Assembly: GCF_020164555.1 (NCBI RefSeq) | Contig: NZ_JAIQZB010000007.1 | Span: 124,001 to 188,000, forward strand | Direction of reading: 5' to 3' | Source: Salegentibacter lacus | Lineage (GTDB): Bacteria > Bacteroidota > Bacteroidia > Flavobacteriales > Flavobacteriaceae | Length of the DNA stretch: 64,000 nucleotides | Shown here: piece by piece, positions 1-64,000 of the stretch | Position numbering within the stretch: the stretch's first letter is position 1 | How the letters are laid out: each line of letters begins with the position of its first letter | The notes under the pieces: model-generated | What the model was told of the DNA's origin: nothing | The model's database searches: none | What the model saw: the letters and a program-made list of their open reading frames with translations, nothing else | Translations under genes and position numbers: made by a program

Positions 1-679
1 TTATTTGCTTACCTTTAATTCCCAAATTAACCAGCCTTTCACCTAACTCCCTATCCTGTCCGCCATATTGCATTCGCTCATCAAAACCGTTCACTTCAAG
101 AATGTCTCTTTTCCATCCCGAGGCATTATGGCCATTCCAGGTAGGAGATGTTGGTGTTAACTTATTTAATAAAAGTGCTTTCCAGGTTTTTGCGCTGATT
201 TTGCTGTTTTTGAAGGTTGTTTTTAGCCCTTTACTTTTCAACCAATCAAGATTGAAACACCTACCCGTTAGAATATCTTCTTTTGAAATATCTTTGGAAA
301 TACTCATAGGTAATTTAAAATAGCCACCACTAAGGAAATATCCGTGATTTCTATATTTCACGTGTACTTCTACAAAATCTTCACGTGCAATACAATCTCC
401 ATCACTCATTATAATATAATCGCTTTCACAAGCTAGGATCGCCTTATTCAAGATTTCTGATTTTTGAAAACCACGATCGGGATGCCAAACATGTTTTATT
501 TTAAAAGCTGTGATTTTTCTAAATCTCTCAATAAGTTGTTTTGTAGTTTCGTTGGACCCATCATCTGCAATAACGATTTCAAAATTAGGGTAAGATTGCA
601 CGGTATAACTCCATAAAACTTTTTCCAACCATTCCTCAGCATTGTAAGTGCTTAGAATTATAGAAGTATCAATAGGCAT
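1..679 (-). CDS. Glycosyltransferase family 2, C-terminus cut by the window edge
   Basis: I translated this by eye from an ATG at 677-679; about 226 codons are visible and the frame is still open at base 1. The N-terminus carries a GT-A nucleotide-sugar fold: STYNAEEWLEKVL near residues 10-22, ADDGSNE near 38-44, and DGD near 93-95 as the likely metal-binding DxD-type motif. A GGQDRELGERL segment near residue 210 resembles the acceptor/catalytic ED-type motif of GT2 enzymes. It probably transfers a sugar onto a cell-surface glycan on the cytoplasmic side of the membrane. It is divergent from the next GT2 gene and sits beside LPS-core-type genes. The exact sugar and acceptor cannot be told. 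Confidence 0.85.
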   Translation of the reverse strand, partial: MPIDTSIILSTYNAEEWLEKVLWSYTVQSYPNFEIVIADDGSNETTKQLIERFRKITAFKIKHVWHPDRGFQKSEILNKAILACESDYIIMSDGDCIAREDFVEVHVKYRNHGYFLSGGYFKLPMSISKDISKEDILTGRCFNLDWLKSKGLKTTFKNSKISAKTWKALLLNKLTPTSPTWNGHNASGWKRDILEVNGFDERMQYGGQDRELGERLVNLGIKGKQI

Positions 680-698
680 TGCTAAATTGTATTTAAGT

Positions 699-706
699 CA
701 AAAATA
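699..706 (-). promoter_or_regulatory. Bacteroidota -7 element (TATTTTTG)
   Basis: On the minus strand this reads TATTTTTG, a full match to the Bacteroidota -7 consensus TAnnTTTG, 20 bases before the ATG of the leftmost glycosyltransferase. No TTG -33 element lies at the usual 17-23 base spacing. Confidence 0.45.
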
Positions 707-743
707 CGTAATTTTAGCGATTTGAATTCCTTTACAAAAATAA

Positions 744-1751
744 ATGCCAGCAAAGATTACGGTTCTAATCCCCACCTATAACGAGGAAGATTTAATAGCG
801 CAAGCTATCAACTGCTCGCAATTTGCAGATGAAATTCTTATTATAGACTCATATAGTGAGGATAATACCATTGAAATCGCGAAGAAATATAAATGCAATA
901 TTTTGCAGCGGAAATTTGATAATTTTTCCAACCAAAAGAACTTTGCAATTTCAAAAGCCAAAAATGATTGGATTCTTGTCCTTGATGCCGATGAAATAAT
1001 AACTTACCAACTTCGCGAAGAAATTTTAAAGGCAATTAACAATCCCGAGCATCAGGCTTATAAAATGCTTTTTAAGAATTTTTTCATCAACCGTTTTATT
1101 CACCACGGAAGCAATGGAAAAAAACTAAAACTCAGACTTTTTAACCGAAAATCCTGTCATTATAAAGGTCTTGTGCACGAAGAACTTATCTGTAATGGTA
1201 GTATAGGAGAACTTAAAGGAAGAATGTTACATTATACCTATAGGAGTTTAGCACATTTCTTTCAGAAAAAAAACCAATATTCTTCCCTACAATCAAAACA
1301 GTTGTTTAAAAAGAAAAAAAAAGCGGGATGGTTTGAGCTTATGTTTAAGCCCGGTTACAGATTTCTAAACGAATATATCCTAAGATTAGGCTTTCTGGAC
1401 GGGGTAGCCGGCTTAACCTCTACTGCTATGAATGGTTATGGTGTTTTGAGCCGATATGTAAAATTAGAAATTCTTAACGATAGAATAAACAACCCAATGC
1501 TATGCAATTATGATCAATATACCAGTTCGTTAATGCATCTTGCTAAAGAAAAAGCCTATTCAAAAAATATTAATACGCCTGTTTATATTATTGATTTCTT
1601 TTGGTATCCTTTCCGAAGCTTTCTATCTACTTTATTTTTAAAAAAACAAATCTTAAAGGGAAAAGAAGGATACATTATAAGTTACTTAGATGGTTTTGAA
1701 AATTATAATACTGTTCTCTACCATTGGCTTAGAAAAAGAAATTTAGAGTAA
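744..1751 (+). CDS. Glycosyltransferase family 2, WaaE/KdtX-like
   Basis: 335 residues. The N-terminal GT-A domain has LIPTYNEEDLI at residues 8-18, DSYSEDNT at 35-42 and the metal-binding DADE at 81-84. This pattern is typical of the WaaE/KdtX group that adds glucose or heptose to the LPS inner core. The C-terminal part (about 230-335) is basic and aromatic and could be membrane-associated. The gene is convergent with the Kdo-kinase-like gene, 13 bases away. LPS core assembly is inferred from the motif type and the neighbours; substrate specificity is unknown. Confidence 0.8.
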   Translation: MPAKITVLIPTYNEEDLIAQAINCSQFADEILIIDSYSEDNTIEIAKKYKCNILQRKFDNFSNQKNFAISKAKNDWILVLDADEIITYQLREEILKAINNPEHQAYKMLFKNFFINRFIHHGSNGKKLKLRLFNRKSCHYKGLVHEELICNGSIGELKGRMLHYTYRSLAHFFQKKNQYSSLQSKQLFKKKKKAGWFELMFKPGYRFLNEYILRLGFLDGVAGLTSTAMNGYGVLSRYVKLEILNDRINNPMLCNYDQYTSSLMHLAKEKAYSKNINTPVYIIDFFWYPFRSFLSTLFLKKQILKGKEGYIISYLDGFENYNTVLYHWLRKRNLE

Positions 1752-1764
1752 ATCATTTTAATCT

Positions 1765-2511
1765 TTACAATCCCAGTTTTGCTTTTAATCTTTTCTTTCT
1801 CAATGCTTTTTTCTGAAATTCCTGAATATAACCCCATAATTTATCGAAAACCAAAGATTCTTCCTGCGGAATCAATTTCGAATACTCATTTGCAATTATT
1901 ACAGCCATCTCTCTACTTGGAGTAATCCTGTGAAAGTTCTTCATTCTATCTTCAAAACCCATGGTTTTAAATTCCATTCGGTTTAAATCCACCAAAGAAA
2001 ACCTATATCCTTCCGGCGTTTTTTCAATTAAACTGTTTCCGGGAGAATGATCTAAAAAATTGACGTTATTTTCGTGTAACTTGAATGTAAACCGGGCAAA
2101 TTCTCTAAGAATATTTTCACGATCAGGATAACCCGGATCGTGAATAAGTTCTCTAATTGTGAGCTGACACAAAGCCTCTTCACATAAATAATAGCTGCTA
2201 CCATAGAGTAAACCTTCTTCTTCGGCATAGGCAATAGGGGCCGGAGTTCCTAAATTGTGCTCTTTTAAATAAGTAGCATTTTCAAAAGACCTGCGAGCCT
2301 TAGATTTTCTTAAGTATTTATAAGCTACTTTATTTATGATATTGGGAACTTTAAATGATTTTACAACGATCTTCTCCCCTTCCAGATTAAATTTCTTTAT
2401 CTCATTTCTTCGGGAATTACCAAAGTCTTTCCCTAAATTGTCGAAATTTTTTATGAGCGCTACGTATTTCTCTTTATCTGAAAGATATTCCGGGCTAAAT
2501 ACAAAATTCAT
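1765..2511 (-). CDS. Lipopolysaccharide (Kdo/heptose) kinase family protein
   Basis: 248 residues from the chosen ATG (MNFVFSPEYL); an in-frame ATG 12 codons upstream (2547) is the alternative. The small protein-kinase-like fold is readable: a beta-3 lysine near residue 51 (VVKSF), a glutamate near 77 (FENA), the catalytic loop FLDHSPGN with D154 and N159, and the metal-binding aspartate in LVDLNRME near 175. This matches the InaA/WaaP/KdkA LPS-kinase family, which phosphorylates Kdo or heptose in the LPS inner core at the cytoplasmic membrane. It follows the GT90 gene in the same orientation (57 bases from this start, 21 from the upstream one), so the two are probably co-transcribed. Confidence 0.8.
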   Translation of the reverse strand: MNFVFSPEYLSDKEKYVALIKNFDNLGKDFGNSRRNEIKKFNLEGEKIVVKSFKVPNIINKVAYKYLRKSKARRSFENATYLKEHNLGTPAPIAYAEEEGLLYGSSYYLCEEALCQLTIRELIHDPGYPDRENILREFARFTFKLHENNVNFLDHSPGNSLIEKTPEGYRFSLVDLNRMEFKTMGFEDRMKNFHRITPSREMAVIIANEYSKLIPQEESLVFDKLWGYIQEFQKKALRKKRLKAKLGL

Positions 2512-2568
2512 TTCTATTATTATTGCTTTAAAATTAGGCCATAACATTAGTTTGGCTAGAAAACCATC

Positions 2569-3540
2569 TTAAATTTGTCCTGTTTTTTGTAGGTATTTTT
2601 CCATAACAGCAAGACCAATTAATTTCTCTCGCTTTTCGTCAAAAAACTGGGATACATATTCATTAGCATTATCAACAATTTTCTGAGCTTCTGTTTTATT
2701 ATTTATATAATAGTTTAGCTTCTCTTCCAGATTGGAATAATCATCTTTTATATGAATATAATGAAAATCGGGTATCAGTTTTCCCTCCATAAACCAGGTT
2801 TCGTATTTAGGGGTGGGCATAACAGCTATAGAATTAGACGACATGATCCATTTTAAATTACTGGCAACATCAATCCCTTCTAAAGCGAGAATAAATTTAT
2901 ATTTTAAATGATCATATAATGAGCACTTTTCAACCTTCCAGTTTTCAGGCAGAATATTTTTCTTTGTAATATTCCCTAGATCACAAAGTGGATGTCCAAA
3001 ATATTTCTCCATAAAATCAATTCGATGAGGTTTATTATCAACTTTCCCCCTAAAGATTAATTTATCTTCTTTTTCTTCCCATCTCAGCCTATCCTTAATA
3101 AAGATAAAATGCCGAACCTTCACTAACTTAAGCAAAATAGAGTTTTGATTAGAATCGCAAATTGGCCGGCTTTTAACAATAGAAGGAATTTGGGGAATAT
3201 AGGTTATATCTCCGGGTAGAAAGCTCCATTTGTAATCTTTATTAAACCAGGAAATAATTTGGTGAGCATCTAAAAAATATACAGATTTTACTTTTTTTGA
3301 TCTTTTAAGATATCCCAGTTTTTCCAGAGAGTCCGGCAAAACTTGATCAGTTTCTAATTTATTGTAGTAATTTACTCTGTTTTCTATATAAGTTGCATCA
3401 TCTCTATATTCTATAAGCTGCAAATTTTTCTTCAACCTTTTTATAAAAAAAAATCGAGGCACCATGAGTCGTGCATAATTTGAAACATAATAAGGAAACT
3501 TAGGATTTTTACCCGATTTGAAAAGGTATCTCAAATTCAT
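2569..3540 (-). CDS. Glycosyltransferase family 90 (CAP10/LpsA-like)
   Basis: 323 residues, ATG start. The C-terminal half shows the GT90/CAP10 signature: YKFILALEGIDVASNLKWI near residues 213-231, then SNSIAVMP, ETWF and PDFHYIHIKDDYSNLEEKL near 258-280. Bacterial members include LpsA-type LPS core transferases that add glucose, galactose or xylose. The gene leads a minus-strand pair with the Kdo-kinase-like gene, which supports a role in lipopolysaccharide core modification. The N-terminal ~100 residues are basic and divergent. The sugar donor cannot be predicted. Confidence 0.8.
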   Translation of the reverse strand: MNLRYLFKSGKNPKFPYYVSNYARLMVPRFFFIKRLKKNLQLIEYRDDATYIENRVNYYNKLETDQVLPDSLEKLGYLKRSKKVKSVYFLDAHQIISWFNKDYKWSFLPGDITYIPQIPSIVKSRPICDSNQNSILLKLVKVRHFIFIKDRLRWEEKEDKLIFRGKVDNKPHRIDFMEKYFGHPLCDLGNITKKNILPENWKVEKCSLYDHLKYKFILALEGIDVASNLKWIMSSNSIAVMPTPKYETWFMEGKLIPDFHYIHIKDDYSNLEEKLNYYINNKTEAQKIVDNANEYVSQFFDEKREKLIGLAVMEKYLQKTGQI

Positions 3541-3722
3541 AATTCAACATCATTTTTAAATACTACTTCTTTGCAAAGAAACAGCTTTTATAAAAATCAA
3601 ACGGTTTAAAAAAGCACTTAGGCTAAGCTTCTTTTTTAAACTAAATTCATATTTTGAAATAGTATACTACCTTGGAGCAAGCTCACGAGGCATTCATAGT
3701 AAACAATTATTTAAATTTTGAG

Positions 3723-3754
3723 ACAGGCCCGCCTGAATGATTCAAACAGGTCTT
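3723..3754. repeat. Palindromic intergenic repeat (GGCCCGCCTGAA variant)
   Basis: An imperfect inverted repeat with ACAGGCCC and GCCTGAA on the left and TTCAAACAGGTC on the right. The GCCTGAA / TTCAGGC vocabulary recurs near 27300-27325. It lies in the 291-base divergent gap between the GT90 and GT4 genes. Just upstream, GGAGCAAGCTCACGAGGCAT (near 3672-3691) also looks like dispersed repeat sequence. Confidence 0.4.
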
Positions 3755-3760
3755 AAAGCA

Positions 3761-3782
3761 TTTAAATCTCGATTATCGAGTA
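3761..3782. repeat. Short palindromic repeat, copy 1 of 3
   Basis: TTTAAATCTCGATTATCGAG followed by TA. The core CTCGATTATCGAG is an inverted repeat (CTCGA, TTA, TCGAG). Near-identical copies occur at 43706-43727 and, inverted, at 47285-47305. This copy is about 50 bases upstream of the GT4 gene. Confidence 0.55.
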
Positions 3783-3831
3783 AACGTGCAAATATGCAGA
3801 TTTATTTACCTTAGCTGTCTGAATAAACTAA

Positions 3832-4965
3832 TTGTTTTTGAAAGCTACTCTAAAAATCTTGCATGTTTCTGCCGTTAAAAATTGGGGAGGCGGCGAAAAC
3901 CAAATTGAACTGCTATGTGAAGAATTTAAAAACAATCATCCTGAGGTCGAAAATCTTATACTTTGTGTCGGGAAAGGTTTATTTCATAAAAAACTAAAAA
4001 ACACCAGTTTAAATTTCAAAACGGCATCGCTTAGCTTTAATTTCGATCTTCGGTATAGTTTGAAAATCGGCAGAATTTGTAAAAAAGAACAAATAGATCT
4101 TATTCATATTCACGATCCTAAAGCACTTTCCCTGGTGGTTTTAGCCGATAAATTTTATAATTTACCCGCTATGGTTTTTAGTAAGAAAACCTCGTTTCCT
4201 ATCAAAAACCGAAAGCAAACCCTTTTTAAATACCACTATCCAAAGCTGAAACGCATCTTTTGTGTATCAGAAAGAACCAAAACTATTACTGCGGAAACGC
4301 TAAAAAACCAAAGTCGGTTAAAGACAATCTATCACGGACTTAATCTTGAAAAGCAAAAAAATATTGCTGCAAAAATTGATCTTCGGGAAAAACTGGGACT
4401 TGCTAAAGATGTTATCCTCGTAGCAAATATCGGGAATCATATTCCGGCGAAAAATCTGGCTACATTTATTAAAACTGCCGAAAAAACACTTCAGCAACGC
4501 GAAAAATTGAAGTTTCATTTTGTTCAAATCGGTCAATTTTCTTCTGAGACTCCAGGTTTACTTAAGCAGCTAAAAACAAATAATTTAGATACGGATATTA
4601 GCTTTTTGGGATTTATAGAAAATGCATCGACTGTGATTCCGCAGTTAGATTATTTACTCTTGACTTCGAATTCCGAAGGTGTTCCAAATGTGATCTACGA
4701 AGCATTTTACCATAAAGTTCCTGTAATCGCTACAAATGTGGGCGGAATTCCCGAAATTGTGACCCATATGGAAAACGGACTTTTAGCCGATGCTTTTGAC
4801 GCTGAAAAATTAGCTGAACATATACTATTTCTAGAGAAAAACCAGGAACTAATCCCTCGTTTTACTGAAAATGCCCATAAAAAAGTGGTGGAAAATTTCA
4901 CTACAAAAAAAATGGCCAAACAAACACTACAAGAATACAAAAACGTCCTTTATGGAAGATATTAA
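3832..4965 (+). CDS. Glycosyltransferase family 4 (GT-B)
   Basis: 377 residues. An in-frame stop lies directly upstream (3829-3831), and the only usable starts are TTG at 3832 or 3838, so initiation is non-ATG. The N-terminal motif NWGGGENQIELL is the glycine-rich donor/acceptor loop of GT4 enzymes. The C-terminal Rossmann domain has a nucleotide-sugar site with SNSEGVPNVIYEAF near residues 282-295 (the E-x7-E motif). It is predicted to transfer a hexose in surface-glycan or LPS assembly in the cytoplasm. Its 3' end overlaps the next gene by 14 bases, so the two are translationally adjacent although functionally unrelated. Confidence 0.8.
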   Translation: MFLKATLKILHVSAVKNWGGGENQIELLCEEFKNNHPEVENLILCVGKGLFHKKLKNTSLNFKTASLSFNFDLRYSLKIGRICKKEQIDLIHIHDPKALSLVVLADKFYNLPAMVFSKKTSFPIKNRKQTLFKYHYPKLKRIFCVSERTKTITAETLKNQSRLKTIYHGLNLEKQKNIAAKIDLREKLGLAKDVILVANIGNHIPAKNLATFIKTAEKTLQQREKLKFHFVQIGQFSSETPGLLKQLKTNNLDTDISFLGFIENASTVIPQLDYLLLTSNSEGVPNVIYEAFYHKVPVIATNVGGIPEIVTHMENGLLADAFDAEKLAEHILFLEKNQELIPRFTENAHKKVVENFTTKKMAKQTLQEYKNVLYGRY

Positions 4966-5521
4966 AACTGAAATGCAAAACGCATTAGCCACCTTAAAAC
5001 GCGGCGGACTTATACTCTACCCTACCGATACGGTTTGGGGAATTGGCTGTGATGCTACCAATGCTGAAGCGGTAGATAAAGTTTATGCACTAAAAAAACG
5101 AAAGGAAAGTCAGGCGTTGATTTGCCTGGTTTCAGACTATAAAATGCTAAACCAGTTTATAGAAGATGTGCCGGAAGTGGCTTACGATATTCTAAAATTT
5201 GCCCGCAAACCCACCACAATAATTTACGATGATCCAATTCGGGTAGCCGAGAACCTTATCGCAGCTGATAATTCTTTGGCGATTAGGGTTTCCAAGGATA
5301 AATTTAGTAATGATTTGGCAAAAAGATTTCGGAAACCAATCGTTTCTACTTCGGCTAACATCAGTGGTGAAAAAACCCCTGAATCCTTTGCTGAAATAAG
5401 CCCCGAAATTTTAGAAGGTGTGGACTATGTAGTAAATTTGCAAAAAAATAAAAAATCGGACAAACCTTCTGCCATCATTAAATTAAGCAACGACGGAAAG
5501 GTAAAAGTGATTAGGAAATAA
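4952..5521 (+). CDS. tsaC: L-threonylcarbamoyladenylate synthase (Sua5/YrdC/YwlC family)
   Basis: 189 residues from the ATG at 4952 (MEDIKTEMQNALATLKRGG). The longer open frame from 4871 adds a basic stretch that merely overlaps the GT4 gene. Family signatures are YPTDTVWGIGCDA near residues 24-36, the KKRKESQAL segment, and PIVSTSANISGE near 136-147. The enzyme makes threonylcarbamoyl-AMP from threonine, bicarbonate and ATP for the universal t6A37 modification of ANN-decoding tRNAs. At this length it is the short TsaC/YwlC form without the C-terminal Sua5 domain. A tRNA nucleotidyltransferase lies downstream after a REP-like pair. Confidence 0.9.
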   Translation: MEDIKTEMQNALATLKRGGLILYPTDTVWGIGCDATNAEAVDKVYALKKRKESQALICLVSDYKMLNQFIEDVPEVAYDILKFARKPTTIIYDDPIRVAENLIAADNSLAIRVSKDKFSNDLAKRFRKPIVSTSANISGEKTPESFAEISPEILEGVDYVVNLQKNKKSDKPSAIIKLSNDGKVKVIRK

Positions 5522-5542
5522 GTGGAATTAAATAACATTTTT

Positions 5543-5623
5543 GACGTCAAGCTGAACTTGTTTCAGCTTCTAAGATCTTTTAACTATTAACAACTTAGAT
5601 CCTGAAATAAATTCAGGATGACG
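5543..5623. repeat. Head-to-head pair of REP-like palindromes
   Basis: Left unit: hairpin AAGCTGAA-CTTGT-TTCAGCTT at 5549-5569, entered by GTCA-type sequence and left by TCTAAGAT. Right unit: ATCCTGAA-ATAAA-TTCAGGAT at 5599-5619, entered by CTTAG and left by GACG (5620-5623). The two stems differ at the outer base pairs but each pairs perfectly. The pair fills the gap between the threonylcarbamoyl-AMP synthase and cca genes. Confidence 0.75.
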
Positions 5624-5700
5624 TTCCCTAAGAATCCCCGCAAAAGAGCTCAAAATGAAAGGGCTTTAACGATTTAAAAGTTTACAAAGAAATTACAATA

Positions 5701-7134
5701 GTGAAGAATTATAAAGGAGCCTTATCTCACAATATTTTTAGAGTCATTACCCAGGCCTCAGAAGAACTCAAACTCGAAAGTTATGTGATTGGCGGTTTTG
5801 TCCGCGACCATATTCTACAGCGTGGAGAACCTAAAGATATTGATATCGTAGCGGTAGGAAGCGGAATAGAATTGGCTCGAAAGGTCGCTGAAATCCTTCC
5901 TCACAAACCCAAAGTCCAGGTTTTCAAAAACTACGGCACAGCAATGCTACGCGCATACGATATGGAAATCGAGTTTGTAGGTGCTCGTAAAGAAAGCTAC
6001 CAGAAAGACAGCAGGAAACCTATTGTAGAAGACGGAAGTCTGGAAGACGATCAAAATCGGCGTGATTTTACCATAAACGCTCTCGCACTGGGTTTAAATG
6101 AAAGTAACTTCGGAAATCTTTTAGATCCATTTGAAGGAATTGAAGATTTAAATTCCAAAATCATAAAAACTCCTTTAGATCCCGATATCACATATTCTGA
6201 TGATCCATTAAGAATGCTTAGGGCGATTCGTTTTGCCACGCAGCTTAATTTTAAGATTGAAAAAGAATCTTTGAATGCAATTACCCGAAATAAAAAACGC
6301 ATTAAAATTATTTCGAAGGAGAGGATTACAGACGAGCTGCATAAAATTATGCTGGCCGAAAAACCTTCCAAAGGATTTTCTTTATTGCATAAAACCGGTT
6401 TGCTTCATATCATTATGCCTGAATTGACCGCCCTGGAAGGCATAGATGAAATTGAAGGTCAGAAACACAAAGATAATTTCTGGCATACGCTGGAAGTAGT
6501 AGATAATATTTCTGAAAATACTGATGATCTTTGGCTTCGCTGGGCCGCCCTATTACACGATATTGGAAAAGCACCAACTAAAAAGTTCCATAAGAAAATT
6601 GGGTGGACCTTTCACGGGCACGAGTTTGTTGGTGCTAAAATGGTTTTTAAACTTTTTAAACGACTTCGATTACCGCTTAACGATAAGATGAAATATGTCC
6701 AGAAACTGGTGCTGATGAGCTCCCGCCCTATTGCTATTGTGGATAACGATGTTACCGACTCTGCAGTACGCCGACTTATTTTTGACGCAGGTGAAGATAT
6801 TGAAGACCTTATGACGCTTTGCGAGGCTGACATCACTACCAAAAACCCTAATCGTTTTAAAAAATATCACAATAATTTTAAAGTGGTTCGCACCAAAATG
6901 AAAGAGGTGGAAGAACGCGACCATGTTCGCCAGTTTCAACCTCCGGTAAGTGGTGAAGAAATTATGGAAACATTCAATATAAAACCTTCGCGAGAGATAG
7001 GCATTATAAAAGAAACGATTAAAGAAGCGATTCTGGAAGGGGAAATTCCAAATGAGCACGAAGCCGCCAGGGAGTTGATGTTGAAAAAAGGAAAAGAACT
7101 TGGGTTATCAGTTGGCAGTGAGCAGTCTCACTAG
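5701..7134 (+). CDS. cca: CCA tRNA nucleotidyltransferase / poly(A) polymerase family with HD domain
   Basis: 477 residues, GTG start. The class II nucleotidyltransferase head has GGFVRD at 31-36, the catalytic DID at 46-48 and RRDFTINAL at 120-128. A C-terminal HD phosphohydrolase domain has LLHDIGKAPTKKF near residues 283-295. The enzyme repairs or adds the 3'-CCA end of tRNAs; in Bacteroidota a single enzyme usually does this. The last codons (LSVGSEQSH) are encoded by sequence belonging to a low-complexity intergenic repeat that continues past the stop, so the C-terminal tail appears repeat-derived. Confidence 0.88.
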   Translation: MKNYKGALSHNIFRVITQASEELKLESYVIGGFVRDHILQRGEPKDIDIVAVGSGIELARKVAEILPHKPKVQVFKNYGTAMLRAYDMEIEFVGARKESYQKDSRKPIVEDGSLEDDQNRRDFTINALALGLNESNFGNLLDPFEGIEDLNSKIIKTPLDPDITYSDDPLRMLRAIRFATQLNFKIEKESLNAITRNKKRIKIISKERITDELHKIMLAEKPSKGFSLLHKTGLLHIIMPELTALEGIDEIEGQKHKDNFWHTLEVVDNISENTDDLWLRWAALLHDIGKAPTKKFHKKIGWTFHGHEFVGAKMVFKLFKRLRLPLNDKMKYVQKLVLMSSRPIAIVDNDVTDSAVRRLIFDAGEDIEDLMTLCEADITTKNPNRFKKYHNNFKVVRTKMKEVEERDHVRQFQPPVSGEEIMETFNIKPSREIGIIKETIKEAILEGEIPNEHEAARELMLKKGKELGLSVGSEQSH

Positions 7135-7162
7135 GCAGTAAGTTCAGTAAGCAGTTTGCAGT
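7118..7162. repeat. Low-complexity CAGT-rich quasi-repeat straddling the end of cca
   Basis: Iterated GGCAGT/AGCAGT/TGCAGT units. The 13-mer GTGAGCAGTCTCA (7118-7130) recurs inverted at 32131-32143. The repeat begins inside the cca reading frame and extends into the gap before the heme A synthase gene. Confidence 0.5.
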
Positions 7163-7184
7163 AAAAAATAAAGCTTGAATAAAA

Positions 7185-8210
7185 ATGTATAGAAAATCGG
7201 TTAAAATTTCCCTGATCCTGGTGTACCTGGTTATTGTTGCCGGTGCAGTGGTTAGAATGACGGGCTCCGGAATGGGTTGCCCCGATTGGCCAAAGTGTTT
7301 CGGTTATTATATTCCACCAACAGAAGTTTCAGAACTCGAGTTTCAGGCCGATCGGGAGTATGAGAAAGGTCAGGTAATTATCGTAGACGAAACATTAAAA
7401 GTCGCTGCCGCTGATTTCACTTCCGCAGAAAATTATTCTGAAGAAAACTGGGAAACTTACACAAAACACGATTATGCCATTTTTAATCCTACGCATACCT
7501 GGGTTGAATATATCAACAGGCTTGCCGGAGCTTTAGCCGGATTTGCTGTGCTCATAATGGCGGTTCTCTCCTTTAGAAAATGGAAAAAAAGAAAACGAAT
7601 TACTATACTTTCGTGGCTCAGCGTTTTCCTTATGGGCTTTCAGGCCTGGCTTGGTGCAACCGTAGTATATTCGGTATTATCTCCCGTCAGGATTACAATT
7701 CATATGGTGATGGCCCTGGTAATTGTAGCTTTGCTACTTTACTTATTATTTATCGCAGAAGAAAAAATTAAGAACAAAGTTCAAAATAGAAGCTTTAGAA
7801 ACTTAATGATCTTAGCAGTTGCCCTAACACTTATTCAGGTTGTTTTAGGAACCCAGGTGAGACAGTTAGTTGATGAGCAAGTGAAAATGCTGGGTTACGA
7901 TGCAAAAGAATTATGGCTGGCCAATCCTGATCTTAATTTTTATGTTCATCGTAGTTTTTCTATCCTTGTTCTCCTTGTAAACGCAGCACTCTGGTGGAAA
8001 AACCGAAAACTCCAGCTTCAGTTTGGAAAAATAAACTGGGTTATACTATTTCTCTTATTAGAAATTGCTACAGGAATTGCGATGTATAATTTTGATTTCC
8101 CGTTCCTTTCCCAACCACTTCATCTCGTGATTGCCTCGGTATTGTTCGGATTTCAGTTTTATTTATTATTGGAATGCTTTGCCGCGGGCAGAAAGTTGAA
8201 AACTTTGTAA
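7185..8210 (+). CDS. ctaA: Heme A synthase (COX15/CtaA family)
   Basis: 341 residues, ATG start. Eight membrane segments are expected; several hydrophobic stretches are obvious (near 8-26, 107-127, 142-165, 168-190, 206-224, 258-272, 287-305, 312-330). The N-terminal GAVVRMTGSGMGCPDWPKC is the family signature. Conserved histidines occur in the first (HTWVEYINR) and second half (VHRSFS, HLVIAS). It converts heme O to heme A for cytochrome aa3-type oxidases in the cytoplasmic membrane. No ctaB or oxidase genes are adjacent. Confidence 0.9.
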   Translation: MYRKSVKISLILVYLVIVAGAVVRMTGSGMGCPDWPKCFGYYIPPTEVSELEFQADREYEKGQVIIVDETLKVAAADFTSAENYSEENWETYTKHDYAIFNPTHTWVEYINRLAGALAGFAVLIMAVLSFRKWKKRKRITILSWLSVFLMGFQAWLGATVVYSVLSPVRITIHMVMALVIVALLLYLLFIAEEKIKNKVQNRSFRNLMILAVALTLIQVVLGTQVRQLVDEQVKMLGYDAKELWLANPDLNFYVHRSFSILVLLVNAALWWKNRKLQLQFGKINWVILFLLLEIATGIAMYNFDFPFLSQPLHLVIASVLFGFQFYLLLECFAAGRKLKTL

Positions 8211-8215
8211 CTTTG
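8208..8215 (+). promoter_or_regulatory. Bacteroidota -7 element (TAACTTTG)
   Basis: TAACTTTG matches TAnnTTTG exactly, overlaps the stop codon of ctaA, and lies 19 bases before the next ATG. No well-spaced TTG -33 element was found. Confidence 0.45.
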
Positions 8216-8234
8216 CCCCTTAAAATTTGATATT

Positions 8235-8744
8235 ATGGTTTACCGATTTAGAGTAATTCTTGATGCTGAGGAAGATGTGTTTAGAGATATAGAAATACTG
8301 CAGGAAAACACCCTGGAAGACCTTCATAACACCATTTTACAATCTTTTGGTTTTGATGGAACAGAGATGGCTTCTTTCTATTTAAGCGATGATGACTGGC
8401 AGCAAGGTGAAGAGTTTTCTCAGTTTGATATGGGCGGTGAAGTTCGTTTAATGAACGAAACCAGTCTTGAGTCTATTTTAGATGAAGACAATAGAAAAGT
8501 AATCTATATTTACGACTTCCTTAAAATGTGGACCTTCTTAATTGAACTTGCCCAGGTAGGCGAAATTGAAGCCGGAAGGGATTATCCAAACCTAATGTTT
8601 GTTCACGGTCAACTTCCTGATGAAGCGCCAGATAAGGATTTTGTTGGGGAAGATGATGAAGATGCTGGCGGCGGTGATATGTTTGATCAGGGTTTTAATA
8701 CTAACGATTACGACGATCTTTCTTTTGACGAGAATTGGAATTGA
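8235..8744 (+). CDS. Plasmid pRiA4b ORF-3-like family protein
   Basis: 169 residues. The opening MVYRFRVILDAEEDVFRDIEIL and the following LHNTILQSFGFDG resemble the pRiA4b ORF-3 domain, a small alpha/beta fold common as a stand-alone chromosomal protein in Bacteroidota. The C-terminal ~35 residues are strongly acidic and glycine-rich (DEDAGGGDMFDQGF). No enzymatic residues are recognisable and the function is unknown. The gene probably has its own promoter at the end of ctaA. It is followed by a cluster of REP-like palindromes. Confidence 0.7.
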   Translation: MVYRFRVILDAEEDVFRDIEILQENTLEDLHNTILQSFGFDGTEMASFYLSDDDWQQGEEFSQFDMGGEVRLMNETSLESILDEDNRKVIYIYDFLKMWTFLIELAQVGEIEAGRDYPNLMFVHGQLPDEAPDKDFVGEDDEDAGGGDMFDQGFNTNDYDDLSFDENWN

Positions 8745-8755
8745 TTGCGAAGTAA

Positions 8756-8780
8756 TCATCCCGAACTTGCTTCGGGATCT
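8756..8780. repeat. REP-like palindrome (ATCCCGAA stem)
   Basis: ATCCCGAA-CTTGC-TTCGGGAT at 8758-8778, a perfect 8-bp stem. It has the same architecture as the CCTGAA family but a different, internally compensated stem. Confidence 0.65.
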
Positions 8781-8810
8781 CAAATAACCGTAATTTCGAA
8801 AGCTGCCGTA

Positions 8811-8837
8811 AAGCTGAACTTATTTTCAGCTTCTAAC
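8811..8837. repeat. REP-like palindrome (AAGCTGAA stem)
   Basis: AAGCTGAA (8811-8818) pairs with TTCAGCTT (8825-8832) and is followed by CTAAC. Orientation is GTCA-side left, TCTAA-side right. Confidence 0.65.
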
Positions 8838-8878
8838 TTGATAGAATTTAGAATTCTTTGCTTCATAAATTAAAAATA

Positions 8879-8903
8879 GATTTCCGACTTCTCGGAAATG
8901 ACA
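8879..8903. repeat. REP-like palindrome (ATTTCCGA stem)
   Basis: ATTTCCGA-CTTC-TCGGAAAT followed by GAC. The 24 bases 8879-8902 are the exact reverse complement of 19473-19496 in the trp leader region, so two identical copies exist in the window. Confidence 0.75.
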
Positions 8904-8918
8904 AAAATTATATACTGA

Positions 8919-9977
8919 ATGATCAACCTTTTTAATGCGCAAATTGAATCCCTTTCTATTCACAGAGTTGGGAACAAAAGCCGAAACGAGAACATTTTTC
9001 TCTCTGCTGCCCCTTATCAGTTAAACGATGAGATCACTCCTTTGATTAAGGAATATTTTCTAAAACCATTTAGAGAAAAAGAGGAAAATTATTTCAATTT
9101 TTCTCACGAAACCGATCTTGAATTCAACGAATTATATAACCTGGCGAATGCGGTATTTGACGATCCGGGTAACATTCACGAGGCTTCAAAAAAAATCACT
9201 ACGCTCTTATTTGAGCAATCTTCACATCCGCATATTAAAAGCGGGGAAGTTTATGTTGTTTATTTTGAAAACCTGCAAATAGATAATGAAAAGGTTTCCG
9301 GGATTGGGATTTTTAAATCTGAATTAAAACATGATTTTCTTCAGTTTGAAGAAAATGGCAGCATTTTAGAAATGATCGTTCAGCAGGGAATTAACCTCAA
9401 CAAACTCGATAAAGGCGCGCTTATTTTCAATAAAAATCGCGAGGAAGGTTATAAAATCCTTTCGGTAGATTCTAATAAATACGACACCAAATACTGGTTG
9501 GAGAACTTTTTGGGTGTAGATGTAATGCGCGATGAGAATTACAACACCAAAAGTTACCTGAACTTCTGTAAGAACTTCGCCAAAGATGTGGTTTTACCTG
9601 CGGAAGACAAAAAAGAAGAGGTGATGTTTATGAACCGAAGCATGGATTACTTCGCAAAAAACGATGACTTTGAAGAAAGTAATTTTTTGAATTCAGTCAT
9701 TGATAATCCCGAACTACTACCTGAATTTCAGCATTATAAAACCGAAAAAGCGCCAAAATACAAAATTGAAGATCTTACTAATTTCCCTATCGCCAACAAA
9801 GCGGTAACCGATGCGCGAAAGAAAATTAAGAGCGTTATCAACCTGGATACCCATATTCAGATTAAAATGGATTTTGTAAACGCTGAATCGGCCGATAAGT
9901 TTGTGGAAAAAGGCTGGGATGAAGAAAAACAAATGTATTATTACCTGGTTTATTTTAATAAAGAGGAAAAAAGTTAA
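8919..9977 (+). CDS. Nucleoid-associated protein, YejK/NdpA family
   Basis: 352 residues, ATG start. It begins INLFNAQIESLSIHRVGNK, the usual opening of the 37-kDa nucleoid-associated family, and contains SGIGIFKSELKHDFLQF near residues 127-143, which corresponds to the conserved core. Members bind DNA and co-purify with the nucleoid, but their role is not settled. The length fits the family. It stands alone between REP-like elements and a bidirectional terminator. Confidence 0.8.
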   Translation: MINLFNAQIESLSIHRVGNKSRNENIFLSAAPYQLNDEITPLIKEYFLKPFREKEENYFNFSHETDLEFNELYNLANAVFDDPGNIHEASKKITTLLFEQSSHPHIKSGEVYVVYFENLQIDNEKVSGIGIFKSELKHDFLQFEENGSILEMIVQQGINLNKLDKGALIFNKNREEGYKILSVDSNKYDTKYWLENFLGVDVMRDENYNTKSYLNFCKNFAKDVVLPAEDKKEEVMFMNRSMDYFAKNDDFEESNFLNSVIDNPELLPEFQHYKTEKAPKYKIEDLTNFPIANKAVTDARKKIKSVINLDTHIQIKMDFVNAESADKFVEKGWDEEKQMYYYLVYFNKEEKS

Positions 9978-10004
9978 GCTGATTAGATATAAGAAAGAAT
10001 CAAG

Positions 10005-10040
10005 ACCTCAGGCTTTTAGATAGCTTAGAGGTTTTTTTTT
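10005..10040 (+). terminator. Intrinsic terminator after the nucleoid-associated gene
   Basis: ACCTC (10005-10009) pairs with GAGGT (10028-10032), extended by AGGCT/AGCTT with one bulged A, followed by nine or more T residues. The convergent gene on the minus strand ends at 10044; its transcript would meet the same hairpin but lacks a clear T-run. Confidence 0.65.
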
Positions 10041-10043
10041 ATT

Positions 10044-11099
10044 TTATGAACTTTCCAGTAGGCGTTTCATATTGACATCTTCGTAATTTCTTCGTACAAA
10101 ATCCAGGGCAGTTCTTAGAATCTGGCCCATTGTGCTTGCCCGTTTGAATTTAATATCCTTGGTATACTGGTAAAGATCCTTTCTCAGGGTTTTTACATTC
10201 GCTTGAGTAGAAACGTGATCGTTAATCATACAACGCAATAATTCTTTATATCGTGGCCGGGTATTGATAATCCTTTTAGCAAGTAGTGAACGCTCTTCTT
10301 TTCTATATTGCTCAATTGAAGATTCCTGGAGTTTCTCCTGAACCAACTCCACCATTTTTAAATTCTCCTTAAAAAACTGCGGACGATATACTTTTAAATT
10401 TCCCTCAAAACATTGCTGGTCAAAATCAATCGCCCTGATTTGGTATTCTACGTGATCAAAATCGTGGGTGGGAATTACCACATAATTATATGAGCGCATA
10501 TCACCTAAAAGTCTTACCGTGCACCTCTCGTTAAATTTCACAAATTGTTTGGCTATTTGTGTTTGTGCCCTGTTATTGCAAGTTGGCAAATGATCTTCAA
10601 TAAAAACGTCTCCTGGGATGCCTGCAATATGTTCCTCGATTAAAGTGTCTTTATAAACCAGGAAATTTATTCGGTGCGGAGAAAGTAAATGCTCCAGTTC
10701 AAGTCCGTAGATTCGGGAAGCATCAGCTTTTTTCACATAGAAATAAGTAAAACTATCATTCAGAATATTCCGCACTTTTATACGGAAAGGTTTCGAATTT
10801 CCGAAGGTGCAGTAATCAATCGCATCAACATTCAGGAATTCCAGCGAGTCGTCACTTCCGTCAGAATGCATAATGGTATAAACCTGCTTCAGGCTGTTAT
10901 CAATTTCTTCCCGTTCAAAATCGGGGTAATAGCAGCGCACCCAAAAAGTATCTTCATCGTGCTGATCGTAAACCACTACGGAACCAGAAAAGCGTAGCAA
11001 ATCGTCATAGAAAACCGGAATTTTGGTATTACGGTTATGCTTGGCCAGATATCGGTTTAACCTTTCATTTACTGCAAATGAAGGTTTTTTCTTTGACAT
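10044..11099 (-). CDS. Conserved protein of unknown function with kinase/phosphotransferase-like motifs
   Basis: 351 residues from the chosen ATG (MSKKKPSF). In-frame ATGs 5, 12 and 13 codons upstream are less likely because a TATTTTTG -7 box overlaps the earliest one. I do not recognise the family. Several spaced motifs resemble a protein-kinase/APH fold (numbering from this start): FYVKK with K123/K124 as a beta-3 lysine, LELEH as a helix-C glutamate near 134-136, LIEEH as a hinge, RLLGDMRSYN with D200-x4-N205 as the catalytic loop, and IRAIDFD with D225/D227 as the metal-binding position. The usual HxD histidine is leucine. The N-terminal ~110 residues are a separate domain. A phosphotransferase role is inference only. 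Confidence 0.55.
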   Translation of the reverse strand: MSKKKPSFAVNERLNRYLAKHNRNTKIPVFYDDLLRFSGSVVVYDQHDEDTFWVRCYYPDFEREEIDNSLKQVYTIMHSDGSDDSLEFLNVDAIDYCTFGNSKPFRIKVRNILNDSFTYFYVKKADASRIYGLELEHLLSPHRINFLVYKDTLIEEHIAGIPGDVFIEDHLPTCNNRAQTQIAKQFVKFNERCTVRLLGDMRSYNYVVIPTHDFDHVEYQIRAIDFDQQCFEGNLKVYRPQFFKENLKMVELVQEKLQESSIEQYRKEERSLLAKRIINTRPRYKELLRCMINDHVSTQANVKTLRKDLYQYTKDIKFKRASTMGQILRTALDFVRRNYEDVNMKRLLESS

Positions 11100-11132
11100 C
11101 AGCTTTTCTTCCATATTAAGTTGGATTTTCAT

Positions 11133-11140
11133 CAAAAATA
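11133..11140 (-). promoter_or_regulatory. Bacteroidota -7 element (TATTTTTG)
   Basis: The minus strand reads TATTTTTG, 33 bases before the chosen ATG of the kinase-like gene. The expected transcription start would fall just after the first in-frame ATG, which favours a downstream start codon. Confidence 0.4.
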
Positions 11141-11208
11141 AGCTTTATAAAGCGAAATCTGTAACAATTGTCTAACTTCGTCGTCATACTTTAAACTTTT
11201 CTTCAATT

Positions 11209-12114
11209 TTGGAAACAATTCTAAGTCTTAAAGACCTTACTAAAAAATATGGCACGCTAACCGCGGTAGACAACCTGTCTTTCACCATAGAAAAAGGCAA
11301 CGTATATGGTATTTTAGGCCCTAACGGAAGTGGAAAATCTACCACGCTCGGAATGGTGCTAAACGTAGTAAACAAAACTTCGGGAGAATTTGCCTGGTTT
11401 AGCGGTAATATGGATACGCACGAGGCCCTAAAGAAAGTGGGCGCCATTATAGAACATCCCAATTTTTACCCATATATGACCGCTGCTCAAAACCTGGCGC
11501 TGGTTTGTAAAATTAAAGATGTTCCGAAAAGTAAAATTGACGAAAAACTGGAAATTGTAGGATTGCTGGATAGAAAAGACAGTAAATTCAGAACTTTCTC
11601 TTTGGGGATGAAACAACGCCTGGCCATTGCCTCTGCCCTGCTTAATGATCCGAAAATTCTAATTTTAGATGAACCAACAAACGGACTGGATCCGCAGGGA
11701 ATTCATCAAATTCGGGAGATCATCAGGAAAATTGCTGCCGGTGGAACTACTATTTTACTCGCTTCGCATTTACTTGATGAAGTTGAAAAAGTCTGTTCTC
11801 ACGTGGTGATTATAAGAAACGGGAAGAAACTTTACAGCGGGCCTGTAGATGCTATAAATGCCAGCCACGGTTTCTTTGAACTGCAGGCAAAAAATATGCA
11901 ATTGCTCCAGGAATTACTTATTGCCCATCCCGGAATAGAAAATGTTTCAGAAAAAGAAAATATAGTCACGGCTATTCTTAGAGAGCCAATGGAAGCTGAA
12001 ACTATTAACGAATATTTGTTTGAAAAAGGACTTTCGCTTTCCTACCTGGTAAAACGCAAAGAAAGCCTGGAAGAGCAATTCCTTCAATTAACCAATCAAA
12101 CTACATCTGTATAA
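11209..12114 (+). CDS. ABC transporter ATP-binding protein
   Basis: 301 residues, TTG start (METILSLKDLTKKYG). Walker A is GPNGSGKST at 37-45, the signature-like motif is SLGMKQRLAIA near 132-142, and Walker B is ILILDEPTNGLDPQG near 152-166, followed by the H-loop ASHLLDEV. The C-terminal ~80 residues form the accessory region seen in ABC-2 exporters of the bacitracin/lantibiotic-immunity type. Its TAA stop overlaps the ATG of the permease gene (TAATG), so the two are translationally coupled. The cargo is unknown. Confidence 0.85.
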   Translation: METILSLKDLTKKYGTLTAVDNLSFTIEKGNVYGILGPNGSGKSTTLGMVLNVVNKTSGEFAWFSGNMDTHEALKKVGAIIEHPNFYPYMTAAQNLALVCKIKDVPKSKIDEKLEIVGLLDRKDSKFRTFSLGMKQRLAIASALLNDPKILILDEPTNGLDPQGIHQIREIIRKIAAGGTTILLASHLLDEVEKVCSHVVIIRNGKKLYSGPVDAINASHGFFELQAKNMQLLQELLIAHPGIENVSEKENIVTAILREPMEAETINEYLFEKGLSLSYLVKRKESLEEQFLQLTNQTTSV

Positions 12115-12950
12115 TGCTACGACTTTTAGAGATAGAATATCATAAATTACGCTATAGCCGCTCGGCAAAAATACTGGTTTTCACCTATTTCATTTTAATA
12201 ACTTTTATCGCTTTAATTGCTTCTATTGAATTCAATTTAGGGGCGATAAACTTTCGCGTTGCCGATCAGGGAATTTTCAATTTTCCCTATATCTGGCATT
12301 TTAATTCCTATATCGCAGCTTTGCTAAAACTCTTCCTGGCCATTGTAATCGTCTCGATGATGTCTAACGAATATAGCAACCGGACCTTAAAACAGAACCT
12401 GATTGACGGACTGAGCAAGAAGGAATTTATCGCTTCAAAATTCTTAACCGTTACGGTGTTTTCTTTGATCTCGACCTTATTTCTATTCATCGTTTCGTTG
12501 ATTTTAGGACTGTCATTTTCAGATTTCACAGAAGCTTCCATCATCTTTTCAGATATGGAATATATGATCGCTTATTTCGTGAAACTTACAGGATTCTTCG
12601 CCTTTTGTATGTTCTTAGGAATTTTGATCAAACGATCAGCTTTCGCGCTTGGCTTTCTGTTTATATGGTGGATTTTAGAAAGTATTGTTTACGGCGTTTT
12701 AAAATGGCAGATTTTCAGAGATTCTGAAATTGCCGATAATATCGCACGATTTTTTCCGCTGGAGTCTATGAGCAATCTCATTAAAGAACCGTTCTCCAGG
12801 TTATCTGCCGTACAAACTGCCGCCACTCAACTAGGATCTGAATTTGATAAAGATTACGGTATTCATTGGGACCAGTTACTAATTGTAATATTTTGGACTG
12901 CCATCTTTGTTTTTCTTTCCTATAGCTTACTTAAAAAGCGTGATTTATAA
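12114..12950 (+). CDS. ABC-2 type transporter permease
   Basis: 278 residues with about six membrane segments (hydrophobic stretches near 21-40, 65-85, 110-135, 150-170, 175-195 and 250-270). The sequence MMSNEYSNRTLKQNLIDGLSKKEF near residues 82-105 is the cytoplasmic coupling-helix region typical of ABC-2 permeases. It partners with the immediately upstream ATPase to form an exporter. No accessory genes for a peptide antibiotic or regulator are next to it, so a specific substrate cannot be assigned. Confidence 0.82.
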   Translation: MLRLLEIEYHKLRYSRSAKILVFTYFILITFIALIASIEFNLGAINFRVADQGIFNFPYIWHFNSYIAALLKLFLAIVIVSMMSNEYSNRTLKQNLIDGLSKKEFIASKFLTVTVFSLISTLFLFIVSLILGLSFSDFTEASIIFSDMEYMIAYFVKLTGFFAFCMFLGILIKRSAFALGFLFIWWILESIVYGVLKWQIFRDSEIADNIARFFPLESMSNLIKEPFSRLSAVQTAATQLGSEFDKDYGIHWDQLLIVIFWTAIFVFLSYSLLKKRDL

Positions 12951-13031
12951 TCTTAAAAGGTGACATTTTAGCAAATTCTATTTTCGTTTCTAAAGCTTTA
13001 GGACTAAAAACGTTAAGGAAAAGTTTATCGG

Positions 13032-13062
13032 TTTGAATAGGCAGGATTATTGATTAGTTTCG
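13032..13062 (+). promoter_or_regulatory. Predicted promoter of uvrB
   Basis: TTTG at 13032-13035, a 19-base spacer, then TAGTTTCG at 13055-13062, one mismatch from TAnnTTTG. This leaves a short 5' leader with the purine-rich AGGAGCAGGA just before the ATG at 13085, one of the few Shine-Dalgarno-like sequences in the window. Confidence 0.5.
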
Positions 13063-13084
13063 TTAGAACAAGTCAGGAGCAGGA

Positions 13085-15094
13085 ATGAAATTTAAGATAG
13101 AATCAGATTACAAACCCACCGGAGACCAGCCTAAAGCGATAGAACAACTGGTAACCGGAATCAATAATAACGACCAGTATCAAACCCTGCTTGGGGTAAC
13201 GGGATCTGGGAAAACCTTTTCGGTAGCTAATGTAATTCAGGAGGTCCAAAAACCCACCTTGGTTTTGGCGCACAATAAAACCCTCGCCGCCCAGCTTTAT
13301 TCAGAATTCAAGCAATTCTTTCCAGATAATGCCGTGGAGTATTTTGTGAGTTACTACGATTATTATCAGCCAGAAGCTTTTATTCCTACCTCGGGAACTT
13401 ATATTGAAAAAGATCTTTCTATAAATGAAGAAATTGAAAAGTTACGACTCAGTACAACTTCTTCCCTTTTAAGCGGAAGAAGAGACGTGATTGTGGTGGC
13501 TTCGGTTTCCTGTTTATATGGTATTGGTAACCCTGTTGAATTCCGTAAAAATGTGGTTTCGATTGAAAGGGACATGCAACTTTCCCGCACCAAGTTTTTA
13601 CACCAGCTTGTTCAAAGTCTTTATTCCCGTACGGAAGCTGAATTCTCCCACGGAAATTTCAGAATAAAAGGAGATACGGTAGATGTGTTCCCAAGTTATG
13701 CCGACAATGCTTTTAGAATTCACTTTTTTGGAGATGAAATTGAAGAAATTGAAGCTTTTGATCCCGGCACCAACGATATTATTGAAAAATACGAACGCCT
13801 AAATATTTATCCCGCCAATATGTTCGTGACTTCTCCCGATGTGATGCAAAATGCCATTCACCACATTCAGGACGATCTTGTAAAACAGGTAGATTATTTC
13901 AGGGATATTGGGAAACACCTGGAGGCAAAACGCCTGGACGAGAGAACCAATTTTGACCTGGAAATGATTCGAGAACTGGGCTATTGTTCCGGTATTGAAA
14001 ATTATTCAAGATATCTTGACGGCAGGCAACCCGGCACCCGGCCTTTCTGCCTTTTAGATTATTTCCCGGATGATTTTTTAATGGTAGTAGACGAGAGTCA
14101 CGTAACCATTCCGCAGGTGCACGCGATGTATGGTGGGGATAGATCCAGGAAAGAAACTTTGGTGGAATACGGATTTAGACTTCCAGCCGCGATGGATAAC
14201 CGGCCACTTAAGTTTGAAGAATTTGAGGCACTGCAGAATCAGGTGATTTATGTGAGTGCCACTCCAGCAGATTACGAATTACAAAAATCTGAAGGTGTGT
14301 ATGTGGAGCAGGTTATAAGGCCAACCGGACTTCTAGATCCTGTGATTGAAGTACGACCCAGCTTAAACCAAATTGATGATCTTATTGAAGAAATTCATAC
14401 CAGAAACGAAAAAGATCAAAGAACCCTGGTAACAACCCTTACCAAAAGAATGGCCGAGGAACTTACCAAGTATCTCACCCGTATTGATATTAGGTGCCGA
14501 TATATCCACTCTGATGTTGACACCCTGGAGAGGGTAGAAATTATGCAGGATTTAAGACGCGGGTTATTTGATGTGCTAATTGGAGTAAACTTACTAAGAG
14601 AAGGTCTGGATCTTCCAGAAGTATCCTTGGTAGCGGTAATTGATGCCGATAAAGAAGGATTTTTAAGAAGTAACCGGTCACTAACCCAAACCATTGGTCG
14701 TGCAGCCCGTCACGTAGAGGGTAAGGCGATTTTATATGCCGATAAAATTACCGACAGTATGCAAAAAACCATCGATCAAACTGAATATCGAAGGACCAAA
14801 CAGATTGCCTACAACACCGAAAATAACATTCGACCTACCCCATTGGTTAAAAAGCTTGAAAATAGCACCTTGATTAAAGAAAAACTAGATGTCTATGATG
14901 CAGAAAAACCATTAACAACTAAAGCCGCCGAAGCTGAGGTTGCCTATATGAGCAAACCCGATCTGGAAAAGAGAATTCGAGAGAAGAGAAAAGCCATGGA
15001 AAAAGCAGCTAAAGATTTAGACTTTATGGCTGCGGCCAAACACAGGGACGAGATAAAAATGCTTCAGAATAAAGTTAAGGAAGCCCAGGGATAG
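13085..15094 (+). CDS. uvrB: Excinuclease ABC subunit B
   Basis: 669 residues, the normal UvrB length. Walker A is GVTGSGKT at 37-44. The beta-hairpin YYDYYQPEAFIPTSGTYIEK follows near 92-111, then the helicase motifs ATPADYEL, LREGLDLPEVSLV and QTIGRAARH. The C-terminal UVR/UvrC-binding domain is KRKAMEKAAKDLDFMAAAKHRDEI near 634-657. UvrB verifies damage during nucleotide excision repair and hands the complex to UvrC. The gene is single and not linked to uvrA or uvrC here. Confidence 0.97.
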   Translation: MKFKIESDYKPTGDQPKAIEQLVTGINNNDQYQTLLGVTGSGKTFSVANVIQEVQKPTLVLAHNKTLAAQLYSEFKQFFPDNAVEYFVSYYDYYQPEAFIPTSGTYIEKDLSINEEIEKLRLSTTSSLLSGRRDVIVVASVSCLYGIGNPVEFRKNVVSIERDMQLSRTKFLHQLVQSLYSRTEAEFSHGNFRIKGDTVDVFPSYADNAFRIHFFGDEIEEIEAFDPGTNDIIEKYERLNIYPANMFVTSPDVMQNAIHHIQDDLVKQVDYFRDIGKHLEAKRLDERTNFDLEMIRELGYCSGIENYSRYLDGRQPGTRPFCLLDYFPDDFLMVVDESHVTIPQVHAMYGGDRSRKETLVEYGFRLPAAMDNRPLKFEEFEALQNQVIYVSATPADYELQKSEGVYVEQVIRPTGLLDPVIEVRPSLNQIDDLIEEIHTRNEKDQRTLVTTLTKRMAEELTKYLTRIDIRCRYIHSDVDTLERVEIMQDLRRGLFDVLIGVNLLREGLDLPEVSLVAVIDADKEGFLRSNRSLTQTIGRAARHVEGKAILYADKITDSMQKTIDQTEYRRTKQIAYNTENNIRPTPLVKKLENSTLIKEKLDVYDAEKPLTTKAAEAEVAYMSKPDLEKRIREKRKAMEKAAKDLDFMAAAKHRDEIKMLQNKVKEAQG

Positions 15095-15212
15095 GGAAAA
15101 CCCTTATTATTAGAAGATTCCTAAGAAAAAGTTTTTCAGAAGGTATATTTAAAAATCCAAAACATACCCTAACTAAAAAAGACTCAGTTACTTAAACGGT
15201 ATTTTTAGTAGG

Positions 15213-16427
15213 ATGAAAAAAATTATACTCTTTTATTTTTTAATTTTAGCAACAACGGCTTTCTCTCAGGTAGGAATTGGAACTACCGAACCAGGAGCAC
15301 AACTGGATATCGTTGCTTCCGATAAAGACAGTCCGGCTAATATAGATGGGATTCTCATCCCAAGAATAAAGAAATTCCCTTCCCAAAATCCCGGGAGTGC
15401 GCAACACGGTATGCTTATTTTTCTTAGTGAGGATTTTAATAATTTCCCATCAGGCTTTTATTACTGGCATCATCAGGAAAGCAAATGGAAATCTATCGTT
15501 TCAGATGCTAAAGCGGCGAATTTCTATGAAGTGAGTACTACTGAAAGTCCGGGTAATATCGAAGATAATATATTTAGAGAAGGAAATATAGGAATAGGAA
15601 CCGAAGATATTGTCAGTAAACTTCAAATTGCGATAAATCCCGATGACGCCCAGGATATCAAAAAAGGCCTCGAAATAGATAACAATAATTCAGCCGAAAC
15701 CAGAAATACATACGGAATTGAAATAAGAAATCGCAGTAAAACTAATCATATAAAATACGGAATTAAAAATCACGTAACCGGTGATGGTAACGGGGAAAGA
15801 TATGGTTTTTATAATACAACCTCCCAGGGATCCAGCGGTACCGATATCTACGGAATTTATAATTCGGTGGGGAGAACAGAGGGTGCTAACAGCTCTAATT
15901 ATGGAATATATACAGAAATTGGCGAAGTTACCGGTAGAGGTAAGATCTACGGAATTTTCGCCCGTGCCTTAGGTAACCCAAGTTCCAGGGTTTTCGCGGG
16001 CTATTTTGCAGGTCCCGTTGGAATAGGAAGAACTGAGGCTGAAGAATATCGATTCCCTGATACACGCGGTGAAGAAAACCAGGTTTTAATTTTAGATAAT
16101 GATGGAAACGCCGAATGGAAACACAATCACACCAAAAATTATATTAGTACCGGAGGTTCGTCAGGAAACTATAGTATCGGGGACGAAGTTTCTTACTTAA
16201 GAATCACCAATAATCCATCCTCAATAACAATCCCTGATGCATCTAACAATAAAGGCAGGGAACTTGTCTTAATAGGTAAGGGAAGTAGTACCACGGCTCT
16301 TAATTTCTTAAATGGAGATACCCTGGACGATATGCAGGATAATAGCATAACCAGTATAGCAAATGGCGAAATCCTAACTATTCTCAGTATAGGGACGAGA
16401 TGGTTGCTAATAGATAAGTCTAATTAA
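15213..16427 (+). CDS. Secreted repetitive protein, unknown function
   Basis: 404 residues with a Sec signal peptide (MKKIILFYFLILATTAFSQ). It starts with VGIGTTEPGAQLDI and later has GNIGIGTEDIVSKLQI and GPVGIGRTEAEEYRF, the 'GIGT..P...L.I' repeats widespread in secreted Bacteroidota proteins and phage tail-like proteins. The middle (about 150-270) is rich in short YGI-containing units (YGIEIRNRSK, YGIKNHV, YGFYNTTS, YGIYNSV, YGIYTEI, YGIFARAL). The C-terminal ~90 residues look beta-rich. No peptidase S74 chaperone or T9SS sorting domain is visible. It may be an outer-surface or matrix protein; this is inference. Confidence 0.6.
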   Translation: MKKIILFYFLILATTAFSQVGIGTTEPGAQLDIVASDKDSPANIDGILIPRIKKFPSQNPGSAQHGMLIFLSEDFNNFPSGFYYWHHQESKWKSIVSDAKAANFYEVSTTESPGNIEDNIFREGNIGIGTEDIVSKLQIAINPDDAQDIKKGLEIDNNNSAETRNTYGIEIRNRSKTNHIKYGIKNHVTGDGNGERYGFYNTTSQGSSGTDIYGIYNSVGRTEGANSSNYGIYTEIGEVTGRGKIYGIFARALGNPSSRVFAGYFAGPVGIGRTEAEEYRFPDTRGEENQVLILDNDGNAEWKHNHTKNYISTGGSSGNYSIGDEVSYLRITNNPSSITIPDASNNKGRELVLIGKGSSTTALNFLNGDTLDDMQDNSITSIANGEILTILSIGTRWLLIDKSN

Positions 16428-16431
16428 TAAA

Positions 16432-16461
16432 AAAGCAGTAAAAACTAATCTTTACTGCTTT
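16432..16461 (-). terminator. Intrinsic terminator of the rhodanese gene
   Basis: An 11-bp perfect stem, AAAGCAGTAAA (16432-16442) and TTTACTGCTTT (16451-16461), with an 8-base loop. On the minus strand it is followed by TTTATTAATT-type sequence, so it terminates the minus-strand gene ending at 16469. It may also serve the convergent plus-strand gene. Confidence 0.7.
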
Positions 16462-16468
16462 CTAAAAC

Positions 16469-16783
16469 TTAATCCTCCGCCTTCTCGCCTTCCCATTCCA
16501 TAAATCCGCCTTTCAGGTTATAAGTGTTGGCAAAACCCATCTGGTCTAAAATAGTACAGGCTTGCGCGCTTCGCTTTCCGGAACGGCAATAGATATAATA
16601 ATTTTTATCCTTGTCCAGTTTTTCAACTTCATTTACAAATTCCTGACCCTTATAAATATCAATGTTTTTAGCGGTTGGGATATAACCATCCTCTACCTCT
16701 TCTTCGGTTCTTACATCTAAAATCACTGCTTTATCATCTTTTTCCAGCTGTGATTGCCATTCTTCCTGATTGAGTTCTTTCAT
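16469..16783 (-). CDS. Rhodanese-like domain protein
   Basis: 104 residues, a single rhodanese domain. The active-site loop YCRSGKRSAQ has the catalytic cysteine near residue 66 in the six-residue loop typical of sulfurtransferases. The upstream motifs are VILDVRTEEEVEDGYIPTAKNI (near 20-41, with DVR) and the C-terminal NLKGGFMEWEG. It transfers sulfane sulfur from thiosulfate or persulfides to thiol acceptors in the cytoplasm. It is divergent from the MarR gene. Confidence 0.85.
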   Translation of the reverse strand: MKELNQEEWQSQLEKDDKAVILDVRTEEEVEDGYIPTAKNIDIYKGQEFVNEVEKLDKDKNYYIYCRSGKRSAQACTILDQMGFANTYNLKGGFMEWEGEKAED

Positions 16784-16920
16784 AAAATCTTATTTTTTTG
16801 AATCCCCTTGAAGAAGGAGATCTATTATTGTTCCATCAAATTTCAGTGTAAATATATTGAAAGTTTTAAAAACTACGGTTTCATTCCACAGGAATCCAGT
16901 TCAAAATTTTAACATTTCCT

Positions 16921-16953
16921 TTTGATCTAAATCCCAAAACTGACTTATATTTG
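16921..16953 (+). promoter_or_regulatory. Predicted promoter of the marR / nitroreductase / yceI unit
   Basis: TTTG at 16921-16924 and TATATTTG at 16946-16953 with a 21-base spacer fit the Bacteroidota TTG / TAnnTTTG promoter. The expected start site near 16960 makes the ATG at 16978 the best start for MarR. Confidence 0.6.
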
Positions 16954-16977
16954 TACCTACAAATGTTGTTTAGACAA
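16950..16977. promoter_or_regulatory. Candidate MarR operator: two inverted repeats over the promoter
   Basis: TTTGTACCTACAAA (16950-16963) is a perfect inverted repeat with a two-base centre and overlaps the -7 box. TTGTTTAGACAA (16966-16977) is a second inverted repeat immediately before the MarR ATG. Both sit where an autoregulating MarR dimer would block transcription. Function is inferred from position and symmetry. Confidence 0.5.
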
Positions 16978-17427
16978 ATGAAAATCGAAGACCAATTAAA
17001 AACAAATAATTTACCACCAGCAAGAAAGCTAAGTCTTAGTATTCTGGTTACCGCTAATCTTATAGATGAGAATGTAGCGGCGGCACTTAAACCTTTCGAC
17101 ATTTCTATTCAACAATTTAATGTGTTACGTATTTTAAGAGGACAAAAAGGGAAACCGGCAAACCTTAGCACTATTCAGGAACGTATGGTATCTAAAATGA
17201 GCAATACCACCAGGCTGGTAGATAAGCTTATCGCCAAAGAACTTACTGAACGTATTGTTTGCGAAGCCAATCGCAGAAAGGTTGAAATAAGTATTACTGA
17301 AAAAGGTCTGGAACTTTTAAAAGAAATCGACCCTAAAGTAGATGCAGTAGAAAAAGAGCTAATTCAGGATATTACTGAGGAAGAAATTGAAATTGTTACT
17401 AATTGCTTAAATAAAATAAGAAAATAA
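16978..17427 (+). CDS. MarR family transcriptional regulator
   Basis: 149 residues from ATG 16978 (MKIEDQLKTNN). In-frame starts at 16951 (TTG) and 16963 (ATG) fall within or against the promoter. The winged-helix core includes ISIQQFNVLRILRGQ, the recognition helix region MSNTTRLVDKLIAKELTERI near 71-90, and the wing ANRRKVEISITEKG. MarR dimers usually repress their own operon and release DNA on binding phenolics or oxidants. The gene is 2 bases from a nitroreductase and shares its transcript. The inducer is unknown. Confidence 0.88.
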   Translation: MKIEDQLKTNNLPPARKLSLSILVTANLIDENVAAALKPFDISIQQFNVLRILRGQKGKPANLSTIQERMVSKMSNTTRLVDKLIAKELTERIVCEANRRKVEISITEKGLELLKEIDPKVDAVEKELIQDITEEEIEIVTNCLNKIRK

Positions 17428-17429
17428 CT

Positions 17430-18062
17430 ATGGAAAATTATATAGAGAATTTAAACTGGCGTTATGCCACAAAAAAATTTAATGCTGACAAATCATTAAG
17501 TCAGGAAGATGTAGAAAAGCTTCAGAAAAGCATTCAGCTTTCACCATCTTCATACGGGCTTCAGCCTTACGAGGTGTTTGTAATTTCTGATAAGGAAACT
17601 AAAGAAAAACTAAAGGCAGCAGCCTGGAACCAGTCTCAACTTACTGATGCTTCACACGTATTTGTCTTCGCAGGACTTAAGAAATTGAATGAGGCTTATA
17701 TTGATGCTTATCTGGAGAATATTAGTAAAATTCGAGAAGTTCAGGTGCAGGATCTAAGCGGATTAAAAGATATGTTAACCTCTAATATTTTAGGTAAGAC
17801 CGAAGAACAACAATCTGTTTGGGCGCAGAAACAAGCTTATATCGCGCTTGGAAATTTACTTTCTGCAGCAGCAAATTTAAAAATTGACACCTGCCCTATG
17901 GAAGGTTTTGACGCGCAAAAGTTCGATGAAATACTGGGAATTTCAGGAACAAATTTAACTACTGCCGTAATTGCTACCGCTGGTTATAGAAGTGAAGAAG
18001 ACCAATTGCAACACGCAAAAAAAGTTAGAAAACATGAAGAAGAATTATTCCATTTAATATAA
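17430..18062 (+). CDS. NAD(P)H-dependent nitroreductase family oxidoreductase
   Basis: 210 residues. FMN-binding nitroreductase features are WRYATKKFNADKSLSQED near residues 9-26 (phosphate-binding R/K cluster), the LSPSSYGLQPYEVFVI segment near 35-50, and the C-terminal CPMEGFDAQKFDEILG near 155-170. Members reduce nitroaromatics, quinones or flavins using NAD(P)H. It is translated just after MarR (2-base gap), which suggests a response to electrophiles or redox-active compounds. Two YceI genes follow in the same direction. Confidence 0.85.
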   Translation: MENYIENLNWRYATKKFNADKSLSQEDVEKLQKSIQLSPSSYGLQPYEVFVISDKETKEKLKAAAWNQSQLTDASHVFVFAGLKKLNEAYIDAYLENISKIREVQVQDLSGLKDMLTSNILGKTEEQQSVWAQKQAYIALGNLLSAAANLKIDTCPMEGFDAQKFDEILGISGTNLTTAVIATAGYRSEEDQLQHAKKVRKHEEELFHLI

Positions 18063-18096
18063 ACTAAAGTCAAATTAATTTAAATCTAAAATTGCT

Positions 18097-18675
18097 ATGA
18101 AAAAGAATCTTTTAAAAACTGTATTTGCATCTGCATTTCTTGTATCATTTTTATCATTCACAACAGTGAATGCTCAGGATAAAACAATTGATGTAAAAGA
18201 AAGCAACATTAACTGGGAAGGTGAAAAAGTAACCGGCTCTCACTACGGTACCATAAACCTGCAAGATGGACATTTTACTATGGAAAACGGTGAACTTACC
18301 GGAGGGGAATTTGTAATAGACATGAGTTCTATCACCGTTACCGATCTTACCGGTGAAGACAAAGGAAAATTAGAAGGTCATTTAAAATCTGATGACTTCT
18401 TTGGTGTAAACAACCATCCAACTTCAAAATTGGTAATTACAAGTGTAGCCAAAAAGAGTAATGGAACATACGGTGTGGTAGCCGATCTTACTATTAAAGA
18501 TAAAACTAATCCGGTAACTTTCGATTTGGATTGGGAAGAAAATTCAGCTTCTACTGAATTAACTATAGACCGTTCTAAATACGATGTTCGTTATGGTTCA
18601 GGAAGTTTCTTTGATAACCTTGGAGACAAAACCATCTACGATAATTTTGAATTAGACGTAGCATTGAAATTTTAA
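18097..18675 (+). CDS. YceI family protein, secreted paralogue
   Basis: 192 residues with a Sec signal peptide (MKKNLLKTVFASAFLVSFLS, cleavage probably after VNA). The mature part is a YceI lipocalin-like beta-barrel: INWEGEKVTGSHYGTINL, then LEGHLKSDDFFGVNNHP, TSKLVITSV, and the closing TIYDNFELDVALKF. YceI proteins bind polyisoprenoid or other amphiphilic molecules in the periplasm. A cytoplasmic-looking paralogue follows 61 bases downstream. The link to MarR and nitroreductase suggests isoprenoid quinone or lipid redox stress, which is inference. Confidence 0.85.
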   Translation: MKKNLLKTVFASAFLVSFLSFTTVNAQDKTIDVKESNINWEGEKVTGSHYGTINLQDGHFTMENGELTGGEFVIDMSSITVTDLTGEDKGKLEGHLKSDDFFGVNNHPTSKLVITSVAKKSNGTYGVVADLTIKDKTNPVTFDLDWEENSASTELTIDRSKYDVRYGSGSFFDNLGDKTIYDNFELDVALKF

Positions 18676-18736
18676 TTACGAAGGGAGAGAAATTGCTATT
18701 GAGAAAATAAATTGAAAAAGAAAAATTGAAATAATT

Positions 18737-19237
18737 ATGGAAAAACAAGTAGACGCAAAGGCTAGTAATATCGCCTGGAAAGGAAAAAAAGTTTTAGGTT
18801 CGCATTCAGGAACTATCGATTTAAAAGATGGAAAATTCCAGTTTGAAAACGAAGAAATAGTTGGTGGTGAATTTGTAATGGATATGACCACAATTACCGT
18901 TACCGATCTTAAAGGTGACGATAAAGCTGGACTGGAAGGTCATTTAAATTCAGACGATTTCTTTGGTGTGGATAACCATCCAACTTCAAAGCTAATAATT
19001 ACCAGTGTAGCTAAAAAAGACGATGGTACTTATGGTGTGGTTGGCGATCTTACTATAAAAGAAAACACGCATCCGGTGACGTTCGATTTAGATTGGAGTA
19101 ACAATACTGCAACTACAAAATTAAGTATAGACCGCTCTAAATACAATGTAAAATATAACTCCGGCAGTTTCTTTAGCGGACTTGGAGATCAGACGATTTA
19201 CGATAATTTCGATTTAAATATTGAGTTGAAATTTTAA
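18737..19237 (+). CDS. YceI family protein, paralogue without signal peptide
   Basis: 166 residues, ATG start at 18737, beginning directly with KQVDAKASNIAWKGKKVLGS. It aligns along its whole length with the upstream YceI protein, roughly two thirds identical by eye (LEGHLNSDDFFGVDNHPTSK, TIYDNFDLNIELKF), but lacks any signal peptide, so it is predicted to be cytoplasmic. It is a tandem duplicate with changed localisation. The transcript ends at a strong terminator 22 bases downstream. Confidence 0.82.
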   Translation: MEKQVDAKASNIAWKGKKVLGSHSGTIDLKDGKFQFENEEIVGGEFVMDMTTITVTDLKGDDKAGLEGHLNSDDFFGVDNHPTSKLIITSVAKKDDGTYGVVGDLTIKENTHPVTFDLDWSNNTATTKLSIDRSKYNVKYNSGSFFSGLGDQTIYDNFDLNIELKF

Positions 19238-19258
19238 TTAGTTGCATTGCACAATTCC

Positions 19259-19298
19259 AGCCGGAAAAGTTAAAATTGCTTTTCCGGCTTTCTTTTTT
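19259..19298 (+). terminator. Intrinsic terminator of the marR-yceI unit
   Basis: An 11-bp perfect stem, AGCCGGAAAAG (19259-19269) and CTTTTCCGGCT (19279-19289), then TTCTTTTTT. It separates the YceI unit from the trp promoter. Confidence 0.85.
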
Positions 19299-19308
19299 AG
19301 AATTTCAC

Positions 19309-19338
19309 TTGTTTATTTAAATATGCTTTCTATCTTTG
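19309..19338 (+). promoter_or_regulatory. Predicted trp operon promoter
   Basis: TTG at 19309-19311, a 19-base spacer, and TATCTTTG at 19331-19338: an exact match to the Bacteroidota TTG-N19-TAnnTTTG promoter. The expected transcription start (about 19341-19346) falls at or within a few bases of the leader-peptide ATG at 19344, so the leader mRNA would be leaderless or nearly so. Confidence 0.7.
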
Positions 19339-19343
19339 GACTA

Positions 19344-19400
19344 ATGAAAAACAGAATAGCAAATACCTGGTGGTGGAAAGATTTACGTCAAACGTCGTGA
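19344..19400 (+). CDS. trp operon leader peptide with three consecutive Trp codons
   Basis: An 18-codon open frame, MKNRIANTWWWKDLRQTS, ATG at 19344 and TGA at 19398-19400. Codons 9-11 are TGG TGG TGG. Trp is normally the rarest residue, so three in a row in a tiny frame between the trp promoter and an intrinsic terminator, upstream of trpE, is the hallmark of ribosome-mediated attenuation. The stop-codon region GTCGTGA (19394-19400) is complementary to TCACGAC in the terminator apex (19442-19448). When charged tRNA-Trp is plentiful the ribosome would reach the stop and cover GTCGTGA; when it is scarce the ribosome would stall at the Trp codons and leave it free. The peptide itself probably has no function. 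Confidence 0.85.
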   Translation: MKNRIANTWWWKDLRQTS

Positions 19401-19460
19401 AGTAACATCGCTATAGTATAAATTCATACAAAAGGCTTGTCTCACGACAAGCCTTTTTTT
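19380..19460 (+). promoter_or_regulatory. trp attenuator: leader hairpin, complementary segment and terminator
   Basis: The terminator is AAAGGCTTGTC (19431-19441), loop TCAC, GACAAGCCTTT (19446-19456), then a run of T to 19460: 11 perfect pairs. Upstream, GATTTAC (19380-19386) can pair with GTAACATC (19402-19409, one bulge), displaying GTCGTGA (19394-19400) in its loop. GTCGTGA is a perfect 7-base complement of TCACGAC (19442-19448), which spans the terminator loop and the first three bases of its 3' arm. No sequence complementary to the terminator 5' arm was found, so antitermination would have to act through this loop contact. The structure is read by eye and not folded. Confidence 0.65.
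19431..19460 (+). terminator. Intrinsic terminator of the trp leader
   Basis: An 11-bp stem with a 4-base loop followed by four T beyond the stem (seven T in the run). It lies 31 bases after the leader stop and 115 bases before trpE. Confidence 0.85.
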
Positions 19461-19471
19461 ATTCAGTTTTT

Positions 19472-19562
19472 TGTCATTTCCGAGAAGTCGGAAATCAAAA
19501 AATGAAAGCTTTTTAAAAAAATAAATCAATTTAAAATGGACTTCCACCTACGCGGAAGTGAC
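19472..19562. repeat. Head-to-head pair of REP-like palindromes between attenuator and trpE
   Basis: Left unit: GTC then ATTTCCGA-GAAG-TCGGAAAT (19476-19495). Right unit: ACTTCC (19540-19545) with GGAAGT (19554-19559) then GAC. TTTTTTGTCA on the left and TGACAAAAAA on the right form an outer inverted repeat. The left unit is the exact inverse of 8879-8902. The pair lies in the trpE 5' untranslated region. Confidence 0.75.
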
Positions 19563-19574
19563 AAAAAAATATTT

Positions 19575-20969
19575 ATGTATAAACTAACCACCACTCATAA
19601 AAAACTACTGGCCGATACCATTACTCCGGTGAGTGTTTACCTTAAGGTGAGGGACAAGTACCCCAACAGCCTTTTACTGGAAAGTAGTGATTACCACGCC
19701 AACGACAATAGTTTTTCTTATATCTGCTGCAATCCTATTGCTTCGATTAAAATTCAGAATGAAGTTATTACTGAAGTTTTTCCTGACGGAAGTAAGAATA
19801 CTACTGAAATTACTCCCGAAGTAAACGTGCCGCTTAAAATCCAGGAATTTTCAAAACAATTTAAAACTGAAGATTCCGATTTTAAATTCATCAATAATGG
19901 GCTTTTCGGTTATATCGCTTACGATGGGGTTCGGTATTTTGAAGATCTGGAGATCAAAAAACGAAATGGAGATCTTAAGCTTCCGGATATTTATTATGCG
20001 GTGTATCAGAATATAATTGCGATTAATCATTTCAATAACGAAGCTTATATTTTTGATCACAGCTACAATACCGATTCAAAAATTCCTGAAATCGAACAAC
20101 TTATTAAGGTTAAAAACTTCGCGACCTATAATTTTGAACGTCAGCAGGAACCGGTTTCCAACCTGACTGATGAAGAATTTAAGGCAAATGTAAGACTTGG
20201 AAAAAAGCATTGCTATCGTGGTGATGTTTTTCAAATTGTGCTTTCCCGCAGATTTTCGCAAAAATTTAAAGGAGACGAATTTAATGTTTATAGAGCTTTA
20301 CGAAGCGTAAATCCTTCCCCCTACCTTTTCTATTTTGACTACGGAAACTTTAAAATCTTTGGAAGTTCTCCCGAAGCGCAATTAGTGGTTCAGGACGGAC
20401 AGGCAGAAATTCATCCCATCGCCGGAACTTTTAAACGCACCGGAAACGATGAGGAAGACGCCGAATTAGCCAAAAAACTCGCTGCAGATGAAAAAGAAAA
20501 TGCCGAACACGTAATGCTGGTAGATCTTGCCCGCAACGATCTTAGTCGGCACGGGAACAATGTAAAAGTGGAGAAATACAGGGAGATTCAGTTTTTCTCC
20601 CACGTTATCCATTTGGTAAGTAAAGTCACCGGAACCAAAGATCCAAATACCCCGACAATGCAGGTAGTAGCGGATACTTTTCCGGCAGGAACTTTAAGCG
20701 GCGCACCAAAACACAGCGCGATGAAGCTTATAGAAAAGTACGAAAACGTAAACCGTGATGCCTACGGCGGTGCAATAGGTTTTATGGATTTCCACGGAAA
20801 CTTTAATCACGCGATTATTATTCGCTCGTTCGTCAGCAAAGATCATCAATTGCATTACCAGGCCGGCGCAGGAGTGGTTTCAGAATCTGTAGAAGAAAAC
20901 GAATTACAGGAAGTTTACAATAAACTCGGGGCATTAACCAAAGCCCTTGATATTGCTGAAGATATTTAA
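19575..20969 (+). CDS. trpE: Anthranilate synthase component I
   Basis: 464 residues from ATG 19575 (MYKLTTTHKKLLAD). An in-frame ATG 13 codons upstream is encoded by REP sequence and is rejected. The N-terminal regulatory half contains LLESSDYHANDNSFSYICC, the usual position of the LLES feedback site for tryptophan. The catalytic chorismate-binding half has GDVFQIVLSRRFSQKFKG, PIAGTFKRTGNDEEDAEL, FPAGTLSGAPKHSAM, YGGAIGF and QAGAGVVSESVEENEL. It converts chorismate with ammonia from TrpG to anthranilate and is the first gene of the trpEGDCFBA operon. Confidence 0.95.
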   Translation: MYKLTTTHKKLLADTITPVSVYLKVRDKYPNSLLLESSDYHANDNSFSYICCNPIASIKIQNEVITEVFPDGSKNTTEITPEVNVPLKIQEFSKQFKTEDSDFKFINNGLFGYIAYDGVRYFEDLEIKKRNGDLKLPDIYYAVYQNIIAINHFNNEAYIFDHSYNTDSKIPEIEQLIKVKNFATYNFERQQEPVSNLTDEEFKANVRLGKKHCYRGDVFQIVLSRRFSQKFKGDEFNVYRALRSVNPSPYLFYFDYGNFKIFGSSPEAQLVVQDGQAEIHPIAGTFKRTGNDEEDAELAKKLAADEKENAEHVMLVDLARNDLSRHGNNVKVEKYREIQFFSHVIHLVSKVTGTKDPNTPTMQVVADTFPAGTLSGAPKHSAMKLIEKYENVNRDAYGGAIGFMDFHGNFNHAIIIRSFVSKDHQLHYQAGAGVVSESVEENELQEVYNKLGALTKALDIAEDI

Positions 20970-20977
20970 AAACAATA

Positions 20978-21008
20978 CGTCATCCTGAATTTATTTCAGG
21001 ATCTAAGA
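20978..21008. repeat. REP-like palindrome in the trpE-trpG gap
   Basis: CGTC then ATCCTGAA-TTTAT-TTCAGGAT (20982-21002) then CTAAG. Minus-oriented relative to the majority form, and it fills most of the 67-base gap. Confidence 0.75.
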
Positions 21009-21036
21009 AGTTGATAATAAAGAATTTCACACCAGA

Positions 21037-21603
21037 ATGAAAAAAATAATAGTTATAGATAATTACGATTCTTTTGTGTACAACCTTGTGCATTATCTCG
21101 AAGAATTGGATTGCGAGGTCACGGTAATTAGAAACGACCAGTTAGAGCTGGAAGACGTTGAGAAATACGATAAGATCCTGCTCTCTCCCGGACCGGGAAT
21201 TCCTGAAGAAGCTGGTTTACTGAAACCGATTATAGAAAAGTACGCCTCTTCAAAAAGTATTCTGGGCGTATGTCTCGGCCAACAAGCCATAGGAGAAGTT
21301 TTCGGCGGAAAATTAGGCAATTTAGAATCCGTTTATCACGGTATAGCCACAAGGATGGATCTTTGTGTCGACGATGAGCCGCTTTTTAAAGGTTTACCAA
21401 AAACGATGCAGGTTGGCCGTTACCATTCCTGGGTAGTTTTAAAAGAACTCCCCGATTCCCTGGAAGCAACTTCTTATGATGAAAACGGACAAATTATGTC
21501 CCTTCGCCATCGCGAATTTGATGTGCGTGGCGTTCAATTTCATCCCGAATCGGTGTTAACTCCAGATGGTAAGAAAATGATTCAGAATTGGGTAAACAGT
21601 TAA
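21037..21603 (+). CDS. trpG: Anthranilate synthase component II (glutamine amidotransferase)
   Basis: 188 residues. Class I amidotransferase with the nucleophile C79 in GVCLGQQAIG, the oxyanion strand PGPGIPEE at 51-58, and the triad residues H169 and E171 in QFHPES. It supplies ammonia from glutamine to TrpE. The sequence alone cannot exclude sharing with para-aminobenzoate synthesis, but its place inside the trp operon argues for anthranilate. It is followed after 4 bases by trpD. Confidence 0.94.
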   Translation: MKKIIVIDNYDSFVYNLVHYLEELDCEVTVIRNDQLELEDVEKYDKILLSPGPGIPEEAGLLKPIIEKYASSKSILGVCLGQQAIGEVFGGKLGNLESVYHGIATRMDLCVDDEPLFKGLPKTMQVGRYHSWVVLKELPDSLEATSYDENGQIMSLRHREFDVRGVQFHPESVLTPDGKKMIQNWVNS

Positions 21604-21607
21604 ACTT

Positions 21608-22600
21608 ATGAAAGAACTATTAAACAGGCTCATAAACCACGAAACCATCTCCAAAGATGAAGCTAAGCAGGCGCTTTTCAGCATTTCTAACGGAGAATAT
21701 AATGAAAGTCAGATTGCCGCATTTCTTACGGTTTATATGATGCGTAGCATCACCATAGAAGAACTTGAGGGCTTTAGGGATGCGCTTTTAGAACTTTGCG
21801 TGGCCATAGATTTAAGCGATTATAACCCAATAGATCTTTGCGGAACCGGCGGTGATGGGAAAAATACATTTAATATTTCAACCACTTCCTCTTTTGTTAC
21901 CGCCGGCGCCGGTGTAAATGTGGCAAAACACGGTAACTATGGGGTTTCTTCGGTAAGCGGAAGTTCTAACGTGATGGAAAGCCTTGGAATTAAATTTAGT
22001 AACGACGCCGGATTTCTGGAAAAATGTATAGCTGAAGCGGGAATTTGCGTTTTGCACGCTCCCCTATTCCACCCGGCAATGAAAAACGTGGCGCCTATCA
22101 GGAAATCCCTGGCGGTAAAAACCTTTTTCAATATGCTAGGGCCAATGGTAAACCCTGCGTTTCCAAAAAATCAACTGGTAGGGGTTTTTAACCTGGAACT
22201 GGCCAGAATGTATGGCTATTTGTATCAAAACACCGATAAGAATTTCACTATTTTGCACGCCCTGGATGGTTATGATGAAATTTCCCTCACCGGAAACACA
22301 AAAACCATTTCCAATAATTCTGAAGGAATGATAAGTCCGGAAGATTTTGGAGTAGAAACCTTAAAACAAAAAGATATTGCCGGGGGCGGTTCTGTAGAAA
22401 GTTCAGCTGAAATTTTCGTAAATATTTTAAAAGGAAAAGGCACCGAGGCACAAAACAATGTGGTTTGCGCCAACGCCGGAATGGCCATCGCCACTGCAAA
22501 TCAAGTTAGTGCCAGAGAAGGTTTTGAAACTGCCCGGGAATCTATAAATTCGGGGAAAGCTTTAAAAGCATTGGAGAAATTGCAGGAGTTGAGTAAGTAA
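21608..22600 (+). CDS. trpD: Anthranilate phosphoribosyltransferase
   Basis: 330 residues. The PRPP/anthranilate site is seen in DLCGTGGDGKNTFNIST near residues 76-92, followed by VAKHGNYGVSSVSGSSNVMESLG near 106-128 and the LGPMVNPAF segment. It transfers phosphoribose to anthranilate, the second step of tryptophan synthesis. The 4-base spacing to trpG suggests translational coupling; it is the only trp junction free of REP-like repeats. Confidence 0.95.
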   Translation: MKELLNRLINHETISKDEAKQALFSISNGEYNESQIAAFLTVYMMRSITIEELEGFRDALLELCVAIDLSDYNPIDLCGTGGDGKNTFNISTTSSFVTAGAGVNVAKHGNYGVSSVSGSSNVMESLGIKFSNDAGFLEKCIAEAGICVLHAPLFHPAMKNVAPIRKSLAVKTFFNMLGPMVNPAFPKNQLVGVFNLELARMYGYLYQNTDKNFTILHALDGYDEISLTGNTKTISNNSEGMISPEDFGVETLKQKDIAGGGSVESSAEIFVNILKGKGTEAQNNVVCANAGMAIATANQVSAREGFETARESINSGKALKALEKLQELSK

Positions 22601-22615
22601 TCCATTATCAATCAA

Positions 22616-22645
22616 CTTAGATCCTGAAACAATTTCAGGATGACG
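22616..22645. repeat. REP-like palindrome in the trpD-trpC gap
   Basis: CTTAG then ATCCTGAA-ACAAT-TTCAGGAT (22621-22641) then GACG. Plus-oriented majority form. Confidence 0.75.
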
Positions 22646-22691
22646 TTAAGGAAAAACAGAGAACTCATAACTGAGAACGCATAACATAATT

Positions 22692-23477
22692 ATGAACATT
22701 TTAGACAAAATAATAGCCGATAAACATAAAGAACTGGTTTTAAAAAAGCTAGTAGTGCCTATCTCGCAATTGGAGCAATCGGCGCTTTTTGAGCGTCAAA
22801 CAGTTTCTTTGGCTCAAAAGCTAACAATCAGCAAAACCGGGATTATTGCCGAACATAAAAGACGTTCCCCTTCAAAATCAGTCATCAACCAGGATTTAAA
22901 TGTGGAAGATGTAGCCAAAGGTTATGAAGAAGCAGGTATTTCAGGAATGTCGGTTCTTACTGATGGCAAATATTTTGGGGGATCTCTAGACGATTTGCTT
23001 TATGCCCGTGCTGCGGTTAAAATGCCATTGTTGCGAAAGGAATTTATTATTGATGAATATCAACTTCTGGAAGCAAAAGCTCACGGAGCTGATGTTATTC
23101 TACTTATTGCCGCGGTTTTGGAAAGGGAGCAAATAAAATCGCTTTCAGAGTTTGCAAAAAGCATTGGCCTGGAGGTATTGCTGGAAGTTCATAATGAAGA
23201 AGAATTACAAAAGTCTATTATGCCTAGTTTGGATATGCTGGGTGTAAATAACCGAAATCTAAAGACTTTTGAAGTCAGCACCGAAATCAGCAAAGAACTT
23301 TCAGAAAAGATACCGGAAGATTTCGTGAGAGTTTCGGAAAGTGGAATCAGCTCGGTTGAAGCGATTAAAGATTTGCAGCAATATGGCTATAAAGGTTTTT
23401 TAATCGGGGAGAATTTTATGAAAACAAATAATCCAGGTAAAGCAGCGGCAGAGTTTGTGAAAGAATTGAGTACTTAG
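22692..23477 (+). CDS. trpC: Indole-3-glycerol-phosphate synthase
   Basis: 261 residues, a single-domain TIM barrel. Catalytic motifs are IIAEHKRRSPSKS near residues 51-63 (E and K), LRKEFIIDEYQ near 114-124, LLEVHNEEEL near 160-169, GVNNRNLKTFEV near 181-192, and SESGISS near 216-222. It closes the indole ring from CdRP with loss of CO2. It is not fused to TrpF, which follows as a separate gene after another REP-like repeat. Confidence 0.95.
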   Translation: MNILDKIIADKHKELVLKKLVVPISQLEQSALFERQTVSLAQKLTISKTGIIAEHKRRSPSKSVINQDLNVEDVAKGYEEAGISGMSVLTDGKYFGGSLDDLLYARAAVKMPLLRKEFIIDEYQLLEAKAHGADVILLIAAVLEREQIKSLSEFAKSIGLEVLLEVHNEEELQKSIMPSLDMLGVNNRNLKTFEVSTEISKELSEKIPEDFVRVSESGISSVEAIKDLQQYGYKGFLIGENFMKTNNPGKAAAEFVKELST

Positions 23478-23499
23478 GGTCTAGGCTGTTAACATCATG

Positions 23500-23528
23500 T
23501 TAGATCCTGAAACAAGTTCAGGATGACG
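23500..23528. repeat. REP-like palindrome in the trpC-trpF gap
   Basis: TTAG then ATCCTGAA-ACAAG-TTCAGGAT (23504-23524) then GACG, the consensus form. The remainder of the gap (near 23541-23582) holds another palindrome-like repeat with TCCTCC and GGGGGAGG blocks. Confidence 0.75.
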
Positions 23529-23600
23529 AAAACCAACACCAGCTCTCCTCCTTTTTAAGTAGGAGTACCCGAAGGGGGAGGTGGTTAACAAAAAGTAAAA

Positions 23601-24248
23601 ATGAAAAATCTAAAACTCAAAATATGCGGGATGAAAGATCCCGAAAACATCAGCGAAGTTGTAAAACTTCAGCCTGATTATATGGGTTTTATCTTTTATG
23701 AAAAAACCCCTCGATATTTTGATGCCGAAATCCCGGAAATCCCTTCAGCAATTAAGAAAACCGGAGTTTTTGTCAATGAAGAAATCGATGTTATCCTTGA
23801 AAAAATTAAGAAACACGATCTTAATGCGATTCAACTTCACGGGGATGAGTCTGCGGCATTTTGCGCTGAACTAAAAACACTCTTGATGGAAACTCCGTTG
23901 GAAATAATTAAGGTGTTTTCTGTAAAAGACAATTTCGATTTTAATCGTTTAGAAGAATATGAAGCTGTTGTAGATTATTTCCTTTTTGACACTAAAGGAC
24001 AAAACAAAGGCGGAAATGGGATCACTTTCAACTGGGAGATTTTAAAAAAATATCCTTCGGAAAAACCTTTTTTCCTCAGCGGGGGAATCGGGCCGGAGGA
24101 AGTTGAGGAAATCAAAAAACTAAAGGCTTATTTTCAGCAAAATGGAAAAGAAAATTTGCTTTATGCCATAGATGTAAATAGTAAATTTGAAGAGAAACCG
24201 GGTTTTAAAAATGTTGAAAAGCTGGAAAAATTTGTTAAGTGGTTTTGA
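23601..24248 (+). CDS. trpF: Phosphoribosylanthranilate isomerase
   Basis: 215 residues, a TIM barrel. It starts KLKICGMKDPENI with the catalytic cysteine at residue 9, then GFIFYEKTPRY near 29-39, KKTGVFVNE, AIQLHGDES near 77-85, the catalytic aspartate in FLFDTKG near 128-134, and FFLSGGIGPEEV near 155-166. It performs the Amadori rearrangement of PRA to CdRP. The 174-base gap to trpB contains repeats only. Confidence 0.93.
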   Translation: MKNLKLKICGMKDPENISEVVKLQPDYMGFIFYEKTPRYFDAEIPEIPSAIKKTGVFVNEEIDVILEKIKKHDLNAIQLHGDESAAFCAELKTLLMETPLEIIKVFSVKDNFDFNRLEEYEAVVDYFLFDTKGQNKGGNGITFNWEILKKYPSEKPFFLSGGIGPEEVEEIKKLKAYFQQNGKENLLYAIDVNSKFEEKPGFKNVEKLEKFVKWF

Positions 24249-24302
24249 GTTGTCTGTTCTCGGTTATGAGTTCTCGGTTGTCAGTTTTGGAGTTTGGAGT
24301 TT
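24247..24302. repeat. Low-complexity GTT-rich quasi-repeat
   Basis: Iterated GTTNTC / GAGTT units (AGTTGTCTGTTCTCGG, then TTATGAGTTCTCGGTTGTC). Similar tracts occur at 31853-31930 and 55239-55276. It is followed by a copy of the TTAGTG.ATTCG motif at 24331-24343. Confidence 0.45.
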
Positions 24303-24375
24303 TAAAAACTTCGGTAATGACGAATTAAAATATTAGTGTATTCGGCAAAAAAAAGAATTTGAAATTTTTGAAAAT

Positions 24376-24404
24376 TTAGATGCTGAAATAAATTCAGGAT
24401 GACG
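24376..24404. repeat. REP-like palindrome in the trpF-trpB gap
   Basis: TTTAG then ATGCTGAA-ATAAA-TTCAGGAT (24380-24400) then GACG. One stem position is unpaired (G opposite G), so this copy is slightly decayed. Confidence 0.7.
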
Positions 24405-24473
24405 TAAATCACAAGTTTCCAATTGAATAAAAAAACTAGTGCACTCGTGGCACTACAAATAAAACAAATAAAA

Positions 24474-25655
24474 ATGAGCTATCAGGCTAACGAAAAAGGA
24501 TATTACGGCGATTTTGGGGGAGCTTTTATTCCCGAAATGCTCTATCCAAATGTAGAGGAATTGCGTTCGCAATACCTGGATATTATGAAAGAAGAATCTT
24601 TTCAGAAAGAATTTAAAGATCTGCTGCGTGATTATGTGGGGCGGCCGACGCCACTTTATTATGCCAAGCGTTTTAGTGAGAAATATGGCACAAAAATCTA
24701 TCTAAAACGAGAAGATCTTTGCCACACCGGTGCACATAAAGTGAATAACACTGTCGGCCAGATCTTAATGGCAAAACGCCTGGGAAAAGATCGTATTATC
24801 GCTGAAACCGGTGCGGGTCAACACGGTGTGGCTACCGCTACTGTTTGCGCGCTTATGGGCATTGAATGTATCGTTTACATGGGCGAGGTTGATATTGAGC
24901 GACAGGCGCCAAACGTGGCCCGAATGAAAATGCTGGGTGCCACGGTGGTTCCGGCTAAATCGGGTAGCCGAACGCTAAAGGATGCTACCAATGAGGCAAT
25001 TCGGGATTGGATCAACAATCCGCTGAACACGCATTATATTATTGGTTCGGTGGTGGGGCCTCACCCCTATCCCGATATGGTAGCGCGGTTTCAGGCGGTG
25101 ATTTCTGAAGAAATTAAAGTACAGCTGAAAGAAAAAGAAGGTCGTGAAAATCCGGATTATGTTGTGGCCTGTGTAGGTGGCGGAAGCAACGCTGCCGGAG
25201 CATATTTTCATTATCTAGATAATCCTGAGGTTGGGATTATCGCGGTTGAAGCGGCTGGAAAAGGCATACAAAGTGGTGAAAGCGCTGCGACTTCAGCTTT
25301 GGGAAAAGAAGGAATTATCCACGGGAGTAAAACCCTGCTAATGCAAACCGACGACGGGCAAATTACCGAACCCTACTCCATCTCTGCAGGGCTCGATTAT
25401 CCGGGAGTTGGCCCAATGCACGCTAATTTATTTAGGAGTGGTCGTGGAGAATTTATTTCGATAACCGATAAAGCAGCAATGGATGCCGGGCTTGAACTGG
25501 CCAAATTGGAAGGTATTATCCCGGCTATTGAAACCTCTCACGCCCTGGCGATTTTTGAAGACCGAAAGTTTAAAAAGGATGATATTGTAGTGATCAATCT
25601 TTCCGGACGTGGAGATAAAGATTTGAGTACTTATATTGACTATTTTGATTTGTAA
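24474..25655 (+). CDS. trpB: Tryptophan synthase beta chain
   Basis: 393 residues from ATG 24474 ([18 protein letters not shown]). An upstream in-frame TTG at 24423 is encoded by dispersed-repeat sequence and is rejected. The PLP lysine is K89 in HTGAHKVNN. The substrate loop is [13 protein letters not shown] near 109-121, the phosphate-binding loop [11 protein letters not shown] near 232-242, and the C-terminus carries [10 protein letters not shown]. It condenses indole with serine to give tryptophan, in complex with TrpA. The length is typical of TrpB1. Confidence 0.96.
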
Positions 25656-25659
25656 AAAG

Positions 25660-25685
25660 CCCCCTAGCCCCCAAAGGGGGAATTA
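25660..25685. repeat. Dispersed CCCCCTAGCCCCC repeat
   Basis: AGCCCCCTAGCCCCCAAAGG then GGGAAT: a short inverted repeat (GCCCCC / GGGGG), unusually GC-rich for this AT-rich genome. It lies directly after the trpB stop. Confidence 0.4.
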
Positions 25686-25716
25686 TTATAAAAGTTTAAA
25701 ATAAAATATGAGTTAT

Positions 25717-25794
25717 CGTCAACCTGAACTTGTTTCAGGTTCTAAGATGAGTTTGATATATCAGCTTAGATTCTGAAACAAGTTCAGAATGACG
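25717..25794. repeat. Head-to-head pair of REP-like palindromes in the trpB-trpA gap
   Basis: Left unit: CGTC then AACCTGAA-CTTGT-TTCAGGTT (25721-25741) then CTAAG. Right unit: CTTAG then ATTCTGAA-ACAAG-TTCAGAAT (25770-25790) then GACG. The outermost stem pairs differ between units (A-T/A-T versus A-T/T-A and C-G/T-A) but both stems pair perfectly, which is compensatory variation. Confidence 0.78.
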
Positions 25795-25810
25795 TACCAG
25801 AATAAAAAAA

Positions 25811-25842
25811 AGATTGCGACGGGCGCTGCCCTCGCAATGACG
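25811..25842. repeat. REP-like palindrome, ATTGCGA variant
   Basis: AG then ATTGCGA-C-GGGC-GCT-GCCC-TCGCAAT (25813-25838) then GACG: an 11-bp stem with one bulge. The outer AGAT...ATGACG frame is shared with the CCTGAA family. Confidence 0.7.
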
Positions 25843-25884
25843 AAAAACATATTAGTGTATTCGTGGCGAAAAAATTGAAAACAA

Positions 25885-25925
25885 ATTAGATTCTGAAATA
25901 TCCCAAAGTTTCGGGACAGAATGAC
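25885..25925. repeat. REP-like palindrome, long-arm variant, before trpA
   Basis: ATTAG then ATTCTG (25890-25895), CCC (near 25902-25904), GGG (25913-25915) and CAGAAT (25917-25922), then GAC. It is an extended member of the family with an internal CCC/GGG stem. It ends 20 bases before the trpA ATG. A TTAGTGTATTCGTGGC copy (25851-25866) lies between it and the previous element. Confidence 0.6.
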
Positions 25926-25945
25926 AATTTATAAGAATATTGAAA

Positions 25946-26713
25946 ATGAACAGAATAAATAAAAAACTTCAGGAAGAGCAAAAACTACTGTCTATCTATT
26001 TTACGGCGGGTTATCCTGAAACCGAAGATACGGTTTCGATTCTTCAGGAACTGGAAAAAAATGGTGTGGATTTTATAGAAATTGGTTTACCGTTTAGCGA
26101 TCCGTTGGCTGATGGGCCTACCATTCAGGAAAGTTCTACCAAAGCCCTGAAAAGTGGAATGACCACCAATAAACTCTTTGAACAACTTAAGGGAATTAGG
26201 GATTCAGTTGAAATTCCGCTGATTATTATGGGATATTTTAATCCTATTCTTCAGTATGGCGTGGAGAAATTCTGTAAGAAATGTGCAGAAACAGGCATTG
26301 ACGGACTTATAATCCCTGATCTTCCGGTTGATGTTTATAATGAACAATACATGCAGATTTTCGAGGAAAACGGACTTCAAAATATATTTCTAATAACACC
26401 ACAAACTTCCGAAGAGCGCATTCGGTTTATTGATTCGGTTTCCAACGGCTTTATTTATATGGTAAGCTCAGCCAGCGTTACCGGTTCTACCAGCGGCTTT
26501 GGTGATGAGACAAAAAAATATTTTAAAAGGGTAAATGATATGCAACTTAAAAATCCGCAGGTGGTTGGTTTTGGAATTAGCGATGCCGAAAGTTTTCAGC
26601 AGGCAACTCAATACGCTAAGGGAGCTATTATTGGTTCGGCATTTATTAAACACCTCAACAAAAATGGCAAAAATAAGATAGCCGATTTTGTAAAAAGCAT
26701 CAGGCCGGTTTAA
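25946..26713 (+). CDS. trpA: Tryptophan synthase alpha chain
   Basis: 255 residues from ATG 25946 (MNRINKKLQEEQ); the in-frame TTG two codons upstream is less likely. TIM barrel with catalytic E near 46 in DFIEIGLPFSDPLADGPTIQ and D near 57, then the loop IIPDLPVD, SSASVTGSTSGF near 174-185, and VGFGISDAE near 209-217. It cleaves indole-3-glycerol phosphate and channels indole to TrpB. It is the last gene of the operon. Confidence 0.95.
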   Translation: MNRINKKLQEEQKLLSIYFTAGYPETEDTVSILQELEKNGVDFIEIGLPFSDPLADGPTIQESSTKALKSGMTTNKLFEQLKGIRDSVEIPLIIMGYFNPILQYGVEKFCKKCAETGIDGLIIPDLPVDVYNEQYMQIFEENGLQNIFLITPQTSEERIRFIDSVSNGFIYMVSSASVTGSTSGFGDETKKYFKRVNDMQLKNPQVVGFGISDAESFQQATQYAKGAIIGSAFIKHLNKNGKNKIADFVKSIRPV

Positions 26714-26791
26714 CCAAATTCTAACATGCTCTTAGGAGGTTTTTACACTCTAATTTCTTATCTTAGAATTGAATCAAAAAAAACAAGAATT

Positions 26792-26935
26792 ATGGGAGGC
26801 CCAATTGAAGAAAATAAAAAAGAAAGAACTAAAGATCAGGAAAATCCAACCAATCCAACCGGAGACACAAAGAAGCGGACAAATGAGGTGGATTATGACG
26901 AAAAGACCATAAAAGACCAACAAAACAAAAAGTAA
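26792..26935 (+). CDS. Small highly charged protein, unknown
   Basis: 47 residues from ATG 26792 (MGGPIEENKKERTKDQENPT); the frame stays open upstream to 26726, but that part reads like intergenic sequence. It is extremely hydrophilic, rich in Lys, Glu, Asp, Asn and Thr, with no hydrophobic core, so it would be disordered. It ends 2 bases before the bTHX start and may be co-transcribed with it. I do not recognise a family, and it may not be a functional gene. Confidence 0.4.
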   Translation: MGGPIEENKKERTKDQENPTNPTGDTKKRTNEVDYDEKTIKDQQNKK

Positions 26936-26937
26936 TT

Positions 26938-27072
26938 ATGGGTCGTGGTGATAAAAAAACAAAAAGAGGAAAAATTGCTATAGGCACTCACGGCAAGTTG
27001 CGCCCTAAACGTAAAAAATTTAAGGTGAAACCTACCACGATGGCCGAACAGGACAAGAAAGAGTTACAGTAG
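26938..27072 (+). CDS. 30S ribosomal protein THX (bTHX)
   Basis: 44 residues, MGRGDKKTKRGKIAIGTHGK at the N-terminus, then a strongly basic RPKRKKFKV segment. The opening GxGDxKTxRGKI followed by GxxGxxRPRK is the signature of the small THX protein that sits in the head of the 30S subunit in Thermus and many Bacteroidota and chloroplast lineages. It is short enough to be missed by gene callers. It is followed by a clear intrinsic terminator. Confidence 0.85.
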   Translation: MGRGDKKTKRGKIAIGTHGKLRPKRKKFKVKPTTMAEQDKKELQ

Positions 27073-27093
27073 TTGTAAGTTGACTACGTCTGG

Positions 27094-27143
27094 AAACCCT
27101 GAATTTGAAAGTTTATGCTTTTAGATTCAGGGTTTTTGTTTTT
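27094..27143 (+). terminator. Intrinsic terminator after bTHX
   Basis: An 11-bp perfect stem AAACCCTGAAT (27094-27104) and ATTCAGGGTTT (27125-27135), 20-base loop, then TTGTTTTT. Confidence 0.8.
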
Positions 27144-27150
27144 ATATATT

Positions 27151-27335
27151 CGTCACCCCGAATTTATTTCGGGGTCTAGATTTAAATGAGATTCTTCGGT
27201 TATATTGTTGTTAGATGCTGAAATGAAGTCTTCGGTTCCATTCATGTTAGATGCTGAAATAGAAATCAGCATGACGGATGACTCATCACTCCGAACCTGC
27301 CCCAACCTTCAGGCGGGCAAGTTCAACATGACGTG
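27151..27335. repeat. Cluster of REP-like palindromes
   Basis: It contains ACCCCGAA-TTTAT-TTCGGGGT (27155-27175, minus-oriented, then CTAGA), a truncated half-unit TTAGATGCTGAAATGAAGTC (27211-27230), ATGCTGA / TCAGCAT (27251-27272) then GACG, and a long-arm variant around CCTGCC and GGCGGG (27281-27335) ending in ATGACG. It occupies nearly the whole gap between bTHX and the glycosylase-fold gene. Confidence 0.65.
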
Positions 27336-27346
27336 AAACCATAAAA

Positions 27347-28006
27347 TCAAAACCACCCCTTATACTGCATAACCCTGAAATCTATAGTATTAAAATCTTT
27401 ATCTTTTTGCTTGAGTTGCTTGTAAAGTTCCATACTGCCAATAGCCCGGTTGGCGGAACCGGAAGGTGCGGTTAGCGATACGGTTTTGATAAGGCGGCCG
27501 TCCAGTATAAATTGATGTACCCTGGGAACTTCATTAGAAATCACTTTCAACCGGATATCACTATCTATCTTTTTTAAGTGTCTTCGGAAAAAATATTCAG
27601 GACCGTTTTTAGAATTTCCGCCGGTAAAAAGTAGCGTGTCGATTTTTGTGTTTTCTTTTAAAATTCCAATCATATTCCTAAGCTCCACCTCTTGCATTCC
27701 AAGATCTGAAGCGTCTATTTTTTCCCTTCGGCTGCTTTCTACCATATCGCAAATGCCTATCCCCCGTTTTTTTAGAAATTCCTTACGCTGTCTCACAGCC
27801 TCTTCAGTAGTTTCGAATTTAAGATCGAGTTCAAAGATATTATCGAGTACAATCCATAAGAGTCCATCACGGCTTCCATAACAAAAATCAACGTCACCTT
27901 CCTTAAATTGCCCTTCTGTAAACCGTGGTGGCGGTAAAGTACCAACGATCAGTTTTGTAGCGTTTTCTGGGATAAAAGGTTCATAGGGATGCGTGTGGTG
28001 AAACAT
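27347..28006 (-). CDS. Uracil-DNA glycosylase superfamily protein
   Basis: 219 residues. Superfamily motifs are LIVGTLPPPRF near 19-29 (motif 1, G-x-x-P), FCYGSRDGLLW near 41-51 (where YY-hxRN-FW is usual), and LTAPSGSANRAIG near 175-187 (motif 2, equivalent to S-x-S-P-A-N). These place it with the family 6/hypoxanthine-type or MUG-like branch, which removes deaminated bases from DNA. The motif 1 Asn/Asp catalytic residue of classic UDGs is not evident, so the base specificity is open. It is an isolated gene with REP-like repeats downstream. Confidence 0.65.
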   Translation of the reverse strand: MFHHTHPYEPFIPENATKLIVGTLPPPRFTEGQFKEGDVDFCYGSRDGLLWIVLDNIFELDLKFETTEEAVRQRKEFLKKRGIGICDMVESSRREKIDASDLGMQEVELRNMIGILKENTKIDTLLFTGGNSKNGPEYFFRRHLKKIDSDIRLKVISNEVPRVHQFILDGRLIKTVSLTAPSGSANRAIGSMELYKQLKQKDKDFNTIDFRVMQYKGWF

Positions 28007-28073
28007 TTTGCTTCGCGTTTTTATGTTTGGGGTTTGTTGTTTGGTGTTTATACTAAATATTTTAAATATAAAA

Positions 28074-28297
28074 TTGTCTTACTTTTTCTTTTTTGCATTG
28101 CCCAAAAAAGAAACAAAAAAGTCTAGGCTTACGAAACTTTAACTAGATTTATTGCTCAACCACTAAATTTTAGGAACTCGCCAGCGTAATAGGTTAAACT
28201 TCAAAAATCCGTTTGGCTCAAACAGCCTAAAATTTTACGTGGTTTTCGCTTCAAATCGGACGTTAAACTTTCGATAGGCCAAAAATTTGGTTACATT
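28074..28297. repeat. Long dispersed non-coding repeat (Bacteroidota type)
   Basis: The gap between the glycosylase-fold gene and pyc starts with TTGCATTGCCCAAAAAAGAA followed by AAAAAAGTCTAGGC and continues for about 200 bases without a plausible reading frame. From memory, the motif TTTTTTGGGCAATGCAAAAA recurs between genes in many Flavobacteriia as part of a long repeat. This is the only copy in the window, so its repeat status cannot be shown here. Confidence 0.4.
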
Positions 28298-31200
28298 TTA
28301 TTTAAGTTTAATTACTAAATCATCGGCAAAGACCATGGTGCTTTCCTTGTGAATTATTTCATCTATTTCGCCGTCTTTTGTGGCGGTGATGGTGGTTTCC
28401 ATTTTCATCGCTTCAATCACAAATAAAGGTTCGTTCTTTTTAATCTTCTGTCCTTTTTCGACTAAAACTGAAGAAATAGAACCTTGTATAGGTGCGCCGA
28501 CTTCCTTATCATTTTCCTTATCTATTTTTTGATGCACTACCTTTTCTACTTTAACCGACTTATCCTGAATTTTCACCGTCCTGGTTTGTCCGTTTACTTT
28601 AAAGAACGCATCAACGAGTCCGTCTTCATCTGCGGTTCCTACAGAAAGGAATTCAATAAGCAAAGTTTTTCCCTTATCCATTTCCACCGTAATCTCTTCG
28701 CCGGGTTGCATTCCGTAGAAAAAATTAGGACTGGGGATATTCATCACTTCTCCAAATTTTCGGTAATGATTAAAATATTCGGTAAATACTTTTGGATATA
28801 ATTTATAGGAAAGGAAATCGGTCATTTCCAGTTTTCGGCCCATTCCTTCCTTAAAAATATCGCAGAAGTCTTTAAATTCTTTTTCAAAATCTATAGGCTC
28901 TAAATGCGCATTAGGCCTATCGGTATACGGTTTTTGGCCTTTTAGAATGATCTTCTGCACCTCAGCCGGAAAACCACCGTGAGGTTGCCCTAAATCGCCT
29001 TTAAAGAAATTCACTACCGATTGTGGGAAAGAAAGGTTTTCGCCTTTTTCCATCACATCTTCTATACTCAGGTTATTGCTCACCAGGTATTGCGCCATAT
29101 CGCCCACCACCTTACTGCTTGGTGTAACTTTTATAATATCGCCAAAAAGTTTATTTACTTTGGAATACATGGCAGTGATCTCGTGGAACCTGGATGCTAA
29201 ACCTAAAGACTCGGCCTGGGGCTTAAGATTGGAATATTGCCCACCGGGGATTTCGTGTTTGTATACATCAGCAGTCCCGGCTTTAAGTCCGCTTTCAAAC
29301 GGAAAGTAATATTTTCTCACCGCTTCCCAGTAATGCGAGTATTCGTTGAGCTTTTCCATATTGAAATCGGCTTTACGCTCACTGGATTGGGTCATTTCCA
29401 CGAGGGAATTGAAGTTAGGCTGCGAGGTAAGTCCGGAAAGTCCACCCAGCGCCACATCTACAACATCTACCCCGGACTCTATCGCTTTTAAATAAGTAGC
29501 CGCTTGTATAGACGAAGTATCGTGTGTGTGCAAATGCACGGGTATATTTATTTCTGATTTTAATGCGGAAACCAGCTCGCCGGCAGCATAAGGTTTTAGC
29601 AGACCCGCCATATCTTTTATCGCCAAAATATGTGCCCCGGCATTTTCAATATCTTTTGCCAGCTGAAGATAATACTCCAAATTATACTTACTGTTTTTGT
29701 CAAGTATATCACCGGTATAGCAAATTGAAGCTTCGGCAAGTCCAGAAGTGTTTTTGCGCACATATTCTATACAGGGCGCGATCGATTTCATCCAGTTTAG
29801 GGAATCAAAAATCCTAAAAATATCCACCCCATTTTCCCAGGCTTCCGCTACAAATTTTTCGATTAAATTATCGGGATAAGCGGTATAACCAACACCGTTA
29901 GAACCGCGCATTAGCATTTGCAGCAGTATATTCGGCATTGCTTTACGCAGTAATTGCAGGCGTTCCCAGGGATCTTCATTTAAAAATCTGAGGCAAACAT
30001 CAAAAGTAGCACCGCCCCAAACTTCCATACTAAATGTTTCAGGATGATTTTTGGCATAACCTTCAGCCACTTTCAGCATATCGATACTTCGCATCCTGGT
30101 GGCCAGCAAACTTTGATGCGCATCCCGAAAAGTAGTATCGGTAAAATGAATTTTCTTTTCGTTTTTTAACCATTCGGCAAATTTCTCCGGACCGAGTTCG
30201 GTAAGCAAATCTTTGGTTCCTTTTGGATAAGCTGCGTGCGGATCAAACGCAGGAACTTCAGCTTTAATAAGTTTTGGTTTTTCTTTTACGCCTTTTACAT
30301 CTGGATTTCCGTTTACCACAACATCGCCAAGAAATTCAACCATCCTGGTAGCGCGGTTACGGGTTTCCTTCAGCTTAAAAAGATCAGGATTATTGGCGAT
30401 GAAATTTACCGTAACACTTCCATCTCTGAATCTCTCATGTTGAAGAATATTATCTAAAAATGGAATATTGGTTTTTACTCCACGAATTCTAAATTCGGCC
30501 AAAGCCCGGCGCATTTTCCGGCAGGCACCATCCAGGGTTCTCCCACTAGCGGAAACTTTTACCAGCATAGAATCGAAAAATGGCGAAATAGTCACGCCCT
30601 GGTACAAACTCCCGGCATCAAGCCTAATTCCAAATCCGGAAGCACTTCTATAAGTGGTAATCGTACCATAATCGGGCTGAAAATCGTTTGCTGGATCTTC
30701 GGTAGTAATCCTACACTGTAGGGCAAAACCGTTGGTGCTAAGTGAAGCCTGATCTTTAATTTTTATCTGTTCGTCGCTCAACTTATATCCGCCGGCAATA
30801 AACAACTGCGCTTTAACCAGGTCTATTCCGGTTACTACTTCAGTAACGGTATGTTCCACCTGAATTCGTGGATTCACCTCGATAAAATAGATACTTCCAT
30901 CATGATCTACCAGAAATTCGACTGTTCCAATATTATTATAATTCACCGCTTTACAAATATTCACGGCATATTCATAAAGTTTCTCCTTGGTGGTTTGATT
31001 AAGATTATACGAAGGTGCAAATTCGATTACTTTTTGATAGCGGCGCTGCACTGAGCAGTCCCTTTCAAAAAGGTGAACCATATTGCCGTGGTTATCTCCC
31101 ACGATCTGGATCTCTATGTGTTTGGGGTTTTCAATGAATTTTTCTATAAAAACAGTATCATCCCCAAAAGCGTTGAGCGCTTCCCGTTTAGATTCTGAAA

Positions 31201-31747
31201 AAGCCTTTTTTAATTCGGATTCCTCGCGTAATACACGCATTCCACGGCCACCACCCCCGCTGGCAGCTTTCAGCATAATGGGATAACCAATTCTATTAGC
31301 TTCTTCTATGGCTATATCCAGGCTTTCGAGTTCCTTCTCGTTACTCTGAATCACGGGAACATTATTCTTAACCGCTACTGTTTTCGCGGTGACTTTATCG
31401 CCCAAACTCTTTAAAACCGATACTTCGGGACCAACAAAAATAATATCGTTGTCTTTACAGGCCTGTGCAAGATTAGCATTTTCAGAAAGAAATCCGTAAC
31501 CGGGATGAATGGCATCGGCACCCACCTTTTTGGCGAGGTTGATAATGGCTTCTATATCCAGGTAAGGTTTTAAAGGCTCCTTATCGGGCCCGATCTGGTA
31601 AGATTCATCAGCTTTGTAACGGTGGAGGGAGTAGCGATCTTCGAAGGTGAAAATCCCTACGGTTCTAATTCCTATTTCGGTGCAGGCCCTAAAAATTCGA
31701 ATCGCGATTTCCCCACGATTGGCCACCAATACTTTCTGAATCTTCAT
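28298..31747 (-). CDS. pyc: Pyruvate carboxylase
   Basis: 1149 residues, the single-chain form. The biotin carboxylase domain (1-450) starts KVLVANRGEIAIRIFRA and has the ATP-grasp loop KAASGGGGRGMRV. The carboxyltransferase domain (about 530-820) has TTFRDAHQSLLATRMRS with its metal site and HTHDTSSIQAATY. The C-terminal biotinyl domain has the attachment lysine in IEAMKMETTITAT. It makes oxaloacetate from pyruvate, bicarbonate and ATP to refill the TCA cycle. It stands alone between non-coding repeats. Confidence 0.97.
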   Translation of the reverse strand: MKIQKVLVANRGEIAIRIFRACTEIGIRTVGIFTFEDRYSLHRYKADESYQIGPDKEPLKPYLDIEAIINLAKKVGADAIHPGYGFLSENANLAQACKDNDIIFVGPEVSVLKSLGDKVTAKTVAVKNNVPVIQSNEKELESLDIAIEEANRIGYPIMLKAASGGGGRGMRVLREESELKKAFSESKREALNAFGDDTVFIEKFIENPKHIEIQIVGDNHGNMVHLFERDCSVQRRYQKVIEFAPSYNLNQTTKEKLYEYAVNICKAVNYNNIGTVEFLVDHDGSIYFIEVNPRIQVEHTVTEVVTGIDLVKAQLFIAGGYKLSDEQIKIKDQASLSTNGFALQCRITTEDPANDFQPDYGTITTYRSASGFGIRLDAGSLYQGVTISPFFDSMLVKVSASGRTLDGACRKMRRALAEFRIRGVKTNIPFLDNILQHERFRDGSVTVNFIANNPDLFKLKETRNRATRMVEFLGDVVVNGNPDVKGVKEKPKLIKAEVPAFDPHAAYPKGTKDLLTELGPEKFAEWLKNEKKIHFTDTTFRDAHQSLLATRMRSIDMLKVAEGYAKNHPETFSMEVWGGATFDVCLRFLNEDPWERLQLLRKAMPNILLQMLMRGSNGVGYTAYPDNLIEKFVAEAWENGVDIFRIFDSLNWMKSIAPCIEYVRKNTSGLAEASICYTGDILDKNSKYNLEYYLQLAKDIENAGAHILAIKDMAGLLKPYAAGELVSALKSEINIPVHLHTHDTSSIQAATYLKAIESGVDVVDVALGGLSGLTSQPNFNSLVEMTQSSERKADFNMEKLNEYSHYWEAVRKYYFPFESGLKAGTADVYKHEIPGGQYSNLKPQAESLGLASRFHEITAMYSKVNKLFGDIIKVTPSSKVVGDMAQYLVSNNLSIEDVMEKGENLSFPQSVVNFFKGDLGQPHGGFPAEVQKIILKGQKPYTDRPNAHLEPIDFEKEFKDFCDIFKEGMGRKLEMTDFLSYKLYPKVFTEYFNHYRKFGEVMNIPSPNFFYGMQPGEEITVEMDKGKTLLIEFLSVGTADEDGLVDAFFKVNGQTRTVKIQDKSVKVEKVVHQKIDKENDKEVGAPIQGSISSVLVEKGQKIKKNEPLFVIEAMKMETTITATKDGEIDEIIHKESTMVFADDLVIKLK

Positions 31748-31852
31748 CTTTTTGGTTTAAATAGTTAGCAATAATCAGTTGTTGCTGAAAACTATTAAAA
31801 CATTCAGAGGAATGAATGATTTTTTATGCTAAATTTTATATAAAAGTTTTTG

Positions 31853-31930
31853 TCAGTTGTGGGTTGTCTGTTGTGGAGTTCTCAGTTCCCGGTTTTCTGT
31901 TTTCTGTTTATTGTTTGTGGTTTCGGGTTT
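31853..31930. repeat. Low-complexity GTT-rich quasi-repeat
   Basis: A run of GTTGTGGGTTGTCTGTTGTG-type units, with TTCTCAGTTCCCGG and TTTCTG blocks. Same style as 24247-24302 and 55239-55276. Confidence 0.45.
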
Positions 31931-32059
31931 GTTGTTCAGCCACGAATGCACTAATATATTTTATTCCACAATCTCTGGCCGTCAGTTCCAGTAGCGGTAT
32001 TGGAGCTGAAAGCGGAAATACCGCTGTATCGAGAACCGTTGTAAGTTCTAACTGTATTG

Positions 32060-32103
32060 CACTTCTCGATACTTCCTCCTCCCGTCGGAATCGAAGTGAC
32101 TGG
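32060..32103. repeat. Palindromic repeat CACTTCTCGAT...ATCGAAGTG
   Basis: CACTT (32060-32064) pairs with AAGTG (32094-32098), CGAT (32067-32070) with ATCG (32090-32093), with TCC/GGA inside. It ends in GTGAC, the flank shared with the REP-like family. Confidence 0.5.
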
Positions 32104-32167
32104 TAACTCCAAACAACAACCCCTCCCAACTGAGACTGCTCACTTAAAAAGTGCCTACTTAAAAAAA

Positions 32168-35100
32168 CTATCTTTTAATAATCGCTCGTTTGATCATTAC
32201 ACCTTCATTGGTGAAAATCTGTAGGGTGTAGACCGATTCTTCAACGCCCTGGATGGTCATCCTGTAAAAGCGGGCATTGGCGTTGTAATTCTGTTGCAGA
32301 ATGTACCGCCCCCGGGAATCGAACACTCGTATATACTCAATAGACATTCCTTCGGGAGTGGCGATGGTGAAAATACCGTTATTGGGATTTGGGTAGAGAA
32401 AAAGAAATTCAATTCCGTCCTCTTCCGGAATCTCACAGGATTCGCCGTTTACCTTAACCTGGATATTTCGCTCAGTTACATTTCCACTGGCGTCTTCAAC
32501 CTCAACATTCACAGTATTTGCACCTATATCTTTACAGGTGAAAACCGATTTACCAAAACGAAAAATAAGTTCCTCGCTGCAGTTATCTTCGGCTAGAATA
32601 TCGGTTTCTTCCAGGTAGGCGAAACCTTCGGGGTTTAGTGTGAGTTCTACCAGGTTTGTATCGATCTCTGGTGGAAGTTCATCGCTAACATCTACATTTA
32701 TCATACAACTGCCGGTTTGCTCCCCGGAATAATCTAACTGAATAATAGCAGTGCCCAAATCTTCGCAAGTAAAATTTAACCGACTTGCAGTCGGGTTAAT
32801 TCCGCTGGCGTCACCGGTGTAGAGATCCTGGAGGTTGAGATTGGCCTCGCCGTTTTCATCAAGAAAAACTTCAATATTTTCCCGGCATTCAAACTCTCCT
32901 GAAGCTTCGTCACGCACTTCCACCGTGGTCTCGCAGGAATCTATATTCCCGGCATCATCCCGAACGGTTAAAGTTACTGGCACCTCCCCTATATCGGCGG
33001 TAGTAAATTCTGTCTGACTTAATGCCCAGGAAACAATTCCGCAGTTATCGGTTGAATTATCGTCCAGATCTTCGGGGTTTATGCTTGCGGTGCCATTGTT
33101 ATCTAAATTCACTACATAACCGGAAACGCAATTTGCTACGGGTAAAATATCATCCAACACCAAAACTTCGGTAGGACAACTGCTACTTAAGCCTGTATCA
33201 GGATCTGTAGCGGTTAAAATCACGGTATTCTCGCCAAGATTGGAACAATCAAAATCTTCGATATCTGCACTTAACACCAAATTTCCCCGCTCGCCAGCAA
33301 AAATATCTTCAGGATCTAAAGTGGCCTGCCCATTTGCATCGAGGAAAACCTCGTGATTTACACAATCTATTTCCGGTGCGTTGGGATCTATGGAGTTTAT
33401 TGTGATTGTAACTATTGCTGTGTTAGAATTAACTTCCCCATCGTTTGCATTGTAAGTGAAGGTATCTACTCCTGAAAAACCGGGAGCAGGCTCGTATGAA
33501 AATGAACCGTCAGAATTAAAATCTAAAGTTCCATTTTGAGACCCATCCACCAAAATTGCAGTTAAAGGATCACCATCTGCATCTTCATCATTTCCTAAAA
33601 CACCGGGTGAACTTATATTTAAAATCTCGTCCTGATTTGTTGTGTAATTATCATCATCGGCTAAGGGTGCAGAATTGACTGAATTAACTGTAATGGTAAC
33701 TGTTACTTCACCCGAAAATTCTTCGCCATCATATGCCTCATAAGTGAAAACATCTACTCCAGCAAAACCTGGATCTGGTTCGTAAGTAAATGAACCATTG
33801 GAAGCAAAACTAAAATCCCCATTTGCAACAGTTAGCCTTAAATGTGCGGTGAGGTTATCCCCGTCAGGATCATTATCATTTAATAGCACACCCGGTGCAG
33901 ATATCGTAAGTATTCCACCCTGATCTACTTCGTAAATATCATCTTCAGCATCAGGAGGGCTGTTTTGCTGGGTTACCACCAAATCAAAAGAACAAACATC
34001 AGAAACATTTCCCGCTTTATCGGTAGCAGTTATGGTAACCGTTGTATTTTGGGTTATGGTTTCTGATTCCTCAGGAGTTTGTGAATATGTTAGACTTTCT
34101 ACACCGCAATTATCACTAAAACTGACTTGACCATTGTCAATATAGTCTGGAACAACAAAACCGCTTGGAACTGTAATATCATCTTCCACACAAATATCTC
34201 TAACCGGTTTAGTTTGATCCCAGGTGGAAATAAAAGTATCTCCGCTGGCCGGGGTATTATTGCATTCGGCATCTTCGCCAACATTTGCTGCGACACTAAC
34301 TTCTGATACTAAACATTCTTCATCAATTTCTAAATTTGCAGTAAAAATATTCGGTAAACGGTTGTAAAATTCAATATCAAAATCAAGATAAATATCAGGT
34401 ATAGGACCAAATATTGTATCAAATATTTCTCCTGAAAAGTATGCATTCAACACTAATAATTTACCACAAGAATCTAAAGCTAAATCTATAGGTAAATCTA
34501 TGTTATTAGAAATTGATTCAATATAATTTCTGGATTCATCGAATACTTTTATCTCGTATTCATCATTTTCGATTCCCTCAACTATATCCGGGAAAACATC
34601 TAATAAATTCTCGGGGTTTTGTTGAGCAAGTAAAAATTGTCCAATACTTATTTCTTCGCCCAAATCGGCTATATAAATAAATCCTGAATTATTGTCTATT
34701 ACAATACTTCCTGGTGATCCTAAATTATCATCTGCACCTTCTAGGATATCAATAAAATTTTGCTCTGAATCAAACACTAAAACTCTACCGTTATCACCTC
34801 CAGCATCACTAACATATACATTCAAATCATCATCTACAGCAATTCGGTAGGGATTATTGAATTCATATCCGTTATCCCCAATGAATCGGACATAATCACC
34901 ATTCGAATAATAAATTTTAACCGAATATCTGTCGAATTCATCTTGTGAAGGTCCATTGTAAGCATCTGTCACATATAAATTATCTTCAGAATCAAATGCT
35001 AATCCTATTGGACCATAGAAGTTATTTTCACTACTTCCGGCATTACCGCTTCCAATTGTTCTACTTGGTAAAAAATTTCCGTCGGGAGAATAAACTTTTA

Positions 35101-35656
35101 TTTGGCGCGCTTGACCGTTGTCTGCTACGTATAAATAATCCTCACTATCAAATGCAATATCTAACGGACTCTCTAAATCATCACCGTTATTAAAAGTGCT
35201 TCTATTTCCATCTAAATCATATTTAATTATTCCATTTCCAAAAGTAAGTACGAATATTTCTCCTATACTATTAGTAGCAACTGAAAGTATTACTCGATCA
35301 GTCTTAGCTTCAATATTTGGCGCATCTGCCAGATTCACCTCAAAATCATCAACATCATAACTCTCTATCCATTCAAATTCGGGAGTTGTTACAAAAAAAT
35401 CAGAAAGGGTTCCATTATCCACATTAATGTCAGATTCCTCAAAACCAGTAATTGGTTCTTCAAATTCAAAAGTTAAGGGAATAGTTTGTTGCTGAGTGAA
35501 AACAGGCCCTTCATCTCCATTACTGGAAATAGTAATTCCTTGCCCAAACCCAAAAGAAAAATTCAGTAAAAAAAAGAGTAGAAAAAACGCAGTAGTAGCA
35601 CCAAACGGCTGTAGCCGAAAAATAAAACCGGGATGTGTTGAGTAACAATGCTTCAT
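32168..35656 (-). CDS. Large secreted multidomain protein with T9SS type A sorting domain
   Basis: 1162 residues. Signal peptide near 1-38 (hydrophobic FFLLFFLLNFSFGFG). Next come a beta domain (about 40-95) and an NHL-type propeller region (about 105-420) with repeats such as SPLDIAFDSEDYLYVADNGQ and GPIGLAFDSEDNLYVTDAYN. HYR-like domains follow, then two tandem cadherin-like repeats (about 570-770: PPDAEDDIYEVDQGG and APLADDDNYTTNQDE), then more HYR-like domains. The C-terminal ~80 residues, LFLYPNPNNGIFTIATPEGM to the basic end IKRAIIKR, form the T9SS sorting domain. It is predicted to be exported across the outer membrane and act in adhesion or binding. A GCCGGA/TCCGGC hairpin lies just before the start codon. 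Confidence 0.85.
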   Translation of the reverse strand: MKHCYSTHPGFIFRLQPFGATTAFFLLFFLLNFSFGFGQGITISSNGDEGPVFTQQQTIPLTFEFEEPITGFEESDINVDNGTLSDFFVTTPEFEWIESYDVDDFEVNLADAPNIEAKTDRVILSVATNSIGEIFVLTFGNGIIKYDLDGNRSTFNNGDDLESPLDIAFDSEDYLYVADNGQARQIKVYSPDGNFLPSRTIGSGNAGSSENNFYGPIGLAFDSEDNLYVTDAYNGPSQDEFDRYSVKIYYSNGDYVRFIGDNGYEFNNPYRIAVDDDLNVYVSDAGGDNGRVLVFDSEQNFIDILEGADDNLGSPGSIVIDNNSGFIYIADLGEEISIGQFLLAQQNPENLLDVFPDIVEGIENDEYEIKVFDESRNYIESISNNIDLPIDLALDSCGKLLVLNAYFSGEIFDTIFGPIPDIYLDFDIEFYNRLPNIFTANLEIDEECLVSEVSVAANVGEDAECNNTPASGDTFISTWDQTKPVRDICVEDDITVPSGFVVPDYIDNGQVSFSDNCGVESLTYSQTPEESETITQNTTVTITATDKAGNVSDVCSFDLVVTQQNSPPDAEDDIYEVDQGGILTISAPGVLLNDNDPDGDNLTAHLRLTVANGDFSFASNGSFTYEPDPGFAGVDVFTYEAYDGEEFSGEVTVTITVNSVNSAPLADDDNYTTNQDEILNISSPGVLGNDEDADGDPLTAILVDGSQNGTLDFNSDGSFSYEPAPGFSGVDTFTYNANDGEVNSNTAIVTITINSIDPNAPEIDCVNHEVFLDANGQATLDPEDIFAGERGNLVLSADIEDFDCSNLGENTVILTATDPDTGLSSSCPTEVLVLDDILPVANCVSGYVVNLDNNGTASINPEDLDDNSTDNCGIVSWALSQTEFTTADIGEVPVTLTVRDDAGNIDSCETTVEVRDEASGEFECRENIEVFLDENGEANLNLQDLYTGDASGINPTASRLNFTCEDLGTAIIQLDYSGEQTGSCMINVDVSDELPPEIDTNLVELTLNPEGFAYLEETDILAEDNCSEELIFRFGKSVFTCKDIGANTVNVEVEDASGNVTERNIQVKVNGESCEIPEEDGIEFLFLYPNPNNGIFTIATPEGMSIEYIRVFDSRGRYILQQNYNANARFYRMTIQGVEESVYTLQIFTNEGVMIKRAIIKR

Positions 35657-36007
35657 AGCCGGATATTAGCGCCTCCGGCAGTAAAGATAAATATTGTGGC
35701 GTGAAAGATTTAAAAATTACGTTAATTATACGGATTTCCGTAATTAAAACAAGGCATAAAAATACCAGACCAATTAGTGATCGAGAGAGATTTGTTAAAA
35801 AAATTCCGGGTAGGAAAACAATGAGAATGACTTTTTGGATATTAAAGTCTCTTCGCTACGTGCTGCCCCGAAGCTTCGGGGTATTTCATCATCTAAGTTC
35901 TTTACAACCTAGATCCTGAAACAAGTTCAGGATGAAGGTAAACAGTAAAGAGACTAAATTAAATATTAGTCACTCTCATTATTCCCGGAAACTGAAATTA
36001 CCTTGCT
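35657..36007. other. 351-base intergenic region with a composite palindromic element
   Basis: It holds a small hairpin next to the secreted-protein start (35658-35679), an AATTACG / CGTAATT inverted repeat (35715-35745), and the composite element at 35820-35980. A 72-codon frame at 35701-35919 consists of repeat sequence and has no gene-like features. Confidence 0.6.
35820..35980. repeat. Composite element: nested outer inverted repeats around two hairpins
   Basis: Outer arms: 35820-35832 and 35968-35980 (AATGAGAATGACT versus AGTCACTCTCATT, 12 of 13 paired). Second arms: AGTCTCTT (35846-35853) and AAGAGACT (35948-35955), 8 of 8 paired. Inside are the perfect 16-base palindrome CCCCGAAGCTTCGGGG (35866-35881) and the REP-like ATCCTGAA-ACAAG-TTCAGGAT (35913-35933). 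Confidence 0.65.
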
Positions 36008-36730
36008 TTATGCTTCGGCATTTTCGTTATTCTTTACCACCAATCTAAATCCTTCACCGTGAATGTTTAAAATCTCAACATTCTCGTCTTTCTTAAGGTA
36101 TTTACGCAGTTTGGCGATATATACATCCATACTTCTGGAGGTAAAATAGTTATCGTCTCTCCAAATTTTAGTAAGCGCCAGCTCTCTTGGCATCAAATCG
36201 TTTTCGTGCAGGGCAAGTAAACGCAACAACTCGTTCTCTTTTGGAGAAAGTTTTTGCGGCTCCTCTTCTTTAAAGGTTAAGAACCTTAGTTTAGAGTTAA
36301 GGTGAAAACCACCAATCTCGAACTCAAATTGCTTAGAATCTGCCACGCTATCTGTAGCTTTACGCTGCATAATCGCTTTAATCTTCATAAGCAATACTTC
36401 GCTGTCAAAAGGTTTGTTAAGGTAATCGTCTGCCCCAACTTTATAGCCTTTAAGCACGTCTTCTTTCATCGCTTTGGCGGTAAGGAAGATAATTGGGATT
36501 TCTTCATTCTTCTCCCTTATCTCCTTAGCCAGCGTAAAGCCGTCTTTGTAAGGCATCATAACATCAAGGATACAAAGATCGAAATCGTCTTTTTTAAACT
36601 TTTCAAATCCTTCCATTCCATTTTTGGCGTGCGTTACTTCGTAATCGTTCATCGCCAAATAATCTTTTAAGACTGTTCCAAAGTTTGGATCGTCTTCTAC
36701 TAACAAAATTTTCTTGTCTTCAGTTTCCAT
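36008..36730 (-). CDS. Response regulator, OmpR/PhoB family, RprY-like
   Basis: 240 residues. Receiver domain 1-120 with the phospho-acceptor D56 in LCILDVMMPYKDG, acidic pocket VEDD at 11-14, and K106 in DDYLNKPFDS. The C-terminal winged-helix DNA-binding domain ends ILNIHGEGFRLVV. The sequence and its partner kinase resemble RprY/RprX of Bacteroides. It is transcribed after the kinase with a 4-base gap. RprY-type regulators act in envelope and oxidative stress responses; the targets here are unknown. Confidence 0.88.
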   Translation of the reverse strand: METEDKKILLVEDDPNFGTVLKDYLAMNDYEVTHAKNGMEGFEKFKKDDFDLCILDVMMPYKDGFTLAKEIREKNEEIPIIFLTAKAMKEDVLKGYKVGADDYLNKPFDSEVLLMKIKAIMQRKATDSVADSKQFEFEIGGFHLNSKLRFLTFKEEEPQKLSPKENELLRLLALHENDLMPRELALTKIWRDDNYFTSRSMDVYIAKLRKYLKKDENVEILNIHGEGFRLVVKNNENAEA

Positions 36731-36734
36731 ATAT

Positions 36735-38306
36735 TTAAGATATTAGAGGTAATTTAATTATAAATGTGCTTCCTTTTCCTTTTTCGCTTTCTACCGAAAC
36801 CTGCCCGTGATGGTCTTCTATAATTCGCTTGGCATAAGCCAAACCTAAGCCGTGTCCTTTCACGTTATGGATATCGCCGGTATGTTCGCGATAAAATTTT
36901 TCAAATATTTTCTTTTGAACCAACTTGGTCATTCCCGCGCCCTGGTCGCGAATTTTAAGAATGATGTAGTTCTTTACATTTTCAGTATAAATATCAATTT
37001 TAGGCTCCTCGGGTGAGTATTTCACCGCATTGTCCAGCATATTCACCACTACATTGGTAAAGTGATCCTGGTTTGCTAAAATTGAAGAACGCAATGCTCC
37101 AAAATGTGTGGTTACGTAACCGCCGCGATCTTCTACAATAAGTTCTACGTGGGCAATGGCATCTTCTACCAACTCATGTAGCTGAATTCTTTCTTTTTTA
37201 AGGTCCAGCTCGTTTCGTTCCAGTTTAGAAATTCGTAATACATTCTCTACCTGGGCGTGCATTCTTTTATTTTCGTCACGAATCATCTTAAGATAGCGCT
37301 TTTTCTTTTCTTCGTCGCTGCTAACCTTCGGGTTTTTAATTGCATCTAAAGCCAGGTTTATAGTGGCAATGGGTGTTTTAAACTCGTGGGTCATATTATT
37401 AATAAAATCGGTTTTGATCTGTGAGATCTGCCGTTGTTTTATTAATTGAGATAATGCGCTGGAATATGCAATTACAATAATAAGAGTAAAGATAATCGAT
37501 AATGACGCCATTAAAGTAATAGACGAGAGCACTACCTTTTTCTTCTCGGTAAAATTAACCAGCAACTGGTAATTACTATTGCCCATATCGTCTGCAAAAA
37601 GCGGAACCCCATAAGTGGCGGGGTGACTTAGGGAAAAATTATCGCTGTGTAGATTTGTAGAAATACTATTGCTATAAACGCCATATTCAAAATTTGAATT
37701 GATATCGCGATTGCTCAATTCCTGGGCTAAAAGTCTTTCTATAGTAGCTTCGTTCACTCTTTGGTGCAGCGGAAGCCTACTGGTATGCTCGGCAATATAT
37801 TCTTTAAGCAAATTCTTCTCGTATTCATCCATACGAATAATACGCTCTATTTGCTGCTGAGAACTAAGGCCACTGCCGTCTATATTATCGCGGTTATTCA
37901 CAATACTGGTCACCTTTTTATTGATGAGCTTGGTGAACGGGATACTATCGCGGGCCGATTCTATAAAACCGGAAGAAACCTTGTAATCCTCTTCCAGAAT
38001 GGCATCAGAATGAAACAAGGTTTGGTTTCTTAACTTGTTTTCGTTTACGTAAGAATATTCGGTAATTGTAGCAGATTCCAACCGACTGTTAGTACTGTCG
38101 GCATCTTTAAATTTCATCCAGTAATCTTCAATCTCCTGGTTTTCAATTTCATTAACCACTCTTAAGAGTACCTGTTTTACATCGTAGGTAAACTGTGCTT
38201 CTTTATCATCTACGGTGCTCTTAATCCAGTATCCCTGTACGAAAATAATACCGATAAGGGAGAGACTCATCAAGATAACGAGTAGTAAAAAAAGCTTTTT
38301 ATTCAT
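36735..38306 (-). CDS. Sensor histidine kinase, RprX-like
   Basis: 523 residues. N-terminal membrane segment near 5-27, an extracytoplasmic domain of about 220 residues, and a second membrane segment near 259-282 (LSSITLMASLSIIFTLIIVI). The phosphoacceptor histidine is in NNMTHEFKTPIATINLALDA near 305-324, followed by the ATPase domain with VVNMLDNAVKYS (N box), IRDQGAGMT (G1) and KGHGLGLAYAK (G2). It phosphorylates the adjacent response regulator. A TACTTTTG -7 element sits only a few bases before the start codon. Confidence 0.9.
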   Translation of the reverse strand: MNKKLFLLLVILMSLSLIGIIFVQGYWIKSTVDDKEAQFTYDVKQVLLRVVNEIENQEIEDYWMKFKDADSTNSRLESATITEYSYVNENKLRNQTLFHSDAILEEDYKVSSGFIESARDSIPFTKLINKKVTSIVNNRDNIDGSGLSSQQQIERIIRMDEYEKNLLKEYIAEHTSRLPLHQRVNEATIERLLAQELSNRDINSNFEYGVYSNSISTNLHSDNFSLSHPATYGVPLFADDMGNSNYQLLVNFTEKKKVVLSSITLMASLSIIFTLIIVIAYSSALSQLIKQRQISQIKTDFINNMTHEFKTPIATINLALDAIKNPKVSSDEEKKKRYLKMIRDENKRMHAQVENVLRISKLERNELDLKKERIQLHELVEDAIAHVELIVEDRGGYVTTHFGALRSSILANQDHFTNVVVNMLDNAVKYSPEEPKIDIYTENVKNYIILKIRDQGAGMTKLVQKKIFEKFYREHTGDIHNVKGHGLGLAYAKRIIEDHHGQVSVESEKGKGSTFIIKLPLIS

Positions 38307-38311
38307 GTGCC

Positions 38312-38319
38312 CAAAAGTA
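38312..38319 (-). promoter_or_regulatory. Bacteroidota -7 element (TACTTTTG) at the kinase start
   Basis: The minus strand reads TACTTTTG, then GGCAC, then ATG. The transcription start would coincide with the start codon, giving a leaderless mRNA. No -33 TTG at normal spacing was found, so this is tentative. Confidence 0.35.
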
Positions 38320-38370
38320 AGATTTTAACATTTAGGGCTTGAAGCGTTTAACCAAATGTTAACAAAACTT

Positions 38371-38964
38371 CTACTTATTTTTACCTCGTTTTAAGAGAAT
38401 CTCGTGTAATTCGTCAACCCGAGATTTTGTAAGGGCTAAATCGTGATTTTCAATTTCAAAATCGGCTAGTTTTTTCTTTTGTTCGTCACTCCATTGTTTA
38501 GCCATTCGGGCTTCAATTTCTTCAAGAGAACTATTGTCGCGTTGCTGTAATCTTCTTAGTTTTTCATCCCTACTTGCAGTAACTAAAATATTCACATCGC
38601 ATTTTTTATAACCACCGGCTTCAAAAAGAATTGCAGCTTCGTAAAGTACGTAAACCGAATTTTGTTCGTTTTTCCAGGTTTCAAAATCTTTAGCTACGGC
38701 CGGGTGAATTATGCTATTAAGGGCTTCCAATTTATCTGATTCGTCAAATACTACGGAAGCGATATGTTTGCGGTTGGGAGTGTTACCAGAATAAGCTTTC
38801 TCGCCAATTAAAGCTACTACTTTTCCCCTGATTTCTGCTGAAGTTTCTAAAAGGCGTTTACCTGCATCGTCGGCTATATAAACCGGAATGCCTTTTTCTT
38901 TAAAAAAGCCCGCTACGGTGGTTTTGCCACTGCCTATGCCTCCGGTAAGTCCAACTATCATCAT
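38371..38964 (-). CDS. coaE: Dephospho-CoA kinase
   Basis: 197 residues. P-loop GLTGGIGSGKTT near 5-16, the IYIADDAGKRLL region near 28-39, LIGEKAY, and VYEAAILFEAGGYKKCD near 108-124. It phosphorylates the 3'-OH of dephospho-CoA, the last step of coenzyme A synthesis. The coaBC gene for earlier steps is about 6 kb away on the same strand. Its start overlaps the stop of the upstream YbbR gene by 4 bases. Confidence 0.93.
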   Translation of the reverse strand: MMIVGLTGGIGSGKTTVAGFFKEKGIPVYIADDAGKRLLETSAEIRGKVVALIGEKAYSGNTPNRKHIASVVFDESDKLEALNSIIHPAVAKDFETWKNEQNSVYVLYEAAILFEAGGYKKCDVNILVTASRDEKLRRLQQRDNSSLEEIEARMAKQWSDEQKKKLADFEIENHDLALTKSRVDELHEILLKRGKNK

Positions 38965-39917
38965 CGTTTTATTACAAATTGAATCTTACGTTCGTTTAGC
39001 CGAAGGTTTCTAACAAACGAAGGTGATTCTGCTATACTGGCTATAATAAAGTCGTCGCCGTCATCTATATCGTTAAAATCGCAAACCACTCTAAAATTAT
39101 CGGCTTTCACCATTTCATATTGCTTTAAATTCACCTGGAAATACACTAATACTTCCTTCGGAAATATAGAAATATTGGTGTCTTCGGGTAAATTTAAAAT
39201 TTCTACCGGCACCTTTACACTACCTTCAGTAAACTTCTCTACTTCCTGGCTATAGGTTACCTCATTATTATAGAAGCTCAACATTCCAAGGTTAGAAGTA
39301 TCGATTTTCACCCTACCGGAAACATTGGTATTAATGTCGTTAATCTTTAAATAAACTGTATTTAAATTTTGCAGGGTGTCAATAATATCTTCGGGACCGC
39401 TAACCTGCACAGAGTCCGGTTGCAGACTTACTGGCTCACTGGCCGAATAACCCACTGCATAGCCTAAATCTATACTAGGCGTAACTTTTACCCATTTATT
39501 TTTCTTGGGTTGAAATTCTATCGCAAGGCTTTCCTGAATAAAACGAGCTTTTTCGAAATTGATATTTACCTGCTCTTCCAATACTTCGCGGTTAGCTTCA
39601 AAATTATAAACCAATTCGCCATCTTTTTCTGAAGCTTTGCTGAGATCTAATTTTACCTCGGGTCTAAAGATCTGGTAATACCAAATAGCAAAGCCTTTAT
39701 CCTGAATTCGCATTTGTAAATTTCCGGGACGCTCTTTAGAAATACTTTTATCTATTGGAACATTTACATAAGAAACGGGAATATCTATTACCTGGGTATA
39801 TTCTTTAGAAATTTGAACAAAAAACCAGATGAAGGAAGAAAATAACAAAAAGAACCCAAAGCTTTTTAAGCTGGATTTTTTAATAGAAATTCGTTTAAAT
39901 CTTATGTTTTTAAACAT
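38961..39917 (-). CDS. YbbR-like domain protein
   Basis: 318 residues. N-terminal membrane anchor near 18-36 (FGFFLLFSSFIWFFVQI) followed by YbbR repeats; QPDSVQVSGPEDIIDTLQNL near 165-184 and the segment ending PVEILNLPEDTNISIFPKEV near 245-265 are typical YbbR strands. In other phyla YbbR proteins (CdaR) regulate membrane diadenylate cyclase; no cdaA is visible here. In Bacteroidota ybbR commonly sits next to coaE, as here. It overlaps the upstream GT2 gene by 8 bases. Confidence 0.8.
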   Translation of the reverse strand: MFKNIRFKRISIKKSSLKSFGFFLLFSSFIWFFVQISKEYTQVIDIPVSYVNVPIDKSISKERPGNLQMRIQDKGFAIWYYQIFRPEVKLDLSKASEKDGELVYNFEANREVLEEQVNINFEKARFIQESLAIEFQPKKNKWVKVTPSIDLGYAVGYSASEPVSLQPDSVQVSGPEDIIDTLQNLNTVYLKINDINTNVSGRVKIDTSNLGMLSFYNNEVTYSQEVEKFTEGSVKVPVEILNLPEDTNISIFPKEVLVYFQVNLKQYEMVKADNFRVVCDFNDIDDGDDFIIASIAESPSFVRNLRLNERKIQFVIKR

Positions 39918-40917
39918 TTTTAAAGAATAAATTTGGGAATTCGTGTTCCGGATCCTGTTTTAATATATGAATATGCCACAGGGATTTTATAAAACCGTAC
40001 CCATACCCAAAAAATTGTACCAAAGTGGCGTAAACGGCCAGGAAACCAATTTCTAAACTTTTGTTTTTTATAGTGGCATCTGTGGCAATAATCACAAAAT
40101 ATAGTACATATAAAAGGAATAACCACCAAATTCCAAGCTTTAAAAGTAAAATAGCCATTAAAAATCCTAAACTAAAAACCGCCGGAAACCAGTATGTGAT
40201 CTTTCCTGAGCCCGGATGCCATTTGTTTAAAATAGGCCTCACCATCCCAAATTTTTGCACCTGGGTATAAAATTTTGACCAGTCTATGCGGCGCTTATGA
40301 AACACCACGGCATCTGGAATTAAACATAATTTATAACCCAGTTTTTTAAGTCGAAGCGAAAGGTCTGGATCTTCGCCGGGATGAATTTTCCCAAAGCCGC
40401 CGGAAGCCTCAAAGGCTTTTTTTGAAATCCCCATATTAAAACTCCTGGGCTGAAAATCGTTTACAGAAGACTTTTTACCTCGAATCCCACCGGTAGTGAA
40501 AAAGGAGGTCATGGAGTAATCTATGGCTTTTTGAGTTTTGCTGAAAGAAGGATGGGAAGCATCCGGTCCCCCAAAACAATCACAGTAATCTTCCTGAAGA
40601 AATTTATCTACTTCCTGCAAGTAATTTTCAGGTAATAAAACATCAGAATCCAGGATAAGAAAGTAATTACCTTTGGCCTTTCGCATTCCGAAATTTCGAG
40701 AATCTCCGGGTCCGGTATTTTTTTTATAATAGTAGCTTATATTGAGTTTCTGCTGAAATTCTGTTGCGATTCCCCCAGCAGAGATACTGGAACCGTCTTC
40801 TACAATCACGATCTCGAAATCACGATCAAACTTTAGCTGAAGCATACTTTCTAACAATTCCCTAACCTCCCCGGGCCGGTTATAAACAGGAATTACAAAA
40901 GAATATTCCGGGTTCAA
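39910..40917 (-). CDS. Glycosyltransferase family 2, membrane-associated
   Basis: 335 residues. GT-A motifs: SFVIPVYNRPGEVRELLES near 6-24, IVIVEDGSSISAGG near 36-49, the DxD-type LILDSDVLLP near 93-102, and the acceptor region GEDPDLSLRLKKLGY near 182-196. Two or three C-terminal membrane segments (about 245-300) suggest polymer or lipid-linked glycosyl transfer at the membrane. First gene of a minus-strand GT2-ybbR-coaE unit. Confidence 0.82.
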   Translation of the reverse strand: MNPEYSFVIPVYNRPGEVRELLESMLQLKFDRDFEIVIVEDGSSISAGGIATEFQQKLNISYYYKKNTGPGDSRNFGMRKAKGNYFLILDSDVLLPENYLQEVDKFLQEDYCDCFGGPDASHPSFSKTQKAIDYSMTSFFTTGGIRGKKSSVNDFQPRSFNMGISKKAFEASGGFGKIHPGEDPDLSLRLKKLGYKLCLIPDAVVFHKRRIDWSKFYTQVQKFGMVRPILNKWHPGSGKITYWFPAVFSLGFLMAILLLKLGIWWLFLLYVLYFVIIATDATIKNKSLEIGFLAVYATLVQFFGYGYGFIKSLWHIHILKQDPEHEFPNLFFKNV

Positions 40918-40955
40918 AATCTGAAGTTTTTAATTAATTACTAAATATAATTAAA

Positions 40956-40994
40956 CCCAACTTCACCTTGAATCTATTTCAGAGTAAAGTTGGG
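40956..40994 (-). terminator. Possible terminator of fabI
   Basis: CCCAACTT (40956-40963) and AAGTTGGG (40987-40994) form an 8-bp stem with a 23-base interior that itself contains TGAA/TTCA. On the minus strand it is followed by TTTAATTATATTTAG, which is T-rich but interrupted. Confidence 0.4.
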
Positions 40995-41026
40995 CAAAGG
41001 CTTTTTAGTAAGCGGTTAAATATGTA

Positions 41027-41854
41027 TTATTTATTCTCCTGCCCTTTTACGAAAGACTCCATCACTTCCTGGCTAACTCCCATATTTGAGAACCCACCAT
41101 CATGGAAAAGGTTTTGAAGCGTTACTTTCTTGGTAAGGTCAGAGAACAAGCTTACAGTGTAATCAGCGCATTCTAACGCAGTAGCGTTACCAAGCGGTGA
41201 CATTTTATCAGCGTAAGCAATAAAGCCGTCAAATCCTTTTACACCCTGTCCTGCGGTAGTTGGGGTTGGAGATTGTGAAATGGTATTCACTCTCACTTTA
41301 TGATCTTTCCCAAAGAAATAACCAAAACTACGCGCTATAGATTCTAAAAACGCTTTGTTATCTGCCATATCATTATAATCGGGAAATACACGTTGTGCGG
41401 CCATATAGCTAAGCGCTACAATACTTCCCCACTCGTTCATCGCTTCTTTTTTGTAAAGTACCTGCATTGTTTTATGAAAAGAAACCGCAGAAATATCCCA
41501 GCCTTTATGGGTGAAATCGTAATTCTGATCAGTATAATGATTCCCTTTTCTAACGTTTACAGACATTCCGATGGCGTGAAGTACAAAATCAATTTTTCCG
41601 CCAAGGATCTCCATAGACTTTTCAACCAGGTTTTCCAGGTCTTCGATTTTTGTGGCATCGGCAGGAATTACTTCAGCCCCGGTTTTTTCAGCCAGTTCCT
41701 TAATAGTTCCCATTCTTAAAGCGATTGGAGCGTTGGTAAGTACAAACTCCCCGCCTTCTTCTTTAACGCGCTCAGCAGTTTTCCAGGCGATAGAATTTTC
41801 GTCTAAAGCACCAAAAATAATTCCTTTTTTTCCTTTTAACAGGTTATATGACAT
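41027..41854 (-). CDS. fabI: Enoyl-[acyl-carrier-protein] reductase (NADH)
   Basis: 275 residues, an atypical short-chain dehydrogenase. The cofactor loop is GKKGIIFGALDENSIAWKTA near 8-27, and the catalytic pair is Y-x6-K in PDYNDMADNKAFL near 159-171. The substrate loop ISQSPTPTTAGQGVKGFDGF near 197-216 has Pro-Thr-Pro-Thr where many FabI have P-I-R-T. It reduces enoyl-ACP in type II fatty acid elongation. Confidence 0.93.
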   Translation of the reverse strand: MSYNLLKGKKGIIFGALDENSIAWKTAERVKEEGGEFVLTNAPIALRMGTIKELAEKTGAEVIPADATKIEDLENLVEKSMEILGGKIDFVLHAIGMSVNVRKGNHYTDQNYDFTHKGWDISAVSFHKTMQVLYKKEAMNEWGSIVALSYMAAQRVFPDYNDMADNKAFLESIARSFGYFFGKDHKVRVNTISQSPTPTTAGQGVKGFDGFIAYADKMSPLGNATALECADYTVSLFSDLTKKVTLQNLFHDGGFSNMGVSQEVMESFVKGQENK

Positions 41855-41898
41855 AGTGATCTAATTTTATTGGTTGTTTATTGAGGCAGTAAATATAA

Positions 41899-41906
41899 CA
41901 AAATTA
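41899..41906 (-). promoter_or_regulatory. Bacteroidota -7 element (TAATTTTG) upstream of fabI
   Basis: The minus strand reads TAATTTTG, an exact TAnnTTTG match, 44 bases before the fabI ATG. Confidence 0.4.
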
Positions 41907-41922
41907 CTTTCGGGACATAGTT

Positions 41923-43575
41923 TTAATCCAGTAGCGCACGTGCGTGAGCCCGCGCCGAATCTCCTATATTCTTACCTCCAAGCATCATCGCCAGCTCTTC
42001 TACCCGCTCGCTGTCTTTTAATTCCTCAATCTTGGTGGTGGTGGCATTCGCCGAATCTTCTTTAAATATTTTGAAATGACTGTTTCCTTTCCCGGCAATT
42101 TGCGGAAGGTGGGTAATGGCAATTACCTGCATCGCATTCCCCATTCGTTGTAAAATTCCCGCCATTTTCTGCGCAATATCTCCTGAAACTCCCGTATCAA
42201 TTTCATCAAAAATAATGGTAGGAAGTTTGCTTTGCGCTGCAAGAATACTTTTTACAGCCAACATAATTCTGGAAAGTTCCCCACCGGAAGCTGCTTTTTT
42301 AATTTCCTTAAAATCGCCGCCTTTATTCGCAGCCAAATACCAGTTTAATTCATCCTGACCGTTAGCGAGAAAATTTGGAGCTTTTTTTAAATCTATTTTT
42401 AATCGGGCGTTAGGCATTCCTAAATCACCCAGTAAGTTTTCGGCTTCTTTAATAAAGGCCGGGACTATAGCTTTTCGTTTTTCGTGTAATTTCGTAGCAA
42501 TAGCGCCCAATTTACTTTCCTGCTTTACAATTGCATTTTCTAATTCTGAAAGCGTATTTTCGGCATTTTCACTTACCGAAACTTTTTCCTGAAGTTCGTC
42601 CTTGATCTTCAGTAATTCTTCAATATTTTCTGCGGAATGTTTTTTCTGAAGATTATAAATCAACTGAAGTTTTTGATTTGTGGCTTCAAGTTCTTCAGGA
42701 TTGGCTTCTACCCTGTCCAGCGCATCACTTACTTCTGAAGAAAGATCGTCAAGTTCTATAATCACACTTTCTATGCGCTGATGTAGATTTTCATAATTTG
42801 AGGATAAATTGGCAATTCTGGACAAAGAGGCACGAGCCTGTTTTAGGCTATCCAAACTTCCAATTTCTTCCTGCTCCAGTAAATTTAAAGCGGAACTTAA
42901 ATTCTCAGTTAATTCTTCAACATTACTCAACTCCTCATAACGGGTTTCGAGTTCTTCCTGCATCCCGATTTCTAAACGTGCCTCTTCAAGTTCGTTCAGT
43001 AAAAATAAATTGTAATCGTATTCTTTAGTAGCCTGCGCCTGCTCTTCTTTTAATTCTACAAGACGCTTTTGTAACTTTTTATAGGCTTTTAGTTCGGTTT
43101 TATATTCTAAAAGCAAAGTTTCGCTATTGGCAATAGTATCAATTACCTGAAACTGGTAATCGTTATTTCCCAAACTTAAAGTTTCGTGCTGACTGTGGAT
43201 ATCGATTAAATATTCTCCCAGTTTATTCAAAGAAGTGAGTTTTACCGGCGTATCGTTTACAAAAGCGCGGGATTTCCCTGAAGCCAAAATTTCCCGCCTG
43301 ATTATGGTATTTTCTTCATAATCCAGATCTTCAGAAACAAAGAAATCTTTCAGCTTATAATTAGAGATATTGAAACTTCCTTCTATCACGCATTTTTTGT
43401 CAGCATCACGAATGCTTCCGTAGTCGGCGCGGTTACCTAAGAGAAGTCCGAGTGCGCCCAACATAATCGATTTTCCGGCACCGGTTTCTCCTGTAATAAT
43501 GGTAAATCCTTCCTGAAGTTTAATATTTATATCTTCAATTAAGGCGTAATTTTTTATGGATAGAGCTGTGAGCAA
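41923..43575 (-). CDS. recN: DNA repair protein RecN
   Basis: 550 residues, an SMC-like ATPase. Start is TTG (MLTALSIKNYALIEDINI), since no in-frame ATG lies nearby upstream. Walker A is GETGAGKSIMLGALGLLLG near 29-47. A long central coiled coil follows, and the C-terminal half has ASGGELSRIMLAVKS (signature) and TIIFDEIDTGVSGDIAQKM (Walker B). RecN acts in double-strand break repair. It follows the bamD-rpoZ-coaBC-DUF4835 run after a 160-base gap with a short palindromic repeat. Confidence 0.95.
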   Translation of the reverse strand: MLTALSIKNYALIEDINIKLQEGFTIITGETGAGKSIMLGALGLLLGNRADYGSIRDADKKCVIEGSFNISNYKLKDFFVSEDLDYEENTIIRREILASGKSRAFVNDTPVKLTSLNKLGEYLIDIHSQHETLSLGNNDYQFQVIDTIANSETLLLEYKTELKAYKKLQKRLVELKEEQAQATKEYDYNLFLLNELEEARLEIGMQEELETRYEELSNVEELTENLSSALNLLEQEEIGSLDSLKQARASLSRIANLSSNYENLHQRIESVIIELDDLSSEVSDALDRVEANPEELEATNQKLQLIYNLQKKHSAENIEELLKIKDELQEKVSVSENAENTLSELENAIVKQESKLGAIATKLHEKRKAIVPAFIKEAENLLGDLGMPNARLKIDLKKAPNFLANGQDELNWYLAANKGGDFKEIKKAASGGELSRIMLAVKSILAAQSKLPTIIFDEIDTGVSGDIAQKMAGILQRMGNAMQVIAITHLPQIAGKGNSHFKIFKEDSANATTTKIEELKDSERVEELAMMLGGKNIGDSARAHARALLD

Positions 43576-43705
43576 TGTGAACTAAATTTGCGATAAATAT
43601 ACGGGAGAAATTACTCCTAATCAACAATAAACTTTCGTAAAGACACAAACAATAATAAAAGGAAAGATTTGGAATTTAGAGGCATCTGGATAGAAGGATA
43701 GCGTA

Positions 43706-43727
43706 TTTAAATCTCGATTATGGAGTA
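43706..43727. repeat. Short palindromic repeat, copy 2 of 3
   Basis: TTTAAATCTCGATTATGGAG then TA: one mismatch to the copy at 3761-3782. It lies 8 bases past the end of the DUF4835 gene. Confidence 0.55.
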
Positions 43728-43735
43728 AAAATTCT

Positions 43736-44623
43736 TTATTGCAGGTTTCTCCAGTTTCGAGCGTATCTTGGTGCCAGGCCGCTTAAAGTCTCACTTAAAC
43801 CCGGACGATCAATTTCGGGGCCATCGCTAAAAATTTGGGTTACCTCATCAGCTTTAGCATCAAAAAAACTTCTAAGTAGTAAAGAATTTGCCCTCCTGGA
43901 ATTCATTGTAGTTAAATTCTCAATTGCATCAGCAATAGCCAATTTTCCGGCTTCAGGATCTTTATGCATTACATCCAGTCCCATCCGGTGATATTCATAT
44001 AAAGCAGTACGGTATTCAGCAAACATATTTGAGAGTAGATCAGAATTTAATCGAAAACGTGAGCTTTGCCCATCGGCACCACTCCAGCCAGTTCGGCCAC
44101 TTTGTTGTGCGGTATTTACTATACGATTGGCTTCCTGGTAATATTCTGTGCCGCCTTCAGGAGCAAAAGTATCGGCGTCCATTCCTAAAATAGTGTAGAC
44201 ATAAAATGAAACTACGGAAACAAGGTTATTTGAAAAGGAATTCTGGCTGTAATTTAAAGGCTGGTATTCGCGATAATTAAAGCTGAATTGCGCATCGTTA
44301 AAATTTAATATCGGGCTAATCATACTAGATCCGTAAACCGGCCTTGAAGATTGCACCTGAATTGTTCCACTGAAAGATTCGCCTTCAAAATCGTTTATAG
44401 TGATAAACATACTACAGTTGATGCGTTCTTGAGGCTTAAATTCCTTATTTGTCCATGAAGTTTGGTTGACAAACTCGCGCAGCGAATTCTCTAAGGTCCT
44501 AAAAACTGAAAGGTTGCTTTGCCCGGTTTGATCGGTATTAATTACTATTTCACAACTGAGTTCCTGGGCGGCCACAAAAGGCATCCCGGTAACTAAAAGG
44601 ATAATCAACAGTAATTTACGCAT
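43736..44623 (-). CDS. DUF4835 family protein
   Basis: 295 residues with a signal peptide (MRKLLLIILLVTGMPFVAAQ). The mature start LSCEIVINTDQTGQSNLSVF and the central YYQEANRIVNTAQQSGRTGWSG are typical of DUF4835, a Bacteroidota-specific periplasmic or envelope family. I recall that some pipelines name it PorD and link it to type IX secretion, but I cannot verify this here. It overlaps coaBC by 8 bases in the conserved bamD-rpoZ-coaBC-DUF4835-recN order. Confidence 0.75.
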   Translation of the reverse strand: MRKLLLIILLVTGMPFVAAQELSCEIVINTDQTGQSNLSVFRTLENSLREFVNQTSWTNKEFKPQERINCSMFITINDFEGESFSGTIQVQSSRPVYGSSMISPILNFNDAQFSFNYREYQPLNYSQNSFSNNLVSVVSFYVYTILGMDADTFAPEGGTEYYQEANRIVNTAQQSGRTGWSGADGQSSRFRLNSDLLSNMFAEYRTALYEYHRMGLDVMHKDPEAGKLAIADAIENLTTMNSRRANSLLLRSFFDAKADEVTQIFSDGPEIDRPGLSETLSGLAPRYARNWRNLQ

Positions 44624-45821
44624 CTAACAAATGTACAATTTCGTTTAAAATATCGGTAGCGACCTCGGTCTTCGTTTTTAAATCAAAAGCCTTTTCGGAA
44701 TCCTTATAGACCAAAGTAATTTTATTGGTGTCTTTTTTAAAACCTGCACCGGGATCGTTTAAAGAATTAAGCACGATAAAATCGAGGTTTTTCTTAACGA
44801 GTTTTTCCCTGGCGTGTGCCAGCTCATTATTTGTTTCTAAAGCAAAACCTATCAATTTCTGGTGGGTTTTCTTTTTGCCCATGGACAACAATATATCCTG
44901 GGTTTTGGTAAGTTCCAGGCTTAAGTTCTCTTCAGCCTTTTTAATTTTTTGTGCGGCAACGATCTTTGGTTTATAATCTGAAACCGCTGCAGCAGCAATA
45001 GCGACATCAACATTTTCAAAATAATCGTGTGCGGCAAGATACATTTCACGTGCGCTAACCACTCTAATTAAATTGATTTTTGGATCTTCAATTTCCAAAT
45101 GTGTAGGACCTGAAACCAGGATCACCTCAGCTCCAAGCGCAGCCGCTTTTTTAGCGAGTTCAAATCCCATTTTTCCGCTGGAATGATTTCCTATAAAGCG
45201 AACAGGGTCTATGGCTTCATAAGTTGGGCCGGCAGTAATTAAAACTTTCTTTCCCTGCAAGGGTAGATTCTCTAAAAAATGCGTTTCAAGAAAACTGATT
45301 ATTTCTTCGGGTTCTGCCATTCTCCCCTCGCCTTTTAATCCACTGGCAAGTTCACCGGTGCCGGCGGGAATCATAATGTTTCCGTAAGATTTTAGGCTTT
45401 CAAAACTCTTTTTGGTGGAAGGGTGCTTATACATATCTAAATCCATTGCCGGAGCAAAGAAAACCGGGCATTTCGCCGATAGGTATGTTGCGAGCAAAAA
45501 GTTGTCGCTGTTGCCCGATGCCATTTTGGATAAAGTATTGGCTGTAGCAGGGGCTAAAACCATAAAATCGGCCCAAAGGCCGAGTTCTACGTGATTGTTC
45601 CATTGCTCATCTTCATCATCTTCGGTAAAAGAAGAAAAAACCTCATTTTTAGATAAGGTAGAAAGCGTAAGCGGAGTAACAAATTCTTTTGCAGCCGGCG
45701 TCATCACAACTTTTACCTGTGCACCGGCTTTAATAAATAATCGTACTAAAAATGCAGATTTGTAAGCAGCGATACCACCGCTTATGCCCATAAGCACTTT
45801 TTTGCCTTTTAGTACAGACAT
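44616..45821 (-). CDS. coaBC: Phosphopantothenoylcysteine decarboxylase / phosphopantothenate-cysteine ligase
   Basis: 401 residues, bifunctional. The N-terminal CoaC flavoprotein domain (1-185) has GISGGIAAYKSAFLVRLF near 13-30, the active-site histidine in WNNHVELG near 70-77, and APAMDLDMYKHP near 123-134. The C-terminal CoaB domain starts KKVLITAGPTYEAIDPVRFI near 191-210 and has NHSSGKMGFELAKKA and AAAAVSDYKP. It converts 4'-phosphopantothenate plus cysteine to 4'-phosphopantetheine for CoA synthesis. It is located 5 bases after rpoZ. Confidence 0.93.
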   Translation of the reverse strand: MSVLKGKKVLMGISGGIAAYKSAFLVRLFIKAGAQVKVVMTPAAKEFVTPLTLSTLSKNEVFSSFTEDDEDEQWNNHVELGLWADFMVLAPATANTLSKMASGNSDNFLLATYLSAKCPVFFAPAMDLDMYKHPSTKKSFESLKSYGNIMIPAGTGELASGLKGEGRMAEPEEIISFLETHFLENLPLQGKKVLITAGPTYEAIDPVRFIGNHSSGKMGFELAKKAAALGAEVILVSGPTHLEIEDPKINLIRVVSAREMYLAAHDYFENVDVAIAAAAVSDYKPKIVAAQKIKKAEENLSLELTKTQDILLSMGKKKTHQKLIGFALETNNELAHAREKLVKKNLDFIVLNSLNDPGAGFKKDTNKITLVYKDSEKAFDLKTKTEVATDILNEIVHLLDA

Positions 45822-45826
45822 CTTAA

Positions 45827-46162
45827 TTAAGCTTCTGCTTCTTCAGAATCTTTAGTGTTACGGTAATAGATTTTACCATCTAACCATTCCTGGATAGCAA
45901 GAGCGTGTGGTTTTGGAAGTTTTTCGTAAAACTTAGAAACCTCAATTTGCTCTTTATTTTCAAAAATCTCATCAAGACTGTCGTTGTAAGTCGCAAATTC
46001 GTCAAGCTTCTCCAACAATTCTTTTTTGATCTCAGAATTGATTTGGTTTGCTCTTTTCGCAACCACTGAAATAGCCTCGTATATATTACTTGTTGGCGCG
46101 TCTACCTTGTTCTTATCGAAGGTAACTGTGTTAATTGGTGCGTCTGTCTTTTTAATATCCAT
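45827..46162 (-). CDS. rpoZ: DNA-directed RNA polymerase subunit omega (Bacteroidota type)
   Basis: 111 residues. NIYEAISVVAKRANQINSEIK near 27-47 is the omega core (compare R-x-x-x-A-x-x-R-A in classic RpoZ). The C-terminal PHALAIQEWLDGKIYYR is characteristic of the Bacteroidota form. Omega aids assembly and stability of RNA polymerase. It lies between bamD (13 bases) and coaBC (5 bases); the rpoZ-coaBC adjacency is widespread in bacteria and supports the call. Confidence 0.85.
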   Translation of the reverse strand: MDIKKTDAPINTVTFDKNKVDAPTSNIYEAISVVAKRANQINSEIKKELLEKLDEFATYNDSLDEIFENKEQIEVSKFYEKLPKPHALAIQEWLDGKIYYRNTKDSEEAEA

Positions 46163-46175
46163 CTTTCTTCTACTA

Positions 46176-47003
46176 TTAAAAATTTTGTAAGCGTGATTTT
46201 ATGTCTTCAGCTGAAGCTTCTATCGCTTCAGTATATTCGCCTTCCGGGTAATATTTTTTATATTCCTGGTAATATTCCAGGGCTTGTTTAAGTCGCTCTT
46301 CCATTAGATCCCTAAAACTGTTCACTGCCAATTGATAGGCCGAATCGAATCTATAATAATGAGCGTCTTCCCTAAAAGGAGACCCGGGATTATTAGAAAG
46401 GAAGTTTGTAAACGAGGTGATCGCGGCCTGGTAGTTACCGGCACGGGCTTCTCCTGTTAAATGGTATTGCTTAGCAATTTCATACTCCTTCTTTTCCAAT
46501 TTTATACGTAATTCGGCAGCCATATCGTTGGCTTCCTCGGCGTGTTCGCCTTCAGGATACGTGTTTAAATAAGCCTGAAGTTCTGCAATTGCTTTATGAG
46601 TATCGGTTTGGTCAAGATCGTATCTTGGAGAAAGTTCGTAAAAACTTCTTGCTTTTTTAAAAGCTGCTTCTTCCACCTTATCACTATTAGGATAAGATTG
46701 CTGAAAACGCTCAAACTCGTAAGAAGAAAGGTAATAATCACCTAATTGGTAATAGGTATTAGCAAATAAGAAACTAAGTTTCTCTCCCTGTGGTTTACCG
46801 CGATACTGCGGAACAATCTGTTCAAACAACCTAAGGGCTTTGCGATACTTTTTCTTGCTATTTTCTTCCTGGGCTTCGTTGTATAACTCTTCAGCATAGG
46901 TATACTTCGCTCCGGCATCATCACTTTTAAGTAAGGTTTGATACTCCCCGCAGGACACAGTTAACATTACAACTGCTGCTAATAAAATTGCTTTCTTCAT
47001 CAT
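46176..47003 (-). CDS. bamD: Outer membrane protein assembly factor BamD
   Basis: 275 residues from ATG 47003 (MMKKAILLAAVVML). The longer frame to 47030 starts inside a TACTTTTG -7 box and is rejected. Lipoprotein signal with lipobox LTVSCGEY (Cys near 17-18). The mature protein consists of TPR-like repeats: LYNEAQEENSKKKYRKALRL, LFANTYYQLGDYYLSSYEFE, AYLNTYPEGEHAEEA. BamD is the essential lipoprotein partner of BamA in inserting beta-barrels. First gene of the run bamD-rpoZ-coaBC-DUF4835. Confidence 0.9.
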   Translation of the reverse strand: MMKKAILLAAVVMLTVSCGEYQTLLKSDDAGAKYTYAEELYNEAQEENSKKKYRKALRLFEQIVPQYRGKPQGEKLSFLFANTYYQLGDYYLSSYEFERFQQSYPNSDKVEEAAFKKARSFYELSPRYDLDQTDTHKAIAELQAYLNTYPEGEHAEEANDMAAELRIKLEKKEYEIAKQYHLTGEARAGNYQAAITSFTNFLSNNPGSPFREDAHYYRFDSAYQLAVNSFRDLMEERLKQALEYYQEYKKYYPEGEYTEAIEASAEDIKSRLQNF

Positions 47004-47019
47004 TTGTAAAAACATCTGG

Positions 47020-47027
47020 CAAAAGTA
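47020..47027 (-). promoter_or_regulatory. Bacteroidota -7 element (TACTTTTG) upstream of bamD
   Basis: The minus strand reads TACTTTTG, 16 bases before the ATG at 47003. It supports the shorter BamD start. Confidence 0.5.
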
Positions 47028-47136
47028 CATTTTTCTTCAGTATAAAAAAAACTTTGTGTTACCGCCTTAGATAACCTTTTAACTCCCTTTTTATTATACT
47101 GAAAATGGGGAAATTAAGGTCCAAGCTGAAAAAATA

Positions 47137-47262
47137 AGACTGTCTGAAAAGAATTTAAATCGTCATTCTGAATTCATTTCAGAATCTAAAATGTTGATAT
47201 TCAAAACATGTTAGAAGCTGAAACAAGTTCAGCTTGACGAAACCAAACTTTTCAGACAGTCT
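47137..47262. repeat. Composite element: 15-bp outer inverted repeat around two REP-like hairpins
   Basis: The outer arms AGACTGTCTGAAAAG (47137-47151) and CTTTTCAGACAGTCT (47248-47262) are perfectly complementary. Inside are ATTCTGAA-TTCAT-TTCAGAAT (47165-47185, minus-oriented) and AAGCTGAA-ACAAG-TTCAGCTT (47215-47235, plus-oriented), framed by CGTC and GACG. It could fold as one long stem carrying two hairpins. It lies between dapA and bamD. Confidence 0.75.
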
Positions 47263-47284
47263 CTGTAATTAGTTTTTAAAATTC

Positions 47285-47305
47285 ACTCGATATTCGAGAT
47301 TTAAA
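47285..47305. repeat. Short palindromic repeat, copy 3 of 3 (inverted)
   Basis: ACTCGATATTCGAGATTTAA then A: inverse orientation of the 3761 and 43706 copies, one base different. It lies 15 bases past the dapA stop. Confidence 0.55.
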
Positions 47306-47319
47306 TACTCCCCACTAGT

Positions 47320-48198
47320 TTATTTAAAATTTTTCAGAAAATCTTCAATTTGCTGCTGAAGTGCAGGTGTAGCTTTCACCAATGGTAATCTTAGGTAATT
47401 TTGAATACTTCCTTTTAAAGCAAGTAAAGCTTTAATTCCGGCGGGATTTCCTTCAGCAAAAATCAAGTCTATAGATCGTTGCAATTTATAATGAAGTGCG
47501 TATGCTTCAGATGCTTTCCCTTCTAATCCCAGAGAAACCATTTTAGAGAATTCCGCAGGGAATCCTTGCGCTATTACCGAAATCACTCCTCTTCCACCCG
47601 CTAAGACCATAGGCAAAGTAAGCATATCGTCTCCTGAAATTACCAGGAAATTTTTTGGTACCAGGCTTATTAATTTCATTGCCTGTACCATATCTCCCGC
47701 AGCTTCTTTCACTCCAATTACATTATCGAAATCTCTCGCGATACGGTTTATTGTTTCCGGAAGCATATTAGATGCAGTTCTTCCCGGTACATTATAAAGT
47801 ATCAAAGGAAGCGGTGAAGCGGCAGATACGGCTTTAAAATGCTGATAAATCCCTTCCTGGGTTGGTTTATTATAAAAAGGTGAGACCGAAAGAATAGCTT
47901 CGAAAGCAGAAAGATCTGTGACTTTTAATTCTTCACAAAGGGCGTAGGTATTATTTCCGCCCATTCCTAAAACAAGGGGCAGGCGTTTATTATTCTGTTT
48001 TACAACAGTCTCTATTACAAGCTGTTTTTCTTCTTTATTAAGGCTGGCGCTTTCGGCGGTAGTTCCCAAAACCACCAGGTAATCTACTCCATTTTCAATC
48101 TGGTTCTCTACCAGGTTTTCCAGTGCTTGTACATCTACAGATAAATCTTCCTGAAAAGGAGTTATCAAAGCCACACCGGTACCAATAAATGATTTCAT
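47320..48198 (-). CDS. dapA: 4-hydroxy-tetrahydrodipicolinate synthase
   Basis: 292 residues. The Schiff-base lysine is K164 in [12 protein letters not shown]. The catalytic tyrosine is Y135 in [10 protein letters not shown], and the pyruvate-binding GTTAES is at 45-50. It condenses pyruvate with aspartate semialdehyde to start the diaminopimelate/lysine branch, which also feeds peptidoglycan. It is monocistronic by position, with a TACATTTG -7 box upstream and the composite palindromic element downstream. Confidence 0.95.
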
Positions 48199-48278
48199 TC
48201 TGTTTTAATTTTTTATGATAATCGAAAAGATTTATGCTATTTCGTCTTAAAACTGAAAAATGCAAAATTTTCGGGCGA

Positions 48279-48286
48279 CAAATGTA
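48279..48286 (-). promoter_or_regulatory. Bacteroidota -7 element (TACATTTG) upstream of dapA
   Basis: The minus strand reads TACATTTG, an exact TAnnTTTG match, about 80 bases before the dapA ATG. No -33 TTG at the normal spacing was found. Confidence 0.4.
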
Positions 48287-48398
48287 TTGATTTTGCCAAT
48301 TTCAGAGACTAAAATTCACTTCTGTATTTAAAAGAAAAGCACATATTTAACAGCTTTGTTTTTTCTGTTAAAAAATAAACAGGAAAATCTTTAGACTT

Positions 48399-49103
48399 TT
48401 AAAGAAGGTTAAGCAAGCGCAGTTTTCGCTCTGGAGTAAGGAAGAAAAGCAAACTAGAGATTAAGCCGATATACCAGAGCAAATTACCGGTAATTAAAAT
48501 AGCAGAATCCTTCATATAAAAATGCGATGAATCTCTAAAAACGTCTGAAAATATAAATGTAAGTACCAGCGTCACAAAATAAATTGATTTTTTAGAATAG
48601 GAATTCAAATAATAGATAAGAGAAATAATACCCATAATTAGCAAAATACTGTAGTAAGCTATGTAAATATCAAATTCAAGCTCACTACTCATAAATCTTT
48701 CTAGTTCAATCACGTGCGTTAACAGTAAATAGGTATTCACCGAAATTAGAAGAAAAAAATACACCAGTATCGTTTTACTGGCAGTCTCCATTCGCGTATG
48801 TTGCAAGGCTTCCCGGCTTAATCCAAAAAAAGCAACAAAATAAAAGAAGAGTGAAAAAAGACTCAAACCATTGGTATCAAAAAAGAAGCCGCTAATTTGG
48901 GCTAGAAAGAAAAAGATGAAAAAGAGGATCGCATTAAAACCCGCATTATTGTTAAGCTTTAAATAGATACCGGCAAGGCCGGTAACAAAAATAAGCTGGG
49001 TAGCCTGCATTAGCCAATCGGCTTCAGCTACCGCTGCGTATAAATTTACAGCCAGCAGCGGAACAAGTAATATAAGAATGTACTGAAATAGACTCATTTT
49101 CAT
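48399..49103 (-). CDS. Polytopic membrane protein, possibly YhhN/lysoplasmalogenase-like
   Basis: 234 residues with about seven or eight hydrophobic segments (near 7-25, 31-48, 55-72, 77-92, 110-128, 146-165, 170-188, 203-221). There are few charged residues in the membrane; FIFSDVFRDSSHF near 182-194 is the most distinctive loop. Size and topology recall the YhhN family, but the identifying residues cannot be confirmed by eye. The gene is divergent from the 5'-nucleotidase genes. Function unknown. Confidence 0.5.
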   Translation of the reverse strand: MKMSLFQYILILLVPLLAVNLYAAVAEADWLMQATQLIFVTGLAGIYLKLNNNAGFNAILFFIFFFLAQISGFFFDTNGLSLFSLFFYFVAFFGLSREALQHTRMETASKTILVYFFLLISVNTYLLLTHVIELERFMSSELEFDIYIAYYSILLIMGIISLIYYLNSYSKKSIYFVTLVLTFIFSDVFRDSSHFYMKDSAILITGNLLWYIGLISSLLFFLTPERKLRLLNLL

Positions 49104-49254
49104 TCAATTGCGGACCGAAAATATAAAATTCATGTTACCAATAATGCCCATTTCAGTAAAGCATTGCTATTTTTAGATATTTTAACCTGTTTTTCGACCA
49201 AAGGATTAATTATTCCGCTGAAATACCGCTAAATTTTCAAAAGCAAAACTTTAG

Positions 49255-49281
49255 TTGACCCGGATAATCTATTTATCTTTG
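49255..49281 (+). promoter_or_regulatory. Predicted promoter of the split 5'-nucleotidase genes
   Basis: TTG at 49255-49257, a 16-base spacer (slightly short) and TATCTTTG at 49274-49281. The start site would be about 12 bases before the ATG at 49300. Confidence 0.5.
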
Positions 49282-49299
49282 ACTTTTTAAGAAAATTAA

Positions 49300-50058
49300 A
49301 TGAAAACATTTAGATTAAGTTTTTACCTGCTTCTCTCGGTATTCATTTTGAGCTGTAAAGGAAATTCAGTTGAAACAGCCGAAATTAAAAGCCAACGAAT
49401 TGCTATAGACGAAAACATTGAAGCCGATCCCGAAATCGAAGAATTTGTAGCGCCGTATAAGGAACATCTCAATAAAACACTGGATAGTACTTTAGCCTAT
49501 AACCCAAAGGATATGGTGAAAAGTGACGGCGACCTAAACACTGCTATTGGTAATTTAATGGCCGATATTGTGATAGCGCAAGCCAATCCTATTTTTAAAA
49601 GCAGAACGGGTAACGAAATAGATATGGTTTTGCTTAATCACGGCGGAATTAGATCTGGCTTAAATAAAGGAAATATTTCTTCAAGAAGTGCTTACGCACT
49701 GATGCCTTTTGAAAATGAAATCGTGGTAACTGAACTTTCGGGAGAAAAAATAAACGAAATGCTTTCGTACCTGGAAGAGGCAAAAACCGCTCATCCTGTT
49801 AGTGGAATCCAAATAGAGATGGACCAGGATTATAAAGTTACCAGCGCAAAAATAAACGGCGAAGAGGTTGATGAAGACAAAAACTATTTTGTGGCGACTT
49901 CAGACTATTTGCAGCAGGGTGGCGATAATATGAGCTTTTTTAAAGATCCAATCGCACTCTATAAAGTAGATTATAAACTCCGAAATGCGATTATAGACTA
50001 TTTTAAAAAGGTTGATACTTTAAAAGTTGAAAAAGACAATAGGTTCATTAGAAAGTAA
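49300..50058 (+). CDS. 5'-nucleotidase C-terminal domain lipoprotein
   Basis: 252 residues with a lipoprotein signal (LLSVFILSCKG, Cys near 19). The rest corresponds to the substrate-binding C-terminal domain of UshA-type 5'-nucleotidases: TAIGNLMADIVIAQ near 85-98, VLLNHGGIRSGLNKGNIS near 117-134, LMPFENEIVVTELSG near 142-156, and TSDYLQQGGDN near 203-213. On its own it has no metallophosphatase site. The separate gene 5 bases downstream encodes that domain, so the two products probably act together at the cell envelope. Confidence 0.85.
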   Translation: MKTFRLSFYLLLSVFILSCKGNSVETAEIKSQRIAIDENIEADPEIEEFVAPYKEHLNKTLDSTLAYNPKDMVKSDGDLNTAIGNLMADIVIAQANPIFKSRTGNEIDMVLLNHGGIRSGLNKGNISSRSAYALMPFENEIVVTELSGEKINEMLSYLEEAKTAHPVSGIQIEMDQDYKVTSAKINGEEVDEDKNYFVATSDYLQQGGDNMSFFKDPIALYKVDYKLRNAIIDYFKKVDTLKVEKDNRFIRK

Positions 50059-50063
50059 AGGCG

Positions 50064-50972
50064 ATGAAAAGAAGAAATTTTATACAGCAAACCTCGGCAG
50101 CAACAGCCTTTATAGGAATTGGCGGCTTAAGTTCGCTTTCGTTTAAAACAGATTATAAAAAGCATATCACCATCCTGCATACCAACGATGTGCATAGTCA
50201 TATTGAACCTTTTGGCCCGGATGATTCCAGAAACCCAAATATGGGCGGGGTAGCCAGGCGGGCGACTTTAATTCAGAAGATCAAGAATGAAAATCCGAAC
50301 ACTTTACTATTAGATGCAGGGGACATATTTCAGGGTACGCCTTACTTTAATTTCTACGGAGGGGAATTGGAGTTTAAGCTGATGAGTAAGATGAAGTACG
50401 ACGCATCCACAATAGGAAACCACGATTTTGATAACGGGATAGACGGATTGTATGCGCAACTGCCACACGCTAAATTCAATTTTATTTCTTCTAATTACGA
50501 TTTTAGCAATACCATAATGGACGGGCAAACCAGAAAACATAAGGTTTTCACCAAAGATGGCGTTAAAATTGGTGTTTTTGGACTGGGAATCGAATTACAA
50601 GGCCTCGTAAATCAAAATCTTTATAAAGAAACTAAATATCTTGATCCTTTAGAAATTGCCCAGGATATGAGTAGAATTCTTAAAGAAGAGAAAAATTGCG
50701 ATCTGGTAATTTGCCTTTCGCATTTAGGTTACGAATATAGGAGTGATAAAATTTCTGATATTAAACTGGCAAAAGCCACAGAGAACATAGATCTCATTAT
50801 TGGCGGCCACACTCACACTTTTCTTGATAAACCCACTATTGAAACCAATAAAGCCGGAAAGAAAGTTTTGATAAACCAGGTTGGCTGCTACGGACTCTAC
50901 CTGGGAAGAATTGATTTTTATTTAGATAATAAAAATAATATTGAAGCTAACGGATTAAAGATTGAGGTTTAA
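50064..50972 (+). CDS. Metallophosphatase, 5'-nucleotidase N-terminal domain
   Basis: 302 residues. The N-terminus MKRRNFIQQTSAATAFIGIG has a Tat-like RRNFIQ motif and hydrophobic stretch. The calcineurin-type dinuclear metal site is complete: ILHTNDVHSHIEPF near 33-46, LLDAGDIFQG near 76-85, IGNHDFDNG near 113-121, and IGGHTHTFLDKP near 243-254. It ends before any C-terminal nucleotidase domain, which is supplied by the upstream gene. It probably dephosphorylates nucleotides or related phosphoesters in the periplasm. A 12-bp hairpin overlaps its stop codon. Confidence 0.87.
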   Translation: MKRRNFIQQTSAATAFIGIGGLSSLSFKTDYKKHITILHTNDVHSHIEPFGPDDSRNPNMGGVARRATLIQKIKNENPNTLLLDAGDIFQGTPYFNFYGGELEFKLMSKMKYDASTIGNHDFDNGIDGLYAQLPHAKFNFISSNYDFSNTIMDGQTRKHKVFTKDGVKIGVFGLGIELQGLVNQNLYKETKYLDPLEIAQDMSRILKEEKNCDLVICLSHLGYEYRSDKISDIKLAKATENIDLIIGGHTHTFLDKPTIETNKAGKKVLINQVGCYGLYLGRIDFYLDNKNNIEANGLKIEV

Positions 50973-50996
50973 GCTATTACTGCTAACCTCAATCTT
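50958..50996 (+). terminator. Hairpin overlapping the stop codon of the metallophosphatase gene
   Basis: AAGATTGAGGTT (50958-50969) and AACCTCAATCTT (50985-50996) form a 12-bp perfect stem with a 15-base loop that contains the TAA stop. The downstream T-run is weak (ATATTATTTT), so it is a probable but not certain terminator. Confidence 0.5.
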
Positions 50997-51039
50997 CGAA
51001 TATTATTTTCCTAAATTCCCAGCGGATAATTTTTAGAAG

Positions 51040-53716
<2,677 letters not shown>

Positions 53717-53726
53717 AGCGTCTTTT

Positions 53727-54332
53727 TTAGGTCTGGTCTTTATTCATCCATTTGGGAACCGGCATAGGTTTGAAATTATACATTTTTTCCATCAATTCCT
53801 CTATATCTTCGGCAATAATCAAAAGATCGAAATTCTCTTTTCTAAGCAAACCTTTTCTTACCATGGTTTTAAGCATCGCGATTAGGTCGTCGTAAAACCC
53901 ATTGATATTTAGCAATCCGATTGGGTTTTGGTGCAATCCCAACTGTCCCCAGGTGACGATTTCAAAAAGTTCTTCAAAAGTTCCAAATCCGCCGGGCAGG
54001 GCAATAAATCCGTCGCTTAACTCATGCATTTTAAGCTTACGCTCGTGCATATCTTTAGTGGTGATAAGCTCGGTTAATTCTGTGTGAACCACTTCTTTGG
54101 TCTTTAAGAAATCAGAGATTACCCCAATAACTTCTCCCCCATTTTGAAGCGTTCCGGCAGCAACCTGGCCCATTAAACCCAGTTTACTTCCGCCAAAAAC
54201 CAGTTTGATATTTTTCTTGGCTAGAACTTTTCCTAATCGATAAGATTCGGCGTATATTTTTTCGTCATTGCCTTCGCTGCTTGCGCAAAAAACGGCAATA
54301 CTTTTTAATTTATTTCTACTGTTGTTTTCCAA
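53727..54332 (-). CDS. LOG family protein (TIGR00730, nucleoside 5'-monophosphate phosphoribohydrolase-like)
   Basis: 201 residues, a Rossmann-like fold. It has the LOG signature PGGFGTFEELFEIVTWGQLG near 115-134 and upstream VFGGSKLGLMGQVA near 45-58. Plant and bacterial homologues release free base from nucleoside monophosphates (cytokinin activation) or act as purine nucleotide phosphoribohydrolases. The bacterial role in Bacteroidota is unclear. A palindrome (CCTACAAGG / CTTGCGGG, 54357-54383) lies between it and prmC. Confidence 0.82.
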   Translation of the reverse strand: MENNSRNKLKSIAVFCASSEGNDEKIYAESYRLGKVLAKKNIKLVFGGSKLGLMGQVAAGTLQNGGEVIGVISDFLKTKEVVHTELTELITTKDMHERKLKMHELSDGFIALPGGFGTFEELFEIVTWGQLGLHQNPIGLLNINGFYDDLIAMLKTMVRKGLLRKENFDLLIIAEDIEELMEKMYNFKPMPVPKWMNKDQT

Positions 54333-54356
54333 AACTTTTGTTTTTTGAAGTTTACA

Positions 54357-54383
54357 CCTACAAGGTTTTTAAAAACTTGCGGG
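54357..54383. repeat. Palindromic repeat between the LOG and prmC genes
   Basis: CC...CAAG-G-TTTTT paired with AAAAA-CTTG...GG, an imperfect hairpin with one bulge. It is similar in layout to the AGACCT element at 58348-58379. Confidence 0.4.
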
Positions 54384-54385
54384 AA

Positions 54386-55234
54386 TTAGTGCAATTCCCC
54401 TTTTAGCATCCTGAAATTCCCAAAAACATCCTTTCGTAATTCTGTCTTAAATCCGTTTTCCTGCATCATCTGCTCCGTTTCTTTGGCCAGGTATTGATTG
54501 ATCTCAAAATAGAGTTCTCCTCCCGGTTTCAGGGCACTTTTAGCCAATTTCGTGATTTTATCATAGAAAATTAAAGGATTATTATCTTTAACAAACAATG
54601 CGCCTGGCGGATCGTATTCTAAAACATTTCGATGCATCTCTTTTTTCTCAAGCTCCCTAACGTAGGGCGGATTGGAAACAATAACATCATAGGTTTCCGA
54701 AAGTTTTTCAAACTGAAGAATATCCTGCTGAAAAAACTCGATTTCGACATTATTATTTGGAGCGTTTATTTTAGCAATTTCAAGTGCATTTTCTGAAATA
54801 TCAATGGCTGAAATTTTAGCCCTTGGTAGATTTCTAGCCAGGCTTATAGCGATGCAACCGCTGCCGGTTCCGATATCCAGAATTTTCAAGCTCCTATTTG
54901 CTGAAGAAAAATCGTCTAAAATCCATTGTACCAATTCTTCGGTTTCCGGTCTAGGCACCAGCACATTTTTATCCACTTTAAATGTCAATCCGAAAAACTC
55001 TGTATTCCCAATAATATGCTGAATGGGTTCGTGTTTTTTCAACCGCGCCAAAGCCAAATCTAATTTTTTTACCTGATTTTCATCAATTTCAAGCGTCGGA
55101 TCTAAAGCCAGGTCTATTCGTTTTATTCCGAAGAAAGCTCCAGTTAATAAGAGGAAAAAAGAAACCACCTCTTCCGTCGGATAATCGTTTTCCAGCGTTT
55201 TTAAAAAGATCTCTTTTTGGGCTTTTAGTTTCAT
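54386..55234 (-). CDS. prmC: Peptide chain release factor N5-glutamine methyltransferase
   Basis: 282 residues. The SAM-binding motif is LKILDIGTGSGCIAISLA near 114-131, and the glutamine-binding NPPY motif is in DVIVSNPPYVRELEKKEM near 178-195. The short N-terminal helical domain contains PIQHIIGNTEFFGLTFKV, the usual PrmC linker. It methylates the GGQ glutamine of RF1/RF2. The start lies next to a GTT-rich quasi-repeat. Confidence 0.93.
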   Translation of the reverse strand: MKLKAQKEIFLKTLENDYPTEEVVSFFLLLTGAFFGIKRIDLALDPTLEIDENQVKKLDLALARLKKHEPIQHIIGNTEFFGLTFKVDKNVLVPRPETEELVQWILDDFSSANRSLKILDIGTGSGCIAISLARNLPRAKISAIDISENALEIAKINAPNNNVEIEFFQQDILQFEKLSETYDVIVSNPPYVRELEKKEMHRNVLEYDPPGALFVKDNNPLIFYDKITKLAKSALKPGGELYFEINQYLAKETEQMMQENGFKTELRKDVFGNFRMLKGELH

Positions 55235-55238
55235 TTTT

Positions 55239-55276
55239 CCAGTTGTGGGTTGTCAGTTGTGAGTTGTCTGTTTTCT
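55239..55276. repeat. Low-complexity GTT-rich quasi-repeat
   Basis: AGTTGTGGGTTGTCAGTTGT followed by GAGTTGTCTG units. Same style as 24247-24302 and 31853-31930. Confidence 0.45.
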
Positions 55277-55304
55277 CTTTAATTTTCACTCTTCACTATT
55301 TTTC

Positions 55305-55790
55305 CTAAATATCCTTAATCATCCACATCGTGCAATTATAATGTCCGGTGTCGCCCATAGGCTCATCTAAAGATTTGAAGCCACTGCGGCCATAGAGTTT
55401 CCTGGCGCTTTCCATATAGGGCAAAGTTTCAATGTAGCATTGTTCAAAACCCTGGGATTTACCAAATTTTAGACAGGTATCCATCATTTGCGTACCCAGG
55501 CCTTTGCCACGGGCTTCGGGCAGAAAATACATTTTCTGTAATTCACATATTTTTTCTTCCAGTCCAATTAAAGGTGCAATTCCTGCTCCTCCAATTATTT
55601 TTCCTTCATCTTCCACCACAAAATAGTTCATTCGTGGGTGCTGGTAAGTTGCAAACATATCGTCCAGGGCCTTGTCTTCATAGGCAGTTCCTACTTTGGG
55701 AACGCCCATTTCTACCAAAACCTTTCTTACTACTTCGGCAACTTGTTGATTGTCTTCGGGTTGAATTTCCCGTATTTTTAGCGTGCTCAT
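55305..55790 (-). CDS. GNAT family N-acetyltransferase
   Basis: 161 residues. The acetyl-CoA binding motif A is LPEARGKGLGTQMMDTCLKF near 92-111 (the R/Q-x-x-G-x-G/A core is RGKGLG). It is followed by YIETLPYMESARKLYGRSGF near 119-138, the usual motif B. The substrate is unknown; the fold is shared by enzymes acting on amino acids, polyamines and drugs. It is divergent from ribD. Confidence 0.87.
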   Translation of the reverse strand: MSTLKIREIQPEDNQQVAEVVRKVLVEMGVPKVGTAYEDKALDDMFATYQHPRMNYFVVEDEGKIIGGAGIAPLIGLEEKICELQKMYFLPEARGKGLGTQMMDTCLKFGKSQGFEQCYIETLPYMESARKLYGRSGFKSLDEPMGDTGHYNCTMWMIKDI

Positions 55791-55818
55791 TCTTGGTAAA
55801 TAATCCTATTTTAGTGGC

Positions 55819-56865
55819 GTGAATATACACGAAAAATATATAAAACGCTGTATTGAACTGGCCAAAAACGGACTGGGAACTACCTATCCCAATCCGCTGG
55901 TAGGCAGCGTAATTGTTCATAAAGACAGAATTATTGGCGAAGGCTGGCATCAAAAAGCGGGAGCTCCCCACGCCGAGGTAAACGCGGTAAATTCTGTAAA
56001 AGATGAATCGCTTTTAAAAAAGTCAACTATTTATGTGAGTCTTGAACCTTGCAGCCATTTTGGAAAAACGCCGCCTTGCAGCGATTTAATTATCGCGAAA
56101 GGCATAAAAAAAGTGGTAATTGGTTGCGTAGATCCTTTTGCTGAAGTCGCCGGCCGTGGGATCAAAAAATTGATGGAAGCCGGCTGCGAAGTCCAGGTAG
56201 GAATTCTGGAAAAAAAATGCCAGGATTTGAACAAGCGTTTTTTTAGGTTTCATCAAAAAAAACGACCTTATATTATCCTGAAATGGGCACAAACCGCCGA
56301 TGGGTTTATCGCTCCTGAAATTCAGAAAAAACGAGAACCGGTTTGGATCACGAATCAATATTCAAAACAACTGGTTCATAAATGGCGCAGCGAAGAACAG
56401 GCTATTTTGGTAGGCACCAATACCGCGATTGCAGATAATCCTAAACTAAATACAAGGCTTTGGAATGGCAAAAATCCGGTTCGGGTGGTGATAGACAAAG
56501 AATTAAAAATTCCCCAGGATTCTGCATTGTTTGATGGCAGCATAAAAACCATTGTCCTAACCGAAGAACAGCCTGAAAAAACTTCAAAAGGCGATAATTT
56601 AGTCTTTAAAAAACTTGATTTTCAGCAAAATTTACCTGAACAAATTTGCGAGGTTTTATATCGGCATAATTTACAATCGGTTATTATAGAAGGTGGCACA
56701 AAAACGCTTCAGACTTTTATTGATGCAGATTTTTGGGATGAAGCTCGCATTTTCACAGGCATCTCTGAATTTTATAAAGGTGTAAAAGCACCAGAATTTT
56801 CGGGAAAAATACTTTCAGAAACCACCCTGGAGCGGGATAATTTAAAAATTTATAAGAATGATTAA
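55819..56865 (+). CDS. ribD: Diaminohydroxyphosphoribosylaminopyrimidine deaminase / 5-amino-6-uracil reductase
   Basis: 348 residues, GTG start. N-terminal deaminase: zinc ligands H51 in HAEVNAV (with the catalytic E53), and C78 and C87 in PCSHFGKTPPCSD. The C-terminal reductase domain (about 150-348) opens PYIILKWAQTADGFIAPE and has WRSEEQAILVGTNTAIADNP. It carries out two consecutive steps of riboflavin synthesis. No FMN riboswitch fits the 28-base upstream gap, and no other rib genes are adjacent. It overlaps the HAD gene by 8 bases. Confidence 0.94.
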   Translation: MNIHEKYIKRCIELAKNGLGTTYPNPLVGSVIVHKDRIIGEGWHQKAGAPHAEVNAVNSVKDESLLKKSTIYVSLEPCSHFGKTPPCSDLIIAKGIKKVVIGCVDPFAEVAGRGIKKLMEAGCEVQVGILEKKCQDLNKRFFRFHQKKRPYIILKWAQTADGFIAPEIQKKREPVWITNQYSKQLVHKWRSEEQAILVGTNTAIADNPKLNTRLWNGKNPVRVVIDKELKIPQDSALFDGSIKTIVLTEEQPEKTSKGDNLVFKKLDFQQNLPEQICEVLYRHNLQSVIIEGGTKTLQTFIDADFWDEARIFTGISEFYKGVKAPEFSGKILSETTLERDNLKIYKND

Positions 56866-57466
56866 AACGATAATTTTCGATTTTGGGGACGTATTCATAA
56901 ACCTGGATAAGCCGGCCACAATGCGTGAAATGAACAAATATAAAATTAAAGCACTTTCAGAAAATTTGCTGGATATTAACCAGCAATACGAAAAAGGGCT
57001 TTTTTCTTCCGCAGAATTTGTAAAATCCTATCAAACGGAACATTCGCAACTTCAGAAACAACATTTTATAAATTCCTGGAATGCGATTCTGGTAGATTTT
57101 CCCGAATACCGTTATCAGTTTTTAAAAAAGCTTGCCGAAGAGAAAAATTACCAGCTCATTCTTTTGAGCAATACTAACGAGATCCATATTGACTGGGTTA
57201 AGGAGAATGTATCCTTTTTCGAAGATTTCAAGGCTTGTTTTGATGCTTTTTACCTTTCGCACGAGATCAATTTCAGAAAACCCGATGCTGAAATTTATGA
57301 GTTTGTACTTAAAGAACACGGTTTAAAACCCGAAGAATGCCTGTTTATAGACGATACAAAGGAAAATACCGAGGCTGCTAAAGATTTAGGAATTCATACC
57401 TGGAATATTGAACCTACCCGCGAAGATGTGATCGATTTATTTACTGCTAAAAAAGAGTTATTTTGA
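56858..57466 (+). CDS. HAD superfamily phosphatase, YihX-like
   Basis: 202 residues. Motif I is IIFDFGDVFINL with nucleophile D8; the FDFG/FDLGxV form is typical of YihX-type sugar-phosphate phosphatases. Motif II is ILLSNTNEIH near 98-107. Motif III/IV is the HEINFRKPDAEIYEFVL region (K near 139) and CLFIDDTKENTEAAKDLG near 160-177. It overlaps ribD (8 bases) and the transporter gene (TTGA), so the three are probably one transcript. A role in riboflavin synthesis, such as the missing 5-amino-6-ribitylamino-uracil phosphate phosphatase, is possible but only inferred. Confidence 0.85.
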   Translation: MIKTIIFDFGDVFINLDKPATMREMNKYKIKALSENLLDINQQYEKGLFSSAEFVKSYQTEHSQLQKQHFINSWNAILVDFPEYRYQFLKKLAEEKNYQLILLSNTNEIHIDWVKENVSFFEDFKACFDAFYLSHEINFRKPDAEIYEFVLKEHGLKPEECLFIDDTKENTEAAKDLGIHTWNIEPTREDVIDLFTAKKELF

Positions 57467-58335
57467 TTTATCTACTGCTTAGTATACTTTCTTCCACGGT
57501 TATTTTTGTGGTTTTCAGGCTTTATAAAAAGTATGGCGTTAATACGTTACAAGCGATTATAGTAAATTATTTTATCGCCTGCATCGTAGGCTTTTTCGGC
57601 TATATCGAAGGGGTTGAGGATTTGATTAGAATTCCGTCAGAATCCTGGTTTTTAGGAACCGTTTTCCTGGGCGCTATGTTTATTACGGTTTTTAACCTGG
57701 CAGCAATAACCACCCAACGTAGCGGACTTTCGGTAGTATCAGTAGCCACAAAGATGTCGGTTGCGATTCCTGTTTTCTTTGGAATTTTTATCTATAATGA
57801 AAGCCTGGGGTTTTTAAAGGTTTCAGGTATTATACTTGCACTTGCAGCGGTTTATTTAAGTTCAATTAAGACTGAAAAAGGGATTACGATAAAGAAGGAA
57901 AACCTCATATTCCCCCTGCTGGTTTTCATCGGGAGTGGAATTATTGATACCACGCTCAACTACCTGGAAAATTTTTATGTTTCTGAAACAGATGTTGGTC
58001 TTTTTTCTTCCAGCATATTTGGTATTGCTGGAATAATCGGGACAGTCATCTTAATTGGCCAGGCGGTTTTAGGAAAATTAAAAATTACCTGGAAAAATAT
58101 CGCCGGCGGGATCGCGCTGGGAATTCCGAATTATTTTTCTATCTACTTCCTGGTGATGGCTTTACGCTCACCCGGATTTGAAAACTCGGTTATTTTCACT
58201 TTAAACCACGTGGGCATTGTTTTAGCTTCCACCATCCTGGGCATTGTGCTTTTTAAAGAAGTTTTGCTAAAGAAAAACTGGATTGGGATTGCGCTTGCGA
58301 TAATAAGTATTATACTGGTAGCGAGCAGTCAGTAG
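57463..58335 (+). CDS. EamA/DMT superfamily transporter
   Basis: 290 residues, TTG start that overlaps the HAD stop (TTGA). About ten membrane segments arranged as two EamA repeats (1-135 and 145-290). The glycine- and serine-rich helices GLSVVSVATKMSVAIPVFFGI near 86-106 and FENSVIFTLNHVGIVLASTI near 240-259 are equivalent positions. Substrate unknown. The tight coupling to ribD and the phosphatase makes a flavin-related or metabolite export role conceivable but unproven. Confidence 0.82.
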   Translation: MIYLLLSILSSTVIFVVFRLYKKYGVNTLQAIIVNYFIACIVGFFGYIEGVEDLIRIPSESWFLGTVFLGAMFITVFNLAAITTQRSGLSVVSVATKMSVAIPVFFGIFIYNESLGFLKVSGIILALAAVYLSSIKTEKGITIKKENLIFPLLVFIGSGIIDTTLNYLENFYVSETDVGLFSSSIFGIAGIIGTVILIGQAVLGKLKITWKNIAGGIALGIPNYFSIYFLVMALRSPGFENSVIFTLNHVGIVLASTILGIVLFKEVLLKKNWIGIALAIISIILVASSQ

Positions 58336-58347
58336 GTTTATCCCGAA

Positions 58348-58379
58348 AGACCTCACAGGTTCAAAAAGCTGTAAGGTCT
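58348..58379. repeat. Palindromic repeat AGACCT...AGGTCT
   Basis: AGACCT-C-ACAG (58348-58358) pairs with CTGT-A-AGGTCT (58369-58379) across a 10-base loop with one symmetric mismatch. It lies between the EamA and YigZ genes. Confidence 0.5.
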
Positions 58380-58393
58380 AAAAATAAGTTATA

Positions 58394-59002
58394 ATGAAAG
58401 ACACCTATAAAACCATAACCAAAGCATCACCCGAAGTCTTATTCAAAGACCGGAATTCTAAGTTTTTCGGCTATGCTTTTCCAGTAAAAACCGAAGAAGA
58501 GGCCAATATTCACCTGGAAGAATTAAAGACCAAACATCATAAAGCGCGACACTGGTGTTACGCCTGGCAATTAGGAAAATCAGACTTTCAATATCGTGCC
58601 AATGATGATGGTGAGCCTTCAAACTCGGCCGGAATGCCAATTTATGGGCAAATTCAGTCTTTTGAAGTCACCAATATTTTAATTGTGGTGGTTCGATATT
58701 TTGGTGGTGTAAAACTCGGGGTTGGCGGTTTGATAAATGCCTACAAAACAGCAGCACAAATGGCGCTGGAAGAAGCTAATATCGTAACCCGAACCATAGA
58801 CGAGCTTTTCGAGATCAGTTTCGATTATCCTGAAATGAATATCGTGATGCGATTAATAAAGGAAAACAACCTCAATATTATTGAACAAAAACTGGAGTTA
58901 GATTGTAAGATCTATATTTCTGTAAGGAAAAAAGATGCAGAAGCTATTTTTGAAAAATTTGATTCAACTTATAAAGTTGAGATTAAGAAGTTAGAGAATT
59001 AA
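58394..59002 (+). CDS. YigZ/IMPACT family protein
   Basis: 202 residues. The UPF0029/IMPACT N-terminal domain is clear: SKFFGYAFPVKTEEEANIHL near 22-41, ARHWCYAWQLG near 52-62, NDDGEPSNSAGMPIYGQI near 71-88, and VVRYFGGVKLGVGGLINAYK near 98-117. The C-terminal DUF1949-like ferredoxin fold is EISFDYPEMNIVMRLIKENN. The molecular function in bacteria is unsettled; the family is linked to translation factors in eukaryotes. Confidence 0.88.
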   Translation: MKDTYKTITKASPEVLFKDRNSKFFGYAFPVKTEEEANIHLEELKTKHHKARHWCYAWQLGKSDFQYRANDDGEPSNSAGMPIYGQIQSFEVTNILIVVVRYFGGVKLGVGGLINAYKTAAQMALEEANIVTRTIDELFEISFDYPEMNIVMRLIKENNLNIIEQKLELDCKIYISVRKKDAEAIFEKFDSTYKVEIKKLEN

Positions 59003-59069
59003 ATGATATGTAAAATACTTGAAGAAACTCAAAGATACATAAGATCAAGTCTGAAATAATTTTATACCC

Positions 59070-59098
59070 CTTAGATCCTGAAACAAGTTCAGGACGAC
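59070..59098. repeat. REP-like palindrome downstream of yigZ
   Basis: CTTAG then ATCCTGAA-ACAAG-TTCAGGA (59075-59094) then CGACG: the consensus form with a single change at the last stem base. It lies between two convergent genes. Confidence 0.7.
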
Positions 59099-59128
59099 GG
59101 AATGATTTAAAAATATAAAACCTTAAAC

Positions 59129-59524
59129 TTACTTCAGCTTATCCAAAATATACTGTGGGCAGCGAATTGGTTTCTTGGTTTTAGAATCCATAAAAACCAA
59201 AGTTGTATAAGCTTTTGTGATTAAGTCTTCACGTTGGTTAAAAACTAAATATTCAAAAGTAATTTTTACCGACGGAAGTTCTTTTAAAGTTACTTCAATT
59301 TTAAGTTCATCGTCAAAAACTGCGGGTTTTAGAAATTTTGTGTTGAGTTCATACACGGGCAACATCACCCCATTTTCTTCCATTACTTTATAGGAAATAC
59401 CCAGCTTAGAAAGCCAGTCTAAACGGGCAATTTCGAAGTATTGAGCATAATTCCCGTGGTGCACCACCCCCATTTGATCGGTTTCCGCATAACGGACTTT
59501 AACATAAGTTTCGTGACTTTTCAT
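59129..59524 (-). CDS. Acyl-CoA thioesterase, 4HBT/YbgC family
   Basis: 131 residues, a single hotdog domain. The catalytic region is VRYAETDQMGVVHHGNYAQYFEIARLDWL near residues 10-38, with the aspartate in TDQMGVVHHGNY typical of YbgC-type thioesterases. It is followed by the mid-strand VTLKELPSVKITFEYLVFNQ. It hydrolyses acyl-CoA thioesters. It stands convergent to yigZ and divergent from dnaA. Confidence 0.87.
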   Translation of the reverse strand: MKSHETYVKVRYAETDQMGVVHHGNYAQYFEIARLDWLSKLGISYKVMEENGVMLPVYELNTKFLKPAVFDDELKIEVTLKELPSVKITFEYLVFNQREDLITKAYTTLVFMDSKTKKPIRCPQYILDKLK

Positions 59525-59726
59525 ATTGAATTTAACAGGTAAAGTGAATGAGGTTTTGTACTTTCATAATCGGATTTAAGTATGCGTAAATTTTTCTTAA
59601 AATTCAACCCCAAACGGGTTTTTTTATTACATAATTTGTTCACATATTTGTTCTACTAAAGTTGAAAGCCCTAAATCTTTTAACTGCTAATAAACCACTA
59701 CTAATCTAAAATAATCAACACAAAGC

Positions 59727-61154
59727 ATGTCAAAAACTGCGCAATCAGTTTGGAATAGCTGTCTGGCTTTTATCAAAGATAACATCACTCCACAGGCTTA
59801 CAAAACGTGGTTTGAACCTATACAAGCAGTAAAACTTACAGATTGTGCACTAAGCATACAAGTGCCTTCAAAGTTTTTTTACGAGTGGTTAGAAGAACAC
59901 TACGTAAAGCTTTTAAAAGTTTCGCTTACCAAAGAATTAGGGGAAAAAGCCAAATTGGTTTATGTAATCAAAATGGAAAATACCTACGGAAATAAAATGC
60001 CATTTACCGAGAAAATTCCCAGTACACAGCGAAGTCATATGGCTTCCCAGGAAGTAGATGTGCCTTTAAAAAATAAAAATCCAGAATTAAAAAATCCTTT
60101 TATAATTCCGGGAATTAGAAATGTAAAGATCGAGTCTCAACTTAACCCAAGCTACAATTTTGAAAACTTCCTGGAAGGTGATTCTAACCGATTGGCAAGA
60201 TCGGCAGGTTTAGCTGTAGCCAATAAACCAGGAGGGACTTCTTTTAATCCGCTGCTTATTTTTGGTGGGGTTGGATTAGGAAAAACCCATTTAGCCCACG
60301 CAATTGGAGTTGAAATAAAAGATAAATATCCGGAGAAAACCGTTTTATATATTTCGGCAGAAAAATTTACACAACAGTATATAGAATCTGTAAAGAAAAA
60401 TAACCGAAACGATTTTATTCATTTTTACCAGATTATTGATGTTTTAATTGTGGATGATATCCAATTGCTTTCAGGAAAAGCGGGAACTCAGGATGTATTT
60501 TTCCATATTTTTAATCATTTACACCAAAACGGAAAACAGGTAATTCTAACCAGTGATAAAGCACCGGTAGATATGCAGGATATTGAGCAACGCCTGCTTT
60601 CAAGATTTAAATGGGGGCTTTCGGCAGAATTGCAACATCCAGATTTTGAAACCAGGATCTCTATTATTAAAAACAAACTTTATCGCGACGGCGTAGAAAT
60701 GCCAGAAGAGATCGTTGAGTTTTTAGCTAATAATATTAAAACGAATATCCGCGAGCTGGAAGGCGCTATTATTTCGCTTATCGCCCACTCTTCTTTCAAT
60801 AAAAAAGATATAACTTTAGAACTTGCCAAAAAGATCGTAGACAACTATGTGAAAAATACCAAGCGCGAAGTTTCTATAGATTATATTCAGAAAGTTGTGA
60901 GTGATTATTTCCAGATGGATGTGCAAACTTTGCAATCTAAAACCCGCAAAAGACACATTGTACAGGCAAGACAACTGGCTATGTTCTTTGCTAAAAAGTT
61001 TACAAAAGCTTCTTTGGCAAGCATTGGTTCACAAATTGGAAAACGCGATCATGCCACCGTTTTACACGCTTGCAAAACGGTAGATAACTTATCTACTACA
61101 GATAAGCAATTCAAGAAATTTGTTGAAGACCTCAACAAGAAACTTACTATATAA
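59727..61154 (+). CDS. dnaA: Chromosomal replication initiator protein DnaA
   Basis: 475 residues. Domain I is 1-90 (WNSCLAFIKDNITPQAYKTW), and linker domain II is about 90-125. The AAA+ domain has Walker A FGGVGLGKTHLAHAIG near 177-192, Walker B VLIVDDIQLLSGK and the arginine finger QRLLSRFKWGL. Domain IV carries the DNA-binding signature KRDHATVLHACKTV near 442-455. It initiates replication at oriC. The 202-base upstream gap has only weak DnaA-box-like sequence (TTGTTCACA near 59637), so an origin here is not shown. It is followed 11 bases later by the phosphatase gene. Confidence 0.97.
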   Translation: MSKTAQSVWNSCLAFIKDNITPQAYKTWFEPIQAVKLTDCALSIQVPSKFFYEWLEEHYVKLLKVSLTKELGEKAKLVYVIKMENTYGNKMPFTEKIPSTQRSHMASQEVDVPLKNKNPELKNPFIIPGIRNVKIESQLNPSYNFENFLEGDSNRLARSAGLAVANKPGGTSFNPLLIFGGVGLGKTHLAHAIGVEIKDKYPEKTVLYISAEKFTQQYIESVKKNNRNDFIHFYQIIDVLIVDDIQLLSGKAGTQDVFFHIFNHLHQNGKQVILTSDKAPVDMQDIEQRLLSRFKWGLSAELQHPDFETRISIIKNKLYRDGVEMPEEIVEFLANNIKTNIRELEGAIISLIAHSSFNKKDITLELAKKIVDNYVKNTKREVSIDYIQKVVSDYFQMDVQTLQSKTRKRHIVQARQLAMFFAKKFTKASLASIGSQIGKRDHATVLHACKTVDNLSTTDKQFKKFVEDLNKKLTI

Positions 61155-61165
61155 ACGTATTTTTT

Positions 61166-61636
61166 ATGAAGACTAAGGTATTGATGGTGTGCCTGGGCAA
61201 CATATGCAGATCACCGCTTGCCGAGGGAATTTTAAAATCTAAAGTAGATGAATCTCAGGTTTTTGTAGATTCGGCCGGAACGGGAGATTATCATATAGAC
61301 GACGCTCCAGATCCACGATCTATTGCGATAGCAAAAAAGAACAACCTGGATATCACTTATCAGCGCGGAAGACAATTTCAAGCTGAAGATTTTGATAAAT
61401 TCGATCGCATTTATGTGATGGATAATCAAAATTTTAAAGATGTGATTTCACTTGCTAGAAATGACGACGACCGGGCGAAAGTTCAGCTAATTCTTGATGA
61501 AATATTTCCTGCGGAAAACGTAGATGTTCCCGACCCTTATTTTGGCGGTGAACACGGATTTGAAAATGTTTATCAGATGCTTGATGAAGCCTGCGAAAAG
61601 ATAGCAGCGCAACTTAAGGAAGAAAACAAGGCTTAA
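61166..61636 (+). CDS. Low molecular weight protein-tyrosine phosphatase
   Basis: 156 residues. The P-loop is VCLGNICRSPLAEG with nucleophile C9 and R15 (C-x5-R), and the general acid aspartate is in VDVPDPYFGGEHGFENVY near 120-137. Members dephosphorylate tyrosine residues or small phosphoesters; in bacteria they often pair with tyrosine kinases for exopolysaccharide, none of which is seen here. Its stop and the next start share a base (TAATG). Confidence 0.9.
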   Translation: MKTKVLMVCLGNICRSPLAEGILKSKVDESQVFVDSAGTGDYHIDDAPDPRSIAIAKKNNLDITYQRGRQFQAEDFDKFDRIYVMDNQNFKDVISLARNDDDRAKVQLILDEIFPAENVDVPDPYFGGEHGFENVYQMLDEACEKIAAQLKEENKA

Positions 61637-62361
61637 TGTCAAACTTTAAATATTCCGGAAAACTTTACCTGATTCCTACCACTATGGGAGCGGCAAACCC
61701 AATACAGGTTTTACCCCTACAGGTGAAAGAAATTATGGAAAGCCTGGATATTTTTATTGCTGAAAATGAAAAAACGGCCAGGAGACATATAAAACAACTG
61801 GTGCCCGAAAAGCAACAATCTTTACTTCAATTTTTTCATCTTAATAAATTTACTGAAGCTTCTGAAATTCCTTCATTTTTAAATGATTGTAAGGAAGGAA
61901 AAAACATAGGTTTATTGAGTGAAGCCGGCTGTCCCGGGGTGGCAGATCCCGGGGCTGAAATTGTAAAAATCGCTCACAACGAAGGTATTCAGGTAATTCC
62001 CTTAGTTGGACCTTCATCAATTTTACTGGCTATGATGGGTAGCGGCATGAACGGCCAGCGTTTTACTTTCAACGGGTATTTACCTATAGACAAAAAAGAA
62101 CGAAAAAAGGAGATAAAAGATTTAGAGCGGCTTTCTTTTGAAAAACAGGAAGCACAAATTTTTATTGAAACTCCCTATCGAAACAATAAATTGCTAGAAG
62201 ATTTGCTTCAGCTTTTAAATCCTACAACCCGGCTCTGCGTAGCTTGCGATCTTACACTCCCCACAGAGTATATTGTAACCAAACCCGTTTCAGAATGGGG
62301 TAAAACAAAAACAGACCTCCATAAGAGGCCTGCTATTTTTATTTTTCAGAGAGAAATTTAA
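61636..62361 (+). CDS. SAM-dependent methyltransferase, RsmI-like tetrapyrrole-methylase fold
   Basis: 241 residues. It shares the RsmI/tetrapyrrole methylase family pattern: KLYLIPTTMGAANP near 8-21, LLSEAGCPGVADPGAEIVKI near 95-114 (SEAG-PG-ADPG), and VIPLVGPSSILLAMMGSGMN near 120-139. RsmI 2'-O-methylates C1402 of 16S rRNA; this shorter Bacteroidota form may do the same, but substrate residues were not checked. A terminator hairpin is encoded within its last 17 codons, and its 3' end overlaps the convergent gene by 4 bases. Confidence 0.82.
   Translation: MSNFKYSGKLYLIPTTMGAANPIQVLPLQVKEIMESLDIFIAENEKTARRHIKQLVPEKQQSLLQFFHLNKFTEASEIPSFLNDCKEGKNIGLLSEAGCPGVADPGAEIVKIAHNEGIQVIPLVGPSSILLAMMGSGMNGQRFTFNGYLPIDKKERKKEIKDLERLSFEKQEAQIFIETPYRNNKLLEDLLQLLNPTTRLCVACDLTLPTEYIVTKPVSEWGKTKTDLHKRPAIFIFQREI
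62312..62346 (+). terminator. Intrinsic terminator inside the 3' end of the RsmI-like gene
   Basis: CAG-A-CCTC (62312-62319), loop CATAA, GAGG-C-CTG (62325-62332), followed by CTATTTTTATTTTT. The stem has one symmetric mismatch. It lies wholly inside the coding sequence, which ends at 62361. Confidence 0.6.
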
Positions 62362-63029
62362 GCTCTAAAAGCTTTAATATTCACTCTCGGGTTTTTCTCC
62401 GGTTTTACAAACGAAGTATCATACCCTTCAAATTTCTTCATATAGTTTTTAATAGAAGTTCCAAACGCGTCGCTAAAAGATTGCGCGCCCCAGCTTCTCA
62501 AGTATTTCTTAACACTTCCCGGCCCCGAAAGGTGTGCGGCTGCAAGAATACCAGATTCGGTTACTTTCACACCGTTAATAACTTTACCTTCAAAACGTGC
62601 AATATCACGAATTAAGATCCATTTGTTTCTCGAAGTATTCGTGTAAAACGCTGCTTCCTGCAATTGCGGGGAGTCCATGAATTCTGCGCTATTGTAAATG
62701 CCCAGTAACTCAAGGGTACCAATACCAAACTGGTATTTACCCATGTAACCAAACTCATTTATAGTTTCGTAATTTCCACGGGATTCTTTAAAACCCAATG
62801 CTTCTTTAAAGCCAACATAGGACTTTCCTAATTTAGGCAAAGGTCTTTTAATGCTTAGATCTTTCGCTAATTTGTTTTCCTCTACTAGGGCCACAGTATA
62901 GTTTAGATCAAGATTGGAAGTTGAATATCCTTCAATTTCCAGATTTGCTGCTTCTCTAGTTGAAAAACTGAAAAACATGCAGCCTGCAAAAACAGGCAAG
63001 ATTGAAAATTTTGCAATTTTCCTTCTCAT
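62358..63029 (-). CDS. Lytic-transglycosylase-like exported protein
   Basis: 223 residues with an N-terminal signal (ILPVFAGCMFFSFS). The central domain has FKEALGFKESRGNYETINEF near 74-93, where ES-x-G-NY-x7-G-x-GKYQFG matches the lysozyme/SLT fold with the catalytic glutamate near 82. It is followed by LAAAHLSGPGSVKKYLRSWG near 162-181. It probably cleaves peptidoglycan or is a related glycosidase in the periplasm. MltG, another murein lytic enzyme, is the next gene upstream on the same strand. Confidence 0.72.
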   Translation of the reverse strand: MRRKIAKFSILPVFAGCMFFSFSTREAANLEIEGYSTSNLDLNYTVALVEENKLAKDLSIKRPLPKLGKSYVGFKEALGFKESRGNYETINEFGYMGKYQFGIGTLELLGIYNSAEFMDSPQLQEAAFYTNTSRNKWILIRDIARFEGKVINGVKVTESGILAAAHLSGPGSVKKYLRSWGAQSFSDAFGTSIKNYMKKFEGYDTSFVKPEKNPRVNIKAFRA

Positions 63030-63098
63030 TACATTTTGTTTCTGAAAGGTTAACGGTTTCAGTTAAATTAAACTTACGCCCCTTTCAATTTCGCCGTG

Positions 63099-63106
63099 CA
63101 AATATA
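63099..63106 (-). promoter_or_regulatory. Bacteroidota -7 element (TATATTTG)
   Basis: The minus strand reads TATATTTG then CA, 69 bases before the start codon of the transglycosylase-like gene. It gives that gene its own promoter after mltG. Confidence 0.45.
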
Positions 63107-63137
63107 CAACAAATTTTAAAAATCTGAAGAACAAGGT

Positions 63138-63172
63138 GTTAAGCAAAATATAAAGTTTCATTTTGGCTTAAC
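63138..63172. other. Hairpin between mltG and the transglycosylase-like gene
   Basis: GTTAAGC (63138-63144) and GCTTAAC (63166-63172), a 7-bp perfect stem with extra A-T pairs inside. It lacks a clear T-run in either direction, so it is not called a terminator. Confidence 0.4.
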
Positions 63173-63238
63173 ATGGCTATAAGAAAGGGGCAGTCAAGCC
63201 GTTAGAGCTTTCTTAAGAAGAAGGAAGAAATATCTTTT

Positions 63239-64000
63239 CTATCTTTTTACACCTTGTTTATTAATCCAACGCACATATTCCTGCTTATTTCGATTATGCT
63301 GTGCTAAATTTTTTGCGAATTTATGATACCCAAAGTTTTGAACATCGGCTACAAAATAAAAGTAGTCGTGATCTTCATAATTTAGCACTGCATTAATCGC
63401 AGAGATATCTGGCATAAAAATAGGTCCGGGAGGTAATTCTTTATTAATATAGGTATTGTATGGCGAGTCAAGTTTTAGATCTTTATAGAGCACTCTCTTT
63501 ATAATGGTATCCCATTCTTGAGTTTTATGTTTAAGTGCATAAATTACGGTAGGATCGGCATCTAATTTCCATCCGTTTTTGTAGCGGTTCATGTAAACGC
63601 CGGCAACTTTAGGACGCTCATCTACCTTAGCGGTCTCTTTATGTACCACGGAAGCTAAAGTTGAAACTTCTTTTGGGTTTAACCCGATTTCTTCGGCTTT
63701 TTGTCTTTTTTCTTCGGTCCAGAAACGATCATATTCTCGCTTCATTCGTTTTCTAAATTCTTCAGCTGAAGTATTCCAGTAAAATTCATATTGATTAGGA
63801 ATATACATCGCTAATGCTTCTGCTTCAGTAAAATCATTTTCAGCTAAAAACTTTTCATCTTTAAAGGCTTCTATTAAAGCTGTACTATCGGCTTCAATCT
63901 GCTGGGCAACCCTTCCGGCTAGATTTTCCAGACGCTCCTGGTTATTAAAAGTTAATTTAACTGGAACATTTCCGCTGCGTAAAGAATTTACCAATTGGTT
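63239..64000 (-). CDS. mltG: Endolytic murein transglycosylase MltG, N-terminus beyond the window
   Basis: 254 codons of the C-terminal part are visible; the frame is open at base 64000, so the real start lies outside. YceG-family features: LASVVHKETAKVDERPKVAG with the catalytic glutamate, VYMNRYKNGWKLDADPTVIY, SPYNTYINKELPPGPI, and the closing YFYFVADVQNFGYHKFAKNL. MltG is a membrane-anchored transglycosylase thought to terminate nascent glycan strands. Confidence 0.92.
   Translation of the reverse strand, partial: NQLVNSLRSGNVPVKLTFNNQERLENLAGRVAQQIEADSTALIEAFKDEKFLAENDFTEAEALAMYIPNQYEFYWNTSAEEFRKRMKREYDRFWTEEKRQKAEEIGLNPKEVSTLASVVHKETAKVDERPKVAGVYMNRYKNGWKLDADPTVIYALKHKTQEWDTIIKRVLYKDLKLDSPYNTYINKELPPGPIFMPDISAINAVLNYEDHDYFYFVADVQNFGYHKFAKNLAQHNRNKQEYVRWINKQGVKR

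Follow-up and report, generated by a model that had tools for sequence, protein, structure and literature searches.

Introduction

In the trp leader of E. coli, the antiterminator is formed with the 5' arm of the terminator. Leader-peptide attenuation of this kind requires a ribosome that follows closely behind RNA polymerase, and timely initiation of translation. Weinberg et al. 2010 (PMC2864571) list in their Table 1 an RNA element of Bacteroidota, Bacteroid-trp (Rfam RF01692), which is given there as probably cis-regulatory and not as a switch. The passage of PMC6414381 that deals with the trp operon of F. psychrophilum describes Bacteroid-trp as conserved upstream of this operon and compares it with the leader of E. 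coli. Amino acid operons of the same species are preceded by strong clues of leader-peptide attenuation, according to the relevant section of PMC9723704, where structured 5' elements before pheA and hisG are reported and the trp element is unnamed.

A reading of Salegentibacter lacus DNA made from the letters alone, hereafter the sequence-only reading, had proposed a ribosome-mediated trp attenuator in the window, as we call the whole 64-kb stretch analysed here, and had suggested that no case was worked out in Flavobacteriia. That suggestion holds only in part: experimental dissection of an RF01692 element was not found in the literature searched, which lay mostly outside subscription journals, but the element is catalogued, and papers on F. 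psychrophilum already point to leader-peptide attenuation. The idea of a first known case was consequently dropped, as the RF01692 match given below and the F. psychrophilum papers rule against it. The element family and the idea of attenuation are known already; new are the likely switching parts and a probable leaderless start, which seem not to have been worked out.

Results

A Bacteroid-trp element precedes the trp operon of the window

The window element matches RF01692 with 68.9 bits (cut-off 49) over model positions 1-131 of 131, and the E-value of 1.9e-6, calculated for 64 kb against 4227 families, shows that the match is more than chance. RF01692 was the sole Rfam family above its cut-off in the 64-kb window, where no T-box was matched. 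Some sub-threshold matches on the minus strand (BTnc231, Phe_leader and others) were discarded as chance, being below the family cut-offs and overlapping the terminator hairpin. Both marks of family membership, a score above the curated cut-off and a position upstream of trpE-trpA in Bacteroidota, were found.

The window element shares with RF01692 its trp-upstream position, the Trp codons and the conserved GGCUUGUC. The family consensus, however, is one long hairpin that ends within the 5' arm of the terminator and includes neither the terminator, nor a loop antiterminator, nor a leaderless start, whereas all three can be assigned in the window element, the antiterminator and the start as predictions. 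The parts of the locus are listed below in window coordinates; promoter elements, frame and Trp codons were read from the sequence.

19309..19311, + strand: TTG, -33 promoter element, followed by a 19-nt spacer
19331..19338, + strand: TATCTTTG, -7 promoter element of the TAnnTTTG consensus
19344..19400, + strand: leader peptide frame MKNRIANTWWWKDLRQTS, 18 codons and a TGA stop, probably leaderless (5' UTR of 0-1 nt)
19368..19376, + strand: TGG TGG TGG, three Trp codons, predicted stalling site
19382..19387, + strand: segment 1 (UUUACG), whose partner in the folds without ribosome is 19396-19401
19394..19400, + strand: segment 2 (GUCGUGA), common to the predicted sequestering hairpin and antiterminator (leader listing, co-variation, folds)
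19402..19412, + strand: extension of the antiterminator by imperfect pairing to 19434-19441 of the terminator 5' arm (stalled-state fold)
19406..19413, + strand: outer part of the sequestering hairpin, paired with the Trp codons (19368-19375) in the minimum-energy fold
19416..19429, + strand: small spacer hairpin GUAU...AUAC (folds)
19430..19457, + strand: intrinsic terminator, 12-bp stem, loop TCAC, T-run to 19460 (sequence, terminator search)
19442..19448, + strand: segment 3 (UCACGAC), terminator loop and 3' arm base, perfect complement of segment 2 and predicted antiterminator core
19578..20969, + strand: trpE, encoding anthranilate synthase component I (start by homology)
21037..26713, + strand: trpG, trpD, trpC, trpF, trpB and trpA, the rest of the apparent operon (ORFs, homology)

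The promoter that had been read as TTG-N19-TATCTTTG and the 18-codon frame with TGG TGG TGG were both borne out, at 19309-19338 and 19344-19400, as was the presence of trpE downstream of the terminator. The terminator itself was rightly described as a perfect stem with a T-run, but its length had been given as 11 bp, and 19430-19441 pairs perfectly with 19446-19457 over 12 bp. For trpE, the ORF finder had chosen 19536, an in-frame ATG upstream of the position at which homologues begin, 19578. Segment 2 overlaps the leader stop codon, and the pairing of 19406-19413 with the Trp codons appears to be the outer stem of the RF01692 consensus. Elsewhere in the 64-kb window, TGGTGGTGG occurs at a single further site, 42033-42044. 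A generic sigma-70 promoter scan misses this promoter, which is of a different type (TAnnTTTG).

The DNA around the leader has some features of its own. A palindromic repeat lies between the attenuator and trpE (19467-19568), and the gap from terminator to trpE is 120 nt, compared with 22 nt in L038 of the same genus and a median of 30 nt. This repeat has seven matches in the genome, itself included, and its 24-nt core has an exact second copy on the minus strand of the window, at 8879-8902. An element of similar appearance occupies this place in L189-L191 (Salegentibacter) and in L216, a more distant locus, and includes a GIY-YIG-type gene, identified with Pfam in L189, L191 and L216 and by resemblance in L190; L192 has repeats between terminator and trpE without such a gene. 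The window repeat looks like an ORF-less version of the GIY-YIG-carrying element. Just upstream of the attenuator are tandem YceI-domain genes (18097-18675 and 18737-19237), of which, by eye, the first has a signal-peptide-like start and the second does not.

The leader is conserved across Flavobacteriaceae

The sequence-only reading had proposed in advance that the region upstream of trpE be compared across Flavobacteriaceae for a short frame with consecutive Trp codons and a terminator. Both proved to be conserved, in 132 leaders. RF01692 matches were obtained in 109 of 149 genomes (148 genera), 95 of them over the cut-off, and all of the 108 RF01692-found leaders with a readable flank (108 of 109) precede trpE. 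Lack of a match in the other 40 genomes is mostly not real absence: trpE with readable upstream sequence is present in 24, of which 23 carry a Trp leader; four have trpE fragments only, and 12 have distant matches (at most 33% identity) or none. The remaining one of the 24, L166, has trpE without any leader and is a real exception. In the sampled genomes, then, nearly every readable trpE of Flavobacteriaceae is preceded by the element. The 132 family leaders comprise the 109 found with the RNA model and 23 found by inspection upstream of trpE, the latter selected by a short open frame with a Trp pair or triplet. In the 131 of 132 with a readable flank, trpE follows on the same strand at a median distance of 146 nt, an arrangement that is a finding for 108 leaders and holds by construction for the 23.

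The frame is open from ATG to the Trp codons in 128 of the 132 leaders, compared with 1/132 and 0/132 for the shifted frames, a count that is partly by construction because 23 of the 132 were chosen by such a frame; among the 109 RNA-model leaders, the start is ATG in 105 and TTG or GTG in four. Judged from these counts, the leader frame is conserved as a predicted translated frame. The Trp run starts at codon 9 in 110/132 leaders and has three Trp codons in 116 and two in 16. An intrinsic terminator was called in 129/132. Rows without a called terminator (L031, which lies at a contig edge, and L069, L134 and L158) were dropped, and the pairing counts given below cover 129/132 family leaders and 34/35 other leaders; duplicates (L133, L135, L184) and a further leader at a contig edge (L156) were left out.

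Closer to the window, the nearest named TrpE relatives are four Salegentibacter species with 89-97% identity. All 80 closest named relatives listed carry the leader, 76 of them within 500 nt of trpE. In the remaining four it lies farther upstream, behind an inserted element, and the apparent absence of a leader in these four was rejected on that ground. In the phylum sample, counted by RF01692 model matches alone, 42 of 395 genomes had a match, seven of them outside Flavobacteriaceae.

This conservation bears on two other explanations of the locus. In one, the terminator merely insulates trpE from upstream genes and the short frame is fortuitous; its position would suit this role, but the upstream gene already has a separate terminator-like site (19259-19289), and the explanation is contradicted by the comparison, in which promoter, frame, Trp codons, terminator and pairing are conserved in 132 family leaders. 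We regard it as extremely improbable. Scarcely more credible is the other, in which Trp is sensed directly by a protein or a tRNA (TrpR, TRAP, T-box) and the leader serves as target only. We found no point in support of it, the T-box is unmatched in the window, and consecutive Trp codons suggest that the ribosome is the sensor. A search for TrpR (PF01371) gave no match in the one genome of the window with a profile that matched 2 of 14 control genomes, E. coli included.

The element is instead very probably a ribosome-mediated transcription attenuator of the trp operon and a member of RF01692. Computation recovered the Trp-codon frame, the terminator and a predicted ribosome-controlled antiterminator by which such an attenuator is recognised, and the proposal of ribosome-mediated attenuation made in the sequence-only reading draws strong support from the family comparison.

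Segment 2 and the terminator loop co-vary

The terminator is nearly fixed in the family, with the form GGCUUGUC-nn-UCAC-GACAAGCC, in which the loop letters are conserved too. In 110 of 129 leaders a second conserved motif, UCGUGA, follows the last Trp codon at a distance of 17-22 nt (about 18 nt); it is the complement of the terminator loop together with the first bases of the terminator 3' arm. Relative to the peptide, UCGUGA falls into the three reading frames in 74, 30 and 6 of the 110 leaders, and it sometimes lies past the stop codon; since it occurs in all three frames, its conservation is at the level of RNA, not of protein. Segment 2 and the terminator loop are complementary over at least 6 bp in 117/129 leaders, compared with 6.4% of mononucleotide shuffles.

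Partner specificity was examined by exchanging the terminator loops among leaders in 1000 swaps, with the leaders treated as independent despite their relatedness. Across the 129 leaders, own partners scored 16.74 and swapped partners 15.55, and across the 19 leaders that lack UCGUGA the values were 14.82 and 10.49; in both cases 0/1000 swaps were as good, relatedness being uncorrected. For pairing of the RNA that follows the Trp codons (segment 1) with segment 2, 0/1000 swaps were likewise as good in the family. The control pairing, segment 1 with the loop, showed no partner specificity (724/1000 swaps as good).

Loop and segment 2 have changed jointly in L081, L157, L160, L163 and L168. Thus, UGUCGCAAU pairs with AUUGCGACA in L081, UCGCGA with UCGCGA in L160, and GGAUUCAG with CUGAAUCC in L163. 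Several independent changes of the loop and segment 2 are likely because the deviant leaders differ in their letters. In L162, L163, L167 and L168, which come from distant genera, the loop and the switch segment are largely rewritten, and in L162, L163 and L168 the new pairing lies at about the unchanged offset, 17-18 nt from the Trp codons. Exceptions are L105 and L151, without a convincing antiterminator, and the leaders in which segment 2 and the loop share only 5 bp (L107, L161, L164 and L165) or 4 bp (L167).

The same attenuator could have a classical antiterminator, in which pairing with the terminator 5' arm is decisive, as in E. coli, and loop complementarity is helping or incidental. 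The stalled-state fold of the window does reach the 5' arm: 19402, 19405-19407 and 19410-19412 form seven pairs with 19434-19441, imperfectly spaced, and in the 129 leaders a mean of 5.0 of the 8 core bases of this arm is paired upstream. Moreover, the his leader of the same genome (L187) has an antiterminator fold mainly against its own terminator 5' arm, and in L182 and L183, from another family, GGCAGCC could, by eye, pair with the 5' arm. Yet in the window uninterrupted pairing with the 5' arm reaches 4 bp at most, and across the family the 5' arm pairing shows no co-variation, 991/1000 swaps being as good, and 917/1000 in the 19 deviants. The loop letters UCAC, conserved in most leaders, are notable because a bare terminator has no need of them, and the joint changes in the five leaders named above also speak against the 5' arm as the decisive partner. 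A classical antiterminator is accordingly unlikely in our judgement. The predicted antiterminator is of a design that is loop-centred, not loop-only, and its unbroken co-varying core, as judged from the partner swaps, is the loop with the 3' arm base.

Ribosome position and folding of the nascent RNA

A ribosome usually covers about 12 nt past the first base of the A-site codon. With this footprint assumed, a ribosome at the last Trp codon would leave 7-12 nt free before segment 2, and a ribosome at the stop codon would cover segment 2 in 106/110 leaders. We then folded the nascent RNA up to the 3' arm base and recorded whether the loop was paired with upstream RNA. The antiterminator was formed in 127/129 leaders when the ribosome was set at the second Trp codon and in 7/129 when it was terminating. 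With no ribosome it was formed in 70/129 leaders, and was absent in the window; because these 70 form it without a ribosome, the sequestering hairpin is, in the folds, weak in many leaders. The shuffled control for this measure gave 203/645 (31.5%), a high background, and the partner-swap test is therefore given more weight.

In the window, the full terminator state has -20.7 kcal/mol and the shorter nascent chain with the antiterminator -12.7. With full-length RNA the terminator wins in 129/129 leaders, and antitermination must therefore depend on timing.

The window leader is probably leaderless

The distance from the box to the ATG is 5 nt in the window. Statements on promoters in PMC9723704 place the TAnnTTTG box of F. 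psychrophilum at -12 to -5, and those in PMC6847099 have F. johnsoniae transcripts starting 4-5 nt after the box. From the 5-nt spacing and this published distance, the RNA should begin at 19343 or 19344, and the leader is thus probably leaderless in the window.

An exact box is present in 130 family leaders, and its distance from the ATG is 4-6 nt in 33 (exactly 5 in 25), 7-12 nt in 34, 14-22 nt in 59 and 33-46 nt in four. A TTG is found 17-22 nt before the -7 box in 27/33 leaders with spacing 4-6 and in 53/59 with spacing 14-22. The TrpE tree, on which 125 of 131 rows have a spacing label, requires no fewer than 12 switches between the class of spacing 4-6 and longer spacings; it was built quickly and its inner branches are weak.

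An ordinary short 5' UTR, with the true start farther upstream, would find precedent in the 59 family leaders of spacing 14-22 with their A-rich context, and also in the general rarity of leaderless messages: they make up only 5.5% of mRNAs in F. psychrophilum by the figure quoted from PMC9723704, and, according to PMC6847099, leaders exceed 10 nt in 87% of the transcripts predicted for F. johnsoniae. The spacing of 5 nt in the window, against published starts 4-5 nt past the box, argues otherwise, as does the A-rich context that the class of spacing 4-6 lacks, with A at -3 in 6/33 leaders compared with 41/59 in the class of spacing 14-22. The spacing is exactly 5 in 42 of the 76 close named relatives with a leader within 500 nt, which are not independent of one another. 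We hold the ordinary 5' UTR to be improbable for this leader and prefer a leaderless start.

Two congeneric leaders provide a natural comparison of leadered and leaderless starts. In S. salarius (L189), ATA stands in place of the ATG at the tip of the RNA and the leader starts farther downstream; S. holothuriorum (L190) has retained the ATG at the tip, which is in frame with a longer peptide.

Discussion

The mechanism that we propose runs as follows. Transcription would start at or next to the AUG, and a ribosome would probably load directly on the 5' end of the RNA. When Trp-tRNA is scarce, this ribosome would stall on the three Trp codons, covering segment 1 and not segment 2. Free segment 2 (GUCGUGA) could then pair with the nascent terminator loop and 3' arm base (UCACGAC), and imperfect pairing would extend the antiterminator into the terminator 5' arm. 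To judge from pairing and geometry, the terminator would not be formed in time, and RNA polymerase would read into trpE. When Trp is plentiful, a ribosome at the stop codon would cover segment 2, leaving the terminator to fold and to end transcription at about 19460. If no ribosome is present, segment 1 would hold segment 2, and termination is expected in this genome as well.

We lean towards regarding this arrangement as a distinct Flavobacteriaceae design, in which a leader that is translated leaderless in several lineages, this one included, is combined with an antiterminator that would seize the terminator loop and 3' arm base first. From there it would spread loosely into the 5' arm and so block nucleation of the terminator; loop and switch segment would have been rewritten together several times with the design retained. 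If true, the loop-centred antiterminator is a variant way of building an attenuator switch.

Flavobacteria seldom use Shine-Dalgarno sequences, and an AUG at the 5' end of the RNA would be a simple answer to the demand for a timely first ribosome. The sequence-only reading had singled out the scarcity of Shine-Dalgarno sequences as a puzzle for coupling of ribosome and polymerase; the likely answer is two-fold, an apparent leaderless start here and an A-rich start context in other lineages. A leader of this kind can moreover be compared with those of sister lineages, where the same peptide still has a short A-rich 5' UTR before it.

Leaderless attenuators have precedents in actinobacteria. Mycobacterial polycysteine leaders, which Canestrari is said to have treated in 2020, are reportedly leaderless leader-peptide attenuators. 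The leader frame of the C. diphtheriae ilvB attenuator is given as leaderless in the pertinent passage of PMC5784534. These systems have in common with the window leader a regulatory short frame at the RNA 5' end and differ from it in phylum and in amino acid, the likeness being one of description. The leader candidates of F. psychrophilum share with the window leader both the bacterial family and the kind of mechanism.

Within the genome of the window itself, a His-rich leader precedes hisG and a Phe/Tyr-rich leader precedes pheA. The first (L187, reverse complement, at about 1844) consists of a His leader, MKNSQLHHHHIYYCAQAR, and a terminator; the second (L188, reverse complement, at about 1748) has a Phe/Tyr leader, MNHLISWNAFYFFYFYFRDRNGNAM, followed by a terminator. 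Searched against Rfam, neither the his leader nor the pheA leader had a match at the gathering score. Given the fold of the his leader, loop-centred and 5' arm antiterminator designs may both be present in one cell.

With E. coli trpL, finally, the window leader has in common a leader peptide with Trp codons, a stop codon over the switch segment, competing helices and a terminator before trpE. It differs in that no Shine-Dalgarno sequence is expected, the start is probably leaderless, the promoter is of the TAnnTTTG type and TrpR was not found in its genome. The switch also differs from that of E. coli: in the window the predicted co-varying core is the terminator loop with the 3' arm base, and pairing with the 5' arm is imperfect.
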